NCBI RefSeq assembly: GCF_000378245.1 | Contig: NZ_KB899505.1 | Coordinates: 1 to 64,000, forward strand | Reading direction: 5' to 3' | Source of the DNA: Aromatoleum toluclasticum ATCC 700605 | GTDB taxonomy: Bacteria; Pseudomonadota; Gammaproteobacteria; Burkholderiales; Rhodocyclaceae | Length of the DNA: 64,000 bases | Part shown: positions 1 through 64,000 of the stretch, piece after piece | Layout: each line of letters opens with the position of its first letter | Numbering within the stretch: the first letter of the stretch is position 1 | Notes under the pieces: model-generated | Database searches by the model: none | What the model saw: only the letters and a program-made list of their open reading frames with translations | Told to the model about the DNA's origin: nothing | Translations under genes and position numbers: made by a program

Positions 1-115
1 ATTACTCACCCGTTCGCCACTCGCCGGCAGGCCGAAGCCCCCGCTGCCGTTCGACTTGCATGTGTAAAGCATGCCGCCAGCGTTCAATCTGAGCCAGGAT
101 CAAACTCTTAAGTTC
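1..115 (-). rRNA. rrs: 16S ribosomal RNA, 5' end (partial)
   Basis: Read on the minus strand, the first ~115 bases are the start of 16S rRNA: the universal AGAGTTTGATCCTGGCTCAG box begins at 108 and is followed by the betaproteobacterial ATTGAACGCTGGCGGCATGC and a V1 region. The mature 5' end should lie about 7 bases upstream of the box, near 115. The gene runs off the left edge, so the rest of the operon is outside the window. Confidence 0.97.
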
Positions 116-417
116 AATCCAACAAAGCACTCAAAGAAATCATTACTGACTTACATATGAGCACTCAATCTTTGCAACATTAAAACCGCCGAAGCAGTTC
201 CGGTCGCGCCAACCAAGCACCCACACTTATCGGTTGTCCAATTTTTTAAAGAACCGCTGCCGTTGCAGCGAGAAAGAGATTCTGACAAACCCTACCGCTT
301 TCGTCAAGCACCGCAGCAAACTTTTTTAAATCCGCCGCCGCACTACCCACCTCTTTCCACTACCCACCTCTTTCCACTCCCCACCGCCACCAACGAATCC
401 GCTGCAGCGCTGAAGAG
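116..417 (-). promoter_or_regulatory. rRNA operon leader with boxA antitermination site
   Basis: About 300 bases of untranslated leader lie between the rRNA promoter and 16S. On the minus strand a boxA-like element (TTCTTTAAAAAAT, about 241-253) is followed by GGACAACCGATAAGTGTGGG, the layout usual for betaproteobacterial rrn leaders. It should load the Nus antitermination complex. No protein gene is supported here; short open frames in this stretch have no recognisable start context. Confidence 0.75.
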
Positions 418-423
418 GCGCGA

Positions 424-451
424 ATTATATAGAGCTCAATTAAATCGTCAA
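424..451 (-). promoter_or_regulatory. rRNA operon P1-type promoter
   Basis: On the minus strand TTGACG (446-451) and a perfect TATAAT (424-429) are separated by 16 bases. A GC-rich discriminator (TCGCGCCTC) follows, as expected of a stringently controlled rRNA promoter. The AT-rich GGTTTTTATTTG just upstream resembles an UP element. The -35 lies only about 30 bases beyond the dnaB stop codon. Confidence 0.85.
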
Positions 452-479
452 GCACTTCGGCAAATAAAAACCGACTCGC

Positions 480-1889
480 TTATTCACTCTGATAAAAGCC
501 GGAGCCGCCGGCGTAATTCTCGAACCGCGTACACTCGCCAATAAAGGTCATGCGCACAGTGCCGGTCGGGCCGTTACGGTGCTTGCCGATAATCAGCTCG
601 GCCGTGCCCTTGTCCGGTGAATCGGGGTTATAGACCTCGTCGCGGTAGATGAACATGATGATGTCCGCGTCCTGCTCGATAGCGCCGGATTCGCGCAGAT
701 CGGACATCACGGGGCGCTTGTTCGGGCGTTGCTCGAGGCTGCGGTTGAGCTGGGAGAGGGCGACGATCGGCACATGCAGCTCCTTGGCGAGCGATTTGAT
801 CGAACGTGAGATCTCGGACAGCTCGGCAGCGCGGTTGTCGCTCTCCTTGGTACCCACCATCAGCTGCAGGTAGTCGATGACGATGAGACCGAGCTTGCCA
901 CACTGACGGGAAAGGCGCCGCGCACGGGCGCGCAGGTCGATGGGATTGAGGCCGGGCGTCTCGTCGATGAACAGGGGCGCGTCGTAGAGCTTGCCCATCG
1001 CCATCGTGAGGCGCTGCCAATCCTCGTCGCCGAGGCGGCCGGTGCGGATCTTGCCTTGGTCGATGCGCCCGACCGAGGAGATGAAACGGGTGGCGAGCTG
1101 CGTGCCCGGCATTTCCATCGAGAAGATGGCGACGGGCAGCTTGCAGTCGATCGCGACATGCTCGGCGATGTTGAGCGCGAAGGTGGTCTTGCCCATCGCA
1201 GGACGGCCGGCGACGATGATCATGTCGGACGGCTGCAAACCCGAGGTCTTGTCGTCGAGATCGACGAGGCCGGTCGGCACGCCGGTCACTTCCGTCGGAC
1301 TGTCGCGGTCGTAGAGCTCCTGCACGCGGTCGACGACCTGCTTGAGGATGGGCTGGATCGACACGAAGCCGGTGGTGGTGCGCGCGCTGGATTCGGCGAT
1401 CTCGAAGACCTTGGCTTCGGCTTCGTCGAGCAGGGTCTTCGCGTCGCGGCCGGTGGCGCTGAGCGCGGAGGCGGCGATCTCGTCGCCGACGCTGACGAGT
1501 TTGCGCAGGATGGCGCGCTCGCGGACGATCTCGGCGTAGCGGCGGATGTTCGCGGCCGACGGAGTGCTGTTGGCGATCTCGGCGAGATAGGCGAGTCCGC
1601 CCGCCTGCTCGGATTCGCCGTTCTTCTCCAGCGACTCGAAGACGGTGACGACGTCGGCCGGCTTGCCGAGGTCGAGGAGCTTGCTGATGTGGCGGAAGAT
1701 GCGCCGGTGGTCGTCGCGATAGAAGTCGGCTTCGCTGGCGAGGTCGGCAACGCGCTCCCAGGCCTGATTGTCGAGCAGGATGCCGCCGATCAGGGATTGT
1801 TCGGCTTCGAGCGAGTGCGGAGGAAGCTTGATCGCCGAAATTTCGGGATCGCCGGGGTTCGCGGAAAAGCGACGCTTTTGAGTGGCCAT
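480..1889 (-). CDS. dnaB: Replicative DNA helicase DnaB
   Basis: 469 aa, the usual length of the hexameric 5'-3' helicase that unwinds the replication fork and recruits DnaG primase. The N-terminal primase-interaction domain (about 20-130) is followed by a RecA-type ATPase domain with Walker A GRPAMGKT at 228-236 and the motif VIDYLQLM. The start ATG follows GGAGG at somewhat long spacing. It lies downstream of rplI but behind a strong hairpin terminator, so it probably has its own promoter. No intein or insertion is visible. The gene ends just before the rRNA promoter. Confidence 0.97.
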   Translation of the reverse strand: MATQKRRFSANPGDPEISAIKLPPHSLEAEQSLIGGILLDNQAWERVADLASEADFYRDDHRRIFRHISKLLDLGKPADVVTVFESLEKNGESEQAGGLAYLAEIANSTPSAANIRRYAEIVRERAILRKLVSVGDEIAASALSATGRDAKTLLDEAEAKVFEIAESSARTTTGFVSIQPILKQVVDRVQELYDRDSPTEVTGVPTGLVDLDDKTSGLQPSDMIIVAGRPAMGKTTFALNIAEHVAIDCKLPVAIFSMEMPGTQLATRFISSVGRIDQGKIRTGRLGDEDWQRLTMAMGKLYDAPLFIDETPGLNPIDLRARARRLSRQCGKLGLIVIDYLQLMVGTKESDNRAAELSEISRSIKSLAKELHVPIVALSQLNRSLEQRPNKRPVMSDLRESGAIEQDADIIMFIYRDEVYNPDSPDKGTAELIIGKHRNGPTGTVRMTFIGECTRFENYAGGSGFYQSE

Positions 1890-1942
1890 CGGAGACGAGC
1901 CTCCAGGGGAGCGAGTGCGGAATTCTACCGAAGCGGCGGCAG

Positions 1943-1982
1943 CTACCGAAAAAGGAAAGGGGCTGCCGCGGCAGCCCCTTTT
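1943..1982 (-). terminator. Rho-independent terminator of the rpsF-rplI operon
   Basis: On the minus strand, just after the rplI stop, AAAGGGGCTGCC and GGCAGCCCCTTT form a 12-bp stem closed by a GC loop, followed by CCTTTTT. It ends the ribosomal protein operon ahead of dnaB. Confidence 0.85.
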
Positions 1983-2005
1983 GCGATCACGTCAGCGCGG
2001 GCGGA

Positions 2006-2455
2006 TTACTGTTCGCCGAGCACGGAGACGGTGACCGGAACGACGACATCGTGGTGCAGAGCGACGTCGATCTGCACGTCGCCGATGGCCTTGATCGGGC
2101 CTTCGGGCATACGGATCGCGCTACGCTCGACCTTGAAGCCCTGGGCGTCCAGCGCTTCGGCGATGTCGATGTTGGTGACGGAGCCGAACAGGCGGCCGTC
2201 CATGCCTGCCTTGCGGGCGATCTGCAGCATCAAGCCTTCGAGCTTGGTGGCGACTGCCTGGGCTTCGGCGAGCTTTTCGGCCTGGGCCTTTTCGAGTTCG
2301 GCGCGCTTGACTTCGAACGCAGCCATGTTGGCCTGGGTCGCACGCTTGGCCTTGCCTTGCGGGATCAGGTAGTTGCGGGCGTAGCCGTCCTTGACCTTGA
2401 CCACATCGCCGAGGGTACCGAGGTTGGCGACTTTTTCGAGCAGAATGATTTGCAT
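2006..2455 (-). CDS. rplI: 50S ribosomal protein L9
   Basis: 149 aa, standard length for L9, which binds 23S rRNA near the base of the L1 stalk and helps keep the reading frame. The family signature is at the N terminus ([19 protein letters not shown], with [13 protein letters not shown] after it), followed by the connecting helix (about 40-75) and the C-terminal rRNA-binding domain. It is the last gene of the rpsF-priB-rpsR-rplI operon, 16 bases after rpsR, with a hairpin terminator behind it. Confidence 0.97.
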
Positions 2456-2471
2456 GTCCGATCTCTCCCGA

Positions 2472-2744
2472 TTACTTGTGCAGATCGGTGTAAGGCAGCA
2501 GGGCGAGGAAGCGCGCGCGCTTGATCGCCGTCGACAGCTGACGCTGGTAGTGAGCCTTGGTGCCGGTGATGCGGGCCGGCATGATCTTGCTGTTTTCGGT
2601 GACGAAGTCCTTCAGGATATCGACATCCTTGTAGTCGACTTCCTCGATCTTCTCGGCGGTAAAGCGGCAGAACTTGCGACGCTTGAACAGGCCGCGATTG
2701 CCGCGGTCATCCTTTTTCTTTGCAAACTTCTTGTTGAACGCCAT
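2472..2744 (-). CDS. rpsR: 30S ribosomal protein S18
   Basis: 90 aa. S18 sits on the 30S platform and pairs with S6, encoded two genes upstream. The basic N-terminal tail, the core ([16 protein letters not shown], about 25-40) and the [20 protein letters not shown] stretch are characteristic. The start overlaps the 3' end of priB by 38 bases in another frame, consistent with translational coupling. Confidence 0.97.
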
Positions 2745-3060
2745 TTTCGTTTCCTTCCAGAAATTCGATCTTGCTCAGGTGCAGTACCGGACTGCGGCTG
2801 CGAAGACTCTTCGCGGCGAGAAATCCGGCGACCCTTATCCTCATGCCGGGGGATGCGCCGGCCAGTACGCTGGCCAGATCACCGACTGCAACCGCCTGCA
2901 GTTCCACCGAAACGTCGCGGACCAGGCCCGCTTCGATCTGTTTCGATTCGTGCGCGAGGCCGCATGCGGCGATCGGCACTCCTGCCGGGGTTCGACGCAG
3001 GGGCTGGAGTTCAGCGATCCGGGCGTCGAGGTGCAGCTGGTTGATCCCCTCGTCAGTCAC
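2707..3060 (-). CDS. priB: Primosomal replication protein N (PriB)
   Basis: 117 aa, a small OB-fold single-stranded-DNA-binding protein that works with PriA to reload the replisome at stalled forks. Recognition rests on its place between rpsF and rpsR, its length and the OB-fold pattern ([10 protein letters not shown], then [10 protein letters not shown]). It starts with GTG, one base after the rpsF stop (TGA-G-GTG), and its end overlaps rpsR by 38 bases, so the three genes are tightly coupled. Confidence 0.9.
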
Positions 3061-3061
3061 C

Positions 3062-3445
3062 TCAGGCGGATTCGGCCTCGGGCTTCGCTTCTTCCGCGAC
3101 GGGCGCGGCGGTCAGCGAGCGGGACTTCTCTTCCTTCATCATGGGCGACGGGGTGGCGACGGCGCCCTTCATCTTGACGACGAGGTGACGCAGGACGGCG
3201 TCGTTGAACTTGAAGGCGTGCTCGAGTTCGGCCAGCGATTCGCCGTCACATTCGATGTTCATGAGCACGTAGTGAGCCTTGTGCACCTTCTGGATCGGAT
3301 AGGCCATCTGGCGACGACCCCAGTCTTCGAGGCGATGGATCTGGCCATTGCGGGCGGTGACGAGCGACTTGTAGCGCTCGATCATCGCCGGGACCTGTTC
3401 CGACTGGTCCGGGTGGACGATGAATACAACTTCGTAATGTCGCAT
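3062..3445 (-). CDS. rpsF: 30S ribosomal protein S6
   Basis: 127 aa, first gene of the operon. S6 forms a dimer with S18 on the 30S platform. The start [17 protein letters not shown] is chosen over an ATG 36 bases upstream because AAGGAG lies 7 bases before it and it matches the family N terminus. The C-terminal tail is longer and richer in Ala/Glu/Lys than the core, as in many betaproteobacteria. A promoter and a leader hairpin lie upstream (3470-3540). Confidence 0.96.
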
Positions 3446-3469
3446 GGAGACTCCTTGCGGTTGATGGCA

Positions 3470-3496
3470 GCTCCCCGGCATGCGGTCCGGTGGAGC
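3470..3496 (-). ncRNA. Candidate S6:S18 autoregulatory leader hairpin
   Basis: In the rpsF leader, 24 bases before the start, the minus strand reads GCTCC-A-CCGG-ACCGCATG-CCGG-GGAGC. This folds as a 9-bp stem with a bulged A and a loop holding CCG. Many bacteria regulate rpsF operons by S6:S18 binding to a leader structure with a conserved CCG, so this is a plausible equivalent, though I did not match the full published consensus. Confidence 0.4.
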
Positions 3497-3511
3497 AAGG
3501 GAAAGCCGGGA

Positions 3512-3540
3512 AGGATAGCAGGAAAGGCTTGACGGATCAA
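3512..3540 (-). promoter_or_regulatory. Sigma70-type promoter of the rpsF operon
   Basis: On the minus strand TTGATC (3535-3540) and TATCCT (3512-3517) are separated by exactly 17 bases, about 65 bases upstream of the rpsF start. It is the best promoter match between hrpA and rpsF. Confidence 0.65.
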
Positions 3541-3656
3541 AGGGCGTTGTTTAACGGCGCGCGTTGCTCGGCACCTCGGTTGCCGTGCTGCTGATCCGGG
3601 CGTCCGGGCGGGGCTGGCCGGACACCCTCGCAACGGTTCCACCCTGGATGGCCTGC

Positions 3657-6600
3657 TTATCGGGGACGGGCGTCCCAGATTTTTTGCAGGCGCTTGACCG
3701 ACATCGGCATGGGAGTCTTGAGTTCCTGGGCGAAGAGGCCGACGCGCAGTTCTTCGAGGAGCCAGCGGAATTCGTCGAGCGCGGGATCGTCGACGCCTGC
3801 CTTGCGCTTGGCGAGGCGCTCGCGCTCGAAGGGCTGGGCGAGGCTGCGCCAGTCGGCCTGCAGTTGCGCATCTCGCGCGGGGTTGTTGCGCAGCTTGTCG
3901 AGCCGTACGCCCGCGGCCTTGAGGTAGCGCGGGAAGTGGGCGAGGCGATCCCAGGGGTAGGCGACGAGGAAGTCCTTGGGCATCAGTTCGCGGACCTGGG
4001 CCTGGAGGTCGGTAGCGACTTCGGGGAAACCTTTCATGCCGGTGAGGCGTTTCTGCAGCGCGGCGTGCTCGGCGATGAGGGTCGTCGCGAGGCGCATGAA
4101 TTCCTGCGCGACGAGGGTGATGCGCGATTTGGCTTCGGCGCAGCGCTTGTCGAAGCTCGCGGCATCGGACGGGAGCGGGTCGAGCAAGCAGGTGCGGTCG
4201 AGGGTGGCGGCGACGAGCTGCGCCTTGAGCTCGGCTTCGGTGCCGAAGGGGATGAAGGCGAGCGCGAGTTCGCGCAGGCCTGGCAGGCGTTCGACGGCGC
4301 GCACCTGATCCTTGAGGGTCAGGGCGAAGAGCCGGGTGAGGCCTTTGCGGTGGACCTTGGCGGCTTCTTCCGGTGTGTCGTAGGGGCGCAGCGAGACGCT
4401 GTCGCCGTCGTCGTGCAACGCGGGGAAGCCGATGACTTCGCGGCCGGCGACCTTGACTTCGAGGAGTTCGGGCAGCGTGCCGAAGGTCCAGGCGGTGAAG
4501 CCGGAGAGGGCGGCGGCGGCCGGCTCCGCGGCGGTTTTCGCGGGGGCGCCCTGCCCTTTCGGCCCTCGCTCGGCGGGCGGCGGGGGCGTCTTGGCGGCGG
4601 CTGCTTCGGGGAGCGTGATGCGCGCGCCGCGGAAACGTTCGGCGACCTGATCGCGCAGGCGCGTGCGCAGCTCGGCGAGGTTGCGCGACTGGCCGAGCAC
4701 GCGGCCGTGTTCGTCGATGACGCGGAAGTTCATGAAACAGTGCGGGTTGAGATTCTCCGCACGGAAGGACTCCATCGGCAGCTTGAGCGACACGCGGTCC
4801 TCGACGAAGCGCTGCAGCGCGCGCAGAAGGGGTTCGTCGAGATCCCATTCGCCCGCGTCGTACTGCGCCATGAAGGCGCCGGCGCTTTCGCCGATCGGTT
4901 GCAGGCGGTGGCGGTGTTTCTGCGGCACGGTGCGCAGCAGCGCGGCGACCTTTTCTTCCAGCAAGCCGGGCACGAGCCATTCGCATCGGTTTGCGGGGAT
5001 CTGGTTGAGCATCGCGAGCGGAACGGTAAGCGTGACGCCGTCGTCGGCTTCGCCGGGCTGGTGCAGGTAGCCGAGCTTGAGCTTCTGGCCGAGGACCTCG
5101 AAGTTCGCGGGGAAGCGGTCTGTGGTAATGCCTTCCGCCTCATGGCGCATGAGCTGGTCGCGCGACAGATGCAGGAGTTTGGGCTCGGCTTTCTCGGCCT
5201 GCTTGCGCCAGGCTTCGAAGCTCGGGACATCTAGGATGTCGGCGGGGAGCTTCGACTCGTAGAAGGCGTGGATCAATTCTTCGTCGACGAGGACGTCGGG
5301 GCGGCGCGATTTGTGTTCGAGGCGTTCGATCTCGGCGACGAGGCGGCGGTTGTGCTGCAGGAAGGGCATGCCGCGCGCCGGGCCTTCGGCGATCTCGCCC
5401 TCGACGAGGCCTTCGCGAATGAAGAGTTCGCGGCACATCCCGGGGTCGATGTCGCGGTAGGCGACGCCGCGGCGGGCGTAGAGGACGAGGCCGTGCAGGG
5501 TGCCGCGCTCCCAGGCGCGGACGGCGCCGGAGGTCTTGGACCAGTGCGGTTCATAGCCCTGGCGCTTGAGGAGGTGGGCGCCGACTTCCTCCAGCCATTC
5601 GGGTTCGATCTTCGCGAGGCAGCGGCCGAAGAGGCGCGAGGTATCGACGAGTTCGGCGCAGACGATCCATTTGCCGGCTTTCTTGGCCAGGGCAGAGCCG
5701 GGGTGGGGCCAGAACTTGATGCCGCGGGCGCCGAGGTAGCTGCCGGCCTGCGGGCCGCTGGCGTCCTCGATCTTGCAGCCGACGTGGCCGAGGAGGCCCG
5801 CCAGCAGCGCCTTGTGGATGGCTTCGTACTGCGCGGGCTTGTCGTTTTCCCTCCAGCCGTGTTCGGTGCACAGCGTGTGGAGCTGGGTGTGCACGTCGCG
5901 CCATTCGCGCAGGCGCATGTACGAGAGGTGGTGTTGCTTGGCCCACGCCTTCTGCTTGCTGCCGGTTTCGTGGCGGAGCACTTCGCTCCACGCTTTCCAC
6001 AAGTTCCAGTACCACAGGAATTCGGAGCGCTGGTCCTGCTCGCCGCCGCGGAATTTCGCGTGCGCCTGGTCGGCGGCGCCGGGGCTTTCGGGATTGCGCT
6101 CGCGCGGGTCCTGCGTCGACAAGGCGGCTGCGATGACGAGGACTTCGGCGAGGCAGCCGCGGTCGCGCGCGGCGAGGATCATGCGGCCGATCTTGGGGTC
6201 GAGCGGGAGCTTCGCGAGCTCGACGCCGGTCGGCGTGAGTTCGCGGGCATCGTCGTCGGTGACTGCACCGAGCTCGCTGAGGAGCTGGTAGCCGTCGGCG
6301 ATCATGCGCGGCAGCGGGGCGTCGATGAAGGGGAAGTCTTCGACGGCGCCCAGGCGCAGCGACTTCATGCGCAGGATCACGCCGGCGAGCGAGGAGCGCA
6401 GGATCTCGGGGTCGGTGTGCGCGCTGCGCCTGGCGAAGTCGTCCTCGTCGTAGAGGCGGAAGCAGACGCCATCCATGACGCGGCCGCAGCGCCCCGCGCG
6501 CTGCTTGGCGGCCGACTGCGCGATCTTCTCGACCTGCAGTTGCTCGACCTTGTTGCGATGCGAGTAGCGTTTTACACGCGCGAGGCCCGTGTCGACGACG

Positions 6601-7739
6601 TAGCGGATGCCGGGAACGGTGAGCGAGGTTTCGGCGACGTTGGTCGCGAGGACGACGCGGCGGCCCTTGCCGGGCGCGAACACGCGCGTCTGCTCCTGCG
6701 CGGACTGGCGCGCGTAGAGAGGCAGGATCTCGGTGCCGGAGGCGTGATGGGCCTTGCGCAGGGCTTCGGAGGCCTCGCGGATTTCGCGCTCGCCGGGGAG
6801 GAACACGAGGGTATCGCCGGGACCGCTGCGATGGGCTTCGTCGACGGCGTCGACGATGGCGTCGTAGAGGTCGCGGTCCTTGCGGCGGTCGGCGCCGGGG
6901 CGCCGGTCCTGTTGGGCGGGTTCGTCATCGGATTCGACGGGGCGGTAACGCAGCTCGATCGGATAAAGGCGGCCGGAGACTTCGATCACCGGGGCGGGCT
7001 TGCCGTCGGCGCTGGCGAAGTGGCGCGCGAAGCGGTCGGCGTCGAGCGTCGCGGACGTGACGATCACCTTCAGGTCCGGGCGACGCGGCAGCAGGGTCCT
7101 GAGGTAGCCGAGCAGGAAGTCGATGTTGAGGCTGCGCTCGTGGGCCTCGTCGATGATCAGGGTGTCGTAGGCGGCTAGGGTCGGGTCGCCCTGCGTCTCG
7201 GCGAGCAGGATGCCGTCGGTCATCAGCTTGATCGCGCTCGACTCGCTGAGGCGGTCGGTGAAGCGGATCTTGTAGCCGACGGCCTGGCCGAGTTCGCTTT
7301 TCAGCTCCTGCGCGATGCGGGTCGCGGTCGCGCGGGCGGCGAGACGGCGCGGCTGCGTGTGGCCGATAAGGCCCGCGCCGCCGCGGCCGAGCGTGAGGCA
7401 GATCTTGGGCAGCTGGGTGGTCTTGCCGGAACCGGTTTCGCCGCAGACGATGACGACCTGGTGGGCGGCGATGGCGGCGGCGATCTCACCGCGCTTTTGC
7501 GTGACGGGGAGTTCGGCGGGGAAGTCGGGTTTCGGCAGGCGGGCCAGGCGTTCGACCAGCGCCGCACGGGAGCGGGTGAGCAGCGCGTCGAAATCCGCCT
7601 GCGGGCGCTCGCGCTTCGCCCCCAGGTTGCGACCGAGATCGCGCGCGAGGCGACGCAGGCGCGGGCGGTCGGCGCTGAGGCAGTCGGAAAAATCATCGCG
7701 CCAGCGCGCGCTGGCGGGCCGGGATTCGGTAGTTGTCAC
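3657..7739 (-). CDS. hrpA: ATP-dependent RNA helicase HrpA (DEAH box)
   Basis: 1360 aa, close to the usual ~1300 of HrpA, which unwinds RNA and is linked to mRNA processing and rescue of stalled ribosomes. Walker A is GETGSGKT (100-107), the DEAH box is in IIDEAHERSLN (about 196), and motif VI is QRAGRCGR. The helicase-associated and OB-fold regions follow, then the long C-terminal DUF3418 region (roughly 750-1355) typical of HrpA rather than HrpB. A Pro/Ala-rich linker sits near 1050. It is transcribed alone; a 166-base gap separates it from the M48 peptidase gene. Confidence 0.95.
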   Translation of the reverse strand: MTTTESRPASARWRDDFSDCLSADRPRLRRLARDLGRNLGAKRERPQADFDALLTRSRAALVERLARLPKPDFPAELPVTQKRGEIAAAIAAHQVVIVCGETGSGKTTQLPKICLTLGRGGAGLIGHTQPRRLAARATATRIAQELKSELGQAVGYKIRFTDRLSESSAIKLMTDGILLAETQGDPTLAAYDTLIIDEAHERSLNIDFLLGYLRTLLPRRPDLKVIVTSATLDADRFARHFASADGKPAPVIEVSGRLYPIELRYRPVESDDEPAQQDRRPGADRRKDRDLYDAIVDAVDEAHRSGPGDTLVFLPGEREIREASEALRKAHHASGTEILPLYARQSAQEQTRVFAPGKGRRVVLATNVAETSLTVPGIRYVVDTGLARVKRYSHRNKVEQLQVEKIAQSAAKQRAGRCGRVMDGVCFRLYDEDDFARRSAHTDPEILRSSLAGVILRMKSLRLGAVEDFPFIDAPLPRMIADGYQLLSELGAVTDDDARELTPTGVELAKLPLDPKIGRMILAARDRGCLAEVLVIAAALSTQDPRERNPESPGAADQAHAKFRGGEQDQRSEFLWYWNLWKAWSEVLRHETGSKQKAWAKQHHLSYMRLREWRDVHTQLHTLCTEHGWRENDKPAQYEAIHKALLAGLLGHVGCKIEDASGPQAGSYLGARGIKFWPHPGSALAKKAGKWIVCAELVDTSRLFGRCLAKIEPEWLEEVGAHLLKRQGYEPHWSKTSGAVRAWERGTLHGLVLYARRGVAYRDIDPGMCRELFIREGLVEGEIAEGPARGMPFLQHNRRLVAEIERLEHKSRRPDVLVDEELIHAFYESKLPADILDVPSFEAWRKQAEKAEPKLLHLSRDQLMRHEAEGITTDRFPANFEVLGQKLKLGYLHQPGEADDGVTLTVPLAMLNQIPANRCEWLVPGLLEEKVAALLRTVPQKHRHRLQPIGESAGAFMAQYDAGEWDLDEPLLRALQRFVEDRVSLKLPMESFRAENLNPHCFMNFRVIDEHGRVLGQSRNLAELRTRLRDQVAERFRGARITLPEAAAAKTPPPPAERGPKGQGAPAKTAAEPAAAALSGFTAWTFGTLPELLEVKVAGREVIGFPALHDDGDSVSLRPYDTPEEAAKVHRKGLTRLFALTLKDQVRAVERLPGLRELALAFIPFGTEAELKAQLVAATLDRTCLLDPLPSDAASFDKRCAEAKSRITLVAQEFMRLATTLIAEHAALQKRLTGMKGFPEVATDLQAQVRELMPKDFLVAYPWDRLAHFPRYLKAAGVRLDKLRNNPARDAQLQADWRSLAQPFERERLAKRKAGVDDPALDEFRWLLEELRVGLFAQELKTPMPMSVKRLQKIWDARPR

Positions 7740-7905
7740 GCTTGAAGTCGGCGGCGGGCGCCCGCATCCGGGAACGCGGGCGCGCTGTTAACGAGGACCT
7801 CCGCCGGCGCCTGGACGCCGCAGGGGCAATACGCCGATTATGCCAGAACGACTTGCGCGGACATGGAGGCGCCGGGCGAAGCTTGCCGCGCGGTGCGCGA
7901 TGCGA

Positions 7906-8931
7906 TTACGGCGTCAGCCCCTTCGCACCGGAAAGAATCCGTCTGACACGCTCCGGAGTGGGCGGGTGGGTCGATAGGTACGCGCCCTTCTCGTCTCCGG
8001 AGGGATCGAGCCTCTGCAGGATGTCTACGAAAGGTTGCGTGCCGATGCCATGGCGACGCAGCGTCTCGACTGCGTACTGGTCGGCTTCACGCTCGAAGGC
8101 GCGCGAGTAGCCGAGTTGGGTGAGGATCAGCGGCAACGCGGTGACAATCGAGGAAACGGACGACACGTCGCCAACGACGAGCGTGGCGACGAGACCGACG
8201 AAGGAGGCCTGCAGGGAGCTTCGCATCGCGTGGCGATGCCTGATATGGCCGATTTCGTGAGCGAGCACGCCCACGAGCTCTTCGTCATGCTGCGCCAGTT
8301 GCACGAGCGGGTCCGTGAGGACGACAGTGCCCGCCGGAAGGGCCAGCGCGTTGGCGCCGAGGGGGCCGGCGGCAGCGCGGAACAGCACGCGCACCGGCGG
8401 GTCTTGTGCTGCATCTTCCGTCAGCGGCGCGAAGACTGCGAGCAGACGGGCCTGCTCTTCCTGCGGCAGGCGACTGGGCTCGAACAGCTGGCGATCCATG
8501 ATTTCCAGGGCCATCCGCTCCGCGTGGCCGGTGACTTCGGCGGGCAGGGAGAAGGCAGCGATCCGCGCAAGCGCGGGCACACCCCACTGCACGCTGCCCC
8601 ATACGAAAGCAACGGCGACGAGGAGGCCGATGAGGACGTAGCGCAGCTTCGACTCCAACCGGTGGGCGAATCCGCCCACCGACGAGCTCGGGGCGGAAAG
8701 CCGGTCGACCGCGTCGTTGTCGTCCGTCTCGAAGCTTCCGCCGCCCGGAAAGCGTAGGAAGCGGGGCGTATTGCCGACACGCGAGGAAAACTCGAGGCGC
8801 TCGAGTTCGACGGCCGGCAGCAGCGCGTCGCCCGACGCCCCTTCGACACGGGCGCAACCATCCTCGACGAGGACGCTCGCGCGGTGGCTGCGCGAGCTGG
8901 CGCCATCGAAAAAGCGGCCTTCCAACCGCAT
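7906..8931 (-). CDS. M48 family membrane-associated metallopeptidase
   Basis: 341 aa. The zinc motif HEIGH is at 225-229 within AHEIGHIRHRHAM, with the third ligand in FEREADQYA (about 280), so the catalytic set is intact. A beta-rich N-terminal region (1-80) precedes a membrane segment (about 98-118), and a second hydrophobic stretch follows the active site. The family is HtpX/BepA-like and acts in membrane or envelope protein quality control. Its start shares one base with the stop of the DUF898 gene (TGATG), so the two are translationally coupled; such pairing recurs in proteobacteria. Substrate unknown. Confidence 0.88.
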   Translation of the reverse strand: MRLEGRFFDGASSRSHRASVLVEDGCARVEGASGDALLPAVELERLEFSSRVGNTPRFLRFPGGGSFETDDNDAVDRLSAPSSSVGGFAHRLESKLRYVLIGLLVAVAFVWGSVQWGVPALARIAAFSLPAEVTGHAERMALEIMDRQLFEPSRLPQEEQARLLAVFAPLTEDAAQDPPVRVLFRAAAGPLGANALALPAGTVVLTDPLVQLAQHDEELVGVLAHEIGHIRHRHAMRSSLQASFVGLVATLVVGDVSSVSSIVTALPLILTQLGYSRAFEREADQYAVETLRRHGIGTQPFVDILQRLDPSGDEKGAYLSTHPPTPERVRRILSGAKGLTP

Positions 8932-10376
8932 CAGAGACCCAGATCGACGTCGAACATTTCGCCGATTTCCCCGCCGAGCGCGGAGATCTCTTCGCGCTGC
9001 GCGGCAGCGAATTCACCCGGATCGCCGTCGGCCACGAAAGCGATGTGGCGGGCAGCATAACGCGCGCTGCGCACCTTCGCCCAGGGGTAGAACAAGCCGA
9101 GGGTGAGTCCGATGCCCACCATGTTCGTGAGCATCAGCATGGTGTAGGAGCCGACGCGGTAGTCGGCCCGCAGGCCGTGCGCACCGAGCGCGGCGTTGTT
9201 GTAGCGCAGATTGGTGAACATGACGCTGGACAGCACGAAGATCACCAGATAGACGGCCACGACCGCCAGTGGGGTCAGCAGCGGGAGGACGGCGCCGACG
9301 AAGCCGGTAAGCAGGAATCCCCCAACGGCGACACCGGTCAGCACAAGCGCGATCATGTAGAACCCGCGGGGACGCGCTTCAAAGTGGAAGGACTCGGTAC
9401 CGTAACGGCTGTTTTCGATGACGAACTGCTGCTGACGATAGACGGCGTATGGAAACAGCAGCCCGAGACTGAGCACGCCGACGAACGGCCACAGGGCGAA
9501 GACGCGATAGGCTTCGCCGAAGCGGCCGTCGAAGCCGAAGCGCACGCCGCGCCAGGCGGAGTTGCGGTTGCGGAACGCCAGCCCGCGCACCATGACCCAC
9601 GGGAAGATCAGGGAAAAGACCAGCGCCAGCGCTGCACGGAGCGGTGGCGCGAACTTGTCCGCGAGCAGGTAGAGCACCAGCAGCGCAAACGCGATCAGGC
9701 GCCCCTTGAGGATGTTCAGCGGATCGGCGAGGTATTCGAAGCTCGCGCCGGCGCAACGGGTATTGCCGTAGAAGTAGCGCTGCGTGCGCACCTTGGCCCA
9801 GGCCGAGTAGATGCCCAGAGTGACGATGCTGAGCAACAGGTTGACGATCCAGATGCGGAAGAACTCGAAGCCGTTGCCGCTGAATTCGAAGGCGAGTTCG
9901 CGCGGCTCGTCGGTCGCATCAGCAACCGGCGTCGGCGCTGCGACAAAGGCGCTTGCCGCCTCCCTGCCCTGCCGCGCGGCGTCCGAAGCCGATGCCTGGT
10001 CGGCCGCTTCCGCCCGGGGCCTTGCGGCCATGGACGCCGGCACCACCGATTCCTCTTCCGCCAGCTGCCCTGGCTGCGACACCGCGGCCGCCCGGACAAC
10101 AGGCGACGGCGCGGTTTCCGCTGTGGCGGCGTCGGCCGGCGGATGCACCGTGTCGAGACTGACCGCCATCCCGATCGCCCTGAGGCGGCCCATGTAGGCG
10201 TCGGCAGCAGCGCGGTCGAGATTGCGTTTGAGCACCACGCGTGGGTGCCCGAAGATCGTCTCGACGTCGGCCGCCGAGGCGCGGAACAGCTGGCCGAAGC
10301 GCTGCATGACCTGCTCGCGCTCGAACCCCGACAGGATGCCGCCGCCAAATACCAGGGTGTAGCTCGCCTCTGCCAT
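8931..10376 (-). CDS. DUF898 (YjgN family) multi-pass membrane protein
   Basis: 481 aa from the ATG at 10376, chosen because GGAG precedes it and the sequence further upstream is not hydrophobic or conserved-looking. Residues 1-80 form a soluble module (YTLVFGGGILSGF, then PRVVLKRNLDRAAADAYMG) of a kind I recall at the N terminus of various membrane proteins. An Ala/Pro-rich linker follows. From about 165 the YjgN-like part has several membrane segments, with paired GIYSAWAKVRTQRYFYGNT and FYPWAKVRSARY motifs. Function unknown; translational coupling to the M48 peptidase suggests a joint role at the inner membrane. Confidence 0.85.
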   Translation of the reverse strand: MAEASYTLVFGGGILSGFEREQVMQRFGQLFRASAADVETIFGHPRVVLKRNLDRAAADAYMGRLRAIGMAVSLDTVHPPADAATAETAPSPVVRAAAVSQPGQLAEEESVVPASMAARPRAEAADQASASDAARQGREAASAFVAAPTPVADATDEPRELAFEFSGNGFEFFRIWIVNLLLSIVTLGIYSAWAKVRTQRYFYGNTRCAGASFEYLADPLNILKGRLIAFALLVLYLLADKFAPPLRAALALVFSLIFPWVMVRGLAFRNRNSAWRGVRFGFDGRFGEAYRVFALWPFVGVLSLGLLFPYAVYRQQQFVIENSRYGTESFHFEARPRGFYMIALVLTGVAVGGFLLTGFVGAVLPLLTPLAVVAVYLVIFVLSSVMFTNLRYNNAALGAHGLRADYRVGSYTMLMLTNMVGIGLTLGLFYPWAKVRSARYAARHIAFVADGDPGEFAAAQREEISALGGEIGEMFDVDLGL

Positions 10377-10565
10377 CGTGTCTCCGTGGTTGCGCGGGGA
10401 CCGCCGCCGGATGCGGAGAGCCCCTGTCGCGAAACGGAGCGCGCGCGACAGCGTTCCGGACATGACAAAATCGTAACACCGGACCTGCCCCACATCATAA
10501 CCGCAGAGCATGTCATGTGCAGTCAGTCACATCGCGAATCGCGAAATACCCGCTGCGGGAGCCAA

Positions 10566-10610
10566 AAAGGGCGGGGGGCGGGGCGGGGGGAGCGAGGCTC
10601 CGAACCGCCC
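10566..10610 (-). terminator. Candidate GC-rich terminator after the Yip1 gene
   Basis: On the minus strand GGGGCGG pairs with CCGCCCC around an inner GGAGC/GCTCC stem. A C-rich stretch and TTTTT (10564-10568) follow. On the plus strand the same tract is four G-runs (569-590), which could also form a quadruplex. It separates the Yip1 gene from the DUF898 gene. Confidence 0.45.
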
Positions 10611-10627
10611 CGGACGTCGGAATTTGC

Positions 10628-11224
10628 TCAGCGCAAACCGACGATCATGCTCATCGCGAGCGCCAGTACGACCAACAGGGCGCACCATGCGATGACACCC
10701 GCCGTAAGCACAAAGGAACCCATCAGGCGCGACTTGCTCCGGTCCTCGAGCTTGAAGAGCGGGTAGACGCCGTGATAGATCAGCGCCGCCGAGGCGACCC
10801 ACGCAGCCGCGACGACGATCCCTGCCGCCCAGGCGAACGGGATGAACAGCGCCAGCGCGGAGAGCCACAGCGGGGTCGGCGCGACCGAGGCGAGGATGAA
10901 GGACTCGGAGTATGGCGGTTTGGCATCCACGACGTCGCCCATCTGCTGGATGATGGACGCCATCAATGCCACCATCGCCAGCTCCGCGACATAGAACGCA
11001 ATTGCCGCGGCGAGCGCCTCGCCGACGCTGATCTGTGGCACCAGTTCCGGGAATACCGCGCCCGGCGTGGCGAACATCGAGTACAGGAACATCGCCGGCG
11101 GAATCAGCGACATCGGCATCACGTACATCGTGAAGATCTTCGCGACGGTCGGATGCACCTGGATCAGGTCCTGCCAGCCCTCCGAGTATGAGTACAACAT
11201 CTTGGGTAAGTTGTGGGTGTTCAT
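10628..11224 (-). CDS. Yip1-family membrane protein
   Basis: 198 aa from the ATG at 11224, which has a near-perfect AAGGAGGT 6 bases upstream; a longer reading adds 18 unlikely residues. The protein has about five hydrophobic segments and the Yip1-type pattern (IKTM-like start, GVYPLFKLEDRSKSR loop). Bacterial members are uncharacterised inner-membrane proteins. It stands alone, with a candidate terminator behind it and a divergent DNA glycosylase gene ahead. The strong ribosome binding site suggests good expression. Assignment is by pattern, function unknown. Confidence 0.75.
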   Translation of the reverse strand: MNTHNLPKMLYSYSEGWQDLIQVHPTVAKIFTMYVMPMSLIPPAMFLYSMFATPGAVFPELVPQISVGEALAAAIAFYVAELAMVALMASIIQQMGDVVDAKPPYSESFILASVAPTPLWLSALALFIPFAWAAGIVVAAAWVASAALIYHGVYPLFKLEDRSKSRLMGSFVLTAGVIAWCALLVVLALAMSMIVGLR

Positions 11225-11362
11225 TGCGACCTCCTTGTCTCCCTTGACGAGACTTTCGTTCGACTCCAAACAAAGCAAAGGATTCCCGGCGCGCGGACTT
11301 GCCCGACAGCACGCAGCCGACTACCGTGCGTCCCGTTGAGTCCCTGCCCGCCTGCCACGCCG

Positions 11363-11857
11363 ATGTCCCGTCTCGAAGGTTTCCCGCCGATCGCCCTGCT
11401 GCACGCCCACACCCTGATCCTGGGCAGCATGCCGGGTGCGGCTTCGCTCGCGGCGGAGCAGTATTACGCGCATCCGCGCAACGGCTTCTGGCCCATCGTG
11501 TGTGCGGTGCTTGGCATCGACGCGGCGCTGCCGTATTCGGAACGTGCGCGACTCTTCGCCGAACGCGGCTATGCGCTATGGGACGTCCTCGGCGCATGCC
11601 GGCGCAAGGGCAGCCTGGACGCGGACATCGAACCGGAATCGATGGAAGTGAACGATTTCGCCGCCTTCTTTGCGGCGCATCCGGGTATCGCACGGGTGTT
11701 CCTCAACGGCACGGCGGCGGCGACGCTGTTCCGGCGGCACGTCGCGCCCGGGCTCGACGCGCGCATCGCGTGGCAGCGGCTGCCTTCGACGAGTCCGGCG
11801 AATGCGTCGCACTCATATGCGACGAAACTCACGGCCTGGCAGGAGATTGCACGATGA
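11363..11857 (+). CDS. DNA-deoxyinosine (hypoxanthine-DNA) glycosylase, UDG superfamily
   Basis: 164 aa. The motifs LILGSMPGAASL and YYAHPRNGFWPI (active-site region, about 18-45) and the late LPSTSPANAS motif are those of the small uracil-DNA-glycosylase superfamily members that remove deoxyinosine from deaminated DNA. The start MSRLEGFPPIALL is chosen by family N terminus. Its stop overlaps the next start (ATGA), so it is translationally coupled to the flavoprotein gene. Confidence 0.85.
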   Translation: MSRLEGFPPIALLHAHTLILGSMPGAASLAAEQYYAHPRNGFWPIVCAVLGIDAALPYSERARLFAERGYALWDVLGACRRKGSLDADIEPESMEVNDFAAFFAAHPGIARVFLNGTAAATLFRRHVAPGLDARIAWQRLPSTSPANASHSYATKLTAWQEIAR

Positions 11858-13137
11858 ACGGCACGACCCAGTTGCGGGTTGCGGTGATCGGTGCCGGTCC
11901 GGCCGGGTTGATGGCGGCGGAGATGCTCGCGGAGCGCGGCTTCAGCGTAGACATTCATGACGCAATGCCTTCGCCGGGACGCAAGTTCCTGCTCGCGGGC
12001 ATCGGCGGGCTGAACCTCACCCATTCGGAGCCGCCCGGAACCTTCATCACGCGCTACCGCGAACGGCAGGCCGACCTGGCGCCGCCGCTCGGCCGCTTCG
12101 GTGCGGCGGAATTGCGGGAATGGGCGCACGGCCTGGGCATCGAAACCTTCGTCGGCAGTTCCGGGCGGGTATTCCCGAAGGAGATGAAGGCTGCACCGCT
12201 GCTGCGCGCCTGGCTGCACCGCTTGCGACAGACAGGCGTCCGCCTGCATGTGCGCCATCGCTGGCTGGGCTGGGAGGATGGGGGCAAGAAACCGCCACGC
12301 GGCCTGCGTTTCGCGACACCCGAAGGGGAACGAACCATCGTGGCCGACGCGGTAATCCTCGCGCTGGGAGGCGGCAGCTGGGTGAAGCTTGGGTCGGACG
12401 GAAGCTGGATGCCCCTGCTGGCTGGACGCGGCGTCGAGCTTGCCCCGCTGCGTCCGGCAAATTGCGGCTTCGACGTCGGCCACCTGGCCGGCAACGCGCA
12501 GCCCGGATGGAGTCGGCATCTTGTCGACCGTTTCGTTGGCGCTCCGGTGAAATCGGTCGCGGCGCGCATTACCGATGCCCGCGGGCAGACGCACGAGCGC
12601 GCGGGCGAGTGCATGGTCTCCGCGACAGGCATCGAGGGGGGGCTGATCTACGCGCTGTCGGCACCGCTGCGCGACACGATCGAGGCGACGGGTTCGGCGA
12701 CGCTATACCTCGATCTCGCGCCCGGACGCAGTCTCGCGCGCCTCACCGACGAGTTGTCGCGCCCGCGCGGCTCGCGCTCGATGGCGAGCCACCTGCAGAG
12801 CAAGGCCGGCATCGACGGCGTGAAGGCGGGTTTGTTGCGCGAATGCACGACCAAGGAGACCTTCGCCGACCCGGGCCGCCTTGCCGCCGCGATCAAGGCG
12901 CTGCCCATCGTGCTTGCGGCACCGCGACCGCTCGACGAGGCGATCAGCAGCGCAGGCGGGGTACGTTTCGAGGCTCTCGACGAGCGGCTGATGCTGCGCG
13001 CCCTGCCCGGCGTGTTCTGCTGCGGCGAGATGCTCGACTGGGAGGCGCCGACGGGCGGCTACCTGCTCACGGCATGCTTCGCGACCGGCCGGGCGGCGGG
13101 GCTGGGTGCAGCGGACTGGCTGGCTGGCCGCGAGTGA
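11854..13137 (+). CDS. HI0933-like NAD(P)/FAD-dependent flavoprotein (TIGR03862 type)
   Basis: 427 aa. The dinucleotide-binding motif VAVIGAGPAGLMAAEMLAE is at about 9-27, the family motif GRKFLLAGIGGLNLTHSE follows at about 44, and GVFCCGEMLDWEAPTGGYLL near the end closes the FAD site. These match the HI0933/TIGR03862 family of aminoacetone-oxidase-like flavoproteins, whose substrate is not established. The 4-base overlap with the upstream glycosylase gene indicates coupled expression. It converges on crcB with 46 bases between. Confidence 0.88.
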   Translation: MNGTTQLRVAVIGAGPAGLMAAEMLAERGFSVDIHDAMPSPGRKFLLAGIGGLNLTHSEPPGTFITRYRERQADLAPPLGRFGAAELREWAHGLGIETFVGSSGRVFPKEMKAAPLLRAWLHRLRQTGVRLHVRHRWLGWEDGGKKPPRGLRFATPEGERTIVADAVILALGGGSWVKLGSDGSWMPLLAGRGVELAPLRPANCGFDVGHLAGNAQPGWSRHLVDRFVGAPVKSVAARITDARGQTHERAGECMVSATGIEGGLIYALSAPLRDTIEATGSATLYLDLAPGRSLARLTDELSRPRGSRSMASHLQSKAGIDGVKAGLLRECTTKETFADPGRLAAAIKALPIVLAAPRPLDEAISSAGGVRFEALDERLMLRALPGVFCCGEMLDWEAPTGGYLLTACFATGRAAGLGAADWLAGRE

Positions 13138-13183
13138 ACACAACCGCGCGCAACCGCACACGACTGCACACAGCCGAGCGCGA

Positions 13184-13582
13184 TCACCCCCGCCAGGCGT
13201 TGAACGCCGCGTAGCCCGCCCACGCCATCGCCAGCGCCCCCAGCACGTGCAGCAGCGTATGCAGCGCGAGCCAGACCCATTCGCCGCGCTGCACGAGGTG
13301 CAGCCCTTCCGCCGAGAAGGTCGAGAAGGTCGTCAGTCCGCCGAGGAAGCCGGTCGTGAGGAGCAGGCGCAGTGTCGGCGACATCTCGGGCACAGCATGG
13401 ATCCAGGCAAGCGCACCTCCCATGAGCAAGCCGCCGAGCAGGTTGGCCGCGAGGGTGCCGAGCGGGATTGCGAGGAAGAGCGGGTTGAGCAGCATGCCGA
13501 GGCCCCAGCGCAGCCACGCGCCCACGGCGGCGCCGAGGCCGATCGCCGCAAAGGCCGGCAGTGGCGCGAGGGGTGCGCTCAC
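13184..13582 (-). CDS. crcB: Fluoride exporter CrcB (Fluc channel)
   Basis: 132 aa with four hydrophobic segments, the right size for a dimeric fluoride channel. The signature GFLGGLTTFSTFS and the early GAAVGAWLRW are present. The GTG at 13582 is chosen because GGGAGGT lies upstream and the protein then begins just ahead of the first membrane segment; longer readings add basic, non-family residues. I saw no fluoride riboswitch in the 218 bases shared with the divergent glnS. Confidence 0.92.
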   Translation of the reverse strand: MSAPLAPLPAFAAIGLGAAVGAWLRWGLGMLLNPLFLAIPLGTLAANLLGGLLMGGALAWIHAVPEMSPTLRLLLTTGFLGGLTTFSTFSAEGLHLVQRGEWVWLALHTLLHVLGALAMAWAGYAAFNAWRG

Positions 13583-13800
13583 TGCGGACCTCCCGGCAGT
13601 ACAAGTGCGCACCGGATGCCGGGCCGGCCGTTGTAGCGAGGATTTGAACAGGAATGCATGAATCGTCCGCGAGATGGCAATCGGCTGGAATTCTAGCCGA
13701 GCGCAGCGCCTGAGGCAGGCCGAAAGCCTCAATCGCCGCGCCGACGCGCTAAAATCGCGGATTCGCGTAATTCCCGCCCTTTGAATCGAGGCTTTCCCCC

Positions 13801-15534
13801 GTGTCCGACACATCGAAATCCGCTGCCGCCGCAGCGCCCGCGAGCAACTTCATCCGCAACATCATCGACGAGGACATCCGGAGCGGCAAATGGGGCGGAC
13901 GGGTCGAGACCCGCTTCCCGCCCGAACCCAACGGCTATCTGCACTACGGCCACGCGAAGTCGATCTGCCTGAACTTCGGCCTGGCGCAGAGCTACGCCGG
14001 GGTGTGTCACCTGCGCTTCGACGACACGAATCCGGAGAAGGAGGAGCAGGAGTACGTCGACTCGATCATCGAGGCGGTGACCTGGCTGGGCTTCGACTGG
14101 GGCAGGCACCAGTACTTCGCGTCCGACTACTTCGACCGCATGTACGCTTGCGCCGAGTACCTGATCGTCGCCGGCAAGGCCTACGTCGAGTCGCTGTCGG
14201 CCGAGGAGATGCGCGCCTACCGCGGCACACTGACCGAAGCGGGACGCGAGAGCCCCTACCGCAGCCGCAGCGTCGAGGAGAACCTCGACCTCTTCCGCCG
14301 CATGCGCGCCGGGGAATTCGCCGACGGCGAGCACGTGCTGCGCGCAAAGGTCGACATGGCCTCGCCCAACATCAACCTGCGTGATCCCGCGATCTACCGC
14401 ATCCGCAAGGCACACCACCATCGCGCCGGCGACAAGTGGTGCATCTATCCGATGTACACCTTCGCGCACCCGATCGAGGATGCGATCGAGGGCATCACGC
14501 ACTCGATCTGCACGCTCGAATTCGAGGATCAGCGCCCGTTCTACGACTGGCTGCTCGACGCGCTCGCGGCAGGCGGCTTCTTCCCGCGCCCGCTGCCGCA
14601 GCAGATCGAGTTCGCGCGCCTGAACCTGACCTATGTGGTGCTCTCGAAGCGCAAGCTGATCCAGCTGGTTGAAGAAGGCCACGTCGCGGGCTGGGACGAT
14701 CCGCGCCTGCCGACGCTGGTCGGCGCGCGCCGCCGCGGCTTCACTGCGGGGGGCTTCCGCCTCTTCGCCGAGCGCATCGGCGTCACCAAGTCGGACACGT
14801 GGATCGACCTGAGCGTGCTAGAGGAATGCATGCGCGAGGATCTCAACAAGGCGGCCGAGCGCCGTGTCGCGGTGCTCGATCCGCTCAAGCTCGTGATCAC
14901 GAACTACCCGGAAGGGCAGAGCGAGTTGTGCGAGGCGCCCAACCATCCGCTCAAGCCCGAGCTCGGCAAGCGCGAGATGCCGTTCTCGCGCGAACTGTGG
15001 ATCGAGCGCGAGGACTTCATGGAGGCGCCGGCCAAGGGCTTCCATCGCCTCTACCCGGGCAACATGGCGCGCCTGCGCTACGGCTACATCGTGAAATGCA
15101 CGGGCTGCGAGAAGGACGCCGACGGTAACGTGACTGCCGTGCTGTGCGAATACCTGCCCGACACCAAATCCGGCACGCCGGGCGCCGACAGCGTCAAGGT
15201 GAAAGGCAACCTGCACTGGGTGTCGGCCGCGCATGGCTACGAGGCCGAAGTGCGCCTCTACGACCGCCTGTTCGCCCATCCCTACCCTGGCAACCGCCGC
15301 GAGGGCGACCCGGAAGGCTTCGAACGCAGCTTCGTCGACGATCTCAACTACGACTCCAGGCGCACGCTCCGCGCCGTCCTCGAACCGGCGCTGCGCAAGG
15401 CCGCACCCGAGGAGCGCTTCCAGTTCGAGCGCCACGGCTACTTCGTCGCCGACCGCGCCGATTCGCAGGCCGGGGCGCCGGTGTTCAACCGCACCGTGAC
15501 GCTGAAGGACTCGTGGGCCAAGGCCAAGGGCTGA
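13801..15534 (+). CDS. glnS: Glutaminyl-tRNA synthetase
   Basis: 577 aa, a class I synthetase charging tRNA-Gln. The HIGH-type motif is in PPEPNGYLHYGHAKS (HYGH at 48-51) and the KMSKS equivalent is VLSKRKL at about 280-286. The anticodon-binding beta-barrels make up the C-terminal part. It starts with GTG; the next in-frame starts would cut into the conserved N terminus. Lacking the long N-terminal YqeY-type extension, it is of standard bacterial form. Confidence 0.97.
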   Translation: MSDTSKSAAAAAPASNFIRNIIDEDIRSGKWGGRVETRFPPEPNGYLHYGHAKSICLNFGLAQSYAGVCHLRFDDTNPEKEEQEYVDSIIEAVTWLGFDWGRHQYFASDYFDRMYACAEYLIVAGKAYVESLSAEEMRAYRGTLTEAGRESPYRSRSVEENLDLFRRMRAGEFADGEHVLRAKVDMASPNINLRDPAIYRIRKAHHHRAGDKWCIYPMYTFAHPIEDAIEGITHSICTLEFEDQRPFYDWLLDALAAGGFFPRPLPQQIEFARLNLTYVVLSKRKLIQLVEEGHVAGWDDPRLPTLVGARRRGFTAGGFRLFAERIGVTKSDTWIDLSVLEECMREDLNKAAERRVAVLDPLKLVITNYPEGQSELCEAPNHPLKPELGKREMPFSRELWIEREDFMEAPAKGFHRLYPGNMARLRYGYIVKCTGCEKDADGNVTAVLCEYLPDTKSGTPGADSVKVKGNLHWVSAAHGYEAEVRLYDRLFAHPYPGNRREGDPEGFERSFVDDLNYDSRRTLRAVLEPALRKAAPEERFQFERHGYFVADRADSQAGAPVFNRTVTLKDSWAKAKG

Positions 15535-15624
15535 CGAACCGAGGCGCACTGCGCGGTTGCGCGCACCCGACGAAGGGCGGATCATCGATTCCGACATGCC
15601 GTTTGGAAACCGCGCAGGAGCCTC

Positions 15625-16788
15625 ATGAAACCCTTCGTCCGACGCAGCCTGATCGTCTTCGTCGTCCTCGCCCTGATTGGCGGGGCGATCTGGTGGTTCA
15701 CCCGCCCGAAGCCCATCCCGGTGCGGCTCGTCGAGGTCGCACGCGGCACGGTCGAGGCGACGCTGTCGAACACGCGCGCAGGCGAGATCGAGGCCTGCCA
15801 GCGCACGAAGCTGTCGACCATCATCGGCGGGCGCATCGACTACCTCGGCGTCAAGGAAGGCGACCGAGTGCAGGCGGGCCAGGTGCTGTTGCGGCTGTGG
15901 AACGAGGACCAGGAGGCGCGCCTCGCGGTGAATCGCGCCCAGCTCGAAACGGCGCGCAAGCGCGTGCAGGAGGCCTGTTCGCAGGCCGACAATGCCGAGC
16001 GCGAGGCGAAGCGGCAGGATGAATTGTTCGAGCGCAAGTTCGTCTCCGCCTCTCGCGTCGAGCAGGCCCGCACCGAGGCACGCGCGCGCCGCGCGGCCTG
16101 CGACACGGCGCGCGCCGACACGCGCACCGCGGAAGCGCAGATCGCCGCGACCTCGACCGACCGCCAGCGCACGGTGCTGATCGCGCCCTTCGCCGGCACC
16201 GTCGCGAAGATCACCGGCGAACTCGGCGAATACTCGACACCCTCCCCGCCTGGCGTGCCGACGCCGCCCGCGATCGACCTCATCGACGACAGCTGCCTGT
16301 ACGTGAAGGCGCCGATGGACGAGATCGACGCCCCCAAGATCCACCCCGGCCAGCCGACACGCGTGACACTCGACGCGATGCCGGGCAAGGTCTTCGAGGC
16401 GCGCGTGAAACGCATCGCGCCCTACATCACGGCAGTCGAGAAGCAGGCGCGCACCGTCGAGGTCGACATCGACTTCGCCCGTCCCGAGGAAGTCAAAGGC
16501 CTGCTCGTCGGCTACAGCGCCGACGCCGAGATCGTGCTGGCCGTGCGCGAGAACACGCTGCGCGTGCCGACCTCCACGCTGCGCGAAGGCAATCGCGTGC
16601 TGCTTTACCGTGCCGATGACGGCAGGCTCGAAGAGCGCGTGGTCAAGGCCGGCGTCTCGAACTGGGAATTCACCGAGGTGCTCGAAGGCCTCGCCGAAGG
16701 CGACCGCATCGCCGCGTCGCTCGAACGCGAAGGGGTGAAGGACGGCGCCCGCGTGCGCCCGGAAGACGAGGCCGGGGCCTCGCGCTGA
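15625..16788 (+). CDS. HlyD/MacA-type periplasmic adaptor of an ABC exporter
   Basis: 387 aa. An N-terminal membrane anchor (about 8-26) leads into a biotinyl-lipoyl-like domain (GGRIDYLGVKEGDRVQAGQ), a long helical hairpin rich in Ala/Glu/Arg (about 90-175), then beta-barrel and membrane-proximal domains. Members link an inner-membrane ABC transporter to an outer-membrane TolC channel, which is not in this window. The ATPase gene starts 8 bases after the stop. Substrate cannot be told; macrolides, peptides or lipids are possible. Confidence 0.88.
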   Translation: MKPFVRRSLIVFVVLALIGGAIWWFTRPKPIPVRLVEVARGTVEATLSNTRAGEIEACQRTKLSTIIGGRIDYLGVKEGDRVQAGQVLLRLWNEDQEARLAVNRAQLETARKRVQEACSQADNAEREAKRQDELFERKFVSASRVEQARTEARARRAACDTARADTRTAEAQIAATSTDRQRTVLIAPFAGTVAKITGELGEYSTPSPPGVPTPPAIDLIDDSCLYVKAPMDEIDAPKIHPGQPTRVTLDAMPGKVFEARVKRIAPYITAVEKQARTVEVDIDFARPEEVKGLLVGYSADAEIVLAVRENTLRVPTSTLREGNRVLLYRADDGRLEERVVKAGVSNWEFTEVLEGLAEGDRIAASLEREGVKDGARVRPEDEAGASR

Positions 16789-16796
16789 GGGCCGCG

Positions 16797-17489
16797 ATGG
16801 CGCAGATCGAACTCTCGGGCATCGAGCGCGTCTTCAAGCTCGGCGACAGCGAGGTCCATGCGCTGCACGAACTGAGCGTGTCGATCGAACGCGGGGAGTA
16901 CGTCGCCGTGATGGGCCCGTCCGGTTCGGGCAAGTCGACGCTGCTGAACCTGCTGGGCCTCCTCGACCGCCCCAATGCCGGCACCTACCGTCTCGAAGGG
17001 CGCGACGTGACGACGCTCTCACCGGACGAACAGGCCGAGGTGCGCCGTACCCGCATCGGCTTCGTGTTCCAGAGCTTCCATCTGGTGCCGCGCCTCACCG
17101 CCGCAGAGAACATCGCGCTGCCGCTGATGCTCGCCGGCATTGCGCCCGCCGAGCGCCATGCGCGCGTGGCGCAGGCGCTGAAGGACTTCGGTCTGGAAAC
17201 CCGCGCGAGCCACCGGCCCGACGAACTGTCGGGCGGCCAGCGGCAGCGCGTCGCGATCGCGCGCGCGACGATCATGCGCCCGGCGGTGATCCTCGCCGAC
17301 GAGCCGACGGGAAACCTCGACCGCTCGACCGGGCAGGACGTCACGCATCTGCTGGAAGAGTTGAACGCTTCCGGGGTGACACTGATCGTCGTCACCCACG
17401 ACCCGGTCATGGGCGGACGCGCCCGCCGGCGCCTGATGATGGAAGACGGGCGCCTGCTGCAGGACGTCCGCGAACCCACTCCCGCATGA
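16797..17489 (+). CDS. ABC transporter ATP-binding protein (MacB/LolD type)
   Basis: 230 aa. Walker A GPSGSGKST (about 41-49), Q-loop FVFQSFHLVPRLTA, signature [14 protein letters not shown] and Walker B VILADEPTGNLD are all intact. It groups by pattern with MacB/LolD/FtsE ATPases that power FtsX-type permeases. One base after its stop comes an ATG opening the first linker mini-ORF, so the ATPase and the two permeases are joined through a repeat module rather than directly. Confidence 0.93.
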   Translation: MAQIELSGIERVFKLGDSEVHALHELSVSIERGEYVAVMGPSGSGKSTLLNLLGLLDRPNAGTYRLEGRDVTTLSPDEQAEVRRTRIGFVFQSFHLVPRLTAAENIALPLMLAGIAPAERHARVAQALKDFGLETRASHRPDELSGGQRQRVAIARATIMRPAVILADEPTGNLDRSTGQDVTHLLEELNASGVTLIVVTHDPVMGGRARRRLMMEDGRLLQDVREPTPA

Positions 17490-17490
17490 G

Positions 17491-17574
17491 ATGAAACTTC
17501 CCCCACGCTCGCGTTACTCGCAGCCCCCCAAGGGGACGCAAGCTTCCCTTGGGGCGGCCCGGCGGGAGGCCTGA
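17491..17574 (+). CDS. Linker mini-ORF, copy 1 (27 codons)
   Basis: ATG opens one base after the ATPase stop (TGA-G-ATG), continues for 27 codons starting MKLPPRSRYS and ending LGAARREA, and its TGA is again followed by G-ATG. Whether a peptide is made is unknown. The reading frame may simply let ribosomes run through the repeat and so keep the operon coupled. No family is recognised. Confidence 0.45.
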   Translation: MKLPPRSRYSQPPKGTQASLGAARREA

Positions 17575-17575
17575 G

Positions 17576-17659
17576 ATGAAACTACCCCCACGCTCGCGTT
17601 ACTCGCTGCCCCCCAAGGGGGCGCAGGCCTCCCTTGGGGCGGCCCGGCGGGAGGCCTGA
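17576..17659 (+). CDS. Linker mini-ORF, copy 2 (27 codons)
   Basis: Same layout as copy 1; the peptide differs at two residues (Q11L, T16A), while three other base changes are silent. Its TGA shares one base with the ATG of the permease gene (TGATG), and its own codons GGG AGG CC-type end supplies the Shine-Dalgarno for that gene. The intact frame in both copies argues for selection on readability, though two copies are few. Confidence 0.45.
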   Translation: MKLPPRSRYSLPPKGAQASLGAARREA

Positions 17660-18867
17660 TGACACCCGCCGACACGCTCCGCTTCGCGACCCGCGCCGCG
17701 ACCGGCTATCCGCTGCGCACCGCGCTGATGGTGCTGGCGATGTCGATCGGTGTGGCGGCCGTCGTCGTGCTCACTGCGCTCGGCGACGGCGCACGACGTT
17801 ATGTCGTCAACGAATTCTCCGCCCTCGGCAGCAACCTCGTGATCGTGCTCCCCGGACGCACCGCCACGGGCGGCCTGGGGCTCGGCAACCTCATCACGAG
17901 CACGCCGCGCGACCTCACCGTGCGCGACGCCGAAGCGCTGCTGCGCGCCCCGCTGGTCAACCGCATGGCGCCGCTGTCGGTGGGCAATTCCGAAATCGCC
18001 TGGGGCGGACGGCTGCGCGAGGCGATGGTCGTGGGCACCAGCGGCGACTACGTCGACATCCGCGCCTTCCACATGGCCGAAGGCAGCTTCCTGCCGCGCG
18101 AGGATCTCGGCCGCGCCTCGGCCGTCGCCGTGCTCGGCACGAAGGTCCGCGAGGAGCTCTTCGGTGGCGAACCGGCCATCGGTCGCATGGTGCGCGTCGG
18201 CGACCGGCGCCTGCGCGTGATCGGCGTGCTCGGCAAGACCGGCCAGGGGCTGGGCATGAACACCGACGAGCTGGTGTTCGTGCCGGTCGCCACCGCGCAG
18301 GCGATGTTCAACACCAACAACCTTTTCCGCATCATCGTCGAGGCGCGCAGCCGCGAGGCGATCGGACCGGCGAAGCAGCAACTCGAGCACATCATGCGCC
18401 TGCGCCGCGAGGGCGAACTCGACGTCACGCTGATCACGCAGGACGCCGTGCTCGGCACCTTCGACCGCATCCTCGGCGCCCTGACGATGGCCGTTGCGGG
18501 CATCGCCGCGATCAGCCTCGCGGTCGCCGGCATCCTCGTGATGAACGTGATGCTGGTCGCGGTCACGCAGCGCACCGCCGAGATAGGCCTGCTCAAGGCG
18601 CTCGGCGCCACCGGCCACAACATCCGTCTCGCCTTCCTCACGGAGGCCGCCCTGCTGTCGCTCGCCGGCGCGATCACCGGATTCGCGCTCGGTCACCTCG
18701 GCGCCTGGGGCCTGCGCATCGCCTTCCCGGTGCTGCCGGCGTGGCCGCCCGACTGGGCCGTGTTCGCCGGCATCGGCACGGCGCTCGCGACCGGCATCCT
18801 GTTCGGCGTGATGCCCGCGCGGCGCGCCGCCCGCCTCGACCCCGTGCAGGCCCTGTCCCGGCGATGA
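17659..18867 (+). CDS. ABC transporter permease, MacB/FtsX family (first)
   Basis: 402 aa. The topology is one membrane segment near the N terminus (about 22-45), a large periplasmic MacB-PCD domain (about 50-240), then three C-terminal segments carrying the FtsX domain (IAAISLAVAGILVMNVMLV, then EIGLLKALGATG). The start is fixed by the TGATG junction with the preceding mini-ORF and its GGAGG. Its end overlaps the second permease by 4 bases. Confidence 0.9.
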   Translation: MTPADTLRFATRAATGYPLRTALMVLAMSIGVAAVVVLTALGDGARRYVVNEFSALGSNLVIVLPGRTATGGLGLGNLITSTPRDLTVRDAEALLRAPLVNRMAPLSVGNSEIAWGGRLREAMVVGTSGDYVDIRAFHMAEGSFLPREDLGRASAVAVLGTKVREELFGGEPAIGRMVRVGDRRLRVIGVLGKTGQGLGMNTDELVFVPVATAQAMFNTNNLFRIIVEARSREAIGPAKQQLEHIMRLRREGELDVTLITQDAVLGTFDRILGALTMAVAGIAAISLAVAGILVMNVMLVAVTQRTAEIGLLKALGATGHNIRLAFLTEAALLSLAGAITGFALGHLGAWGLRIAFPVLPAWPPDWAVFAGIGTALATGILFGVMPARRAARLDPVQALSRR

Positions 18868-20063
18868 GCCTGCGTGACTTCGTCCAGCTCGCGCTGCGCT
18901 CGCTGCTCGCCCACCGCCTGCGCAGCTTCCTCACGCTGCTGGGCATCGGCGTCGGCATCGCCGCGGTGATCCTGCTGACCTCGATCGGAGAAGGGCTGCA
19001 CCGCTTCGTGCTCAACGAGTTCACGCAGTTCGGCACCAACATCATCCAGATCACCCCCGGCCGCCAGGGCGCGCGCGGAGGCCCGCCGGGCCTGCCGAGC
19101 ACCGCCCGCCAGCTCACCCTCGACGATGCATCGGCGCTCGATCGCGTGCCCCACGTCACCGGCGTGACACCGAGTGTATGGGGCAATTCCGACGTCGAGG
19201 GTGCCGGTCGCGTGCGTCGCACGAGCGTGTATGGCGTCGGCCCCGACATGCACCGCATCTTCTCGATGCAGGTGCGCGTCGGGCGCTTCCTCCCGCCCGA
19301 CGACCCGAACGGCGCGCGCGCCTTCGTGGTGCTGGGCGCGAAGCTCAAGCACGAACTCTTCGGCTATGCCAACGCGCTGGGCGAACGACTGCGCATCGGT
19401 GGCGAACGCTACCGCGTGATCGGCGTGATGGAGGAAAAGGGCCAGTTCCTCGGCGTCGACCTCGACGACACCGCCTACATCCCGACCTCGCGCGCGCTTT
19501 CGCTCTACAACCGCGAAGGCCTGATGGAGATCAACGTCACCTACGCGGAAGCCGTACCGGCCGCGCGGGTCGCCGCCGACATCCGCAAGGTGCTCGTCGC
19601 CCGCCACGGTCAGGACGACGTCACGCTGACGACGCAGGAAGACATGCTCGCGCGCCTGTCGAACATCCTCGACATCCTCACCGCCGCGGTCGGCGCGCTG
19701 GGCGGCATCTCGCTGCTGGTGGGCGCCGTTGGCATCGTCACGATCATGACGATTGCGGTCACCGAGCGCACCAACGAAATCGGGCTGCTCGTCGCGATCG
19801 GTGCCCGGCGCACCACCATCCTGCGCCTCTTCCTCGCCGAGGCCATCGCCCTCGCAGCCATCGGCGGTGCGCTCGGACTGCTCGCAGGCGCGGGGGCCGC
19901 CCAGCTCGTCGGCCTGCTCGTCCCTGCCCTGCCCGTCCATACACCGTGGCATTTCGTGGCCATCGCGGAGGCGCTCGCGGTGGTGATCGGGCTAGTCGCC
20001 GGCGTGCTTCCCGCGATCCGTGCGGCGCGCCTCGATGCTGTCGAAGCGCTGCGCTCGGAATAA
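18864..20063 (+). CDS. ABC transporter permease, MacB/FtsX family (second)
   Basis: 399 aa, same domain plan as the preceding gene: an N-terminal segment (LLGIGVGIAAVILLTSIGEG), a periplasmic domain, and the FtsX end (LVGAVGIVTIMTIAVTERT, then EIGLLVAIGARR). It is clearly a different protein, so the transporter is probably a heterodimer of two permeases. The ATGA overlap couples it to the first. It is the last gene of the operon; the next gene has its own regulatory region. Confidence 0.9.
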   Translation: MSLRDFVQLALRSLLAHRLRSFLTLLGIGVGIAAVILLTSIGEGLHRFVLNEFTQFGTNIIQITPGRQGARGGPPGLPSTARQLTLDDASALDRVPHVTGVTPSVWGNSDVEGAGRVRRTSVYGVGPDMHRIFSMQVRVGRFLPPDDPNGARAFVVLGAKLKHELFGYANALGERLRIGGERYRVIGVMEEKGQFLGVDLDDTAYIPTSRALSLYNREGLMEINVTYAEAVPAARVAADIRKVLVARHGQDDVTLTTQEDMLARLSNILDILTAAVGALGGISLLVGAVGIVTIMTIAVTERTNEIGLLVAIGARRTTILRLFLAEAIALAAIGGALGLLAGAGAAQLVGLLVPALPVHTPWHFVAIAEALAVVIGLVAGVLPAIRAARLDAVEALRSE

Positions 20064-20084
20064 CCATTATCACTACACGGTTTT

Positions 20085-20098
20085 TTGAGCCAGATCAA
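20085..20098 (+). promoter_or_regulatory. FNR/Anr-type anaerobic regulator box
   Basis: TTGAG-CCAG-ATCAA differs from the consensus TTGAT-N4-ATCAA at one position. Its centre lies about 59-61 bases before the start point implied by a TAGATT -10 element (20139-20144), the spacing of class I FNR activation. It sits 97 bases upstream of the small cysteine protein gene. Confidence 0.55.
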
Positions 20099-20194
20099 TT
20101 CTGCGCGATTCGAGCAGGCACGCCGAACGGATGCTGACTAGATTGAAACTACAACAATTCCCTTTTTCCGCATAACCGCTTCAAGGAGTTCGTC

Positions 20195-20500
20195 ATGACC
20201 TTCCTCGACTCTCCCATCGGCCGCTGCGAAGCGGTCCGGGAAATGGTATTGCTGGACGAAACGCAGAAGGAGTGCGCCCGCGAGCATGGCTGTCCGGACG
20301 GGCGCAATTGCCCGTTGAAAGGCTGGTTTACCGAGCAGTCCGGGGTCAGCGATCCCGCGAACCTGCCGGCCAAACGCGCGACACCGCGCCGTCGCAGCGC
20401 CGCGGCCGCCAAGCCCACGCCGGTGAAAGCGCGGGCGCGGAGGTCAAAACCGCTCGTCTTCGCGGAGAAAGCGCCATTGCCCGAGCGGAAGGTCGCCTAG
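20195..20500 (+). CDS. Small four-cysteine protein with basic tail, function unknown
   Basis: 101 aa, preceded by a good AAGGAG. Residues 1-50 carry four cysteines (C11, C27, C33, C39) around [16 protein letters not shown], suggesting a metal or redox site. From about 60 the chain is Ala/Lys/Arg/Pro-rich and could contact nucleic acid. I do not recognise a named family. The FNR-type box upstream suggests induction when oxygen is low. Its last 57 bases overlap the 3' end of the convergent pseudouridine synthase gene. Confidence 0.75.
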
Positions 20501-21835
20501 CCGGACGCGTCCGATCCGGATGCGCTTGAGGCCGACCACCTTCAGGCCGACCAGTTCGCACATGCGGCGGATCTGGCGCTTGCGCCCCTCGCGCAGCACG
20601 AAACGCAGCTGATCCTCGTTGATCCACTCGACCTTGGCGTGCCGCAGCTTGCGGCCGTCGAGCTCGAGGCCGTGGTTCAGCAGCGCGAGTCCGTGTTGAT
20701 CGAGGGAGCCCTCGACGCGGACAAGGTATTCCTTATCCACGTCGGAGTCGTCGCCGATCAGCTGGCGCGCGATGCGGCCGTCCTGCGTCAGCACGAGCAG
20801 GCCGGTCGAGTCGATGTCGAGGCGTCCGGCCGGCGCGAGACCCTTGAGGTGCGAAAAATCGAAGGGCTGCGCGGTTTCGCGGTCGAACTGGTTGCCAGCG
20901 CCGATCAGCGACACGGCCGGCTCGTAGCCGGGTTCGGGCTGACCCGACACGTAGCCGACCGGCTTGTGCAGCAGGATCGTGACACGTTGGGACTGGCGTC
21001 GGCTCGCCTGCGGCGCGAGCGTAATCTCCGCGTCCGGGTCGATGCGCGAGCCGAGTTCCGACACGCACTGGCCATCCACGAGCACCCAGCCACGTTCGAT
21101 GAACTCATCGGCCTCGCGGCGCGAGCACAGACCGCGTTCGGCCATCACCTTCGACAGGCGCACCCCTTCCGGAGCGGCCGTCGCTGGCGCCTCGGCGCGG
21201 GCAGCGGGTCGTGCGGCCGCGGGGCGGTCCTCGCGCCGAACGAGGGACGCGCGGTCGGCCGGCGCGGCCGGCGCGGCCGGCTTGCGCACAGGGCGCTCGC
21301 CTCCCGGGGGCGTGCGCGGCTGTGCACCATCCTTGCGCGGACGGCGCTCGGCGCCGGCCACGCCAGCCGCCTTCGGACGCTCCGGCTTGCGGCCGCGCCC
21401 GGTCTCTTCAACACGCCCCGGTTCCTGCGGCCACCCGGCCCTGCCGCTACGCTCCTTTCCCTGGCCCTCGCCCGCAGGCGCTCGGCCACCCTGGCGCGGA
21501 TGGCGCTCGGCGCCGGCCACACCGGCCGCCTTCGGACGCTCCGGCTTGCGGCCGCGCCCGGTCTCACCCGCACGCTCCGGTTCCTGCGGCCGCCCGGCCT
21601 TGCCCCCACGCGCCTTTCCCTGCCCCTCGCCCGCCTGCGCTCGCGTCGCTGCGATCGTCTTCGCATAGCCGGGCTGGAAGCGCGCACGCACGCCGGGCCG
21701 GCGCGGCTCCTCTGAGGCGGAAGCTTCGCCATCCCGCTTCACGCCGAGCGTGCGGCGCGGCGCGGCGACTGCATCTTCCTGTGCGGGGGCATCGCCGGGT
21801 GTTCCGGCTTCCTTCGAGCGCTTCATGGTGGCCAT
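20444..21835 (-). CDS. 23S rRNA pseudouridine synthase, RluF/RluB-like, with long repeat-rich N-terminal region
   Basis: About 463 aa. The C-terminal ~240 residues are a normal RsuA/RluB/F-family enzyme: S4 domain ([20 protein letters not shown]), [19 protein letters not shown], the catalytic [17 protein letters not shown], and [11 protein letters not shown]. The preceding ~220 residues are low-complexity and basic (Arg, Lys, Pro, Gly, Ala) and hold a 53-residue tandem duplication. The start is uncertain: ATGs at 21835 and 21826 both lack a clear ribosome binding site. RluF is suggested by the motif context; exact target uridine cannot be told. Confidence 0.88.
21337..21654 (-). repeat. In-frame 159-bp tandem duplication in the pseudouridine synthase gene
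   Basis: The block beginning near GGCGCTCGGCGCCGGCCAC recurs 159 bases (53 codons) later. Both copies encode the same order: a GEGQGK stretch, RPQEP or WPQEP, then [19 protein letters not shown]. The copies have drifted at scattered positions but stay in frame. Confidence 0.85.
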
Positions 21836-22050
21836 CCGGTTCGCAGGCGCGCCCGCGCGCAGCGCGGACGAAACCTTCAAAAAAACAATGCCCGGCATCG
21901 CCGGGCGCAACACTGTCCAGTATATCGGCTGCCCGCCGCAGCTTCCAGCGACGTAACGGCCGGCATTGCGACACGCGCCGCGGCATTTCACTAGGCGAAA
22001 TCACCCCGGACGGCTAGAATGCGCGCAATTGCACAGCCCCCGACGCCCGC

Positions 22051-22836
22051 GTGAGTACCAACACCCCCACCGAAACCAAGAATCCGATCCAGGTCGTCGA
22101 GCGCATGATGAAGCTGCTCGACGTGCTGGCGCATCACCCGGACCCGGCAGCGCTCAAGCAGATCGCCCAGGAAACGGGATTGCACCCCTCGACGGCGCAC
22201 CGCATCCTGAGTGCGATGGCACAGAGCGGCTTCGTCGAACGTGGAGAGGGCGGCACCTATCGCCTGGGGATCCGGCTGCTGGAACTCGGCAGCCTGGTCA
22301 AGTCGCGCATCTCGCTGCGCGAAACCGCGATGCCCGCGATGCTCAAGCTGCACGCGGCCACCGGGGAGAGCGTGAATCTCGGTATCCGCGCCGGTGACGA
22401 GATCGTCTATGTCGAGCGGACCTCCAGCGGCCGCTCCGCGGTGCGCGTCGTGCACATCGTCGGCGCGCGCGCCCCGCTCCACACGACCGCGACCGGCAAG
22501 CTCTTCCTCGTCGAGGACGGCATGGAACGCGTGCGCGACTATGGCCGACGCACCGGCCTGCCCGGATCGACGCCGGCCTCGATCACGGAGATCGGCTCCC
22601 TCGAGAAGGAGCTCGACAAGGTCCGCCGCCACGGCGTGGCCTTCGACCTGGAAGAGGTGGAGATCGGCGTGCGCTGCATCGCCGCGGGGGTGCGCGATGA
22701 CAGCGGCGAACTGATCGCCGGCCTGTCGGTATCCACCCCGTCGGAGCGCTTCAACCCGGACCGCGCCCCGCTCGTGCGCGAGGCCGCGGACGAGATTTCA
22801 CGCGCCCTGGGCTACGTCAGGCGCCCCGCACGCTGA
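22051..22836 (+). CDS. IclR-family transcriptional regulator
   Basis: 261 aa. A winged-helix DNA-binding domain (about 14-75, LKQIAQETGLHPSTAHRILS) is followed by the IclR effector domain (about 85-255) with HTTATGKLFL and the late LIAGLSVSTPSERF. It starts with GTG at 22051; no clear alternative. Members control carbon catabolism genes, often aromatic or glyoxylate pathways, but neighbours (rRNA modification, PBP7) give no hint of its target. It is transcribed alone. Confidence 0.92.
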   Translation: MSTNTPTETKNPIQVVERMMKLLDVLAHHPDPAALKQIAQETGLHPSTAHRILSAMAQSGFVERGEGGTYRLGIRLLELGSLVKSRISLRETAMPAMLKLHAATGESVNLGIRAGDEIVYVERTSSGRSAVRVVHIVGARAPLHTTATGKLFLVEDGMERVRDYGRRTGLPGSTPASITEIGSLEKELDKVRRHGVAFDLEEVEIGVRCIAAGVRDDSGELIAGLSVSTPSERFNPDRAPLVREAADEISRALGYVRRPAR

Positions 22837-22878
22837 CCATCGCCCCGGACCGGCCGGGGCGCGCACTTTCGCCGACCC

Positions 22879-23949
22879 TCAGATGTTTTCCTTCCCGACC
22901 GCCGTCGCCATGCGCTGCGGGCCGGCGGCTTCGAGCCATTTCTTGATGCGCACGGCGTCCGCGGTGCGCGAGTAGCGGCCGTCGGAGTCCATCAGCACGA
23001 TGATCACCGGCTGCTTCAACAGCCACGCCTGCATCACGAGACAACGCCCCGCCTCACGGATGTAGCCCGTCTTCTGCACGCCGATTTCCCAGTCCGGGCT
23101 GCGCACCAGCGAATTGGTGTTGCCGAAGCGGTGCATGCGCGAACCGATCTGCACATAGCGCTCGGATGTCGTCGAGAATTCACGGATCAACGGATACGTC
23201 GATGCCGCGGACACCATGCGCGCGAGATCGTGCGGGCTCGACACGTTCTCCGGCGTGAGCCCGGTCGGATCGCTGAAGTGCGTCTCCGTGAGGCCGATCA
23301 TGCGCGCCTTGACGTTCATCGCCGCAACAAACGCGGCCTCGCCGCCCGGATAGTGACGCGAGAGCGCGGAAGCGGCGCGGTTTTCCGACGACATCAGCGC
23401 GAGCTGCAACATCTCCTCGCGCGTCAGACGGGTGCCCAGCGACAGGCGTGACCCCGTGCCCTTGAGCGTGTCGATGTCGCCTTCGGAGATCGAGATTTCC
23501 TCCGACAGGCTCTGCCCCGCATCGAGCACGACCATCGCGGTCATCAGCTTGGTGATCGAGGCAATGGGCAGAACCGAATCGCCCTTCTTCTCGAGGATCA
23601 CGTGGCCGGTATTCTGATTCATGACGAAGAAGGCCGCCGAGCGCAGATGAGGCAGGCCGGCGGAGTCGAGCTGCAGCGGCGTGCTGTCGATCGACGCATC
23701 CGGAATCACTGCATCGCGGCGCAGCGAAACCTTGACGCGCCGCGCTTCCTGCTGCGCAACCGCCTTGCGGCTCACTCGCTTCTTCACCGCTTTCTTTGCC
23801 GGCGCGCTGACGGAACGCTTGACGGACTTCTTCACAGTCTTTGTCGCGGCTCCTTCGGAACCGGACGCGGCGGCCGACGCGGGGAGACTCCAACCCGCCT
23901 GCATCAGCGCGAGACTGATCATCGCAATCGCCAGATTACGGAATTTCAT
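22879..23949 (-). CDS. pbpG: D-alanyl-D-alanine endopeptidase PBP7 (peptidase S11)
   Basis: 356 aa from the ATG at 23949, which begins a signal peptide (MKFRNLAIAMISLALMQAG, cut after ASA or AAA near 28). A Lys/Arg-rich stretch (35-75) precedes the catalytic domain: SxxK motif SITK (131-134), SxN motif SEN, and KTG in VQKTGYI. It cleaves DD-cross-links in periplasmic peptidoglycan. The 178-base AT-rich region upstream, unusual in this genome, likely holds its promoter. Confidence 0.93.
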   Translation of the reverse strand: MKFRNLAIAMISLALMQAGWSLPASAAASGSEGAATKTVKKSVKRSVSAPAKKAVKKRVSRKAVAQQEARRVKVSLRRDAVIPDASIDSTPLQLDSAGLPHLRSAAFFVMNQNTGHVILEKKGDSVLPIASITKLMTAMVVLDAGQSLSEEISISEGDIDTLKGTGSRLSLGTRLTREEMLQLALMSSENRAASALSRHYPGGEAAFVAAMNVKARMIGLTETHFSDPTGLTPENVSSPHDLARMVSAASTYPLIREFSTTSERYVQIGSRMHRFGNTNSLVRSPDWEIGVQKTGYIREAGRCLVMQAWLLKQPVIIVLMDSDGRYSRTADAVRIKKWLEAAGPQRMATAVGKENI

Positions 23950-24127
23950 GTTGTGGCCTGAAACAAAAGAAACAATAGGGAGGACAACGCCAGACTCATT
24001 ATTATTTTTATACAAATTAAGCAGATATCAAGTCTTTTTGAAGTATTCCGCGAAAAATTTCTTACATCGCGTCACACGTTCATCCAAGTTAATAGTTTAG
24101 ATGACCCTGCGTTAGGCATGGAGTTCG
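23950..24127 (-). promoter_or_regulatory. AT-rich upstream region of pbpG
   Basis: This 178-base gap is far richer in A and T than its surroundings. On the minus strand it contains TTGATA followed by TATAAAAATAAT at several possible spacings, so a promoter is likely but its exact elements are ambiguous. Confidence 0.4.
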
Positions 24128-25258
24128 TTACACACGGAGAAAAGCCGCAACTTCGCCGCGCCGGTCCATCGTGTCCTTGTAGCCGAGTTCCATCAACGCC
24201 TGCGTGAAGGACGGTTCGAACAGCAGGTAAGACAACAGCGTCGAGCCGTCGCGCCGCATGGCGCCGACGCCGCGCAGCACGGTGCGCAGTGCGAGCGGAA
24301 GGCACTCGCGGTTCCGTCCCGCGATTGCGTCGAGACGCTGCGACGGCGAGATCACCAGCGTTTCGATGGGCCGCAGGTAGATGCCCGCTGCCGCGCGCTG
24401 TTCGGGACTCATCGCGCCCGCCGTGATGTTGATGCGCTGGAGCCGCTCGAGGTCCACCGACAGGCCGTCGAGGAAGATGCTCGACAAGGCGTGGCCGGCG
24501 ATCTGCGCGAGCGAGGGGTAACCCTCCGTGCGCTGACGCCCCTCTTCGACCAGCCGCCCCGAACCGATCACGAGGATGCGGTCTGCGCCGAGGTGGATTG
24601 CGGGGCTGATCGGTGCAAGCTGGCGCATCGAGCCGTCACCGAACCATTCGCGGTTGATGCGCACCGGGGGAAACACGAAAGGGATCGCGCTCGTCGCCAG
24701 AAGGTGGTCGACACAGATCGAAGTGCGCACACCCAGCCGCTGCATGCGCCGCCAGGCCTGCACTTCGGGCACGGCCTCGAAGAAGGCCAGACTCTCGCCC
24801 GACGAATAGCCCGACGCCGCCACGCTCACCGCATGCAGGTGCCCCTGCTCGATGCTGCGGCCGATGGCGGAAAAATCCAGCACCTCGCCGAGCAGGCGGC
24901 GCAACGGGGAATTGTCCAGCAGCGAGTGCGGCGTCTGGTGCACCGCCCAGCCCAGCGTCAGCGCCGAAGCCCAGCGCAAGCCGGTCGCGAGCAGCGCCAA
25001 CGCATCGGCGCGATACACCTGGTCCACGTGGAACTGCCGCCAGATGCGGGCGAGCATGCGCACACCGCGGCTGAAGTCATTGGAAAACACCGCCAGCGCG
25101 ACGGCGTTGATGCCGCCCGCCGACGTGCCGCACAGAATGGGAAACGGATTGCCGGCGCGGCGCCCGCGGATCTCGCGGATCGCCGACAGCACACCGACCT
25201 GGTAGGCCGCGCGCGCGCCGCCTCCCGTCAGTACCAGCGCAGCCTTGCCTTCAGCCAT
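24128..25258 (-). CDS. Patatin-like phospholipase
   Basis: 376 aa from the ATG at 25258, preceded by GGAGG. The patatin elements are the oxyanion motif TGGGARAAYQVG (11-22), the nucleophile elbow GTSAG (44-48, Ser46), and the dyad aspartate in FGDGSMRQ. The Asp motif is DGS rather than the usual DGG/DGA. The family hydrolyses phospholipid or other acyl esters and is cytoplasmic or membrane-associated. It shares the orientation of pbpG and maeB but is separated from both by clear gaps. Confidence 0.9.
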   Translation of the reverse strand: MAEGKAALVLTGGGARAAYQVGVLSAIREIRGRRAGNPFPILCGTSAGGINAVALAVFSNDFSRGVRMLARIWRQFHVDQVYRADALALLATGLRWASALTLGWAVHQTPHSLLDNSPLRRLLGEVLDFSAIGRSIEQGHLHAVSVAASGYSSGESLAFFEAVPEVQAWRRMQRLGVRTSICVDHLLATSAIPFVFPPVRINREWFGDGSMRQLAPISPAIHLGADRILVIGSGRLVEEGRQRTEGYPSLAQIAGHALSSIFLDGLSVDLERLQRINITAGAMSPEQRAAAGIYLRPIETLVISPSQRLDAIAGRNRECLPLALRTVLRGVGAMRRDGSTLLSYLLFEPSFTQALMELGYKDTMDRRGEVAAFLRV

Positions 25259-25355
25259 CCAGCCTCCGGTCGCTTGCGGACACTTCCGGGGAAATCTTGC
25301 CACGCGGGCACCCGGCCGGGGAAGCCGGGCGCCCGCGTTTTAACGGCATGGTGCG

Positions 25356-29813
<4,458 letters not shown>

Positions 29814-29844
29814 GCTTCCCGGCCGGCCACGGCCGGCTGAGTCA

Positions 29845-29878
29845 ACAAAAGCGCCGCGCGTCGGCGCTTTTGTTTTTT
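29845..29878 (+). terminator. Rho-independent terminator of pckG
   Basis: ACAAAAGCGCC (29845-29855) pairs with GGCGCTTTTGT (29863-29873) around a 7-base loop and is followed by a T-run to 29878. Confidence 0.92.
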
Positions 29879-29920
29879 CGGTCCCCTACAATTTCACATC
29901 GATCGCCCCGAGGAACAGGC

Positions 29921-31081
29921 ATGACACCGCATCTCGCCCGCCGCACCGCCGACATCCAGCCCTTCCACGTGATGGAATTGCTGCGACGCGCACGCGAGCT
30001 GGAGGCCCAAGGGCGCGACATCATCCACATGGAAGTCGGCGAGCCGGACTTCGCGACGCCGCAGCCGATGATAGACGCGGCGATGCGCTTCCTCGCCGGC
30101 GGCGACGTGCATTACACGGCGGCCCTCGGCCTGCCGGCCCTGCGCGAGGCGATCGCACGCTTCTACCATGACCGTTTCGGGGCGGACGTCGCCCCCGAGC
30201 GCATCATCGTCACCCCGGGCGCCTCGGGCGCACTGATGCTGGCGCTCGCCGCGACGACCGACCCGGGCGACGAGTGGCTGCTGCCCGACCCCGGCTATCC
30301 GTCGAACCGCCATCTCGTGCGCAGTTTCGAAGGCGTGCCGCGGGCGCTGCCGGTGGGTGCGGAGACGCGCTACCAGCCGACGCCCGATCAGGTCGCGGCT
30401 GCGTGGACGGAGCGCACGCGCGGCCTGATCGTCGCGAGCCCGTCGAACCCCACCGGAACCCTGCTCGATCAGGCGGAACTCGCAGCGCTGCGGGCGACGG
30501 TGATCGCACGCCGGGGCACGCTGATCGTCGACGAGATCTACCAGGGCCTGACCTACGGCGTCGAAGCGAGCACCGTGCTGAAGTCGATGGACGACGTGTT
30601 CGTCGTGAACAGCTTTTCCAAATACTTCGGCATGACGGGCTGGCGCCTCGGCTGGCTGGTCGCACCGCAGGCCTATGTGCGCGAAATCGAGAAGCTCGCG
30701 CAGCACTTCTTCATCTCGCCCTCGACGCCGGCCCAGCATGCTGCGCTGGCCGCCTTCGCGCCCGCGACGATAGCGATCCTCGAGGCTCGCCGGCACGAGT
30801 TCGCGCAGCGCCGCGACACGCTGCTGCCGGCACTGCGCGAGCTGGGTTTCGTCGTCGCAGCGGAGCCGCAGGGAGCCTTCTACATCTACGCCGACGTGTC
30901 GCGCCTCGCCGACGACAGCGAAGCGCTCGCACACCGGCTGATCGAGGAAGCCGGGGTCGCGGCGACGCCGGGACTGGACTTCGGCGACAACCAGCCGCGC
31001 CGCCATCTGCGCATCGCCTACACGAACCGCTGCGAACGCCTGCTGGAAGCGACGGAACGCATCGCGCGGATGCGCGGCTGA
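29921..31081 (+). CDS. Pyridoxal-phosphate-dependent aminotransferase class I/II
   Basis: 386 aa. The PLP lysine is K234 in NSFSKYFGMTGWRLGW; VASPSNPTGT (about 171-180) and the carboxylate-binding arginine in RHLRIAY near the C terminus are present, so the enzyme should be active. The start MTPHLARRTADIQPF follows AGGAAC. It resembles the aspartate/alanine aminotransferase-like group, but the amino acid substrate cannot be assigned. It follows the pckG terminator and so probably has its own promoter. Confidence 0.9.
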   Translation: MTPHLARRTADIQPFHVMELLRRARELEAQGRDIIHMEVGEPDFATPQPMIDAAMRFLAGGDVHYTAALGLPALREAIARFYHDRFGADVAPERIIVTPGASGALMLALAATTDPGDEWLLPDPGYPSNRHLVRSFEGVPRALPVGAETRYQPTPDQVAAAWTERTRGLIVASPSNPTGTLLDQAELAALRATVIARRGTLIVDEIYQGLTYGVEASTVLKSMDDVFVVNSFSKYFGMTGWRLGWLVAPQAYVREIEKLAQHFFISPSTPAQHAALAAFAPATIAILEARRHEFAQRRDTLLPALRELGFVVAAEPQGAFYIYADVSRLADDSEALAHRLIEEAGVAATPGLDFGDNQPRRHLRIAYTNRCERLLEATERIARMRG

Positions 31082-31124
31082 GAAACAGGACCGTGCGGCG
31101 GGGAGCTCACCCCGCCGCTGCGGA

Positions 31125-31853
31125 TCAGGCGCCGGTTTCGGTCTTGGCGCGGGTTGCCGCCGTGACGAGGCGCTTCTTCATCGCGAGCACCTTGTTCGCG
31201 TAGCTCGCGTTCGGATCGCTGAGCGCACCACCGTAGTACTGCAACGCGTTTTGCAGGCTGCCGAAACGCTGCATGCCCTCGACGAGCACCATCGTGCCGA
31301 CGCGGATGTTGAGCGCGGGATCGAAGAGGGCGTCCTCGCCGGCGTTGCGGCCGATCTTGTCGAGATGGAAGCGCGGAATCACCTGCATCAGCCCCTGCGC
31401 GCCCATGTTGCTCTCGGCGAAGGGGTTGAAGCTGGATTCGATTGCCATCACCGCGACGATCAGCAGCGGGTCGATGCCGAGCTTGCGGCCGCTGAGCTCG
31501 GCTGCCGTAAGCAAGGGTTCGAGCGTGCGCGTGGAAATGTTGTAGCGTTGCGCGACGAAATCGCGCACGCCGCGCATCTCGGTCGACAGCCCCACCGCAG
31601 ATACGACGGCCTTCGGGCCCGGCATTTCGGCGGGCACATGCACGACCGGGGCCTGCGCAGTGTCGCTGGCGGCGACAGCCGCCGAAGCACCGACGCCGAG
31701 GTCTGCATAGCTGACGGGGCTCTTCAGCAGGTAGCCCGCTCCGACAAACGCGACGAACGCGAAGGCGGTGAGCATCAGACTGCCGTGAACGAAATGCACG
31801 AAGAACGTGGCCGCGTCGTGAACCCTGCGGCCAGGACAAGTTGCGTGAGTCAT
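31125..31853 (-). CDS. Lytic murein transglycosylase (SLT domain), membrane-anchored
   Basis: 242 aa from the ATG at 31853, which has GGGAGGT upstream. A hydrophobic anchor (about 17-40) is followed by an exposed linker and a C-terminal SLT domain (about 110-235): the catalytic glutamate is in AVMAIESSFNPFAES, and GAQGLMQVIP and AAGAL-like YYGGALSDPNASYANKVL complete it. It cleaves glycan strands of peptidoglycan. The neighbour ampD, which recycles the released anhydromuropeptides, is upstream on the same strand. Confidence 0.9.
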   Translation of the reverse strand: MTHATCPGRRVHDAATFFVHFVHGSLMLTAFAFVAFVGAGYLLKSPVSYADLGVGASAAVAASDTAQAPVVHVPAEMPGPKAVVSAVGLSTEMRGVRDFVAQRYNISTRTLEPLLTAAELSGRKLGIDPLLIVAVMAIESSFNPFAESNMGAQGLMQVIPRFHLDKIGRNAGEDALFDPALNIRVGTMVLVEGMQRFGSLQNALQYYGGALSDPNASYANKVLAMKKRLVTAATRAKTETGA

Positions 31854-32270
31854 CGGTACCTCCCTGCTGCGACCATGCGCCCCCGACCACGGCGCCAACA
31901 GCACGCCCGGGCAGACTTCGCCCGTCGGTCGGAAGAACACGTCTTCAGTGGTTGTTCGAGCGCGCGATCGCAACCAGACCTCACGCCCGGCGGGGATGGG
32001 ATGCGCTCTGCGACGCTGCCCCGGGGCGCCCGATTCCGCTGGGAATCGCGCGCCGCCCCGCTGCCTACTATTGAAAATTGCGATTGAAAACTACGTTGCT
32101 GCAGCGCAGCAACAACCCTACTTTATTGATTTGATTGGGCTTGGTCAACCAGGCGCACGACCTGGGAAGTCCCTCCGCCCTCCTCCCGGTGGCGAAGTTT
32201 TGCACAGACGGGCGTTTGCAAGGCGTGGAATAATTGTCACAAAAGATGTAACAACGATTTCCGGGAGCGT
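31854..32270 (-). promoter_or_regulatory. Long untranslated leader and promoter of the lytic transglycosylase gene
   Basis: 417 bases without a supported gene. On the minus strand TTGACC (32143-32148) and TAAAGT (32120-32125) are 17 bases apart, giving a leader of roughly 260 bases. Just after the start point GTTGCTGC/GCAGCAAC forms a hairpin (32094-32112), then TTTTCAAT occurs twice. Such a long leader could hold an RNA switch, but I could not match one. Confidence 0.5.
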
Positions 32271-32889
32271 TCAGGCCGGCTCGGACAGGGGGCCGCAGGC
32301 GAGTTCGGGCAAGCCCAGCGCCAGTTGCACTCGCCGCCAGTCGAAGCATGGACCGGGGTCGGTTTTGCGCCCTGGTGCGATGTCCGAGTGGCCGGTAACC
32401 GCCTCGATCGGGTAGTGCGCACACAGCACGCGCAGCAGGGCGGCAAGGCGGGCGTACTGCACCGACTCGAAGGGCTGCGTGTCGCAGCCTTCCAGCTCGA
32501 TGCCGATGGAGAAGTCGTTGCAGCGCTCGTGCCCGCGCCAGTTCGACACGCCGGCGTGCCACGCGCGCAGGTCCGTGGGCACGAACTGCATCACGCTACC
32601 GTCCCGGCGGATGTAGAAATGCGCCGACACGCGCAGGTGGCCGATCGTCGCGTAGTATGGGTGCGCGGCGGGATCGAGGGCATTCGTGAACAGTTGCTCG
32701 ACGCCGGGACCGCCGAACTCGTCCGGCGGCAGGCTGATCGCGTGCACGACGACCAGCTTCACCGTCGTGTCGGCGGGACGCGCATCGCAGTTCGGCGACG
32801 GGCAGCGCTGCACCCCCTCGAGCCAGCCGCCGCCGAGGCACCCGAGGGCGTCAGCGAGGGGCTCACGGGGCGCGACGTCCGCCGTCGGC

Positions 32890-32897
<8 letters not shown>
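32271..32897 (-). CDS. ampD: 1,6-anhydro-N-acetylmuramyl-L-alanine amidase AmpD
   Basis: 208 aa, a cytoplasmic zinc amidase that splits anhydromuropeptides during cell-wall recycling and so limits AmpR signalling. Zinc ligands are seen in [11 protein letters not shown] (H52) and in [20 protein letters not shown] (His and Asp). The Asn/Glu surroundings [11 protein letters not shown] fit the family. The start overlaps the ygiQ stop by 8 bases, so it is translated with ygiQ. No ampR or beta-lactamase gene is nearby. Confidence 0.93.
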
Positions 32898-35160
<2,263 letters not shown>

Positions 35161-35191
35161 TGTACTCGGACGCCCGGGCGCCCTCTCGGGT

Positions 35192-36175
35192 TCAATCGGC
35201 GAGCGCCGGCTGCGCGTCGGCGAGGCGGATCGCGTCGCGGCGCGCCTCGTCGAGCAGCCATTCGCGGAAGGCGGCGACGTTGGGCCGCGGGACGGCTGCC
35301 TGCGGCGTCACGATGTAATACGCGAAGCGGCGCCGCAGGCTGATGCCGAAGGGCACGACAAGGCGGCCGGCGGCGACCTCCGCCGCGACCAGGGGCTTGG
35401 AGACCAGCGCTACGCCCAGCCCGTCGAGCGCGGCGGCGATGGCGAGGCCCGAGTCGCTGAAGTGCAGGCCGGCGTCCGCGCGCACCGAGGTGACGCCTGC
35501 GGCATGCAGCCATTCGGCCCAAGTCGGCCGCTCGCGCGTGTCGGGCACGGTGTCGTCGTGGATCAGGTTGTGGCGGTGCAGGTCGGACGGCTGGCGCAGC
35601 GGGATCTTCGCGCGCAGCAGCGCCGGGCTGCACACCGCGGTGTATTCGGGCTCGAGCAGGATCTCGCTGCGATAGCCGGGATAGGCGCCGGTGCCGAAGC
35701 GTATCCACAGCTGGCCGTCGCCGGAGTGCCGGGTGAGCGGCTCGATGCCCAGCCCCGCGGCGTCGCGGCCGTCGATCGCCTTGGTCGCGCTCGCGAGGTG
35801 CAGTTCGATCTGCGGGTGCTGTTCCGCGAAGCGCTGCAGCCTTGGGACGAGCCAGCGCGACGCGAAGGACGGCGGCGCGACGACCGACAGCCGGCTCAAG
35901 GGGCGCATCGCGCGCACCGTCTCGACCGACTCGGCAATCGCGCTCATCGCTTCGCGCAGCTTGGGCAGCATCGCCTCGCCTTCCGGAGTGAGTTCGAGCG
36001 CGCGCGTCAGGCGCCGGAACAGGGGCGCGCCCAGGTCGTGCTCGAGACCGCGAATCTGATGGCTGATCGCGGTCGGCGTGACAGAGAGCTCCTCGGCGGC
36101 ATGCTTGAAGCTCAGGTGACGCGCGGCGACCTCGAAGGCGCGCAGGGCGTTGAGCGGCGGGAGACGGATGGCCAT
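35192..36175 (-). CDS. LysR-family regulator, GcvA-like
   Basis: 327 aa. The N-terminal winged helix-turn-helix ([19 protein letters not shown], then [19 protein letters not shown]) is very close in pattern to GcvA, regulator of the glycine cleavage system, and a periplasmic-binding-like effector domain follows. No gcv gene is in the window, so the effector and targets are open. It is divergent from a 58-residue gene, whose promoter region carries a palindrome that could be its operator. Confidence 0.93.
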
Positions 36176-36230
36176 ACGCGAACGGTCAGACGGATGAGAT
36201 TTTCTAATGCATCACATGATGAACGATCGT

Positions 36231-36259
36231 TTGTTGCAATGCAACAAGCTCCGTAGAGT
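36231..36259 (+). promoter_or_regulatory. Promoter with overlapping palindrome (candidate operator)
   Basis: TTGTTG (36231-36236) and TAGAGT (36254-36259) are 17 bases apart, a good sigma70 fit for the small gene at 36306. The -35 is one half of a perfect palindrome TTGTTGC-AAT-GCAACAA (36231-36247), so a bound repressor would block it. The divergent LysR gene is the obvious candidate, though the dyad is not the classic T-N11-A form. Confidence 0.55.
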
Positions 36260-36305
36260 CGCGTCCATGCCCTCACGACGGGCTGCACTGTCAAGGAGCC
36301 GCACA

Positions 36306-36482
36306 ATGGACAACGACTATCTCTTCTATCAAGGCCGAATCCGCGAAGCGCAGCGTCTGCGCAACGAAGCCCTGGGCCAGATCCTGGTCGACGGCTGGAA
36401 CGGTACAAAACGTCTGGTCACCCGCATCGCACGGGCCGCGGTCGGCTTGCTGCTGGGCGTGCGTTACCCCCAACCCCACTGA
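36306..36482 (+). CDS. 58-residue protein of unknown function
   Basis: 58 aa, beginning MDNDYLFYQGRIREAQRLRN and preceded by AAGGAG 6 bases upstream; this start is preferred over upstream ATGs that lack one. The first half is charged and helical; the second half (TKRLVTRIARAAVGLLLGV) looks like an amphipathic or membrane-tending helix. Size and shape recall small stress-type proteins such as the DUF1127/RSP group, but I cannot place it. Its promoter carries a palindrome and faces a GcvA-like regulator. Confidence 0.7.
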   Translation: MDNDYLFYQGRIREAQRLRNEALGQILVDGWNGTKRLVTRIARAAVGLLLGVRYPQPH

Positions 36483-36510
36483 AACGAAACGCGCCCCATG
36501 AGGGCGCCGC

Positions 36511-36888
36511 TCAATCGCCCGCCCTGCGCCGCCCCCGACGCAGGGCGACGATGCCGTACACGAGCACGTTGATCGCCAGCACCAGGAGTCCGAGCACGAG
36601 CTGGACCCGGGGTGTGAGCCCCGCCGGGTAGATCAGCGGGATCAGGTAATGCTCGATGAAGCCCCCGCGGTAGTCCACGCCCCCCGCCGCCCGGCGCAGC
36701 GCGTTCTCGAGCGGGGTCAGCGGGCAGGTCCAGCCGATCAGTTCGATGCCCGCTCCGTAAGCGGCGACGGGCAGATGCACCCACACCGTGTGCGGCCAGC
36801 GCAGCGTGAGCAGGCCGCCAAGCACGACGAAGGCGATGAAGAGCGCGTGCACGAGCACGACGAGATCGGCCGCCATCAGAGCAAGCAC
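36511..36888 (-). CDS. DUF2784 family membrane protein
   Basis: 125 aa with four hydrophobic segments. The family pattern is clear: DLVVLVHALFIAFVVLGG at the start, GIELIGWTCPLTPLENALR in the middle, and the C-terminal YPAGLTPRVQLVLGL. I chose the GTG at 36888 because GAGG stands 8 bases before it; an ATG 12 bases downstream is the alternative. It follows the EamA transporter gene by 22 bases and is probably co-transcribed. Function unknown. Confidence 0.82.
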   Translation of the reverse strand: MLALMAADLVVLVHALFIAFVVLGGLLTLRWPHTVWVHLPVAAYGAGIELIGWTCPLTPLENALRRAAGGVDYRGGFIEHYLIPLIYPAGLTPRVQLVLGLLVLAINVLVYGIVALRRGRRRAGD

Positions 36889-36910
36889 GGTGTTTTCCTC
36901 AAGAGTTGCT

Positions 36911-37888
36911 TCAGGCCGGCCGGAACACGCGCACGCCCAGCAGTACGCCCACGACCAGCAGCACGATGCCGGCCGCCTCGCCGACGCCCGGCCAGCGCCC
37001 GTACCACAGGAAAGCATAGAGCAGCGCCGACAGGGTTTCGAACACGATGAGCTGGCCCGCAAACGCCGGGGGCAACAAATGACTCGCGCGGTTCCACAGC
37101 AGCGTGCCTAGCCAGGACGCGGCAAGCCCGACGAGCAGCATCAGTCCGGCGAAAGCCCACGGACGCGGCCCCAGCGGCCAGTCGAACGCCTGCGTCGGCG
37201 CAACGAGGCCCTGCCACAGCGCGAAGCCGGCCGCGGCGGCGAGTGCCAGCGGCAGCGTCACGAGCCCCTGCGCGGTCGCCCAGGGCCGCGCCATGCTCGG
37301 CGCGCGCGCGCGCAGCCAGCGCGCATTGCGGATCGGATACCAGGTCCAGGACGCGACCGCGACGAGGGCCAGCAGCAGCCCCAGCGCGTAGCGCAACCCG
37401 CCGCGGGCGCCCTGCCCTGCCGCATCCGCCGCATGGGCGGACGAATCGAACTGCACGACGACGAGGCCCGCAAGGATCACCACGAGCGGCAGCGCGAGGC
37501 GCCGCCATGCGACGACGTCGGCGGCATTGCCGGCCCGGCGCTCGGCAAGGTTGGCGCAGATCGCGATCACCACCGGCAGCGTGCCGATCATCAGCGTCGG
37601 CACCGGTGCGCCGGCGAGCTGGATCGCGCTCGCGAGCGTCGTGTAATAGATGAGGTTGCCGACCAGTGCGAGCTTGCCGGCCTCGATCCAGTCGGCGCGC
37701 GTGAGCTTCGCCAAGGCCGCGCGGTCCATCCAGGCCAGGGCGACGGCGAGCACGCCGAAGGCGATGTAGCGGCCGAACGCGAGCACGATGCCGGGGTAGT
37801 CCCCGAGCATGAGCGGCACGACGAACACGAGCCCCCACAACATCCCCGCACCGAGCGCGGCGAGCAAACCAGCCAGCATGGACTCCAT
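36911..37888 (-). CDS. DMT/EamA family transporter
   Basis: About 325 aa with ten predicted membrane segments in two EamA halves, the drug/metabolite transporter fold (inner membrane). The start is taken at 37888; an ATG at 37879 is also possible. Substrates in this superfamily range from amino acids to metabolites and cannot be read from sequence. It is followed by the DUF2784 gene and is divergent from lutA. Confidence 0.85.
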   Translation of the reverse strand: MESMLAGLLAALGAGMLWGLVFVVPLMLGDYPGIVLAFGRYIAFGVLAVALAWMDRAALAKLTRADWIEAGKLALVGNLIYYTTLASAIQLAGAPVPTLMIGTLPVVIAICANLAERRAGNAADVVAWRRLALPLVVILAGLVVVQFDSSAHAADAAGQGARGGLRYALGLLLALVAVASWTWYPIRNARWLRARAPSMARPWATAQGLVTLPLALAAAAGFALWQGLVAPTQAFDWPLGPRPWAFAGLMLLVGLAASWLGTLLWNRASHLLPPAFAGQLIVFETLSALLYAFLWYGRWPGVGEAAGIVLLVVGVLLGVRVFRPA

Positions 37889-38099
37889 CCCCGATTCGAA
37901 GGCGCGCAGTGTGCCATGCAACACCCCCTCGCGGGTGCGGGGAAACCCTGAGCACGCACGAATCGGCGCTGCCAGCTGCTATGCTGGCCAGGACATGAAC
38001 CGGGCTCATCGCGGGGCTGAAAATCCCTCGCCGCACATCCGCGCGGAGCTTGTTAACATCGCCTCACCTCATTCCGAACAAGAACCGGAGACCTCCCAC

Positions 38100-38885
38100 A
38101 TGACCGAATCGCCCACCCGCGGGCCGCGCGTCGGACTGTTCGCCACCTGCCTGATGAACGTGTTCCGGCCGAACGTCGGCTTCTCGGCGGTGAAGCTCCT
38201 CGAAGACGCCGGCTGTAGCGTCGAGGTGCCCGCGAACCAGACCTGCTGCGGCCAGCCCGGCTACAACAGCGGCGACTACGACGCCGCGCGCGCGCTCGCC
38301 CGCCAGGTGATAGAGACCTTCGAGAACTACGATTACATCGTCGGCCCCTCCGGCTCGTGCATGGCGACGATCCGCCACGACTACCCGGTACTGTTCCAGG
38401 ATGACCCCATGTGGCTGCCGCGCGCGCAGGCGCTGTCGGAGAAGGCCTGGGAGCTGCTGTCCTTCCTCGCCGACGTGCTGCACGCCGCGCCGGCCGACTC
38501 GCACTATGACGGCACGGTGACCTACCACGACTCCTGCTCGGGCCTGCGCGGCCTGGGCATCAAGGGCCAGCCGCGCGCGCTGCTGGGCGAGGTCGACGGC
38601 CTGAAGCTCAAGGAGATGGAGGACAGCGAGGTGTGCTGCGGCTTCGGCGGCACCTTCTGCGTGAAGTACCCGGAGATCTCCGAGAAGATGGTCGAGGACA
38701 AGGTGCGCAACGTCCTCGCGACGGGGGCCGACACGCTCGTCGGCGGCGACCTGGGCTGCCTGATGAACATCGCCGGGCGCCTGAGGCGTATCAACGCGCC
38801 GGTGAAGGTCTTCCACACCGCCGAAGTGCTCGCCGGGCTGGCCGACGGGCCGGGCCTCGCCGGCGCCGCGAAGGAGTCCGACTGA
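38100..38885 (+). CDS. lutA: L-lactate utilization protein LutA
   Basis: 261 aa, an Fe-S protein with two cysteine-rich CCG domains: NQTCCGQPGYNSG (about 46) and SEVCCGFGGTFCVK (about 178). With LutB and LutC it forms the non-flavin L-lactate oxidation complex that feeds electrons to the respiratory chain. GGAG precedes the start. Its stop overlaps the lutB start by one base (TGATG). Confidence 0.95.
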   Translation: MTESPTRGPRVGLFATCLMNVFRPNVGFSAVKLLEDAGCSVEVPANQTCCGQPGYNSGDYDAARALARQVIETFENYDYIVGPSGSCMATIRHDYPVLFQDDPMWLPRAQALSEKAWELLSFLADVLHAAPADSHYDGTVTYHDSCSGLRGLGIKGQPRALLGEVDGLKLKEMEDSEVCCGFGGTFCVKYPEISEKMVEDKVRNVLATGADTLVGGDLGCLMNIAGRLRRINAPVKVFHTAEVLAGLADGPGLAGAAKESD

Positions 38886-40291
38886 TGGAAATCCGTTCGA
38901 AGGAATTCAAGCAGCGCGCAGTCTTCGCGATCCACGATGCGAGCCTGCAGCAGGCGCTGGGCAAGGCGCGCGGCGGCTTCGTCGGCAAGCGCGCGCAGCA
39001 GGCGGCGGAGCTGCCGGAGTTCGAGCAGCTGCGCGAGGAAGCGAAGAACACGAAGAATCACATCCTCGACAACCTCGACCACTACCTCGAACGCTACGAG
39101 GCGGCGGTGACGGCCGCGGGCGGCCACGTGCATTGGGCGCGCGACGCCGAGGAGGCACGCAGGATCATCCTCGACATCTGCAAGCGCGTCGACGCGAAGA
39201 CCGTCACGAAGGGCAAGTCGATGGTGTCGGAGGAGATCGGCCTGAACGAGGCGCTGATCGAGCACGGTATGGAAGTCGTCGAGACCGACCTCGGCGAATA
39301 CATCATCCAGCTCGCACACGAACCGCCCTCGCACATCATCGCGCCGGCGGTGCACAAGACCAAGGACCAGGTCTCGGACCTCTTCGAGAAGGCCCACGGC
39401 GGCCCGCGCAAGACCGAGGTTGCGGACCTCGTCAATGAGGCGCGCAGGGTGTTGCGCGACAAATACTTCAAGGCCGACGTCGGCATCACCGGCGGCAACT
39501 TCCTCGTCGCGGAGACCGGCTCGTCCATCATCGTCACGAACGAGGGCAACGGCGACCTGACGCAGACGCTGGCGAAGGTGCACATCGTCACCTCCGGCAT
39601 CGAGCGCGTGGTGCCGACGCTCGACGACGCGACACTGTTCCTGCGTCTGCTGGCGCGCAGCGCGACCGGTCAGGAGACGGAGACCTACACGACGATCTCG
39701 ACCGGCCCGCGCCGCGCCGGGGATCTCGACGGCCCCGAGGAGTACCACGTCGTGCTGGTCGACAACGGCCGCTCGAAGATGCTCGCCGGACGCTTCAAGG
39801 ACATGCTGCGCTGCATCCGCTGCGGCGCGTGCATGAATCATTGCCCGGTGTATGGCGCGGTCGGCGGACACGCCTACGGCTGGGTGTATCCGGGACCGAT
39901 GGGCTCGGTGCTGACGCCGCTGATCAAGGGGCTGGACAACGCCTACGACCTGCCCAACGCCTGCACGCTCAACGGGCGCTGCGCCTCGGTGTGCCCGGTG
40001 AAGATTCCTCTGCCCGACCTGCTGCGCGAGCTGCGCCACATGCAGCACCAGCAGGACATCACGCCGGTGATGCAGAAGCGCGCGCTGCAGGTGTGGCGCT
40101 ACGTCGCGACGCGGCCGAAGCTCTACCACGCGCTCGAACAGGTCGGCGCGCGTTTCCTGTCGGCGATCGCGAAGAACGGCAGCATCCGCCGCCTGCCGCT
40201 CGCCGGCGCCTGGACCGACGTGCGCGACCTGCCGGCTCCAGCCGGGCGCACCTTCCTCGAACTGTGGCAAGGCAAGCGAGGCCAGAAATGA
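38885..40291 (+). CDS. lutB: L-lactate utilization Fe-S protein LutB
   Basis: 468 aa. The N-terminal LUD domain (about 60-290) is followed by two ferredoxin-type cysteine clusters: C310, C313, C316, C320 in CIRCGACMNHCP, and C360, C366, C370 in CTLNGRCASVCP, which bind 4Fe-4S centres. It is the electron-transfer core of the Lut complex. The start is set by TGATG with lutA, the stop by ATGA with lutC, so all three are translationally coupled. Confidence 0.95.
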   Translation: MEIRSKEFKQRAVFAIHDASLQQALGKARGGFVGKRAQQAAELPEFEQLREEAKNTKNHILDNLDHYLERYEAAVTAAGGHVHWARDAEEARRIILDICKRVDAKTVTKGKSMVSEEIGLNEALIEHGMEVVETDLGEYIIQLAHEPPSHIIAPAVHKTKDQVSDLFEKAHGGPRKTEVADLVNEARRVLRDKYFKADVGITGGNFLVAETGSSIIVTNEGNGDLTQTLAKVHIVTSGIERVVPTLDDATLFLRLLARSATGQETETYTTISTGPRRAGDLDGPEEYHVVLVDNGRSKMLAGRFKDMLRCIRCGACMNHCPVYGAVGGHAYGWVYPGPMGSVLTPLIKGLDNAYDLPNACTLNGRCASVCPVKIPLPDLLRELRHMQHQQDITPVMQKRALQVWRYVATRPKLYHALEQVGARFLSAIAKNGSIRRLPLAGAWTDVRDLPAPAGRTFLELWQGKRGQK

Positions 40292-40929
40292 CTGCAGCAA
40301 CGAACGCCCGCGAGGCGATCCTCAATTCCGTCCGCTCCGCGCTGCGACGCGGACCGCTCGACGACGCACGGCGCGCCGAACTCGACGCGCGCCGCCCCCA
40401 CCACACCCGCCCCGCGCAGGACGAGGAGCTCGTCGCGCGCTTCATCCGCAAGTTCGAGAGCCGCGCCGGCACGACCGTGCGCGTCGCGAGCCGTGCCGAC
40501 GTTCCGGCTGCGGTCGAAGCCTATCGCGCCGACAAGGGCCTGCCCGCGCACGCCGCGGTCGGCGCCGCGCTGCAGGACCTGGCGTTTCCGGGCCTGGAGA
40601 TCCACCACGACCCGGCCGGCATCAGCGAGACGATGGCGGTGTCGCAGGCGCTCGCCGGCATTGCCGAACCCGGCAGCCTGATGATGGCCTCCGGCCCGGC
40701 GAGCCCGATCACGCACAACTTCGTGCCCGACGATCACGTCGTCGTGCTCGACGCGGGCGCGATCGTCGGGCACTTCGAGGAGGCCTGGGAAGTCCTGCGC
40801 GCGCGCGCCGAAGGCATGCCGCGCGCGACCAACATCATCTCGGGCCCGTCGCGCACGGCCGACGTCGAGCAGACCATCCAGCTCGGCGCGCACGGCCCGC
40901 GGCGCGTACATGTGATCATCGTCGGCTGA
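40288..40929 (+). CDS. lutC: L-lactate utilization protein LutC (LUD domain)
   Basis: 213 aa, a LUD-domain protein with the glycine/serine-rich PGSLMMASGPASPITHNFVP and the C-terminal RTADVEQTIQLGAHGPRRVH. It completes the lutABC operon. No lactate permease (lctP/lldP) or GntR-type lutR lies beside it, so uptake and regulation are encoded elsewhere. Confidence 0.93.
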   Translation: MTAATNAREAILNSVRSALRRGPLDDARRAELDARRPHHTRPAQDEELVARFIRKFESRAGTTVRVASRADVPAAVEAYRADKGLPAHAAVGAALQDLAFPGLEIHHDPAGISETMAVSQALAGIAEPGSLMMASGPASPITHNFVPDDHVVVLDAGAIVGHFEEAWEVLRARAEGMPRATNIISGPSRTADVEQTIQLGAHGPRRVHVIIVG

Positions 40930-41097
40930 GGCCGGCGCTCACGCTCCCGGGGGCGGCTTCATGCTCCCGGCCTAGTCCCTTTCATGCATATTCGCTTACA
41001 ACTCGACGACAACCTCTCCGCTCGATCTCGCGTTTAATGCGCATGGGGACAACGATACGCGCTGCGTGACGATGTCCGGTCAGTCAGGAGAAGAACC

Positions 41098-41457
41098 ATG
41101 AAATCGAAAACCCTCAAACTGCTTGCTGCAATGATCGCCGGGGGTGCCCTGATCGCTGCCACGCCCGCCCATGCCGACCGCGACCACTGGCGCGACGACG
41201 GCTATCGCGAATGGCGCGGCGACGGCCACCGTCACGGCCATTACAAGAAATTCCGCGACTCGGAGCGCGTCGTGATCCGCGAACGGATCGTCGAACGCCG
41301 CCCGGTGGTGCGCGAATACCGCTACTACGAGCGTCCGATCGGCTACTACGCTCCGGCGCCCGTCTATGCCCCGGTCTACGCGCCGCGCATCTATCCGCGC
41401 GATCCTGCGATCACCATCGGCGTCGACATCCCGCCGCTGGTCATTCCGTTGCGCTGA
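41098..41457 (+). CDS. Secreted Tyr/Arg/His-rich protein with PXPV-type repeat, function unknown
   Basis: 119 aa, preceded by AGGAG. A signal peptide ends at AHA (residue 26). The mature chain begins rich in Asp/His/Arg, then has Arg/Glu-rich (VVIRERIVERRPVVREY) and Tyr/Pro-rich (YYAPAPVYAPVYAPRIYP) stretches. The repeated A-P-V-Y pattern resembles PXPV-repeat proteins of betaproteobacteria. Probably periplasmic or outer-membrane associated. It stands alone; the 168 bases before it show no clear promoter. Confidence 0.7.
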   Translation: MKSKTLKLLAAMIAGGALIAATPAHADRDHWRDDGYREWRGDGHRHGHYKKFRDSERVVIRERIVERRPVVREYRYYERPIGYYAPAPVYAPVYAPRIYPRDPAITIGVDIPPLVIPLR

Positions 41458-41478
41458 CACAACACTTCGCAACACCCG

Positions 41479-42072
41479 CTAGCCGGGTCCGCGCAGGGCC
41501 CGGCTCTTCGCCGCGAACGCTTCGGCGGCGGCGATGAACTCGAAGAAATCCGCCTCGAAACCAGCGTAGTCGGCGAGCAGTTCCCCACCGCTGCCGGTGA
41601 GCGGGTTCGCCCGGCGCAACCGCTGCGCCATGCGGTCGAGCGCCATCGCGATGACGTCCGCCGAGCGGTAACTCCCCAGCCAGTCCGATTCGCGCATGCG
41701 CGGCAGGATCACCTCGAGCCGCGGCGGCAGCAGCACGCCGTTGGCGTCCATCAGCGCGTACATCGCCGCACTGAAACGCTCGAGCGGCTCGTCGTGGAAG
41801 CGCTCCCAGTGCAGGGCGAGGAAATGGTCATAGAACATGTCGACCATCACCCCGGCGACGCGGCGCCGCTCGGGTGACACCCGCGCCCGGCTGCGCACGA
41901 AGGCGGGGTGGGTTTCTGCGAAGACGTCGATCTGGCGATGCAGGCGCACGCCCGCCGCGACGTCCGGCGGCAGCCCCGCCGGCAGCGGCCCCTTGACGAA
42001 GTCGCCCATCAGGCCGCCGAGGCGATCGGCGGGCGACTCTCCGGCGAGCCAGGCGTGGGCGAGGAAGTTCAT
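41479..42072 (-). CDS. acpH: Acyl carrier protein phosphodiesterase (AcpH, DUF479)
   Basis: 197 aa, matching the HD-type phosphodiesterase family that removes 4'-phosphopantetheine from acyl carrier protein. The family start MNFLAHAWLAGES, GLMGDFVKG and VRLHRQIDVFAETHP motifs hold the expected His/Asp metal ligands. It follows the LysR gene by 6 bases and so ends a tag-lysR-acpH unit on the minus strand. Confidence 0.88.
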   Translation of the reverse strand: MNFLAHAWLAGESPADRLGGLMGDFVKGPLPAGLPPDVAAGVRLHRQIDVFAETHPAFVRSRARVSPERRRVAGVMVDMFYDHFLALHWERFHDEPLERFSAAMYALMDANGVLLPPRLEVILPRMRESDWLGSYRSADVIAMALDRMAQRLRRANPLTGSGGELLADYAGFEADFFEFIAAAEAFAAKSRALRGPG

Positions 42073-42078
42073 GCTTGC

Positions 42079-42957
42079 CTATGCGAACGCGGCCGCGAGC
42101 CAGTCGATGAATTCCCGCACGACGGCGCGCTTGCTCTGCACCGGCGTCGTGACGGCGTAGTAGGTGAAAGGCGCGGGCGCGGACACGCCGAAGAGCGGCA
42201 CCAATCGGCCCGTTTCGACCCACGCGGCAGAAAGACGCCGCGTGCACACCGCCGCGCCCAGCCCGGCCGCGGCGATCTCCATCAGCATGCCCAGGTCATT
42301 GAACACGGCGCCGCGCTCGGGCTCCGCCCAGTCGAGCCCGGCCGCGGCAAAGCACGGCCGCCAGGGCAGCAGCGGCGACCGCAGCAGCTCCAGACCGGCG
42401 AGATCTGCCATGCCGGCCGGCGCATGCGCCGCGACCCACGAAGGCGCGGCGACCGGCACCATCGTGTCGTCGAAGAGCTTGCGCACGACACGCTCGGGGT
42501 AGTCGCCCTTGCCCCAGCGCACCTCGACGTCGGCCGCCTCGGCGGTGACGTCCTGCAGCGGAATCGACAGGTGTGCCTCCACTTCCACCTCGGGATGAGC
42601 GCGCAGGTATTCGGGCAGGCGCGCCATCAGCAACTGACGCGCGAAGGTCGGCGGCAGCGACACGCGCAGACGCTCGCGCTCGGGCCGCAGCACCGCGCCC
42701 GCCTGCGCGAGCCGGTCGAAGGCGTCGCGCACGCTGTCGAGATACAGACGCCCGGCGGTAGTCGGCCGAACGCCGCCCGGACCGCGCTCGAACAAGGCGG
42801 TGCCGAGCTGGGTTTCGAGCTGGCGGATGCGGTGGCTCACGGCGCTCGGGGTCACGCACAGCTCTTCGGCCGCCTGTGCGAAGCCGCCCAGGCGCGCTGC
42901 CGCCTCGAAGGCCGCCAGCGCATGCATCGGCGGCACGTGGCGCAAGGGCGTGCTCAA
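42079..42957 (-). CDS. LysR-family regulator, GcvA-like
   Basis: 292 aa. Helix-turn-helix: ALAAFEAAARLGGFAQAAEE then VTPSAVSHRIRQLE, the GcvA-type pattern, followed by an effector domain. The start is taken as the TTG at 42957: it overlaps the tag stop as TTGA, has GGAG 6 bases upstream, and gives a GcvA-length N terminus. GTG at 42936 and ATG at 42927 are shorter alternatives without a ribosome binding site. Being inside a tag-lysR-acpH unit it does not show the usual divergent target. Confidence 0.9.
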   Translation of the reverse strand: MSTPLRHVPPMHALAAFEAAARLGGFAQAAEELCVTPSAVSHRIRQLETQLGTALFERGPGGVRPTTAGRLYLDSVRDAFDRLAQAGAVLRPERERLRVSLPPTFARQLLMARLPEYLRAHPEVEVEAHLSIPLQDVTAEAADVEVRWGKGDYPERVVRKLFDDTMVPVAAPSWVAAHAPAGMADLAGLELLRSPLLPWRPCFAAAGLDWAEPERGAVFNDLGMLMEIAAAGLGAAVCTRRLSAAWVETGRLVPLFGVSAPAPFTYYAVTTPVQSKRAVVREFIDWLAAAFA

Positions 42958-43544
42958 GCCCGGCTCCGCAAACGGGCGATTGCGGCGACCTCGCGGTGGC
43001 GCGGGCAGGCGATGACGTGGTCGTTGGTCATGCCTGCCGCCTGCATCAGCGCGTAGCAGATCGTGCTGCCGACGAACTTGAAGCCGCGGGCCTTCAGCGC
43101 CTTGCTCATCGCGTCGGACTGCGGCGTCGTCGCGGGGATCTCGGCGAGCGCGGAGAAGGCGTTCTGCACCGGCTCGCCGTCGACGAAACTCCACAGCCAG
43201 GCGACGGGATCGGTTCCGGCGTCCCGAAGGTCGAGCCACGCACGCGCGTTGAGGATCGCCGCGTCTATCTTCGCGCGGTTGCGGATGATGCCGGGGTCGG
43301 CGAGCAGTTCCGCCTTCTTCGCGTCGTCGTAGCGCACGATGCGCTCGGGGTCGAAGCCGTCGAACACCGCACGATAGCGTTCGCGCTTTCGCAGCACGGT
43401 GATCCACGACAGACCCGCCTGCGCGCCTTCGAGGACGAGGAATTCAAACAGCGTGCGCGCATCGTCGGTGGGCACGCCCCATTCGGTGTCGTGGTAATGG
43501 ACGTAGAGCGGATCATTGCCCGCCCAGGCGCAGCGCTCAGTCAT
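42954..43544 (-). CDS. tag: DNA-3-methyladenine glycosylase I
   Basis: 196 aa. The start MTERCAWAGNDPLYVHYHD, with GGAGGAG just upstream, is the family N terminus. TEWGVP, LEGAQAGLSWITVLRKRE (the helix-hairpin and base-binding region) and the late zinc-site residues in GMTNDHVIACPRH match Tag, which excises 3-methyladenine from alkylated DNA. It overlaps the lysR start by 4 bases. Confidence 0.95.
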   Translation of the reverse strand: MTERCAWAGNDPLYVHYHDTEWGVPTDDARTLFEFLVLEGAQAGLSWITVLRKRERYRAVFDGFDPERIVRYDDAKKAELLADPGIIRNRAKIDAAILNARAWLDLRDAGTDPVAWLWSFVDGEPVQNAFSALAEIPATTPQSDAMSKALKARGFKFVGSTICYALMQAAGMTNDHVIACPRHREVAAIARLRSRA

Positions 43545-43647
43545 GTGGCTCCTCCGGCGGGCGCGCATCAACGGCCCGGCTCAAGCTGAAGTTTATTGAA
43601 CCAACCATCAAACGCAATCGTTCGCGCCCGATGCGTCGATGCGGATC

Positions 43648-43721
43648 GTGGGAGCGGCTTCAGCCGCGAATCGGCGGTTTCGCATGCGTTGCGGCCCATT
43701 CGCGGCTGAAGCCGCTCCCAC
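43648..43721. repeat. REP-like 24-bp perfect inverted repeat
   Basis: The arm beginning GTGGGAGCGGCTTCAGCCGC (43648-43671) is repeated exactly in reverse complement at 43698-43721, with 26 bases between. Sequence and layout match the repetitive extragenic palindromes best known in Pseudomonas. It lies in the 214-base gap between cobB and tag, where it could terminate or stabilise transcripts. The rest of the gap holds short CTCCCACAC direct repeats and no gene. Confidence 0.85.
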
Positions 43722-43758
43722 ACTGCAGCTCCCACACTCCGCACCCCACACCCCGAAC

Positions 43759-45045
43759 TCAGCCAAAGATCCGGGCCACCGCCGCTGGGTCCGACGGGAA
43801 GTAGAAATGCACGTAGGACGCGGTGAGCCGTCCCTGCCGGTAGATCGCCTCGCCCTCGCGCCCGTCAGGCGTGCGCGCACGCACGAGGGGCGCGAGCGGG
43901 GTGTCGCTCTTCGAATAGTGGAAGGTATGGCCGCGCAGACGCCCCTCGGGCAGTTCCGCGACCTGCATCCCGAGCGCCGCGAGCCGCTGCTGCATCACCG
44001 CACGCCCCGGCAGCAGGCCGGCGAAAGCGTGCGCCTGCCCCGCCTTGTCGACGACCGTCTCGAACAGGCTCATCATCCCGCCACACTCGGCGAGCAGCGG
44101 CTTGTCCGCTGCCGCGTGCGCGCGCAGACCGGCGAAGAAATGCGGGTTCGCCGCGAGCGCCGCGCCGTGCAGCTCGGGATAGCCACCCGGCAGCCACACG
44201 GCGTCGCAGTCGGGCAGCGCGTCGCCGGCCAGCGGCGAGAAGAATTCGAGCCGCGCGCCCAGTTCACGCAAGGTGTCCACATTGGCCGGATAGATGAAAC
44301 CGTAGGCCGCGTCGCGCGCGATCGCGATCGTCCGCCCGGCCAGCAGCGGCGCCTGCCCGGGCGCAGCGGCGGCGGGAAATGCGACCGGTTCCGGCAGATC
44401 GGCCGCGCCGGTCGCCGCGATGCCGTCGGCGAAGCGGTCCAGCCGCGTTTCGAGGTCGGCGATCTCGGCCGCCTGCAGCAGGCCCAGGTGGCGTTCCGGC
44501 AGGCCCGCCTGCACATCCCGCGATAGCGCGCCGTACCAGCGCATGCCGGCGGGCAGTGCGTCGCGCAGCATCTCGGCGTGGCGCGCGCTGCCGATGTGGT
44601 TCGCGAGCACGCCGGAGAACGGCAGGCCCGGCTGGTAGTGGGCAAGGCCGTAGGCGACGGCGCCGAAAGTCTGCGCCATGGCGCGCGCGTCGATCACGGC
44701 CATCACCGGCAGGCCGAAGCGGCGTGCGATGTCGGCGCCGGAGGGCGCGCCGTCGTAGAGGCCCATCACGCCTTCGACGAGGATCAGGTCGGCGTCGCGC
44801 GCCGCATCGAACAGGCGCCACGCGGCATCCGCCTCGCCGCACATGCCGAGGTCGAGGTTATATACAGGCGCGCCGCTCGCGACGGCGTGGATCTGCGGGT
44901 CGAGGAAGTCCGGCCCGCACTTGAACACGCGCACGCGGCGCCCCTGACGGGCGTGCAGGCGCGCGAGCGCGGCGGTGACGGTGGTCTTGCCCTGGCCGGA
45001 AGCGGGGGCGGCGACGAAAAGGGCGGGACAGGCGACGATGCTCAC
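43759..45045 (-). CDS. cobB: Cobyrinic acid a,c-diamide synthase
   Basis: 428 aa. It amidates the a and c side chains of the corrin ring with glutamine and ATP. An N-terminal nucleotide-binding domain (FVAAPASGQGKTTVTAALA, about 7-25) is joined to a class I glutamine amidotransferase domain with the catalytic Cys in PLLAECGGMM. The GTG at 45045 is chosen because the protein then begins SIVACPALFVAAP, as the family does. It is the last gene of the riboswitch-led B12 operon. CbiA is the anaerobic-pathway name for the same family. Confidence 0.93.
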   Translation of the reverse strand: MSIVACPALFVAAPASGQGKTTVTAALARLHARQGRRVRVFKCGPDFLDPQIHAVASGAPVYNLDLGMCGEADAAWRLFDAARDADLILVEGVMGLYDGAPSGADIARRFGLPVMAVIDARAMAQTFGAVAYGLAHYQPGLPFSGVLANHIGSARHAEMLRDALPAGMRWYGALSRDVQAGLPERHLGLLQAAEIADLETRLDRFADGIAATGAADLPEPVAFPAAAAPGQAPLLAGRTIAIARDAAYGFIYPANVDTLRELGARLEFFSPLAGDALPDCDAVWLPGGYPELHGAALAANPHFFAGLRAHAAADKPLLAECGGMMSLFETVVDKAGQAHAFAGLLPGRAVMQQRLAALGMQVAELPEGRLRGHTFHYSKSDTPLAPLVRARTPDGREGEAIYRQGRLTASYVHFYFPSDPAAVARIFG

Positions 45046-45115
45046 TGGACGGGCCTTTGTTTCACTGGAAGCATTGGGGACAGGGCAGGACGGCGGGCAG
45101 GAAATCCGCGGGCGA

Positions 45116-45961
45116 TCAGTCGCCCTGCTCCCCGCGCACGGCCGCACACCCTGCGTGCGGAGGGTGCGACGCCGATACGGCCTCGGGCGCGAACCACGCG
45201 AGCCGCGGATAGAGGCCGACGACCTCGCCGACGATGGTCAGCGCGGGCGGACGGATGCCTTCGGCCGCGACGACTTCGGGCAGGTTCGCGAGCGTGCCGA
45301 CGGCGACGCGCTGCGCCTGCGTCGTGCCGCGCTCGATGACGCCTGCCGGCGTCTCGGCCGGCAGGCCGTGCGCGACGAGCTCGCGGCAGATGTCGGGCAG
45401 ACGCGAGATGCCCATGTAGATGACCAGCGTCTGCCCGCGTCGCGCGAGCATCGGCCAGTCGAGATCGAGCGCGCCGTCCTTGAGGAAGCCGGTCGTGAAC
45501 ACCACCGACCGTGCATGGTCGCGGTGCGTGAGCGGGATGCCGGCGTAGGCGGCAACGCCCGCCGCGGCGGTGACGCCGGGCACGACTTCGACGGTGATCC
45601 CGGCCGCGACGAGCACTTCCATCTCCTCGCCGCCGCGCCCGAAGATGAAGGGGTCACCCCCCTTCAGGCGCACGACGCGCTTGCCGGCCTGCGCGAGCCG
45701 CACCAGCAACTGGTTGATGTCGTCCTGCGGCAGCGTGTGGTCGGCGGCCTTCTTGCCGACGTAGTGGCGCTCGGCCGATGCCGGGGCGAGATCGACGATC
45801 GCCGGGCTGACGAGGTTGTCGTAGACGATCGCGTCGGCACCGGCGACGAGGCGCGCACCGCGCAGCGTCAGCAGTTCGGGGTCACCCGGGCCGGCGCCGA
45901 CGAGGTAGACGTGGCCCGCAGCCGGACCGGGGCGGGGATTCGGGAGGTCGGGAAGGGACAT
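45116..45961 (-). CDS. cobA: Uroporphyrinogen-III C-methyltransferase (SUMT)
   Basis: 281 aa. It adds two methyl groups from S-adenosylmethionine to uroporphyrinogen III, giving precorrin-2, the entry to B12 and siroheme. Key motifs: VYLVGAGPGDPELLTLRG (about 17-34), VVRLKGGDPFIFGRGGEE, and GVTAAAGVAAYAGIPLTHR. The ATG at 45961 is chosen for its GAGAAG and the family N terminus. It is a single-domain enzyme, not fused to a uroporphyrinogen synthase or CysG. Confidence 0.95.
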   Translation of the reverse strand: MSLPDLPNPRPGPAAGHVYLVGAGPGDPELLTLRGARLVAGADAIVYDNLVSPAIVDLAPASAERHYVGKKAADHTLPQDDINQLLVRLAQAGKRVVRLKGGDPFIFGRGGEEMEVLVAAGITVEVVPGVTAAAGVAAYAGIPLTHRDHARSVVFTTGFLKDGALDLDWPMLARRGQTLVIYMGISRLPDICRELVAHGLPAETPAGVIERGTTQAQRVAVGTLANLPEVVAAEGIRPPALTIVGEVVGLYPRLAWFAPEAVSASHPPHAGCAAVRGEQGD

Positions 45962-45995
45962 GGGGACTTCTCGTGTTTGTTTACCGAGCAAGTAA

Positions 45996-46076
45996 TCAGG
46001 CTATGTCGGCGGGGCGCTGCGCGGCTTCTCCCTCCTCTTGAAGGGGGAGGAACGTCCCGGCCTTCGAAGACTTCAT
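45996..46076 (-). repeat. Repeat-like intergenic spacer between cobO and cobA with a 26-codon open frame
   Basis: In the 167-base cobO-cobA gap the minus strand carries a GC-rich CTCCC.../...GGGAG hairpin region inside an open frame starting MKSSKAGTF and stopping 34 bases before cobA. Its look (CCTCCCCCTTCAAG core) is that of short repeats common in betaproteobacterial gaps. No coupling to either neighbour is seen, so I do not call it a gene. Confidence 0.3.
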
Positions 46077-46128
46077 TTGTACTCGTGCCTGAACCGTATG
46101 GCTGCCAGGAAAGCGACGATCGAGTTGC

Positions 46129-46740
46129 TCAGAACTCCAGGCCCGGCATCGCCTTCACGCCGGCCGCGAACGCGTGCTTGACGAGCCCCATGTCGGTGAC
46201 CGTATCGGCGGCCTCGACGAGCTCCGGCGGCGCCGCGCGGCCGGTCACGATCACGTGCTGCATCACGGGGCGCGCGCGCAGGTCGGCGACGACGGCATTC
46301 ACGTCAAGATAGCGGTACTTCAGCGCGATGTTCAACTCGTCGAGCACCACCAGTCCGACCGCGGGATCGCGCAGCAGCGTCCGCGCCCTTTCCCACGCAG
46401 CCTCGGCGCTCGCGACGTCGCGCTCGCGGTCCTGCGTGTCCCAGGTGAAGCCTTCGCCCATCACGTGCCACACGACGCCGGGCTGGCGGCGGAAGAAAGC
46501 CTCCTCTCCGGTGTCCGAGCGCCCCTTGATGAACTGCACGACGCCGACCTGCATGCCGTGGCCGAGCGCGCGCGCGACGACGCCGAAGGCGGCGCTCGAT
46601 TTGCCCTTGCCGTTGCCGGTATTGACCAGCAGCACGCCGCGCTCGTTCTGCGCCGCAGCGATCTTCTCATCCACGACCGTCTTCTTGCGCTGCATGCGCT
46701 CGGCGTGGCGGGTGTTCCTGTCGGTGTCGGGAGTATTCAT
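46129..46740 (-). CDS. cobO: Cob(I)yrinic acid a,c-diamide adenosyltransferase
   Basis: 203 aa, the CobO/BtuR/CobA-type corrinoid adenosyltransferase that moves the 5'-deoxyadenosyl group from ATP to cobalt. The unusual P-loop NTGNGKGKSSAAFG (about 40-53) and VVLDELNIALKYRYLD are diagnostic. It lies 9 bases after btuD, in the same operon, so scavenged corrinoids can be adenosylated at once. Confidence 0.95.
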   Translation of the reverse strand: MNTPDTDRNTRHAERMQRKKTVVDEKIAAAQNERGVLLVNTGNGKGKSSAAFGVVARALGHGMQVGVVQFIKGRSDTGEEAFFRRQPGVVWHVMGEGFTWDTQDRERDVASAEAAWERARTLLRDPAVGLVVLDELNIALKYRYLDVNAVVADLRARPVMQHVIVTGRAAPPELVEAADTVTDMGLVKHAFAAGVKAMPGLEF

Positions 46741-46749
46741 GTCTTTCCT

Positions 46750-47535
46750 CTAGTCGGGAATGAAAAGCGTGCGCCCGTCGACATCGAGCCGACGGATCGG
46801 GTGGTCGAAGGCGCGGCTGAGGTGGTCCGCCTGCAGGACGTCCTCGCGCGTGCCGGCCAGCACGCCGCCCTTGCCGTCGAGCAGGATCACATGGTCGGCG
46901 AAGCGCGTCGCGAGGTTGATGTCGTGCAGCACCATCACGACGCCGCGCCCCTCGCGCCCGAGGCGGGCGAAAAGCTCAAGCACGGCGACCTGGTAGTGCA
47001 GGTCGAGGTGGTTCGTCGGCTCGTCGAGCAGGAAGAGCCGCGGCGCCTGCGTCAGCAGCGTCGCGATCGACACGCGCTGGCGCTCGCCGCCGGACAGGCT
47101 GAGGATGTCCCGTCCCGCGAGCTCCGCGAGGCCCACTTCGGCCAGCGCCGCCTGCGCGATGGCAACGTCGGCCGCGCTCTCCCAGCCCCAGCGGCCGAGA
47201 TGCGGGTGGCGGCCGATCAGCGCCGTCTGCAGCACCGAGGCAGAAAAATGATCCGGCTGCTGTTGCGGGAGCAGCCCGCGAAAGCGCGCCGCCGCGAGAC
47301 TGTCCCAGTCCGCGTAGGGGCGGCCGCCGAGGCCCACGCTGCCCACCGTGGGCGCACGCAGGCCGGCCAGCGTGTGCAGCAGCGTCGTCTTGCCGGCGCC
47401 GTTGGGCCCCAGCAGCACGAGGCACTCTCCCGCCGCCAGCCGCAGGCTGAATTCGCAGCACAGCCAGCGCTCGCCCACCTGCAGCGCAATGCCGTCGGCT
47501 TCCAGCAGGACGAGGGAAGAATCCGTCGCAGCCAT
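46750..47535 (-). CDS. btuD: Cobalamin ABC transporter ATP-binding protein BtuD-like
   Basis: 261 aa. Walker A GPNGAGKTT, signature LSGGERQRV and Walker B LFLLDEPTNHLD are intact, in the FecE/BtuD pattern. The ATG at 47535 is preceded by GGAGG that belongs to an upstream linker module, whose TGA shares one base with this ATG. Position between btuC and cobO, under a B12 riboswitch, supports corrinoid rather than siderophore import. Confidence 0.88.
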   Translation of the reverse strand: MAATDSSLVLLEADGIALQVGERWLCCEFSLRLAAGECLVLLGPNGAGKTTLLHTLAGLRAPTVGSVGLGGRPYADWDSLAAARFRGLLPQQQPDHFSASVLQTALIGRHPHLGRWGWESAADVAIAQAALAEVGLAELAGRDILSLSGGERQRVSIATLLTQAPRLFLLDEPTNHLDLHYQVAVLELFARLGREGRGVVMVLHDINLATRFADHVILLDGKGGVLAGTREDVLQADHLSRAFDHPIRRLDVDGRTLFIPD

Positions 47536-47624
47536 CACGCCCTCCGCCGCGCCGTCCCGGGGAGGATGCGCCCCCCTTGGGGGGGTAGCGGAGAACCGTC
47601 AGTTGCGGGCACGGGGCACACCAT
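47535..47624 (-). CDS. Linker mini-ORF between btuC and btuD (29 codons)
   Basis: Opens as TGA-G-ATG right after btuC, runs 29 codons, and ends with a TGA overlapping the btuD ATG by one base. The second half, from SPLPPQGGRI to GTARRRA, aligns with the LPPKGAQ...GAARREA end of the two linker copies at 17491-17659, and it carries the same CCCCCCAAGGGG core. The first half is unrelated. Probably a diverged member of that module; peptide production is unknown. Confidence 0.45.
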   Translation of the reverse strand: MVCPVPATDGSPLPPQGGRILPGTARRRA

Positions 47625-47625
47625 C

Positions 47626-48606
47626 TCAACGCGGATTGCGCGACAGCAGGAAGAGGAACACCGGCACGCCGATCAGTGCGGTCAGCACCCCGACCGGCAG
47701 CTGCACGGGCGCCATCACGGTGCGCGCGGCCGTGTCGGCGAGCGTCAGCAGCGTGCCGCCCGCCAGCAGCGCCGCCGGCAACAGCTGGCGCTGGTCGTTG
47801 CCGAGCACGAAGCGCACGAGATGCGGCACGATCAGGCCGACGAAGCCGACGGAACCGACCAGCGTCACCGCAGCCGCCGTGAGCAGCGACGCCAGCACAT
47901 ACAGCAGGTAGCGCAGCCGCCGCACACGGACGCCCAGCGCGGAGGCGGCGGTCTCGCCGCGCGCGAGGACGTTGAGGTCGCGCGCAACGGGCAGCACCGC
48001 GACGAGCCCCGCAACGAGCACGACGAGCGCCGGCCACGGCCGGCTCGCGCCGCTCGCGTCGCCCATCAGCCAGAACAGCATCGACTGCAGGCGCGTGTCG
48101 GTCGCCAGCGACAGCATCAGCGTCACCGCCGCGCCGCAGCCGGCCGCGACGATGACGCCCGTGAGCAGCAGCCGCGTCTGCGTCCACGAGCCGTCGCCAT
48201 GCGCCAGCCCGAACACCACCAGCATCGCCGCCAATGCGCCGCCGAAGGCCGCGCCATCGACGGCCCAGGGCGAGAGGCCGGCCAGCATCGCCGCCAGCGC
48301 ACCGACCGCCGCCCCACCCGACACGCCCAGCACGTAGGGATCGGCGAGGGGGTTGCGCAGCAGCACCTGCATCAGCGCGCCGGCCAGCGCCAGCAGCCCG
48401 CCGCATACGAACACCGCCACCGCACGCGGCAGGCGCAGCTCGCGCACGACGTCGGCCCCCATGCCCTCGGCGCCGCGGAAGAGCGCATCGAAGACCTCGC
48501 CGGGGCCGATGGTCAGATCGCCGGCGGACAGGGCCCATGCCAGCGCGCACACGCCCGCAAGCATCAGCGCTGCGATCACGAAGCCGGCAGATGTGCGCCT
48601 TGGCAT
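47626..48606 (-). CDS. btuC: Cobalamin ABC transporter permease BtuC-like (FecCD family)
   Basis: 326 aa with about nine to ten membrane segments, the FecCD/BtuC fold of vitamin B12 and siderophore importers. Typical motifs are LRLPRAVAVFVCGGLLALAG, NPLADPYVLGVSGGAAVGA and VGFVGLIVPHLVR. It is 41 bases after btuB. No periplasmic binding protein (btuF) gene is in the window. Confidence 0.9.
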   Translation of the reverse strand: MPRRTSAGFVIAALMLAGVCALAWALSAGDLTIGPGEVFDALFRGAEGMGADVVRELRLPRAVAVFVCGGLLALAGALMQVLLRNPLADPYVLGVSGGAAVGALAAMLAGLSPWAVDGAAFGGALAAMLVVFGLAHGDGSWTQTRLLLTGVIVAAGCGAAVTLMLSLATDTRLQSMLFWLMGDASGASRPWPALVVLVAGLVAVLPVARDLNVLARGETAASALGVRVRRLRYLLYVLASLLTAAAVTLVGSVGFVGLIVPHLVRFVLGNDQRQLLPAALLAGGTLLTLADTAARTVMAPVQLPVGVLTALIGVPVFLFLLSRNPR

Positions 48607-48647
48607 GGGTCGCCCGTCTTACGGTCAGGGTTGCCTAAATACGTCGG

Positions 48648-50522
48648 TCACTTCGGTGCGTAACGCACGCCTACGAAGACCGCGGCGCCGAGCGTATTGA
48701 ACCCTTTCGCGAGCTCGTAATCGCGATCGAGCACGTTGTTCGCCCTGGCTTCGATCGCCCAGTCGCGATTGACGGCATAGCGCGCAAAAAGGTTCAGCAG
48801 CGAATAGCCCGACAGCTCATTGACCTCGCCGGCGCGGTCGAATCGCTTGCCGACGCCGATGAGCTCGCCGCCGAAGCGGAACGGCCCCACTTCGCGCGAA
48901 ATCGCCAGCCGGCCCTGCTCCCGCGCGCGCCGATGCAGGCGCTTTCCGGTCTCGAGGTTCTTCGCATCCATCAGGTCGATACTCGTCGAAACGTCGAAAC
49001 CATAAAGCTTGGCTGCGTATGCGAATTCCCAGCCCTCGATCCGGGCGTCATCGGTCTGCTCCGGCACAAACGCGAAGGTGGGGGGTGCAGCATTCCATTC
49101 GATGAGGTTGGATATCCTGTTGTTGAAATAGGTCGCGGACGCGCTATGGCGCCCGTCGTCGTACTTCAGCGCCGCCTCCCGATTGCGTGAGCGTTCCGGC
49201 TTCAGCGACGGATCGCCGTGGTTTCCGAAGGCGTCCTCGTAATAGAGATCATTCAGCGTCGGCGCCTTGAACGCGGTCCCCAGGGCTGCCGAAACGGACC
49301 ACAGGGGCGTCAACTTGTATCCGTAAGACGCGAAATAGGTCGTTTCGTCACCGAACTGGCTGTTCTTGTCCTGGCGCACATTGAGTTGCCACTGATGCTG
49401 GCCGAGGCTGGCATTCCAACCGGCAAGCAGCGACTCGATCCGGCGCCCCTTCTTCGCGAAGGCGGTGGTGCTGTCTACGCGCTGGTCCAGGTACTCGTAG
49501 GCGAGAAGCGCCGACCCGAGCGGCAGCTTGACGTCGTTCTGCCATACTGCTTGGCTCTGACGCGTATCGAACTGGAATGAATCGCGGAAGCCGCTCGACT
49601 CGTCCTTCGATTGTGCGATCCGGACTGTGCTCGTCCAGTTCGACGTCAGCCGGTTGCGGCTCGCCAGGCCGATCGACTCCGCCACGTCATCATTGCCCAC
49701 GTCCGCACCGCCGCGGGAATTGAAGCCGTTCCCGTCATACCAGTTGCGCGTTTGCGCGTGCAGGACATTCAGTTCGAGATCGTGGTCGTTGTTGAACTTG
49801 AAGCCCAGGCTGCCCGAGGCCGTCGTGGCACGGAAGCCGTCGCGGTCCGCGTCGAGGGCCGGATCGTAATCGTGAAAAACCCGGCGGGCAGCGAAAGGTC
49901 CCTTCTTGGCTGACACGCCGTCGGTCTCGTACTGCCCTGCCCGGAAGGCGTACGACCACGCGCCGGCAGCGCCCGAGACGCCGGCGCTCACATCGGTCGT
50001 CTCGTAGGTGCCCGCGCCGACAAAGAGTTCGGGCCGGAAACCGCCCTCCCCCTTCTTCGTGAACACCTGCACCACGCCGCCGACAGCGTCCGCGCCATAC
50101 AGGGCAGATGCCGGTCCGCGCAGAATCTCGACACGCTCGATCTGGTCGAGCGGAATGTTCTGGAACGGCGCCTGCCCGGTCGTCGCTGAACCGACGCGCA
50201 CGCCGTCGACGAACAGCACCGTGTGGTTCGAGTTCGTGCCACGCATGAACAAGGACGATGTCTTTCCGGGCCCACCATTGCTCGAAATCTGCACGCCGGC
50301 CCTGTTGCCGAGCAGTTCGAGCAGTGAGGACTGTCCGGATTCCTCGATTTCAGCGCGCTCGATGACGTCCACGCTGGCGAGGACTTCGGACGCGCGCTGA
50401 GGCTGACGGGCTGCGGTCACGACCACGGTCTCGCCGATCTTCTCTTCGGCAGCCAGTGCACCGGTAGCAAACGGCAATGCGGCGGCCACCGCGACGGCGG
50501 TAGCGGACAGACGGATGTTCAT
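48648..50522 (-). CDS. btuB: TonB-dependent vitamin B12 outer-membrane receptor
   Basis: 624 aa. A signal peptide ends near ALA-AEE (residue 25), the TonB box is in GETVVVTA, a plug domain (about 45-150) has RGTNSNHTVLFVDGVRVG, and a 22-strand barrel ends with the outer-membrane signal VGVRYAPK, though not in Phe/Trp as is usual. The length matches BtuB. The cobalamin riboswitch directly upstream identifies the ligand. GGGAG precedes the start. Confidence 0.95.
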   Translation of the reverse strand: MNIRLSATAVAVAAALPFATGALAAEEKIGETVVVTAARQPQRASEVLASVDVIERAEIEESGQSSLLELLGNRAGVQISSNGGPGKTSSLFMRGTNSNHTVLFVDGVRVGSATTGQAPFQNIPLDQIERVEILRGPASALYGADAVGGVVQVFTKKGEGGFRPELFVGAGTYETTDVSAGVSGAAGAWSYAFRAGQYETDGVSAKKGPFAARRVFHDYDPALDADRDGFRATTASGSLGFKFNNDHDLELNVLHAQTRNWYDGNGFNSRGGADVGNDDVAESIGLASRNRLTSNWTSTVRIAQSKDESSGFRDSFQFDTRQSQAVWQNDVKLPLGSALLAYEYLDQRVDSTTAFAKKGRRIESLLAGWNASLGQHQWQLNVRQDKNSQFGDETTYFASYGYKLTPLWSVSAALGTAFKAPTLNDLYYEDAFGNHGDPSLKPERSRNREAALKYDDGRHSASATYFNNRISNLIEWNAAPPTFAFVPEQTDDARIEGWEFAYAAKLYGFDVSTSIDLMDAKNLETGKRLHRRAREQGRLAISREVGPFRFGGELIGVGKRFDRAGEVNELSGYSLLNLFARYAVNRDWAIEARANNVLDRDYELAKGFNTLGAAVFVGVRYAPK

Positions 50523-50664
50523 CTGGGGTTATCTCCCTGCGCCAGCGGTCGCGTCCCCGCGCCACTGGTCATCTTCACAATGGAAGCGCCGCCCGGGGAA
50601 ATACGTGTTGAGCCGCTGCGAAGCACGCCCGTCGCCGCCTCCCCGCGGACTTCCGCCTTCTCGT

Positions 50665-50888
50665 GTCCGGGCCGGTATCCGGGCTCGTGGGCTGGCCGGC
50701 GCTCCATCGTGGAGTGCCGGACCGGACGCATCGCCTTCCCGGACTCTCGTCCAGTGGCGGTTGGATGCGCCTTGCGTCCACTTACCGTTGCGGGGGCAGC
50801 ACAGGCCTTGCGTCGCCGGCTCCGGGAGCCGTTCGCGCACCTGTTTCCCGTTTAACCCTATGGCGTGAGCCGCCGTCGGGCACCTGAA
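50665..50888 (-). ncRNA. Cobalamin riboswitch controlling the btuB operon
   Basis: The minus strand shows the AdoCbl riboswitch order: GGTGCCCGACGGCGGCTC, then GGTTAAACGGGAA, GCCCCCGCAACGGTAAG, GCCACTGGACGAGAGTCCGG and the terminal GCCCGGATACCGGCC. It ends about 140 bases before the btuB start. B12 binding should lower expression of btuB and, through the operon, of btuC-btuD-cobO-cobA-cobB. A TATTAT at 50926-50931 is a possible -10. Confidence 0.95.
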
Positions 50889-50979
50889 ACACGTCGCGCC
50901 CGAAAAAGCGGACGCGGGGCGGATAATAGCGCGTTCCGCAATTTCCCGCAGCGCAAAAAATACGCGCAATTCCAAAGAC

Positions 50980-51531
50980 ATGCCCGCACATCTGATCCTC
51001 GGCGGCGCCCGCTCGGGCAAGAGCCGCCACGCCGAAAGCCTCGCCATTGCCAGCGGACTACCCGTCACCGTGATCGCCACCGCCGAAGCCCTCGACGACG
51101 AGATGAAGGCCCGCATCCGACGGCATCAGGACGACCGCCCGGCCGGCTGGCGCACCGTCGAAACACCGCTGGCACTCGCGGCGACGCTCGCACGCGAAGC
51201 CGCCGCCGGGCGCTGCGTGATCGTCGACTGCCTGACGCTGTGGCTCACCAACCTGATGGCCGATGTTGGCGACCTGCCCGATCCTGCCGGGGCCGGACTG
51301 CCGCCGGTCCTCCATGCGGAGCGCGCGGCGCTGCTGGAAATCCTGCCGACCCTGCGCGGCGAGGTCCTACTCGTCGCCAACGAGGTCGGACTGGGACTCG
51401 TCCCCGATACCGCGCTCGGGCGCTTCTTTCGCGACGAAGCGGGCCGCCTCAACCAGATGGCTGCCGCTGCCTGCGAGCGCGTCACCTTCGTCGCTGCAGG
51501 TTTGCCCCTGGCACTCAAGGGCGGCGCCTGA
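50980..51531 (+). CDS. cobU: Adenosylcobinamide kinase / guanylyltransferase
   Basis: 183 aa. It phosphorylates adenosylcobinamide and transfers GMP to give AdoCbi-GDP. The P-loop LILGGARSGKSRHAE (5-19), VIDCLTLWLTNLM and VLLVANEVGLGLVP are diagnostic. It is divergent from btuB and has no riboswitch of its own on this strand. The next gene of the B12 set, cobT, follows after a GGDEF-type gene. Confidence 0.95.
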   Translation: MPAHLILGGARSGKSRHAESLAIASGLPVTVIATAEALDDEMKARIRRHQDDRPAGWRTVETPLALAATLAREAAAGRCVIVDCLTLWLTNLMADVGDLPDPAGAGLPPVLHAERAALLEILPTLRGEVLLVANEVGLGLVPDTALGRFFRDEAGRLNQMAAAACERVTFVAAGLPLALKGGA

Positions 51532-51591
51532 GTGCAAACCGCAACAATGCGGCACGTCGCTGCCTATGACGTGTCGTATTTTTTGTACGCC

Positions 51592-51607
51592 GGAGGCGAT
51601 TGCCTCC
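51592..51607 (+). terminator. Weak candidate terminator hairpin after cobU
   Basis: GGAGGC-GATT-GCCTCC makes a 6-bp stem with a tetraloop and is followed by TAGAATTGTATTT, which is only partly T-rich. It may reduce rather than stop readthrough into the next gene. Confidence 0.35.
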
Positions 51608-51648
51608 TAGAATTGTATTTCCGTAACCAGATTTTCGATCAGGCAGGC

Positions 51649-53115
51649 ATGGACGTTGCGGCGCAACCGGATGACACAATGGACGAACGTCTCAGGGCGT
51701 TCACCGGCGCACGGCTGCGGGTCATCCTGCCGGTGGCGTTGGCGCTTCCGCTCGCGGCCTTCGCGCAGCCCGATGCGCAAGCCGGAAGCGGCGACCTCCT
51801 GACCAACCTGATAGCCACCGTCTTCTACGTCGGCTTCACGGCAGCCCTGCTACTCAAAAGCCTGTTGCAGTTCTTCACCAACCGCGACCGCTGTTATGTC
51901 GTCTACGCCGGATTCGCGTTCGGCACTGGCCTCGGCCTGCTGGCCCTCGGACTGCTTCACGGCTTTGCGTCGGGCGAACCCGCCGGCCGCTGGACCACGA
52001 CCGCCGAACCCTTCGGTCTCGCGCTCGCGGGCCTGTGCGCCGCACTGTTCACCCGCGAATACCTGCACACTGCAGCACGCTCGCCGCGCCTCGACCTTGC
52101 GCTCAAGGTCTTCGCGGCACTTTTCGCCATCGCGCTGGCCAGCACCTTCGTGCTGCCGGGCGATTACCCCAGCACGCTCATCGCCGGCATCAGCCCGGCC
52201 TTCGCGCTGCTCGCCACCGCTTGCGCCATCCATGGCCGCCAGCAGAGGCGGCCGGGCGCGACGATTCTCATTGCCGGCTGGACCGCGATGCTCGTCGGCG
52301 CGCTCCTGTTCCTGGCCACCCACAGCGGGCTGTTGCGTCCCGCGGGGCTTCCGATTCACGCACTCCAGCTCGCATGGACGTTCGGCGTGCTGACGATGTC
52401 GCTCGCGCTCGCCGAGCGCACCGGTTCGAACTGGCGCGAACGCGTCGCCCGTCACGCCGAAGAACTCGCCAGCCTGGAGCACTCGATCGAATCCCTGCAG
52501 GCATCCGAACAGTTCCTCACCCAGGGCATGGCGCAGCGCAGCCAGGAGATCGAATCCCTCACCCATCGCCTGCAGGAAAGCGAGCAGCGTTTCCAGCAGA
52601 TGGCGCACCACGATCCGCTCACCGGCCTTGCGAACCAGTTGCTGCTCACCGACCGCATCGACCAGGGCATCATCCGCGCCAAGCGCCACAACACCCGCAT
52701 CGGCGTCGTGATGCTCGACTTCGACGAGTTCAGCGCGATCAACGACAGCTACGGGCAGGATGTCGGCGACGAGATCCTCAGGATCGCCGCGCAGCGGCTG
52801 CGCAGCATCGTGCGCGAACAGGACACCGTCGCACGCCCCGAGAACGACCAGTTCGTGATCGTGCTCGAGGAAGTGTTCGACATGAACGACCTGCAGCGCG
52901 TCGCGAACGCGGTCACCCTGGTGGCCGGCGAGGCAATCCAGGTCGAGGGGCAGACCTTCATGCTCGACGTCTCGATGGGCAGCGCGATCTCCGGCAACGA
53001 AGGCTCCAATGCCGTCACGCTGCTCAAGCAGGCCAGCAAGCTCATGCGCCGTGCCAAGGAAGGCAAACGCCTCAACCGCCAGCAGGGTGGCCCCCGCAGC
53101 ATTGCCCGGGCGTGA
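51649..53115 (+). CDS. 7TM (DISM-like) membrane protein with degenerate GGDEF domain
   Basis: 488 aa. A signal-type segment and seven hydrophobic helices (about 15-265) are followed by a coiled coil (about 272-330) and a GGDEF domain (331-480) opening with HHDPLTGLANQLLL. The catalytic GGDEF is replaced by ENDQF (398-402), so diguanylate cyclase activity is unlikely. The inhibitory-site motif RxxD is kept as REQD (389-392), exactly five residues before, suggesting a c-di-GMP receptor. The start is uncertain (ATGs at 51649 and 51679). It stands between cobU and cobT. Confidence 0.85.
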   Translation: MDVAAQPDDTMDERLRAFTGARLRVILPVALALPLAAFAQPDAQAGSGDLLTNLIATVFYVGFTAALLLKSLLQFFTNRDRCYVVYAGFAFGTGLGLLALGLLHGFASGEPAGRWTTTAEPFGLALAGLCAALFTREYLHTAARSPRLDLALKVFAALFAIALASTFVLPGDYPSTLIAGISPAFALLATACAIHGRQQRRPGATILIAGWTAMLVGALLFLATHSGLLRPAGLPIHALQLAWTFGVLTMSLALAERTGSNWRERVARHAEELASLEHSIESLQASEQFLTQGMAQRSQEIESLTHRLQESEQRFQQMAHHDPLTGLANQLLLTDRIDQGIIRAKRHNTRIGVVMLDFDEFSAINDSYGQDVGDEILRIAAQRLRSIVREQDTVARPENDQFVIVLEEVFDMNDLQRVANAVTLVAGEAIQVEGQTFMLDVSMGSAISGNEGSNAVTLLKQASKLMRRAKEGKRLNRQQGGPRSIARA

Positions 53116-53178
53116 GGCTCGCAGCACGCGCTGCGTGCTACCATCGCAGCCCTTTCAGGGCAAACGCATACCGCAATC

Positions 53179-54228
53179 ATGACCTTCCAGATCTGCGCAC
53201 CCGCGCGCACGCTCGCGGCCGACCTCCAGCAACGCATCGACAACAAGACCAAGCCACAGGGCGCGCTCGGCCGCCTGGAGCCGCTGGCGCTGCAGCTGGG
53301 ACTGATCCAGCAGACGCTCAGCCCCGAGATCCGCCAACCCCACATCATGGTCTTCGCCGGCGATCACGGCGCGGCGCGCGCGGGCATTTCCGCCTTCCCG
53401 CAGGACGTCACCTGGCAGATGGTCGAAAACTTCCTCGCCGGCGGCGCGGCGATCAACGTCTTCAGCCGTCAGATGGGGCTCGGGCTCACCGTCATCGACT
53501 GCGGCGTGAACCACGAATTCGGGCAGCGCCCGGGCCTCGTCAACGCCAAACTCGGACCGGGCACCGAGAACTATCTGGAACAGGCGGCGATGAGCGCCGA
53601 GCAGTGCGAGGCGGCGCTCACCCGCGGACGCGAACTTGCGCACGCGCTCGCCGCCAACGGCTGCAATCTGGTCGGCTTCGGCGAGATGGGCATCGGCAAC
53701 ACCGCGTCGGCCTCGCTGCTGACGCACTGCCTGATCGGCGAGGGGGGCGGCGCCGACCTCGTCACCGTGACGGGACGCGGCACCGGCCTCGACGATGCCG
53801 GCCTCGTGCGCAAGCGCGAACTGCTGGGCCAGGCACTCGCCCGCGGCGGCCGCCCGACCGATCCGCGCGCGGCGCTCGCCGAATACGGCGGCTTCGAGAT
53901 CGCCGTGATGGCCGGCGCGATGCTCGGCGCGGCCGAAAAGCGCATGACGCTGCTGATCGACGGCTTCATCGTCACCTCCGCGCTGCTCGTCGCCCACGCG
54001 ATCGCCCCCGAAATCCTCGACTACTGCGTGTTCGCCCACCGCTCGAAGGAGCCGGGCCACACCGCACAGCTCAAGCACTTCAGTGTCGATCCGCTGATGG
54101 AACTGGACCTGCGCCTGGGCGAAGGCACCGGCGCCGCGCTCGCCTTCCCGCTCGTGCAGGCGGCGGCAAACTTCCTCAACGAGATGGCGAGCTTCGAGTC
54201 GGCCAGCATCAGCGGGAAGGACGACTGA
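53179..54228 (+). CDS. cobT: Nicotinate-nucleotide--dimethylbenzimidazole phosphoribosyltransferase
   Basis: 349 aa, the usual length. It makes alpha-ribazole phosphate, the lower ligand of cobalamin. Family motifs: [51 protein letters not shown], and the catalytic glutamate near the end in a conserved [15 protein letters not shown]. It is followed 25 bases later by cobS. Confidence 0.96.
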
Positions 54229-54253
54229 GGGGCTCCTGAACGCCGCCCGCACG

Positions 54254-55024
54254 ATGCGCTACCAGCTCGAACTCTTCTTCACCGCGCTCGGCTTCTTCAC
54301 GCGCCTGCCGGTGCCCGCCTGGGTGCCGTGGTCGCCTGAGCGGCTGAACCACGCGGCGCGCTACTTCCCGCTCGTCGGCTGGGTCGTCGGCGCAATCGGC
54401 GCGGCGAGCTGGCTCGCGCTCGCGCAGATCCTGCCGCCGACCGTCGCCGTGCTGCTGTCGATGGCGGTGACGATACGCGCGACCGGCGCCTTCCACGAGG
54501 ACGGCTGGGCCGACGCCTGCGACGGCCTGGGTGGCGGCTGGGACAAGCTGCAGGCACTGACGATCATGAAGGACTCGCGCATCGGCAGCTACGGCAGCGT
54601 CGGGCTGCTGCTGATGCTGCTCACCAAGGCCGCCGCGCTGGTCGAACTGGCCGCGGCGGGCAGCGCCGGGGTCGCGACCGCCCTACTCGTCGCGCATCCG
54701 CTCTCGCGGCTCGCCTCGACGAGCCTGATCCACACCCTCGAATACGTGCGCGAGGACGAAACGGCGAAGGCGAAGCCGCTCGCACGCCGCTTGTCCGGCA
54801 CCGAACTCGCGCTCGCGGCCGGCTTTGGCGCACTGCCGCTCGCCCTGCTCGCGCCCGCCGCGGCCGCGAGCGCCCTCGCCGCCGCCATCGCGGTCACGCT
54901 GTGGGGCGCCCGCTATCTGCGCCGGCGCCTCGGCGGCTACACCGGCGACTGCCTCGGCGCCGTGCAGCAGGCGACCGAACTGGCGATCTATCTGGGCCTC
55001 CTCGCGGCATGGAACTTCACCTGA
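54254..55024 (+). CDS. cobS: Adenosylcobinamide-GDP ribazoletransferase
   Basis: 256 aa, an inner-membrane enzyme that joins AdoCbi-GDP to alpha-ribazole in the last steps of B12 assembly. The family signature is FTRLPVPAW at the start and [19 protein letters not shown] (about 76-95) with its acidic metal-binding residues, within five or six membrane helices. It overlaps cobC by 16 bases. Confidence 0.95.
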
Positions 55025-55560
55025 TCCGCCACCCGCGGCCGGACGTGCCGGCCGGGGTGTGCTACGGCCAATCCGACGTGGGCCTCGCCGAAGCACCGGA
55101 TGCCGTCGCCGCGCGCCTGCGCCCGATCCTGCCTGCGCGCTTCGTGCTGCACGCGAGCCCGCTGGCGCGCGCGCGCCTGCTCGCTGCCGAACTCGGTTCG
55201 CCCCTGCTCGACGATCGCCTCAAGGAGATGCACTTCGGCGAATGGGAACTGCGCCCGTACGCCGAACTCGGCCCGGCGATCGACACCTGGGTCACGGATC
55301 CGATGGGCTTTCGCGCCCCGGGCGGCGAGTCGGCGCACGACATGAGCGAGCGCGTGCTGCAGTGGCTCGACGCCCTCCTCGCCAACGCGCCCGCCGACCC
55401 CGTCGTCGTGATCGCCCACGGCGGTCCGCTGCGCGCAATCGCCGGCCACCTGCTGGGAATCCCCGCCGAACGCTGGCTGAGCCTCGACTTCGCCTGCGGC
55501 CACGCCGCGCGCCTCGACGTCGAGGAATGGGGCGTCGTGCTGAAGTGGTTCAACCGCTGA
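55009..55560 (+). CDS. cobC: Alpha-ribazole phosphatase (histidine phosphatase family)
   Basis: 183 aa. The phosphohistidine motif is LIRHPRP (4-10) rather than the usual RHG, as in CobC-type enzymes, and the second histidine is in [25 protein letters not shown] provides the other active-site residues. It removes phosphate from alpha-ribazole phosphate. The start lies inside cobS (16-base overlap), so it is translationally coupled; it closes the B12 run. Confidence 0.9.
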
Positions 55561-55645
55561 AACATCGCGCACTACCCGGTTCGTGGGATAATTGCCGACT
55601 TTTCAACGCGCTGCCCCGCCTTCCATTTTGCCCGCCACCCCGTCC

Positions 55646-56596
55646 ATGCTGCCGCCCCTGCCCGATTTCTCTACCGGTCGCGTCCTCGTCGTCGGCGACG
55701 TGATGCTCGACCGCTACTGGCACGGCTCGACCACCCGCATCTCGCCCGAGGCGCCGGTGCCGGTCGTGAAGGTCGAGGGGGACGAGTACCGCGCCGGAGG
55801 TGCCGGGAACGTCGCACTCAACGCAGCCTCGCTGGGTGCAGGGGCCGAACTCGTGGGCCTCGTGGGCCGCGACGAAGCGGCGCGCCTGCTGCGTGAACAG
55901 CTCGAATCGGGCGGCGTCGCGTGCCGCCTGCTCGAGGCGCCGCAGCACCCGACGATCACCAAGCTGCGCATCATCAGCCGCCACCAGCAGCTCATTCGCC
56001 TCGACTTCGAGGACAGTTTCGCAGTGCTGGAAAGCGCCGGCATCGAACAGGCCTTCGAGGACGCGGTCGGCGCGTGCGGCGCGGTGGTGCTGTCCGACTA
56101 CGGCAAGGGCACACTGGCGCAGGTCGGCGACCTGATCCGCGTCGCGCGCGAGCGCAAGGTGCCGGTCGTCGTCGATCCAAAGGGCACGGACTTCGGCCGC
56201 TACTGCGGCGCGACCGTGATCACCCCGAACCTTTCCGAATTCGAAGCGGTCGTAGGGCACTGTGCCGACGACGCCACGCTGCGTCAGCGCGGCGAGGCGC
56301 TGCGCGAGGCGCTGGACCTGGAAGCGCTGCTCGTCACGCGCTCCGAGCGCGGCATGACGCTGCTGCAAAGGGGGCAGCCCCCGCTCGACCTGCCCACTCG
56401 TGCGCGCGACGTGTTCGACGTCACCGGCGCGGGCGACACGGTCGTCGCGGTGCTTGGCGCGGGGCTCGCCTGCGGGCTGTCGCTGCCCGATGCGACCGCG
56501 CTCGCCAACGTCGCCGCCGGCGTCGTCGTCGGCAAGCTCGGCACCGCGACCGTCAGCTGCGAGGAACTGCGCGAGGCGCTCGGCGCCACGCACTGA
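55646..56596 (+). CDS. hldE1: D-glycero-beta-D-manno-heptose-7-phosphate kinase
   Basis: 316 aa, a PfkB-family sugar kinase corresponding to the N-terminal half of E. coli HldE (RfaE domain I). Motifs are [28 protein letters not shown], and the catalytic [15 protein letters not shown]. The adenylyltransferase half is not here, so it must be a separate gene. The ATG at 55646 gives the family N terminus. First gene of the LPS core cluster. Confidence 0.93.
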
Positions 56597-56609
56597 ACAA
56601 GGAGTCATC

Positions 56610-57572
56610 ATGTACATCGTCACCGGCGGCGCCGGCTTCATCGGCAGCAACATCGTGCAGGGCCTCAACGCCCGCGGCATCACCGACATCCTGGTCGTCG
56701 ACGACCTCACCGACGGGCGCAAGTGCCTCAACCTCGCCGACGCGCACATCCGCGACTACGCGGACAAGGACGACTTCCTGCGCCGCATCCAGGCCGGCGA
56801 GGATTTCGGCCGCATCGAGGCGGTATTCCACGAAGGCGCCTGCTCCTCGACCACCGAGTGGGACGGCCGCTTCGTGATGACCGTGAACTACGACTACACC
56901 AAGGCGCTGTTCGGCTGGTGCGTCGAGCGCGGGATTCCCTTCCTGTACGCCTCCTCGGCCTCGGTCTATGGCATGGGCCCGACCTTCCGCGAGGCGCGCG
57001 AATTCGAGCGTCCGCTGAACATGTACGCGTACTCGAAGTTCCTCTTCGACTGCCATCTGCGCCCGCAGCTGCCGAACGTCAAGAGCCAGGTCGCCGGCCT
57101 GCGCTACTTCAACGTGTACGGCCCGCGCGAGCAGCACAAGGGCAGCATGGCGAGCGTCGCCTGGCACTTCAAGAACCAGCTCAACGAGAGCGGCCGGCTG
57201 CGCCTCTTCGAAGGCTCGGACGGCTACGGCCCGGGCGAACAGCGGCGTGACTTCATCCACGTTGACGACGTCGTCGCCGTGAACCTGTGGCTGCTCGACA
57301 ACCCGCAGGTCTCGGGCATCTTCAATGTCGGCACCGGCAAGGCGCAGAGCTTCAACGAAGTAGCCCGCGCCGCGATCAATTGGCACAAGGGCGAAGGCGG
57401 GGGCGGCGGCATCGACTACGTCGCCTTCCCCGAGCACCTCAAGGGCCGTTACCAGAGCTACACGCAGGCCGACATGGGGGCACTGCGCGCCGCCGGCTAC
57501 GCGGACACGTTCATGCCGGTCGAAGTCGGCGTACCGAAGTACATGGATTGGCTGGCACAGAGCCTCGGATGA
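56610..57572 (+). CDS. hldD: ADP-L-glycero-D-manno-heptose 6-epimerase
   Basis: 320 aa, an extended short-chain dehydrogenase that converts ADP-D,D-heptose to ADP-L,D-heptose. The NADP site [15 protein letters not shown] is at 3-17 and the catalytic Tyr/Lys pair is in [23 protein letters not shown] is a further family mark. AAGGAG lies 7 bases before the start. It overlaps waaF by 4 bases. Confidence 0.96.
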
Positions 57573-58627
57573 CGCAGCCGCGGCAGATCCTGGTGGTCGG
57601 CCCGTCGTGGGTCGGGGACATGGTGATGGCACAGAGCCTCTTCATGACCCTGAAAGCCGAAGGTCCGTGCGAGATCGACGTCCTCGCGCCGGGCTGGTCG
57701 CTGGCCATCCTGGAGCGCATGCCCGAGGTGCGCGGCGGCATCGCCATGCCGCTCGGCCACGGCCAGATCGGCCTGAAGGAGCGCTGGCGGCTGGGCCGCG
57801 AACTTGCCAGGCGGCACTACGATCAGGCGATCGTGCTCCCGGGCTCCCTGAAGTCCGCACTGGCCCCCTTCTTCGCGCGGATCCCGCAGCGCACCGCCTT
57901 CCGCGGCGAGATGCGTTACGGCCTCATCAACGACATGCGCCGCCTCGACAAGGCCGCGCTGCCGATGACCGTGCAGCGCTTCGTCGCCCTCGGGCGCCCT
58001 GCCGGCAAGCCGCTGTCGCAGCCCTTTCCGCGCCCGCGTCTGGTCGCGAACACGGCCAGCCAGGCGCGTCTGCGTGCCGAACTGGGCCTCGACCCGGACC
58101 GCCCCGCGATCGCCTTCATGCCCGGCGCCGAATATGGCCCCGCCAAGCAATGGCCGCTCGCGCACTACGGCACCCTCGCCGCCGAGCTCGTCGAGCGCGG
58201 CTACCAGGTGTGGGTGCTCGGCTCGGCCAAGGACGCGCCCGCCGGCCAGGAAATCGCCGCGAAGGCGGGAGAGGGCAAAGGTGAGGGCGTGCATAACCTG
58301 TGCGGCCGCACCCAGCTCGGCGACGCCGTCGACCTGCTGGCGATAAGCGCTGCCGCGGTGACCAACGACTCCGGCCTGATGCACGTCGCCGCGGCGCTCG
58401 ACCGGCCGCTGGTCGCCGTCTATGGTTCCTCGACGCCCGACCACACGCCACCGCTGTCCGACCGCGTCGCGGTCCGCTACCTGCGGCTCGAATGCTCGCC
58501 CTGCTTCGAGCGGGTGTGCCCGCTCGGTCACACCCGCTGCCTGCAGGACATCACGCCGGCCAGCGTGCTCGCCGCCCTCGCGACGCTGGGCGTGACGGCG
58601 CAGCAGGACACCCGCGGAGCCGCCTGA
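57569..58627 (+). CDS. waaF: Lipopolysaccharide heptosyltransferase II
   Basis: 352 aa, a GT9 glycosyltransferase that adds the second heptose of the LPS inner core. Motifs are [18 protein letters not shown] (7-24), [31 protein letters not shown], and the cysteine-containing [17 protein letters not shown]. The start is set by the ATGA overlap with hldD, and the stop overlaps waaC by one base. Confidence 0.95.
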
Positions 58628-59769
58628 TGCGCGTACTGGTCGTCAAGACCTCGTCGCTCGGCGACGTCATCCACACTTTGCCGGCGCTCACCGATGCCGC
58701 GCGCGCGATCCCCGGCATCCGCTTCGACTGGGTCGTCGAGGAAGCCTTTGCCGAGATCCCGTCCTGGCACCCGGCCGTCGACGAAGTGATCCCGGTCGCC
58801 GTGCGGCGCTGGCGCAAGTCGCCCTTCGCGGCGCTGCGCAGCGGCGAATGGCGGCGCTTCACCCGCCGCGTCAGACAGGGCCGCTACGACGCGACCATCG
58901 ACGCGCAGGGCCTCATCAAGAGCGCCTTCCTGACGCGCTACGCGAGCCGGCCGGTGCACGGCCTGGACCGCAACTCGGCGCGCGAACCGTTCGCGACGCG
59001 CTTCTACACGCACACCCATCCTGTGCCGGTCGGTCACCATGCCGTCGAGCGCGTGCGCGAACTGTTCGCCCGCGCGCTCGGCTACCCCGTGCCCGACGGC
59101 CCCGGGGAATACGGTCTGGATCGCCGCCGCGTACTGCCACCCGGACGCGACGTGGGCGACTACCTGCTGTTCCTGCACGGCACCACCTGGGCGACCAAAC
59201 ACTGGCCGGAAACCTATTGGCGGCAACTCCTCGGACTCGCCCGCGACGGCGGCTGGGCGGTGCGCCTACCCTGGGGCAACGACGAGGAGCGCGCGCGCGC
59301 CGAACGCCTCGCCACCGGCCTCGCCAACGTCACCGTGTTGCCGCGCCTGAAGCTCGCCGGCATCGCGGCCCAGCTCGCTGGCGCGCGCGCCTGTGTCGCC
59401 GTAGACACCGGCCTCGGCCACCTCGCCGCGGCCTTCGACGTGCCGACGCTGTCGCTGTTCGGCCCGACCAACCCCGGCTTCACCGGCGCCTGGGGCCACA
59501 ACCAGTTCCACTTCGCGTCGAACATGGCCTGCGCGCCCTGCCTGCAGCGCCGCTGCACGCACGAACCGACCGAGGAGGAGCGGTCCCGCTTCGACCTAAC
59601 GACCGAGCAACCGCTGTGTTTCACGCGCCTCGCCCCGGAGCGCGTGTGGCGCGCGCTGCAGTCCGTGATCGCGGACGGCGCCCCGGGCGAGGAAGCGGCC
59701 GGCACGCCCCCCTCGCCGGACGACTGCAGCGAGGCGTTGCGCCCCGTTTTCGACCGCAAGGCCCGCTGA
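58627..59769 (+). CDS. waaC: Lipopolysaccharide heptosyltransferase I
   Basis: 380 aa, a GT9 enzyme that attaches the first heptose to Kdo. The N terminus [20 protein letters not shown] is the WaaC hallmark; HGTTWATKHWPETYW and VAVDTGLGHLAAAFDVPTL complete the sugar-nucleotide site. About 30 residues at the C terminus extend beyond the family core. Its junctions on both sides are TGATG. Confidence 0.95.
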   Translation: MRVLVVKTSSLGDVIHTLPALTDAARAIPGIRFDWVVEEAFAEIPSWHPAVDEVIPVAVRRWRKSPFAALRSGEWRRFTRRVRQGRYDATIDAQGLIKSAFLTRYASRPVHGLDRNSAREPFATRFYTHTHPVPVGHHAVERVRELFARALGYPVPDGPGEYGLDRRRVLPPGRDVGDYLLFLHGTTWATKHWPETYWRQLLGLARDGGWAVRLPWGNDEERARAERLATGLANVTVLPRLKLAGIAAQLAGARACVAVDTGLGHLAAAFDVPTLSLFGPTNPGFTGAWGHNQFHFASNMACAPCLQRRCTHEPTEEERSRFDLTTEQPLCFTRLAPERVWRALQSVIADGAPGEEAAGTPPSPDDCSEALRPVFDRKAR

Positions 59770-60917
59770 TGCAGCTTGCTTTCTGCCTGTACAAGTACTT
59801 TCCCTTCGGCGGCCTGCAGCGCGACTTCCTGCGCATCGCGCTGACCTGCCAGGCGCGCGGCCACGGCATCCGCGTGTACGCCCTCGAATGGGAGGGCGAG
59901 GTGCCGCCGGGCTTCGAGCTCGTGCGCGTGCCGGCGAAGGCGTTCTCCAACCATCGCCGCTACGCGAAATTCACCGACTGGGTGCAGGCCGACCTGCGCC
60001 GCCACCCCACCGACCGCATCGTCGGCTTCAACAAGATGCCGGGGCTCGACGTGTATTACGCCGCCGACCCCTGTTTCGAGGACAAGGCGCGCCGCCTGAG
60101 GAAGCCGCTGTACCGCTACAGCCCGCGCTACCGCCACTTCTCGGCCTACGAGCGCGCGGTGTTCGCGCCCGAGGTGCATGCCGAGATCCTGACCATCTCG
60201 CCCGCGCAGCAGGCCCTGTTCGCGAAGTACTACGGCACGCCGCAGCGCCGCTTCCACCCGCTGCCGCCGGGCATCGCCCCGGACCGCCGCGCCCCCGCGA
60301 ACGCCACCGGGATCCGCGCCGCCTTCCGGGAGGAGTTCCACCTAGCCAACGACGACCTTCTGGTCGTGCAGATCGGCTCCGATTTCCCGCGCAAGGGCCT
60401 GGACCGCACGCTCGCGGCGATCGGCGCGCTGCCCGATCCCCTCAAGCGCCGCACGCACCTGATGGCACTCGGCGCCGACGATCCCAAGCCCTTCATGGAC
60501 CAGGCGCGCACGCTGGGCATCGCCGGGCGCGTGACGCTGCCCGGCGGGCGCAGCGACGTGCCACGCTTCCTGCTCGGCGCCGACCTGTTCACCCACCCGG
60601 CACGCCACGAGAACACCGGCACCGTGCTGCTCGAAGCCCTGGTCGCGGGCCTGCCTGCCTTGGTCAGCGGCGCCTGCGGCTACGCGCACTACATCGAGGA
60701 AGCCGAGGCCGGGCGCGTCATCGCGGAACCGTTCGACCAGGCCGAGATGAACGCCGCGCTCGCACAGATGCTCGACGACGACGCGGCGCGGGCTCGCTGG
60801 CACAGCAATGCGCTCGCATATGCCGACAGCCACGACCTGTACAGCCTGCCGGAGCGCGCCGCCGACGTGATCCTCGGCTCGCGGGGCCCGGACCGTCGCG
60901 GACGCCAACCGGCGTGA
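59769..60917 (+). CDS. waaG: LPS core glycosyltransferase, GT4 family (WaaG-like)
   Basis: 382 aa. MQLAFCLYKYFPFGGLQRDF is the WaaG N terminus, FPRKGLDRTLAAI lies in the second Rossmann domain, and the retaining-GT4 EX7E motif is in HENTGTVLLEALVAGLP. WaaG of E. coli adds the first glucose to heptose II; the sugar used here is not certain. It continues the coupled operon from waaC and is followed 7 bases later by waaP. Confidence 0.9.
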   Translation: MQLAFCLYKYFPFGGLQRDFLRIALTCQARGHGIRVYALEWEGEVPPGFELVRVPAKAFSNHRRYAKFTDWVQADLRRHPTDRIVGFNKMPGLDVYYAADPCFEDKARRLRKPLYRYSPRYRHFSAYERAVFAPEVHAEILTISPAQQALFAKYYGTPQRRFHPLPPGIAPDRRAPANATGIRAAFREEFHLANDDLLVVQIGSDFPRKGLDRTLAAIGALPDPLKRRTHLMALGADDPKPFMDQARTLGIAGRVTLPGGRSDVPRFLLGADLFTHPARHENTGTVLLEALVAGLPALVSGACGYAHYIEEAEAGRVIAEPFDQAEMNAALAQMLDDDAARARWHSNALAYADSHDLYSLPERAADVILGSRGPDRRGRQPA

Positions 60918-60924
60918 TGTTCCG

Positions 60925-61749
60925 ATGAGTACCGTCGTCCTCGCCGAACCCATCGCAACGCTGTGGGCCGGGCGCGACCCCTTCGCAGCCGCTGCGGCGC
61001 TCACCGGCACCGTCGTGCGCGAACTCGAAGGTCGGCGCACCTTCCGCTTCGAGCTCGCCGGTCGCGGCTACTACGCCAAGCTGCACCGCGGCATCGGCTG
61101 GGGCGAGATCCTCGAGAACCTCGCGCGCCTGCGCCACCCGGTGCTCGGCGCCGAGAACGAATGGCGCGCGATCCAGGCCTTCCACGCGCACGGCCTGGGC
61201 ACGATGACGGCAGTGGCCTTCGGCGACCGCGGGCGCGGCCCGGCGCGGCGCGAGTCCTTCCTGATCACCGAGGCGCTGGAACCGACCATCGACCTCGACG
61301 CCTTCACGCGCGAGTGGGCCGACAAGCCGCCACCGGTGGCCCTCAAACGCGCGCTGCTCAAGGAAGTGACCCGCATCGCGCGCGGCATGCACGAAGCCGG
61401 CATCAACCACCGCGACTTCTACCTGGTCCACTTCCTGCTCGACCTGGACCCGCCACCGGCGCCCGACCGGCTGCGCCTGTCCGTGATCGACCTGCACCGC
61501 GCGCAGCTGCGCGAACGCACGCCGCGGCGCTGGCGCGACAAGGACCTCGCGGCGCTGTACTTCTCCGCGCTCGACATCGGCCTCACGCGGCGCGACAAGC
61601 TGCGCTTCGTGCGCGACTACTTCCCCGGCCCGCTGCGCGAGACGCTCGCACGTGAAGCGCGCCTGTTCGCCCACCTCGAACGCGAGGCCGCCCGCCTCAA
61701 GCGCCGCTACGAGCGCAAGTTCGCCCATCGGCCGGCACTGCAGCGATGA
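60925..61749 (+). CDS. waaP: LPS core heptose I kinase WaaP (RfaP)
   Basis: 274 aa, a protein-kinase-fold enzyme that phosphorylates heptose I, which stabilises the outer membrane. FRFELAGRGYYAKLHRG contains the nucleotide-binding Lys, the catalytic loop is INHRDFYLVHFLL, and the metal-binding Asp is in LSVIDLHRAQLR. The loop has Val where the E. coli-type sequence has Cys, a minor change. It overlaps the next gene by 4 bases. Confidence 0.94.
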   Translation: MSTVVLAEPIATLWAGRDPFAAAAALTGTVVRELEGRRTFRFELAGRGYYAKLHRGIGWGEILENLARLRHPVLGAENEWRAIQAFHAHGLGTMTAVAFGDRGRGPARRESFLITEALEPTIDLDAFTREWADKPPPVALKRALLKEVTRIARGMHEAGINHRDFYLVHFLLDLDPPPAPDRLRLSVIDLHRAQLRERTPRRWRDKDLAALYFSALDIGLTRRDKLRFVRDYFPGPLRETLAREARLFAHLEREAARLKRRYERKFAHRPALQR

Positions 61750-63212
61750 CCCCTCAGGCCCCCGTCGCCACGCCCCCGTTGATCGCCGCCCCCCCCCTCA
61801 TCGACGCTGCCGCATTGCGCATGGCCGGACGCGCACCCGCCGTGCCCTTCCGCGTCGCGCTCGGCGACGGGCGCGAGCTCACGATGCTCCGCCTGCTGCG
61901 CGTACTGCCGCACAAGCGCGTCGTCGGCGAAAGCCTGCTCGACGGCCGACGCGTGCTCGCGAAGCTCTTCATCGACAAGGACAGCGCCCGCCACCGGGAG
62001 CGCGAACACCGCGGCATCGGCGCGCTGGCCGCCGCGGGCATCCCGACGCCCGCCACGATCGCCGCCCCGGCACTGCCAGGCGGCGGCCACCTCCTGCTGA
62101 CGGAATTCCTCGACGACGCGACGACGCTCCTCGACCACTGGCGTCCGCTCGCCGCATGCCCGCCGGGCGAGGCCGCCGCCATCGCCCTGCTCGCCCCCGC
62201 GTTCAGCCTGCTGGGGCGCCTGCACCGGGCCGGTCTCGCCCACGACGACCTGCATTTCGGCAATTTCCTGCTGCACGACGGGCAACTGCACCTCATCGAC
62301 GGCGACGCCGTCACGTGCGCCGCGGCGCCACTCGCGGCCAAGCCCGCCGCCCGCGACCTCGCGATGCTGATCGCACAGCTGCCGCGTACCTGGGACGGCT
62401 CCCTGGCGCCGCTCCTCGACGCCTACCGCGACGGCGGGGCGCAAGCCATCGACGCCACCGTGCTCGCCCGCGCGCTGCGGCACGAGCGCGCGTGGCGCCT
62501 GCGCGACTACCTCGACAAGAGCGGGCGCGACTGCACCCTCTTTCGCGTGCGCCGCAGCGTGCACCGCTTCGAGGCCGTCGTGCGCGGCGAGGCCGACACC
62601 CTCGCTCCCATCCTCGCCGACCCCGACAGCTGGATCGCCGCCGGCAAGGCGCTGAAGCGCGGCAACACCTGCACCGTAGCGCGCGTGGAACTGGACGGGC
62701 GTCCGCTCGTCATCAAACGCTACAACCTCAAGCACCTGGGCCACGCGATCTCGCGCGCATGGCGGCCGACGCGCGCCTGGCACTCGTGGCGCGAAGGACA
62801 CCGCCTCAGCCTGTTCGGCATCCCGACGCCGCGGCCGCTGGCGCTGATCGAGGAACGCTGGGGACCGCTGCGCGCGCGCGCCTGGCTCGTCACCGAATAC
62901 TGCGGCGGGCCGGACATGCTCGCCCATCTCGCACCGGACACCGAACCCGCGCCCGCCGAGGCCGCCTCGCTGCGCGTGCTGTTCGAGACCCTGTACCGCG
63001 AACGCATCAGCCACGGCGACCTGAAAGCGACCAACCTGCTGTGGGACGGCAGCCAGGCCCTCGTGATCGACCTCGACGCTGCCTGCCAGCACGCCACGCA
63101 AACCGGCTTCCACCGCGCCTGGCGCCGCGACCGCGCGCGCTTCCTGCGCAACTGGCCGGCGGAATCGCCGCTACATCGCTGGCTCGACGCGATGCTGCCG
63201 GGTCGCCCCTGA
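61746..63212 (+). CDS. Tandem kinase-fold protein of the LPS core cluster (InaA/Kdo-kinase-like)
   Basis: 488 aa made of two kinase-like units. The first (about 40-235) has LAHDDLHFGNFLLHDGQLHL then IDGDAV, i.e. HDD...N and the metal Asp. The second (about 255-485) has an ATP-binding Lys in RPLVIKRYNLKHLG, SHGDLKATNLLWDG and VIDLDAA. Both keep plausible catalytic Asp and Asn residues, so both may be active. By position it phosphorylates LPS core sugars, perhaps two sites. Start set by ATGA with waaP. Confidence 0.85.
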   Translation: MTPQAPVATPPLIAAPPLIDAAALRMAGRAPAVPFRVALGDGRELTMLRLLRVLPHKRVVGESLLDGRRVLAKLFIDKDSARHREREHRGIGALAAAGIPTPATIAAPALPGGGHLLLTEFLDDATTLLDHWRPLAACPPGEAAAIALLAPAFSLLGRLHRAGLAHDDLHFGNFLLHDGQLHLIDGDAVTCAAAPLAAKPAARDLAMLIAQLPRTWDGSLAPLLDAYRDGGAQAIDATVLARALRHERAWRLRDYLDKSGRDCTLFRVRRSVHRFEAVVRGEADTLAPILADPDSWIAAGKALKRGNTCTVARVELDGRPLVIKRYNLKHLGHAISRAWRPTRAWHSWREGHRLSLFGIPTPRPLALIEERWGPLRARAWLVTEYCGGPDMLAHLAPDTEPAPAEAASLRVLFETLYRERISHGDLKATNLLWDGSQALVIDLDAACQHATQTGFHRAWRRDRARFLRNWPAESPLHRWLDAMLPGRP

Positions 63213-63244
63213 GCATTCCAAGCGGCAGTCGAATACGACCATTC

Positions 63245-63293
63245 GCCCTGAGCTTGTCGAAGGGCATCGGCAGGGCTTCGACAGGCTCAGCCC
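63245..63293. repeat. Intergenic inverted repeat (CTGAGCCTGTCGAAG type)
   Basis: CCTGAGCTTGTCGAAGGGC and GGCTTCGACAGGCTCAG form an imperfect inverted repeat between the convergent kinase and msbA genes. This sequence type recurs between genes in many Proteobacteria. In this convergent setting it could act as a bidirectional terminator, though no T-run follows. Confidence 0.75.
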
Positions 63294-63329
63294 GAACGGC
63301 ACGGGGTTGCCATGCCGGCACGCCGGACC

Positions 63330-64000
63330 TTACTCCCCGGCGGCCGCCCCTTCGCCGTGCTCCGCGAACTGCATCGCGTACAGCCGCGCGTAGTGGCCGT
63401 CGCGCGCGAGCAGTTCGGCATGTGTGCCGCGCTCGACGATGCGCCCTTGCTCCATGACCATGATCACGTCGGCCTTCTCGATCGTCGACAGCCGGTGCGC
63501 GATCACGAGCGTCGTACGCCCGCGCATGACCCGGTCGAGCGCGGCCTGGATGTGGCGCTCCGACTCGGTGTCCAGCGCCGACGTCGCCTCGTCCAGGATC
63601 AGCACCGGCGCATCCTTCAGCAGCGCGCGCGCAATCGCCAGGCGCTGACGCTGTCCACCCGACAGCACGACGCCGTTCTCGCCGATGTCCGTGTCGTAGC
63701 CCTGCGGCAGGCGCTCGATGAACTCGGCCGCAAAGGCCGCCCGCGCGGCGCGCTCGACCGCCTCGCGCGGCGTGCCGGCAAGATCGCCATAGGCGATGTT
63801 GCTCGCCACCGAATCGTTGAACAGCGTCACCTGCTGCGTCACCAGCGCGATATGGCGGCGCAGGTTCTTCAGCGTGTAATCCTCGACATCGACGCCGTCG
63901 ATCAGGATGTGGCCGCTCTCATGATGGTAGAAGCGCGGGATCAGGTTCGCGAGCGTCGACTTGCCGCTGCCGGAGCGCCCGACCAGCGCCACCATCTGCC
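63330..64000 (-). CDS. msbA: Lipid A export ABC transporter MsbA, C-terminal part (partial)
   Basis: About 223 residues of the ATPase domain are present; the membrane domain lies beyond the right edge. Walker A is GRSGSGKST, the signature [14 protein letters not shown], Walker [13 protein letters not shown] and the switch [31 protein letters not shown] is typical of MsbA, which flips lipid A-core across the inner membrane. Placement next to the LPS core cluster supports this over other exporter half-transporters. Confidence 0.9.

Follow-up and report, generated by a model that had tools for sequence, protein, structure and literature searches.

Which kind of sequence can fill the whole gap between an ABC transporter ATPase gene and a permease gene with open reading frames, and how does such a sequence come to lie there? 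This question is raised by positions 17490-17659 of the stretch of Aromatoleum toluclasticum DNA analysed here, 64,000 nucleotides long and called the window below.

Tandem units at the window site

The gap is filled by two tandem 85-bp units (Table 1), exactly as the initial annotation had described it. Eighty of the 85 bases are identical between the units, an offset-85 identity against which the best of 2000 shuffles of the gap reached 40. The differences fall at unit positions 10, 33, 47, 52 and 55, and three of the five are silent in the frame of the mini-ORFs; the earlier count of five differences with three silent ones is therefore correct, except that 85 bases are compared and not 84. 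Each unit shows TGA-G-ATG, a frame of 27 codons and the end ...GGAGGCCTGA. Copy 1 is followed by the G-ATG of copy 2, whose TGA in turn overlaps the ATG of the permease gene (TGATG), so that the arrangement first read from the letters, stop-G-ATG, 27 open codons and a terminal TGA at the next ATG, holds in both copies. The two mini-ORFs are translated as MKLPPRSRYSQPPKGTQASLGAARREA and MKLPPRSRYSLPPKGAQASLGAARREA, each ending at the stop. The 3′ core of the unit, allowing up to three mismatches, occurs twice in the window and in none of 100 shuffles.

Table 1 Features of the window site and of a second, divergent linker copy in the window
Feature	Positions	Strand	Basis
HlyD-type adaptor gene, upstream, same gene run	15625-16788	+	PF16576
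ABC transporter ATPase gene (ABC_tran), upstream	16797-17489	+	PF00005, E 3.2e-36
Repeat unit copy 1, 85 bp	17490-17574	+	sequence comparison
Mini-ORF 1, 27 codons and TGA, begins 1 nt past the ATPase stop	17491-17574	+	translation
Hairpin P2 of copy 1, one C-A mismatch, near-invariant in the family	17523-17537	+	
Hairpin P3 of copy 1, with mismatch; GGGAGG in 3′ arm before the next start	17539-17573	+	family covariation, single-sequence fold
Repeat unit copy 2, 85 bp, TGA overlaps permease ATG	17575-17659	+	best R1 match of the genome, 17606-17665
Mini-ORF 2, 27 codons and TGA, stop overlapping the permease start (TGATG)	17576-17659	+	translation
Hairpin P2 of copy 2	17608-17622	+	fold, alignment
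Hairpin P3 of copy 2, arms 17624-17640 and 17642-17658, SD-like GGGAGG in 3′ arm	17624-17658	+	
MacB_PCD/FtsX-type permease gene, downstream	17659-18867	+	PF12704 and PF02687
Divergent linker copy, 29-codon mini-ORF, between FecCD permease gene and ABC ATPase gene	47535-47624	-	R1 match 47529-47587, translation, Pfam of neighbours

A repeat family of Burkholderiales and Rhodocyclales

The unit is a member of a repeat family dispersed in Burkholderiales and Rhodocyclales. The search of the genome and its relatives that the initial annotation had proposed, carried out with copy 2 as the query, returned 10 matches in the unit's own genome and at least one match in each of 12 same-genus genomes (12/12). 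Eight genomes that belong to the order but to other families gave no match. R1, a covariance model of the 3′ half of the unit, gave 12 matches in the whole own genome (E ≤0.1), at least one match in 57 of 101 genomes of the family, own included (E ≤0.001), and matches in 31 of 300 genomes sampled from the order, own included (E ≤1e-4, stricter filters). An exact-pattern scan of named GTDB contigs yielded at least 132 copies in at least 120 loci. Among the matches listed, the titles are mostly those of Burkholderiales and Rhodocyclales, with a few MAGs under other labels; they include Variovorax, Polaromonas, Xenophilus, Hydrogenophaga, Acidovorax, Burkholderia, Trinickia, Thauera and Azoarcus as well as, in Alcaligenaceae, Verticiella and Pusillimonas.

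A MAG labelled Desulfobulbus (L082) carries a linker copy of typical form on a contig that bears the label of another class, by either mis-binning or transfer. No Rfam family reached its gathering threshold in six loci, and the best score of the Rfam covariance models in the window stretch was 20.1 bits against the 50 needed. An HDV-like ribozyme and other Rfam families, which gave sub-threshold matches only, were accordingly rejected.

Filled and empty sites

Among 16 genomes of the genus that have the permease gene, the window site holds two copies in G000 and G003, one copy in G009 and G012, and none in 12, and this series of two, one and no copies identifies the unit as an insertion. The permease ortholog of G002 is 97% identical and no repeat precedes its gene; the empty site reads CCCGCATGA-C-ATGACG. 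Five further junctions with both empty and filled sites lie before tadB, cysN, pgi, a U32-peptidase gene and a gene starting VEFFGLDC, where tadB and U32 peptidase are names that we presume from our reading of the sequence. The cysN junction is also filled in other genera (L068, L074, L076). Before a U32-peptidase-like gene, L229 and L248 retain only about the first 20 bases of the unit, as TAG-A-GTGAAACAACCC[C/T]CACGC-ATG in frame with the gene; this remnant is apparently a deletion scar.

No clean target-site duplication of fixed length was found at 67 non-tandem sites, and this mode of insertion was set aside. The left and right junctions of these sites share a mean longest match of 4.78 bases, compared with 4.38 for shuffled partners (maximum 4.75 in 1000 shuffles), and, given this small excess, insertion may at times duplicate part of the junction. 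Matches of 6 bases or more are in no clear excess, occurring at 14 of the 67 sites against a mean of 8.9 and up to 18 in the shuffles. In L068, CTTCTGATG stands on both sides of the unit at cysN. As read from such junctions, the start and the stop of the mini-ORF often belong to the host junction or to a copy of it, and are not always carried by the repeat (ATGA, TGATG, CTTCTGATG).

The reading frame across the repeat

The frame was assessed at linkers with a close same-strand gene on both sides, with gene calling that was simple and codon-based. Success was defined as a frame opened at the upstream stop that either ends between -9 and +5 of the downstream start or continues in frame into the downstream gene. 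The 72 junctions with different downstream genes comprise 42 that were drawn by pattern, among the matches listed, and 30 from hand-chosen rows. R1 contributed 76 hits, of which 55 entered the test and 21 were left out: inner tandem copies and second hits (L001, L049, L050, L067), both copies of L010 (the window site itself) and L053 (the same place as L036), the array loci L066, L069, L071 and L077, the inverted L045 and L046, and L031 and L072. Of the 132 listed pattern copies, the linker count excludes 12 at edges, 67 that lack a close called same-strand gene on one side or both, and 8 whose start is distant.

In 71 of the 72 junctions a start codon is found no more than 15 nt from the upstream stop, L120 being the one without. 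At 66 of these 71 independent sites a mini-ORF bridges the gap, against 44.3 expected from the three frames (P ~1e-10), a null so permissive that about two of three frames succeed and the test has little room. Sixty-two of the bridging frames end at the downstream start and 4 are fused with the gene. The pattern-drawn part, among the matches listed, bridges at 38 of 41 sites against 26.0 expected (P 2e-6), and the long forms described below bridge at 8 of 8 against 3.3. Failures amount to 5 of the 71 (L094, L169, L170, L036, L017); L033 and L019 fail as well and are uncounted, their downstream gene being common to a counted site. Frequent internal stops, which had been named at the outset as evidence against a coding linker, were thus not found at tight operon copies.

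The length of the insertion carries the same signal. Residues 2, 1 and 0 modulo 3 are found at 45, 19 and 7 of the 71 sites, respectively; where only residue 2 would end correctly, 35 of 37 sites have it, and where only residue 1 would do so, 14 of 15 have that one. When lengths were shuffled among sites, successes averaged 43.9 and never exceeded 57 in 20000 trials, compared with the real 66. The core of the unit is spread over all residues, its length having residues 2, 1 and 0 in 11, 8 and 6 of 25 linkers and in 26, 22 and 8 of 56 other copies (pattern-drawn, among the matches listed), which places the fit to the register at the ends of the unit. Across sites the insertion lengths differ by multiples of 3 (77, 80, 83, 86, 89; 82, 85, 88). 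The stop of the mini-ORF begins -5 to +1 from the downstream start at 58 of 71 sites; counted from where the upstream stop ends, the mini-ORF starts at +1, -4, +2 or -1 at 54 of 71. Judged from these lengths and from the empty sites, the repeat is inserted between stop and start, with a bridging frame matched to the local stop register.

A conserved peptide was considered and rejected, since the frame in which the 5′ third is read changes from copy to copy. What is kept, as far as alignment of the copies indicates, is openness, the frame or total length modulo 3, and abutment, and the peptide varies. The initial annotation had seen in the unit a cassette that carries its own start, stop and ribosome binding site. 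The open bridging frame of that proposal stands, with 66 of 71 sites against 44.3; the fixed coding unit does not, as the peptides differ and the host junction often supplies the start and stop. The ribosome binding site is likewise a partial feature: an SD-like match of at least 4 bases precedes the downstream start at 47 of 72 sites and is missing at 25.

Hairpins and modular forms

The unit is laid out as a 5′ third (CCCCCACGCTC...TTCG), the near-invariant hairpin P2, and the variable terminal hairpin P3 with a conserved loop. Two alignments had the same outcome for P3: A4, made with MAFFT from all 72 linker representatives, and A3, which holds 59 of the 72 after 5 long forms and 8 further rows were left out by eye. 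In the 72 sequences of A4, double changes occur in 13 of the 15 pairs of P3 and in 182 cells, against 49.0 cells in shuffles. The alignment has a covariation score of 0.342; shuffles give 0.123 and slid partners at most 0.090. The score is 0.375 with 59 sequences, and P3 covaries also with 29. The number of pairs with double changes is not beyond chance, as shuffles average 11.3 and 62 of 500 reach 13. On cell count and score, P3 is supported by strong covariation. For P2, 97.7% of cells pair in the 72 sequences and no pair is changed on both sides, which gives it no covariation support; covariation is uninformative here because P2 hardly varies.

For copy 1 alone, the lowest-energy fold is not P3 and is instead an alternative pairing of the P2 and P3 stretches. 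This long-range pairing of two CCCCAAGGG-type stretches is also the fold that some other copies prefer when folded singly, and it is possible in 91.0% of cells among 59 copies. Its covariation score in the same 59 copies is 0.062 compared with 0.063 in shuffles, so that covariation lends it no support, whereas P3 covaries; the pairing may still form.

A long form of the repeat measures about 150 nt from start to start; its 5′ third and its 3′ half are separated by an inner module that contains additional hairpins. It was found at 12 loci (L020, L026, L028, L029, L030, L034, L035, L052, L057, L240, L274, L277), and in all 12 at least one start opens a frame that runs for 49-52 codons and closes near the downstream start. 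The form can differ between species at orthologous junctions, one species having the short form and another the long one; the cysN junction of G011 (L030) has the long form. In Polaromonas, copies at five loci (L118, L142, L151, L155, L188) combine the usual 5′ part and P2 with a different 3′ hairpin module, of the GCGCTGCGCYTGCGG...CCGCGGCC type, and their composition suggests that the family is modular.

Orientation and arrays

Among the matches listed, the coding strands of the flanks relative to the repeat were tallied for 132 copies: 62 are ++, 19 --, 2 +- and 1 -+, with 32 having unresolved flanks and 16 lying at edges. Copies with both flanks resolved therefore sit in same-direction gene runs, mostly in the orientation of the genes. 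A start codon is present near the 5′ end in 46 of 57 ++ copies and 10 of 16 -- copies with the 5′ motif, among the matches listed, and because its presence hardly separates the orientations, the analysis rests on frame. Six of the 19 inverted copies in same-direction flanks (among the matches listed) are tight on both sides, and all six bridge against 3.3 expected; five end at the start and L124 runs into the gene. Two inverted copies of the own genome, L045 (C13:93719-93780) and L046 (C14:63058-63119), leave the strand of the genes open from stop to start (MSAPARPPEGGALPP...), as judged by eye.

The repeat also exists outside linker geometry, as tandem arrays in some high-copy genomes. Head-to-tail units without linker geometry were found at L108, L160, L069, L077 and L331 and in genomes G061 and G079, several of them with dozens of copies. 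On an annotated plasmid of Azoarcus KH32C, genes end and start at unit edges. The initial annotation had held that copies placed without regard to strand or frame would speak against a linker. Such indifference is absent for tight operon copies; inverted copies and non-linker arrays do exist.

Genes joined by the repeat

Seven of eight junctions that were chosen by eye and looked up join parts of one enzyme or complex. These are cysD/cysN, trpB/trpA, nuoF/nuoG, the alpha and beta subunits of lysine 5,6-aminomutase, hydantoinase A/B, E2/E3 of a 2-oxoacid dehydrogenase, and MotA/TolQ/ExbB with ExbD/TolR. The exception is hexR/pgi (L003), which is not a subunit pair. Overlapping gene pairs have been reported as enriched in subunits of one complex, and in the same work six tested gene pairs lost nearly all reinitiation when a gap of about 20 nt lay between them (PMC10666635).

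Proposed role and alternative explanations

We consider it probable that a hairpin-forming beta-proteobacterial repeat inserts, or survives, at tight stop/start junctions of operons and keeps translation coupled there through a bridging ORF. At the window site, a ribosome finishing the ATPase gene would reinitiate on mini-ORF 1, end beside the ATG of mini-ORF 2 and reinitiate again; it would then melt P3, which covers the SD-like GGGAGG, and end on the permease start. The repeat would in this way keep translation of the ATPase and the permease coupled despite an insertion of 170 nt, with the peptide as a by-product. The best reading, similar to that of the MIRUs discussed below, is that a mobile structured repeat may be tolerated where genes are coupled because ribosomes translate through it.

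A more tentative proposal, for which we see some room and on balance hold doubtful, would make the repeat a mobile translational rheostat. Each unit would add a termination-reinitiation step between partner genes, and copy number (0, 1 or 2) would retune subunit ratios with promoters and genes untouched. The device would work in both orientations, and selection would act only on frame and openness, letting the peptide drift. The long form would add about twice the coding length per unit.

Selection might instead concern only the translation of a GC-rich insert, which would prevent Rho termination, with reinitiation not being the point. The open-frame statistics (66 of 71 against 44.3) would be the same under such a guard against polarity, and PMC12548453 summarises how untranslated RNA gives rise to Rho-dependent polarity; however, the guard would not by itself require a stop at -5 to +1 of the downstream start (58 of 71 sites) or a start at +1, -4, +2 or -1 of the upstream stop end (54 of 71), and we regard it as unlikely. 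Another candidate is a neutral mobile repeat that copies the junction on insertion; it would acquire start and stop at no cost and owe its frame to a master copy. Tandem copies and arrays exist, the left and right junctions match slightly better than shuffled partners (4.78 against 4.38), and CTTCTGATG lies on both sides at cysN in L068, all of which would agree with it. We nevertheless find this explanation very unlikely, given that junction matches of 6 bases or more are not clearly in excess (14 of 67 against 8.9, up to 18), that a frozen master copy does not yield lengths varying by multiples of 3 while the core is free modulo 3, and that the length residue fits the local stop register at 35 of 37 and 14 of 15 single-residue sites.

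The strong covariation of the hairpin leads to another account, in which an intercistronic RNA hairpin acts on mRNA stability or transcription in a REP-like manner and the open frame is incidental; Hot et al. found transcripts from a region containing the BRE element treated below (PMC3110155). This account leaves the frame matching unexplained, the window copies have no T run after the hairpin, and we give it little credence. A role for the structure and a role for the coding frame are mutually compatible.

The repeat, common in Burkholderiales and Rhodocyclales, follows a testable rule, namely that it is kept translatable from stop to start where it is tight in operons. If the reading that we favour, translational coupling through the repeat, is true, annotation misses a class of short translated ORFs. 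Tandem copy number may in addition adjust the ratio of subunits, for example in the operons cysDN, trpBA and nuoFG.

Comparison with known systems

The family is very probably BRE, the Beta-proteobacterial repeat element of Hot et al. 2011, as judged from the published description of that element. In that paper BRE units measure 75-91 bp at about 69% GC, with few or no bases between tandem units; copy number varies at orthologous loci, and the units are mostly intergenic, with some loci between convergent genes (PMC3110155). The hosts given are Alcaligenaceae, Comamonadaceae and, once, Azoarcus EbN1 (PMC3110155). The family described here is alike in its 85-bp tandem unit, in holding two, one or no copies at one site in 16 genomes, and in its occurrence in Alcaligenaceae, Comamonadaceae and Rhodocyclaceae. 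Two core strings of the family have no match in the main text of PMC3110155, which omits the BRE sequence, and a scan of fetched loci found no LexA neighbour. The BRE section of Hot et al. gives no function, mini-ORF or structure (PMC3110155); if the two families are the same, a repeat described in 2011 without a function gains the rule proposed above.

REP elements of the GTAG/CGTC families are described as dispersed palindromic repeats of 20-40 bp that may supply a stop codon and may be readable within ORFs (PMC3733652). Our family resembles them as a set of dispersed palindromic repeats touching coding regions, and differs from their 20-40 bp length and GTAG/CGTC tags (PMC3733652) and in that the window genome is without a Y1 transposase match. 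No such match was found there at E 0.001, and 4 of 7 genomes searched have one. A motif scan of 11 fetched Y1 loci gave three partial matches only (L314, L318, L319). A RAYT/REP origin was rejected on the missing Y1 transposase match of the window genome.

Gene pairs with ATGA or TGATG overlaps, as treated in PMC10666635, show short overlaps like those at both ends of our mini-ORFs. They are enriched in subunits, and 7 of the 8 repeat junctions that we looked up are likewise subunit pairs. The difference is that in those pairs the genes overlap directly, whereas our family interposes a repeat-borne ORF. Among titles and abstract openings, with subscription journals largely outside the search, no earlier report of this linker ORF in beta-proteobacteria was found.

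There is a likeness in design to the MIRUs of mycobacteria, whose original description is reportedly that of Supply et al. 1997. They are presented as apparently mobile short repeats that insert at start codons and carry an ORF coupled to the next gene with a spacing of -4 nt (PMC12548453). The initial annotation had considered an in-frame coupling repeat to be unusual; the MIRUs are a precedent for it. In our family, too, the ends of the ORF overlap or abut the flanking stop and start (66 of 71 against 44.3 expected), and insertion at stop/start junctions is shown by empty orthologous sites, at the window site and five further junctions. The MIRUs belong to another phylum and are likened here by description, not by sequence; in our family the terminal hairpin covaries, some copies have the long form with its inner module, and inverted copies also bridge. 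From the description of the MIRUs, the family would therefore be a parallel case in beta-proteobacteria, and, if this is true, the second, in another phylum, of a mobile repeat at coupled junctions with a bridging ORF.
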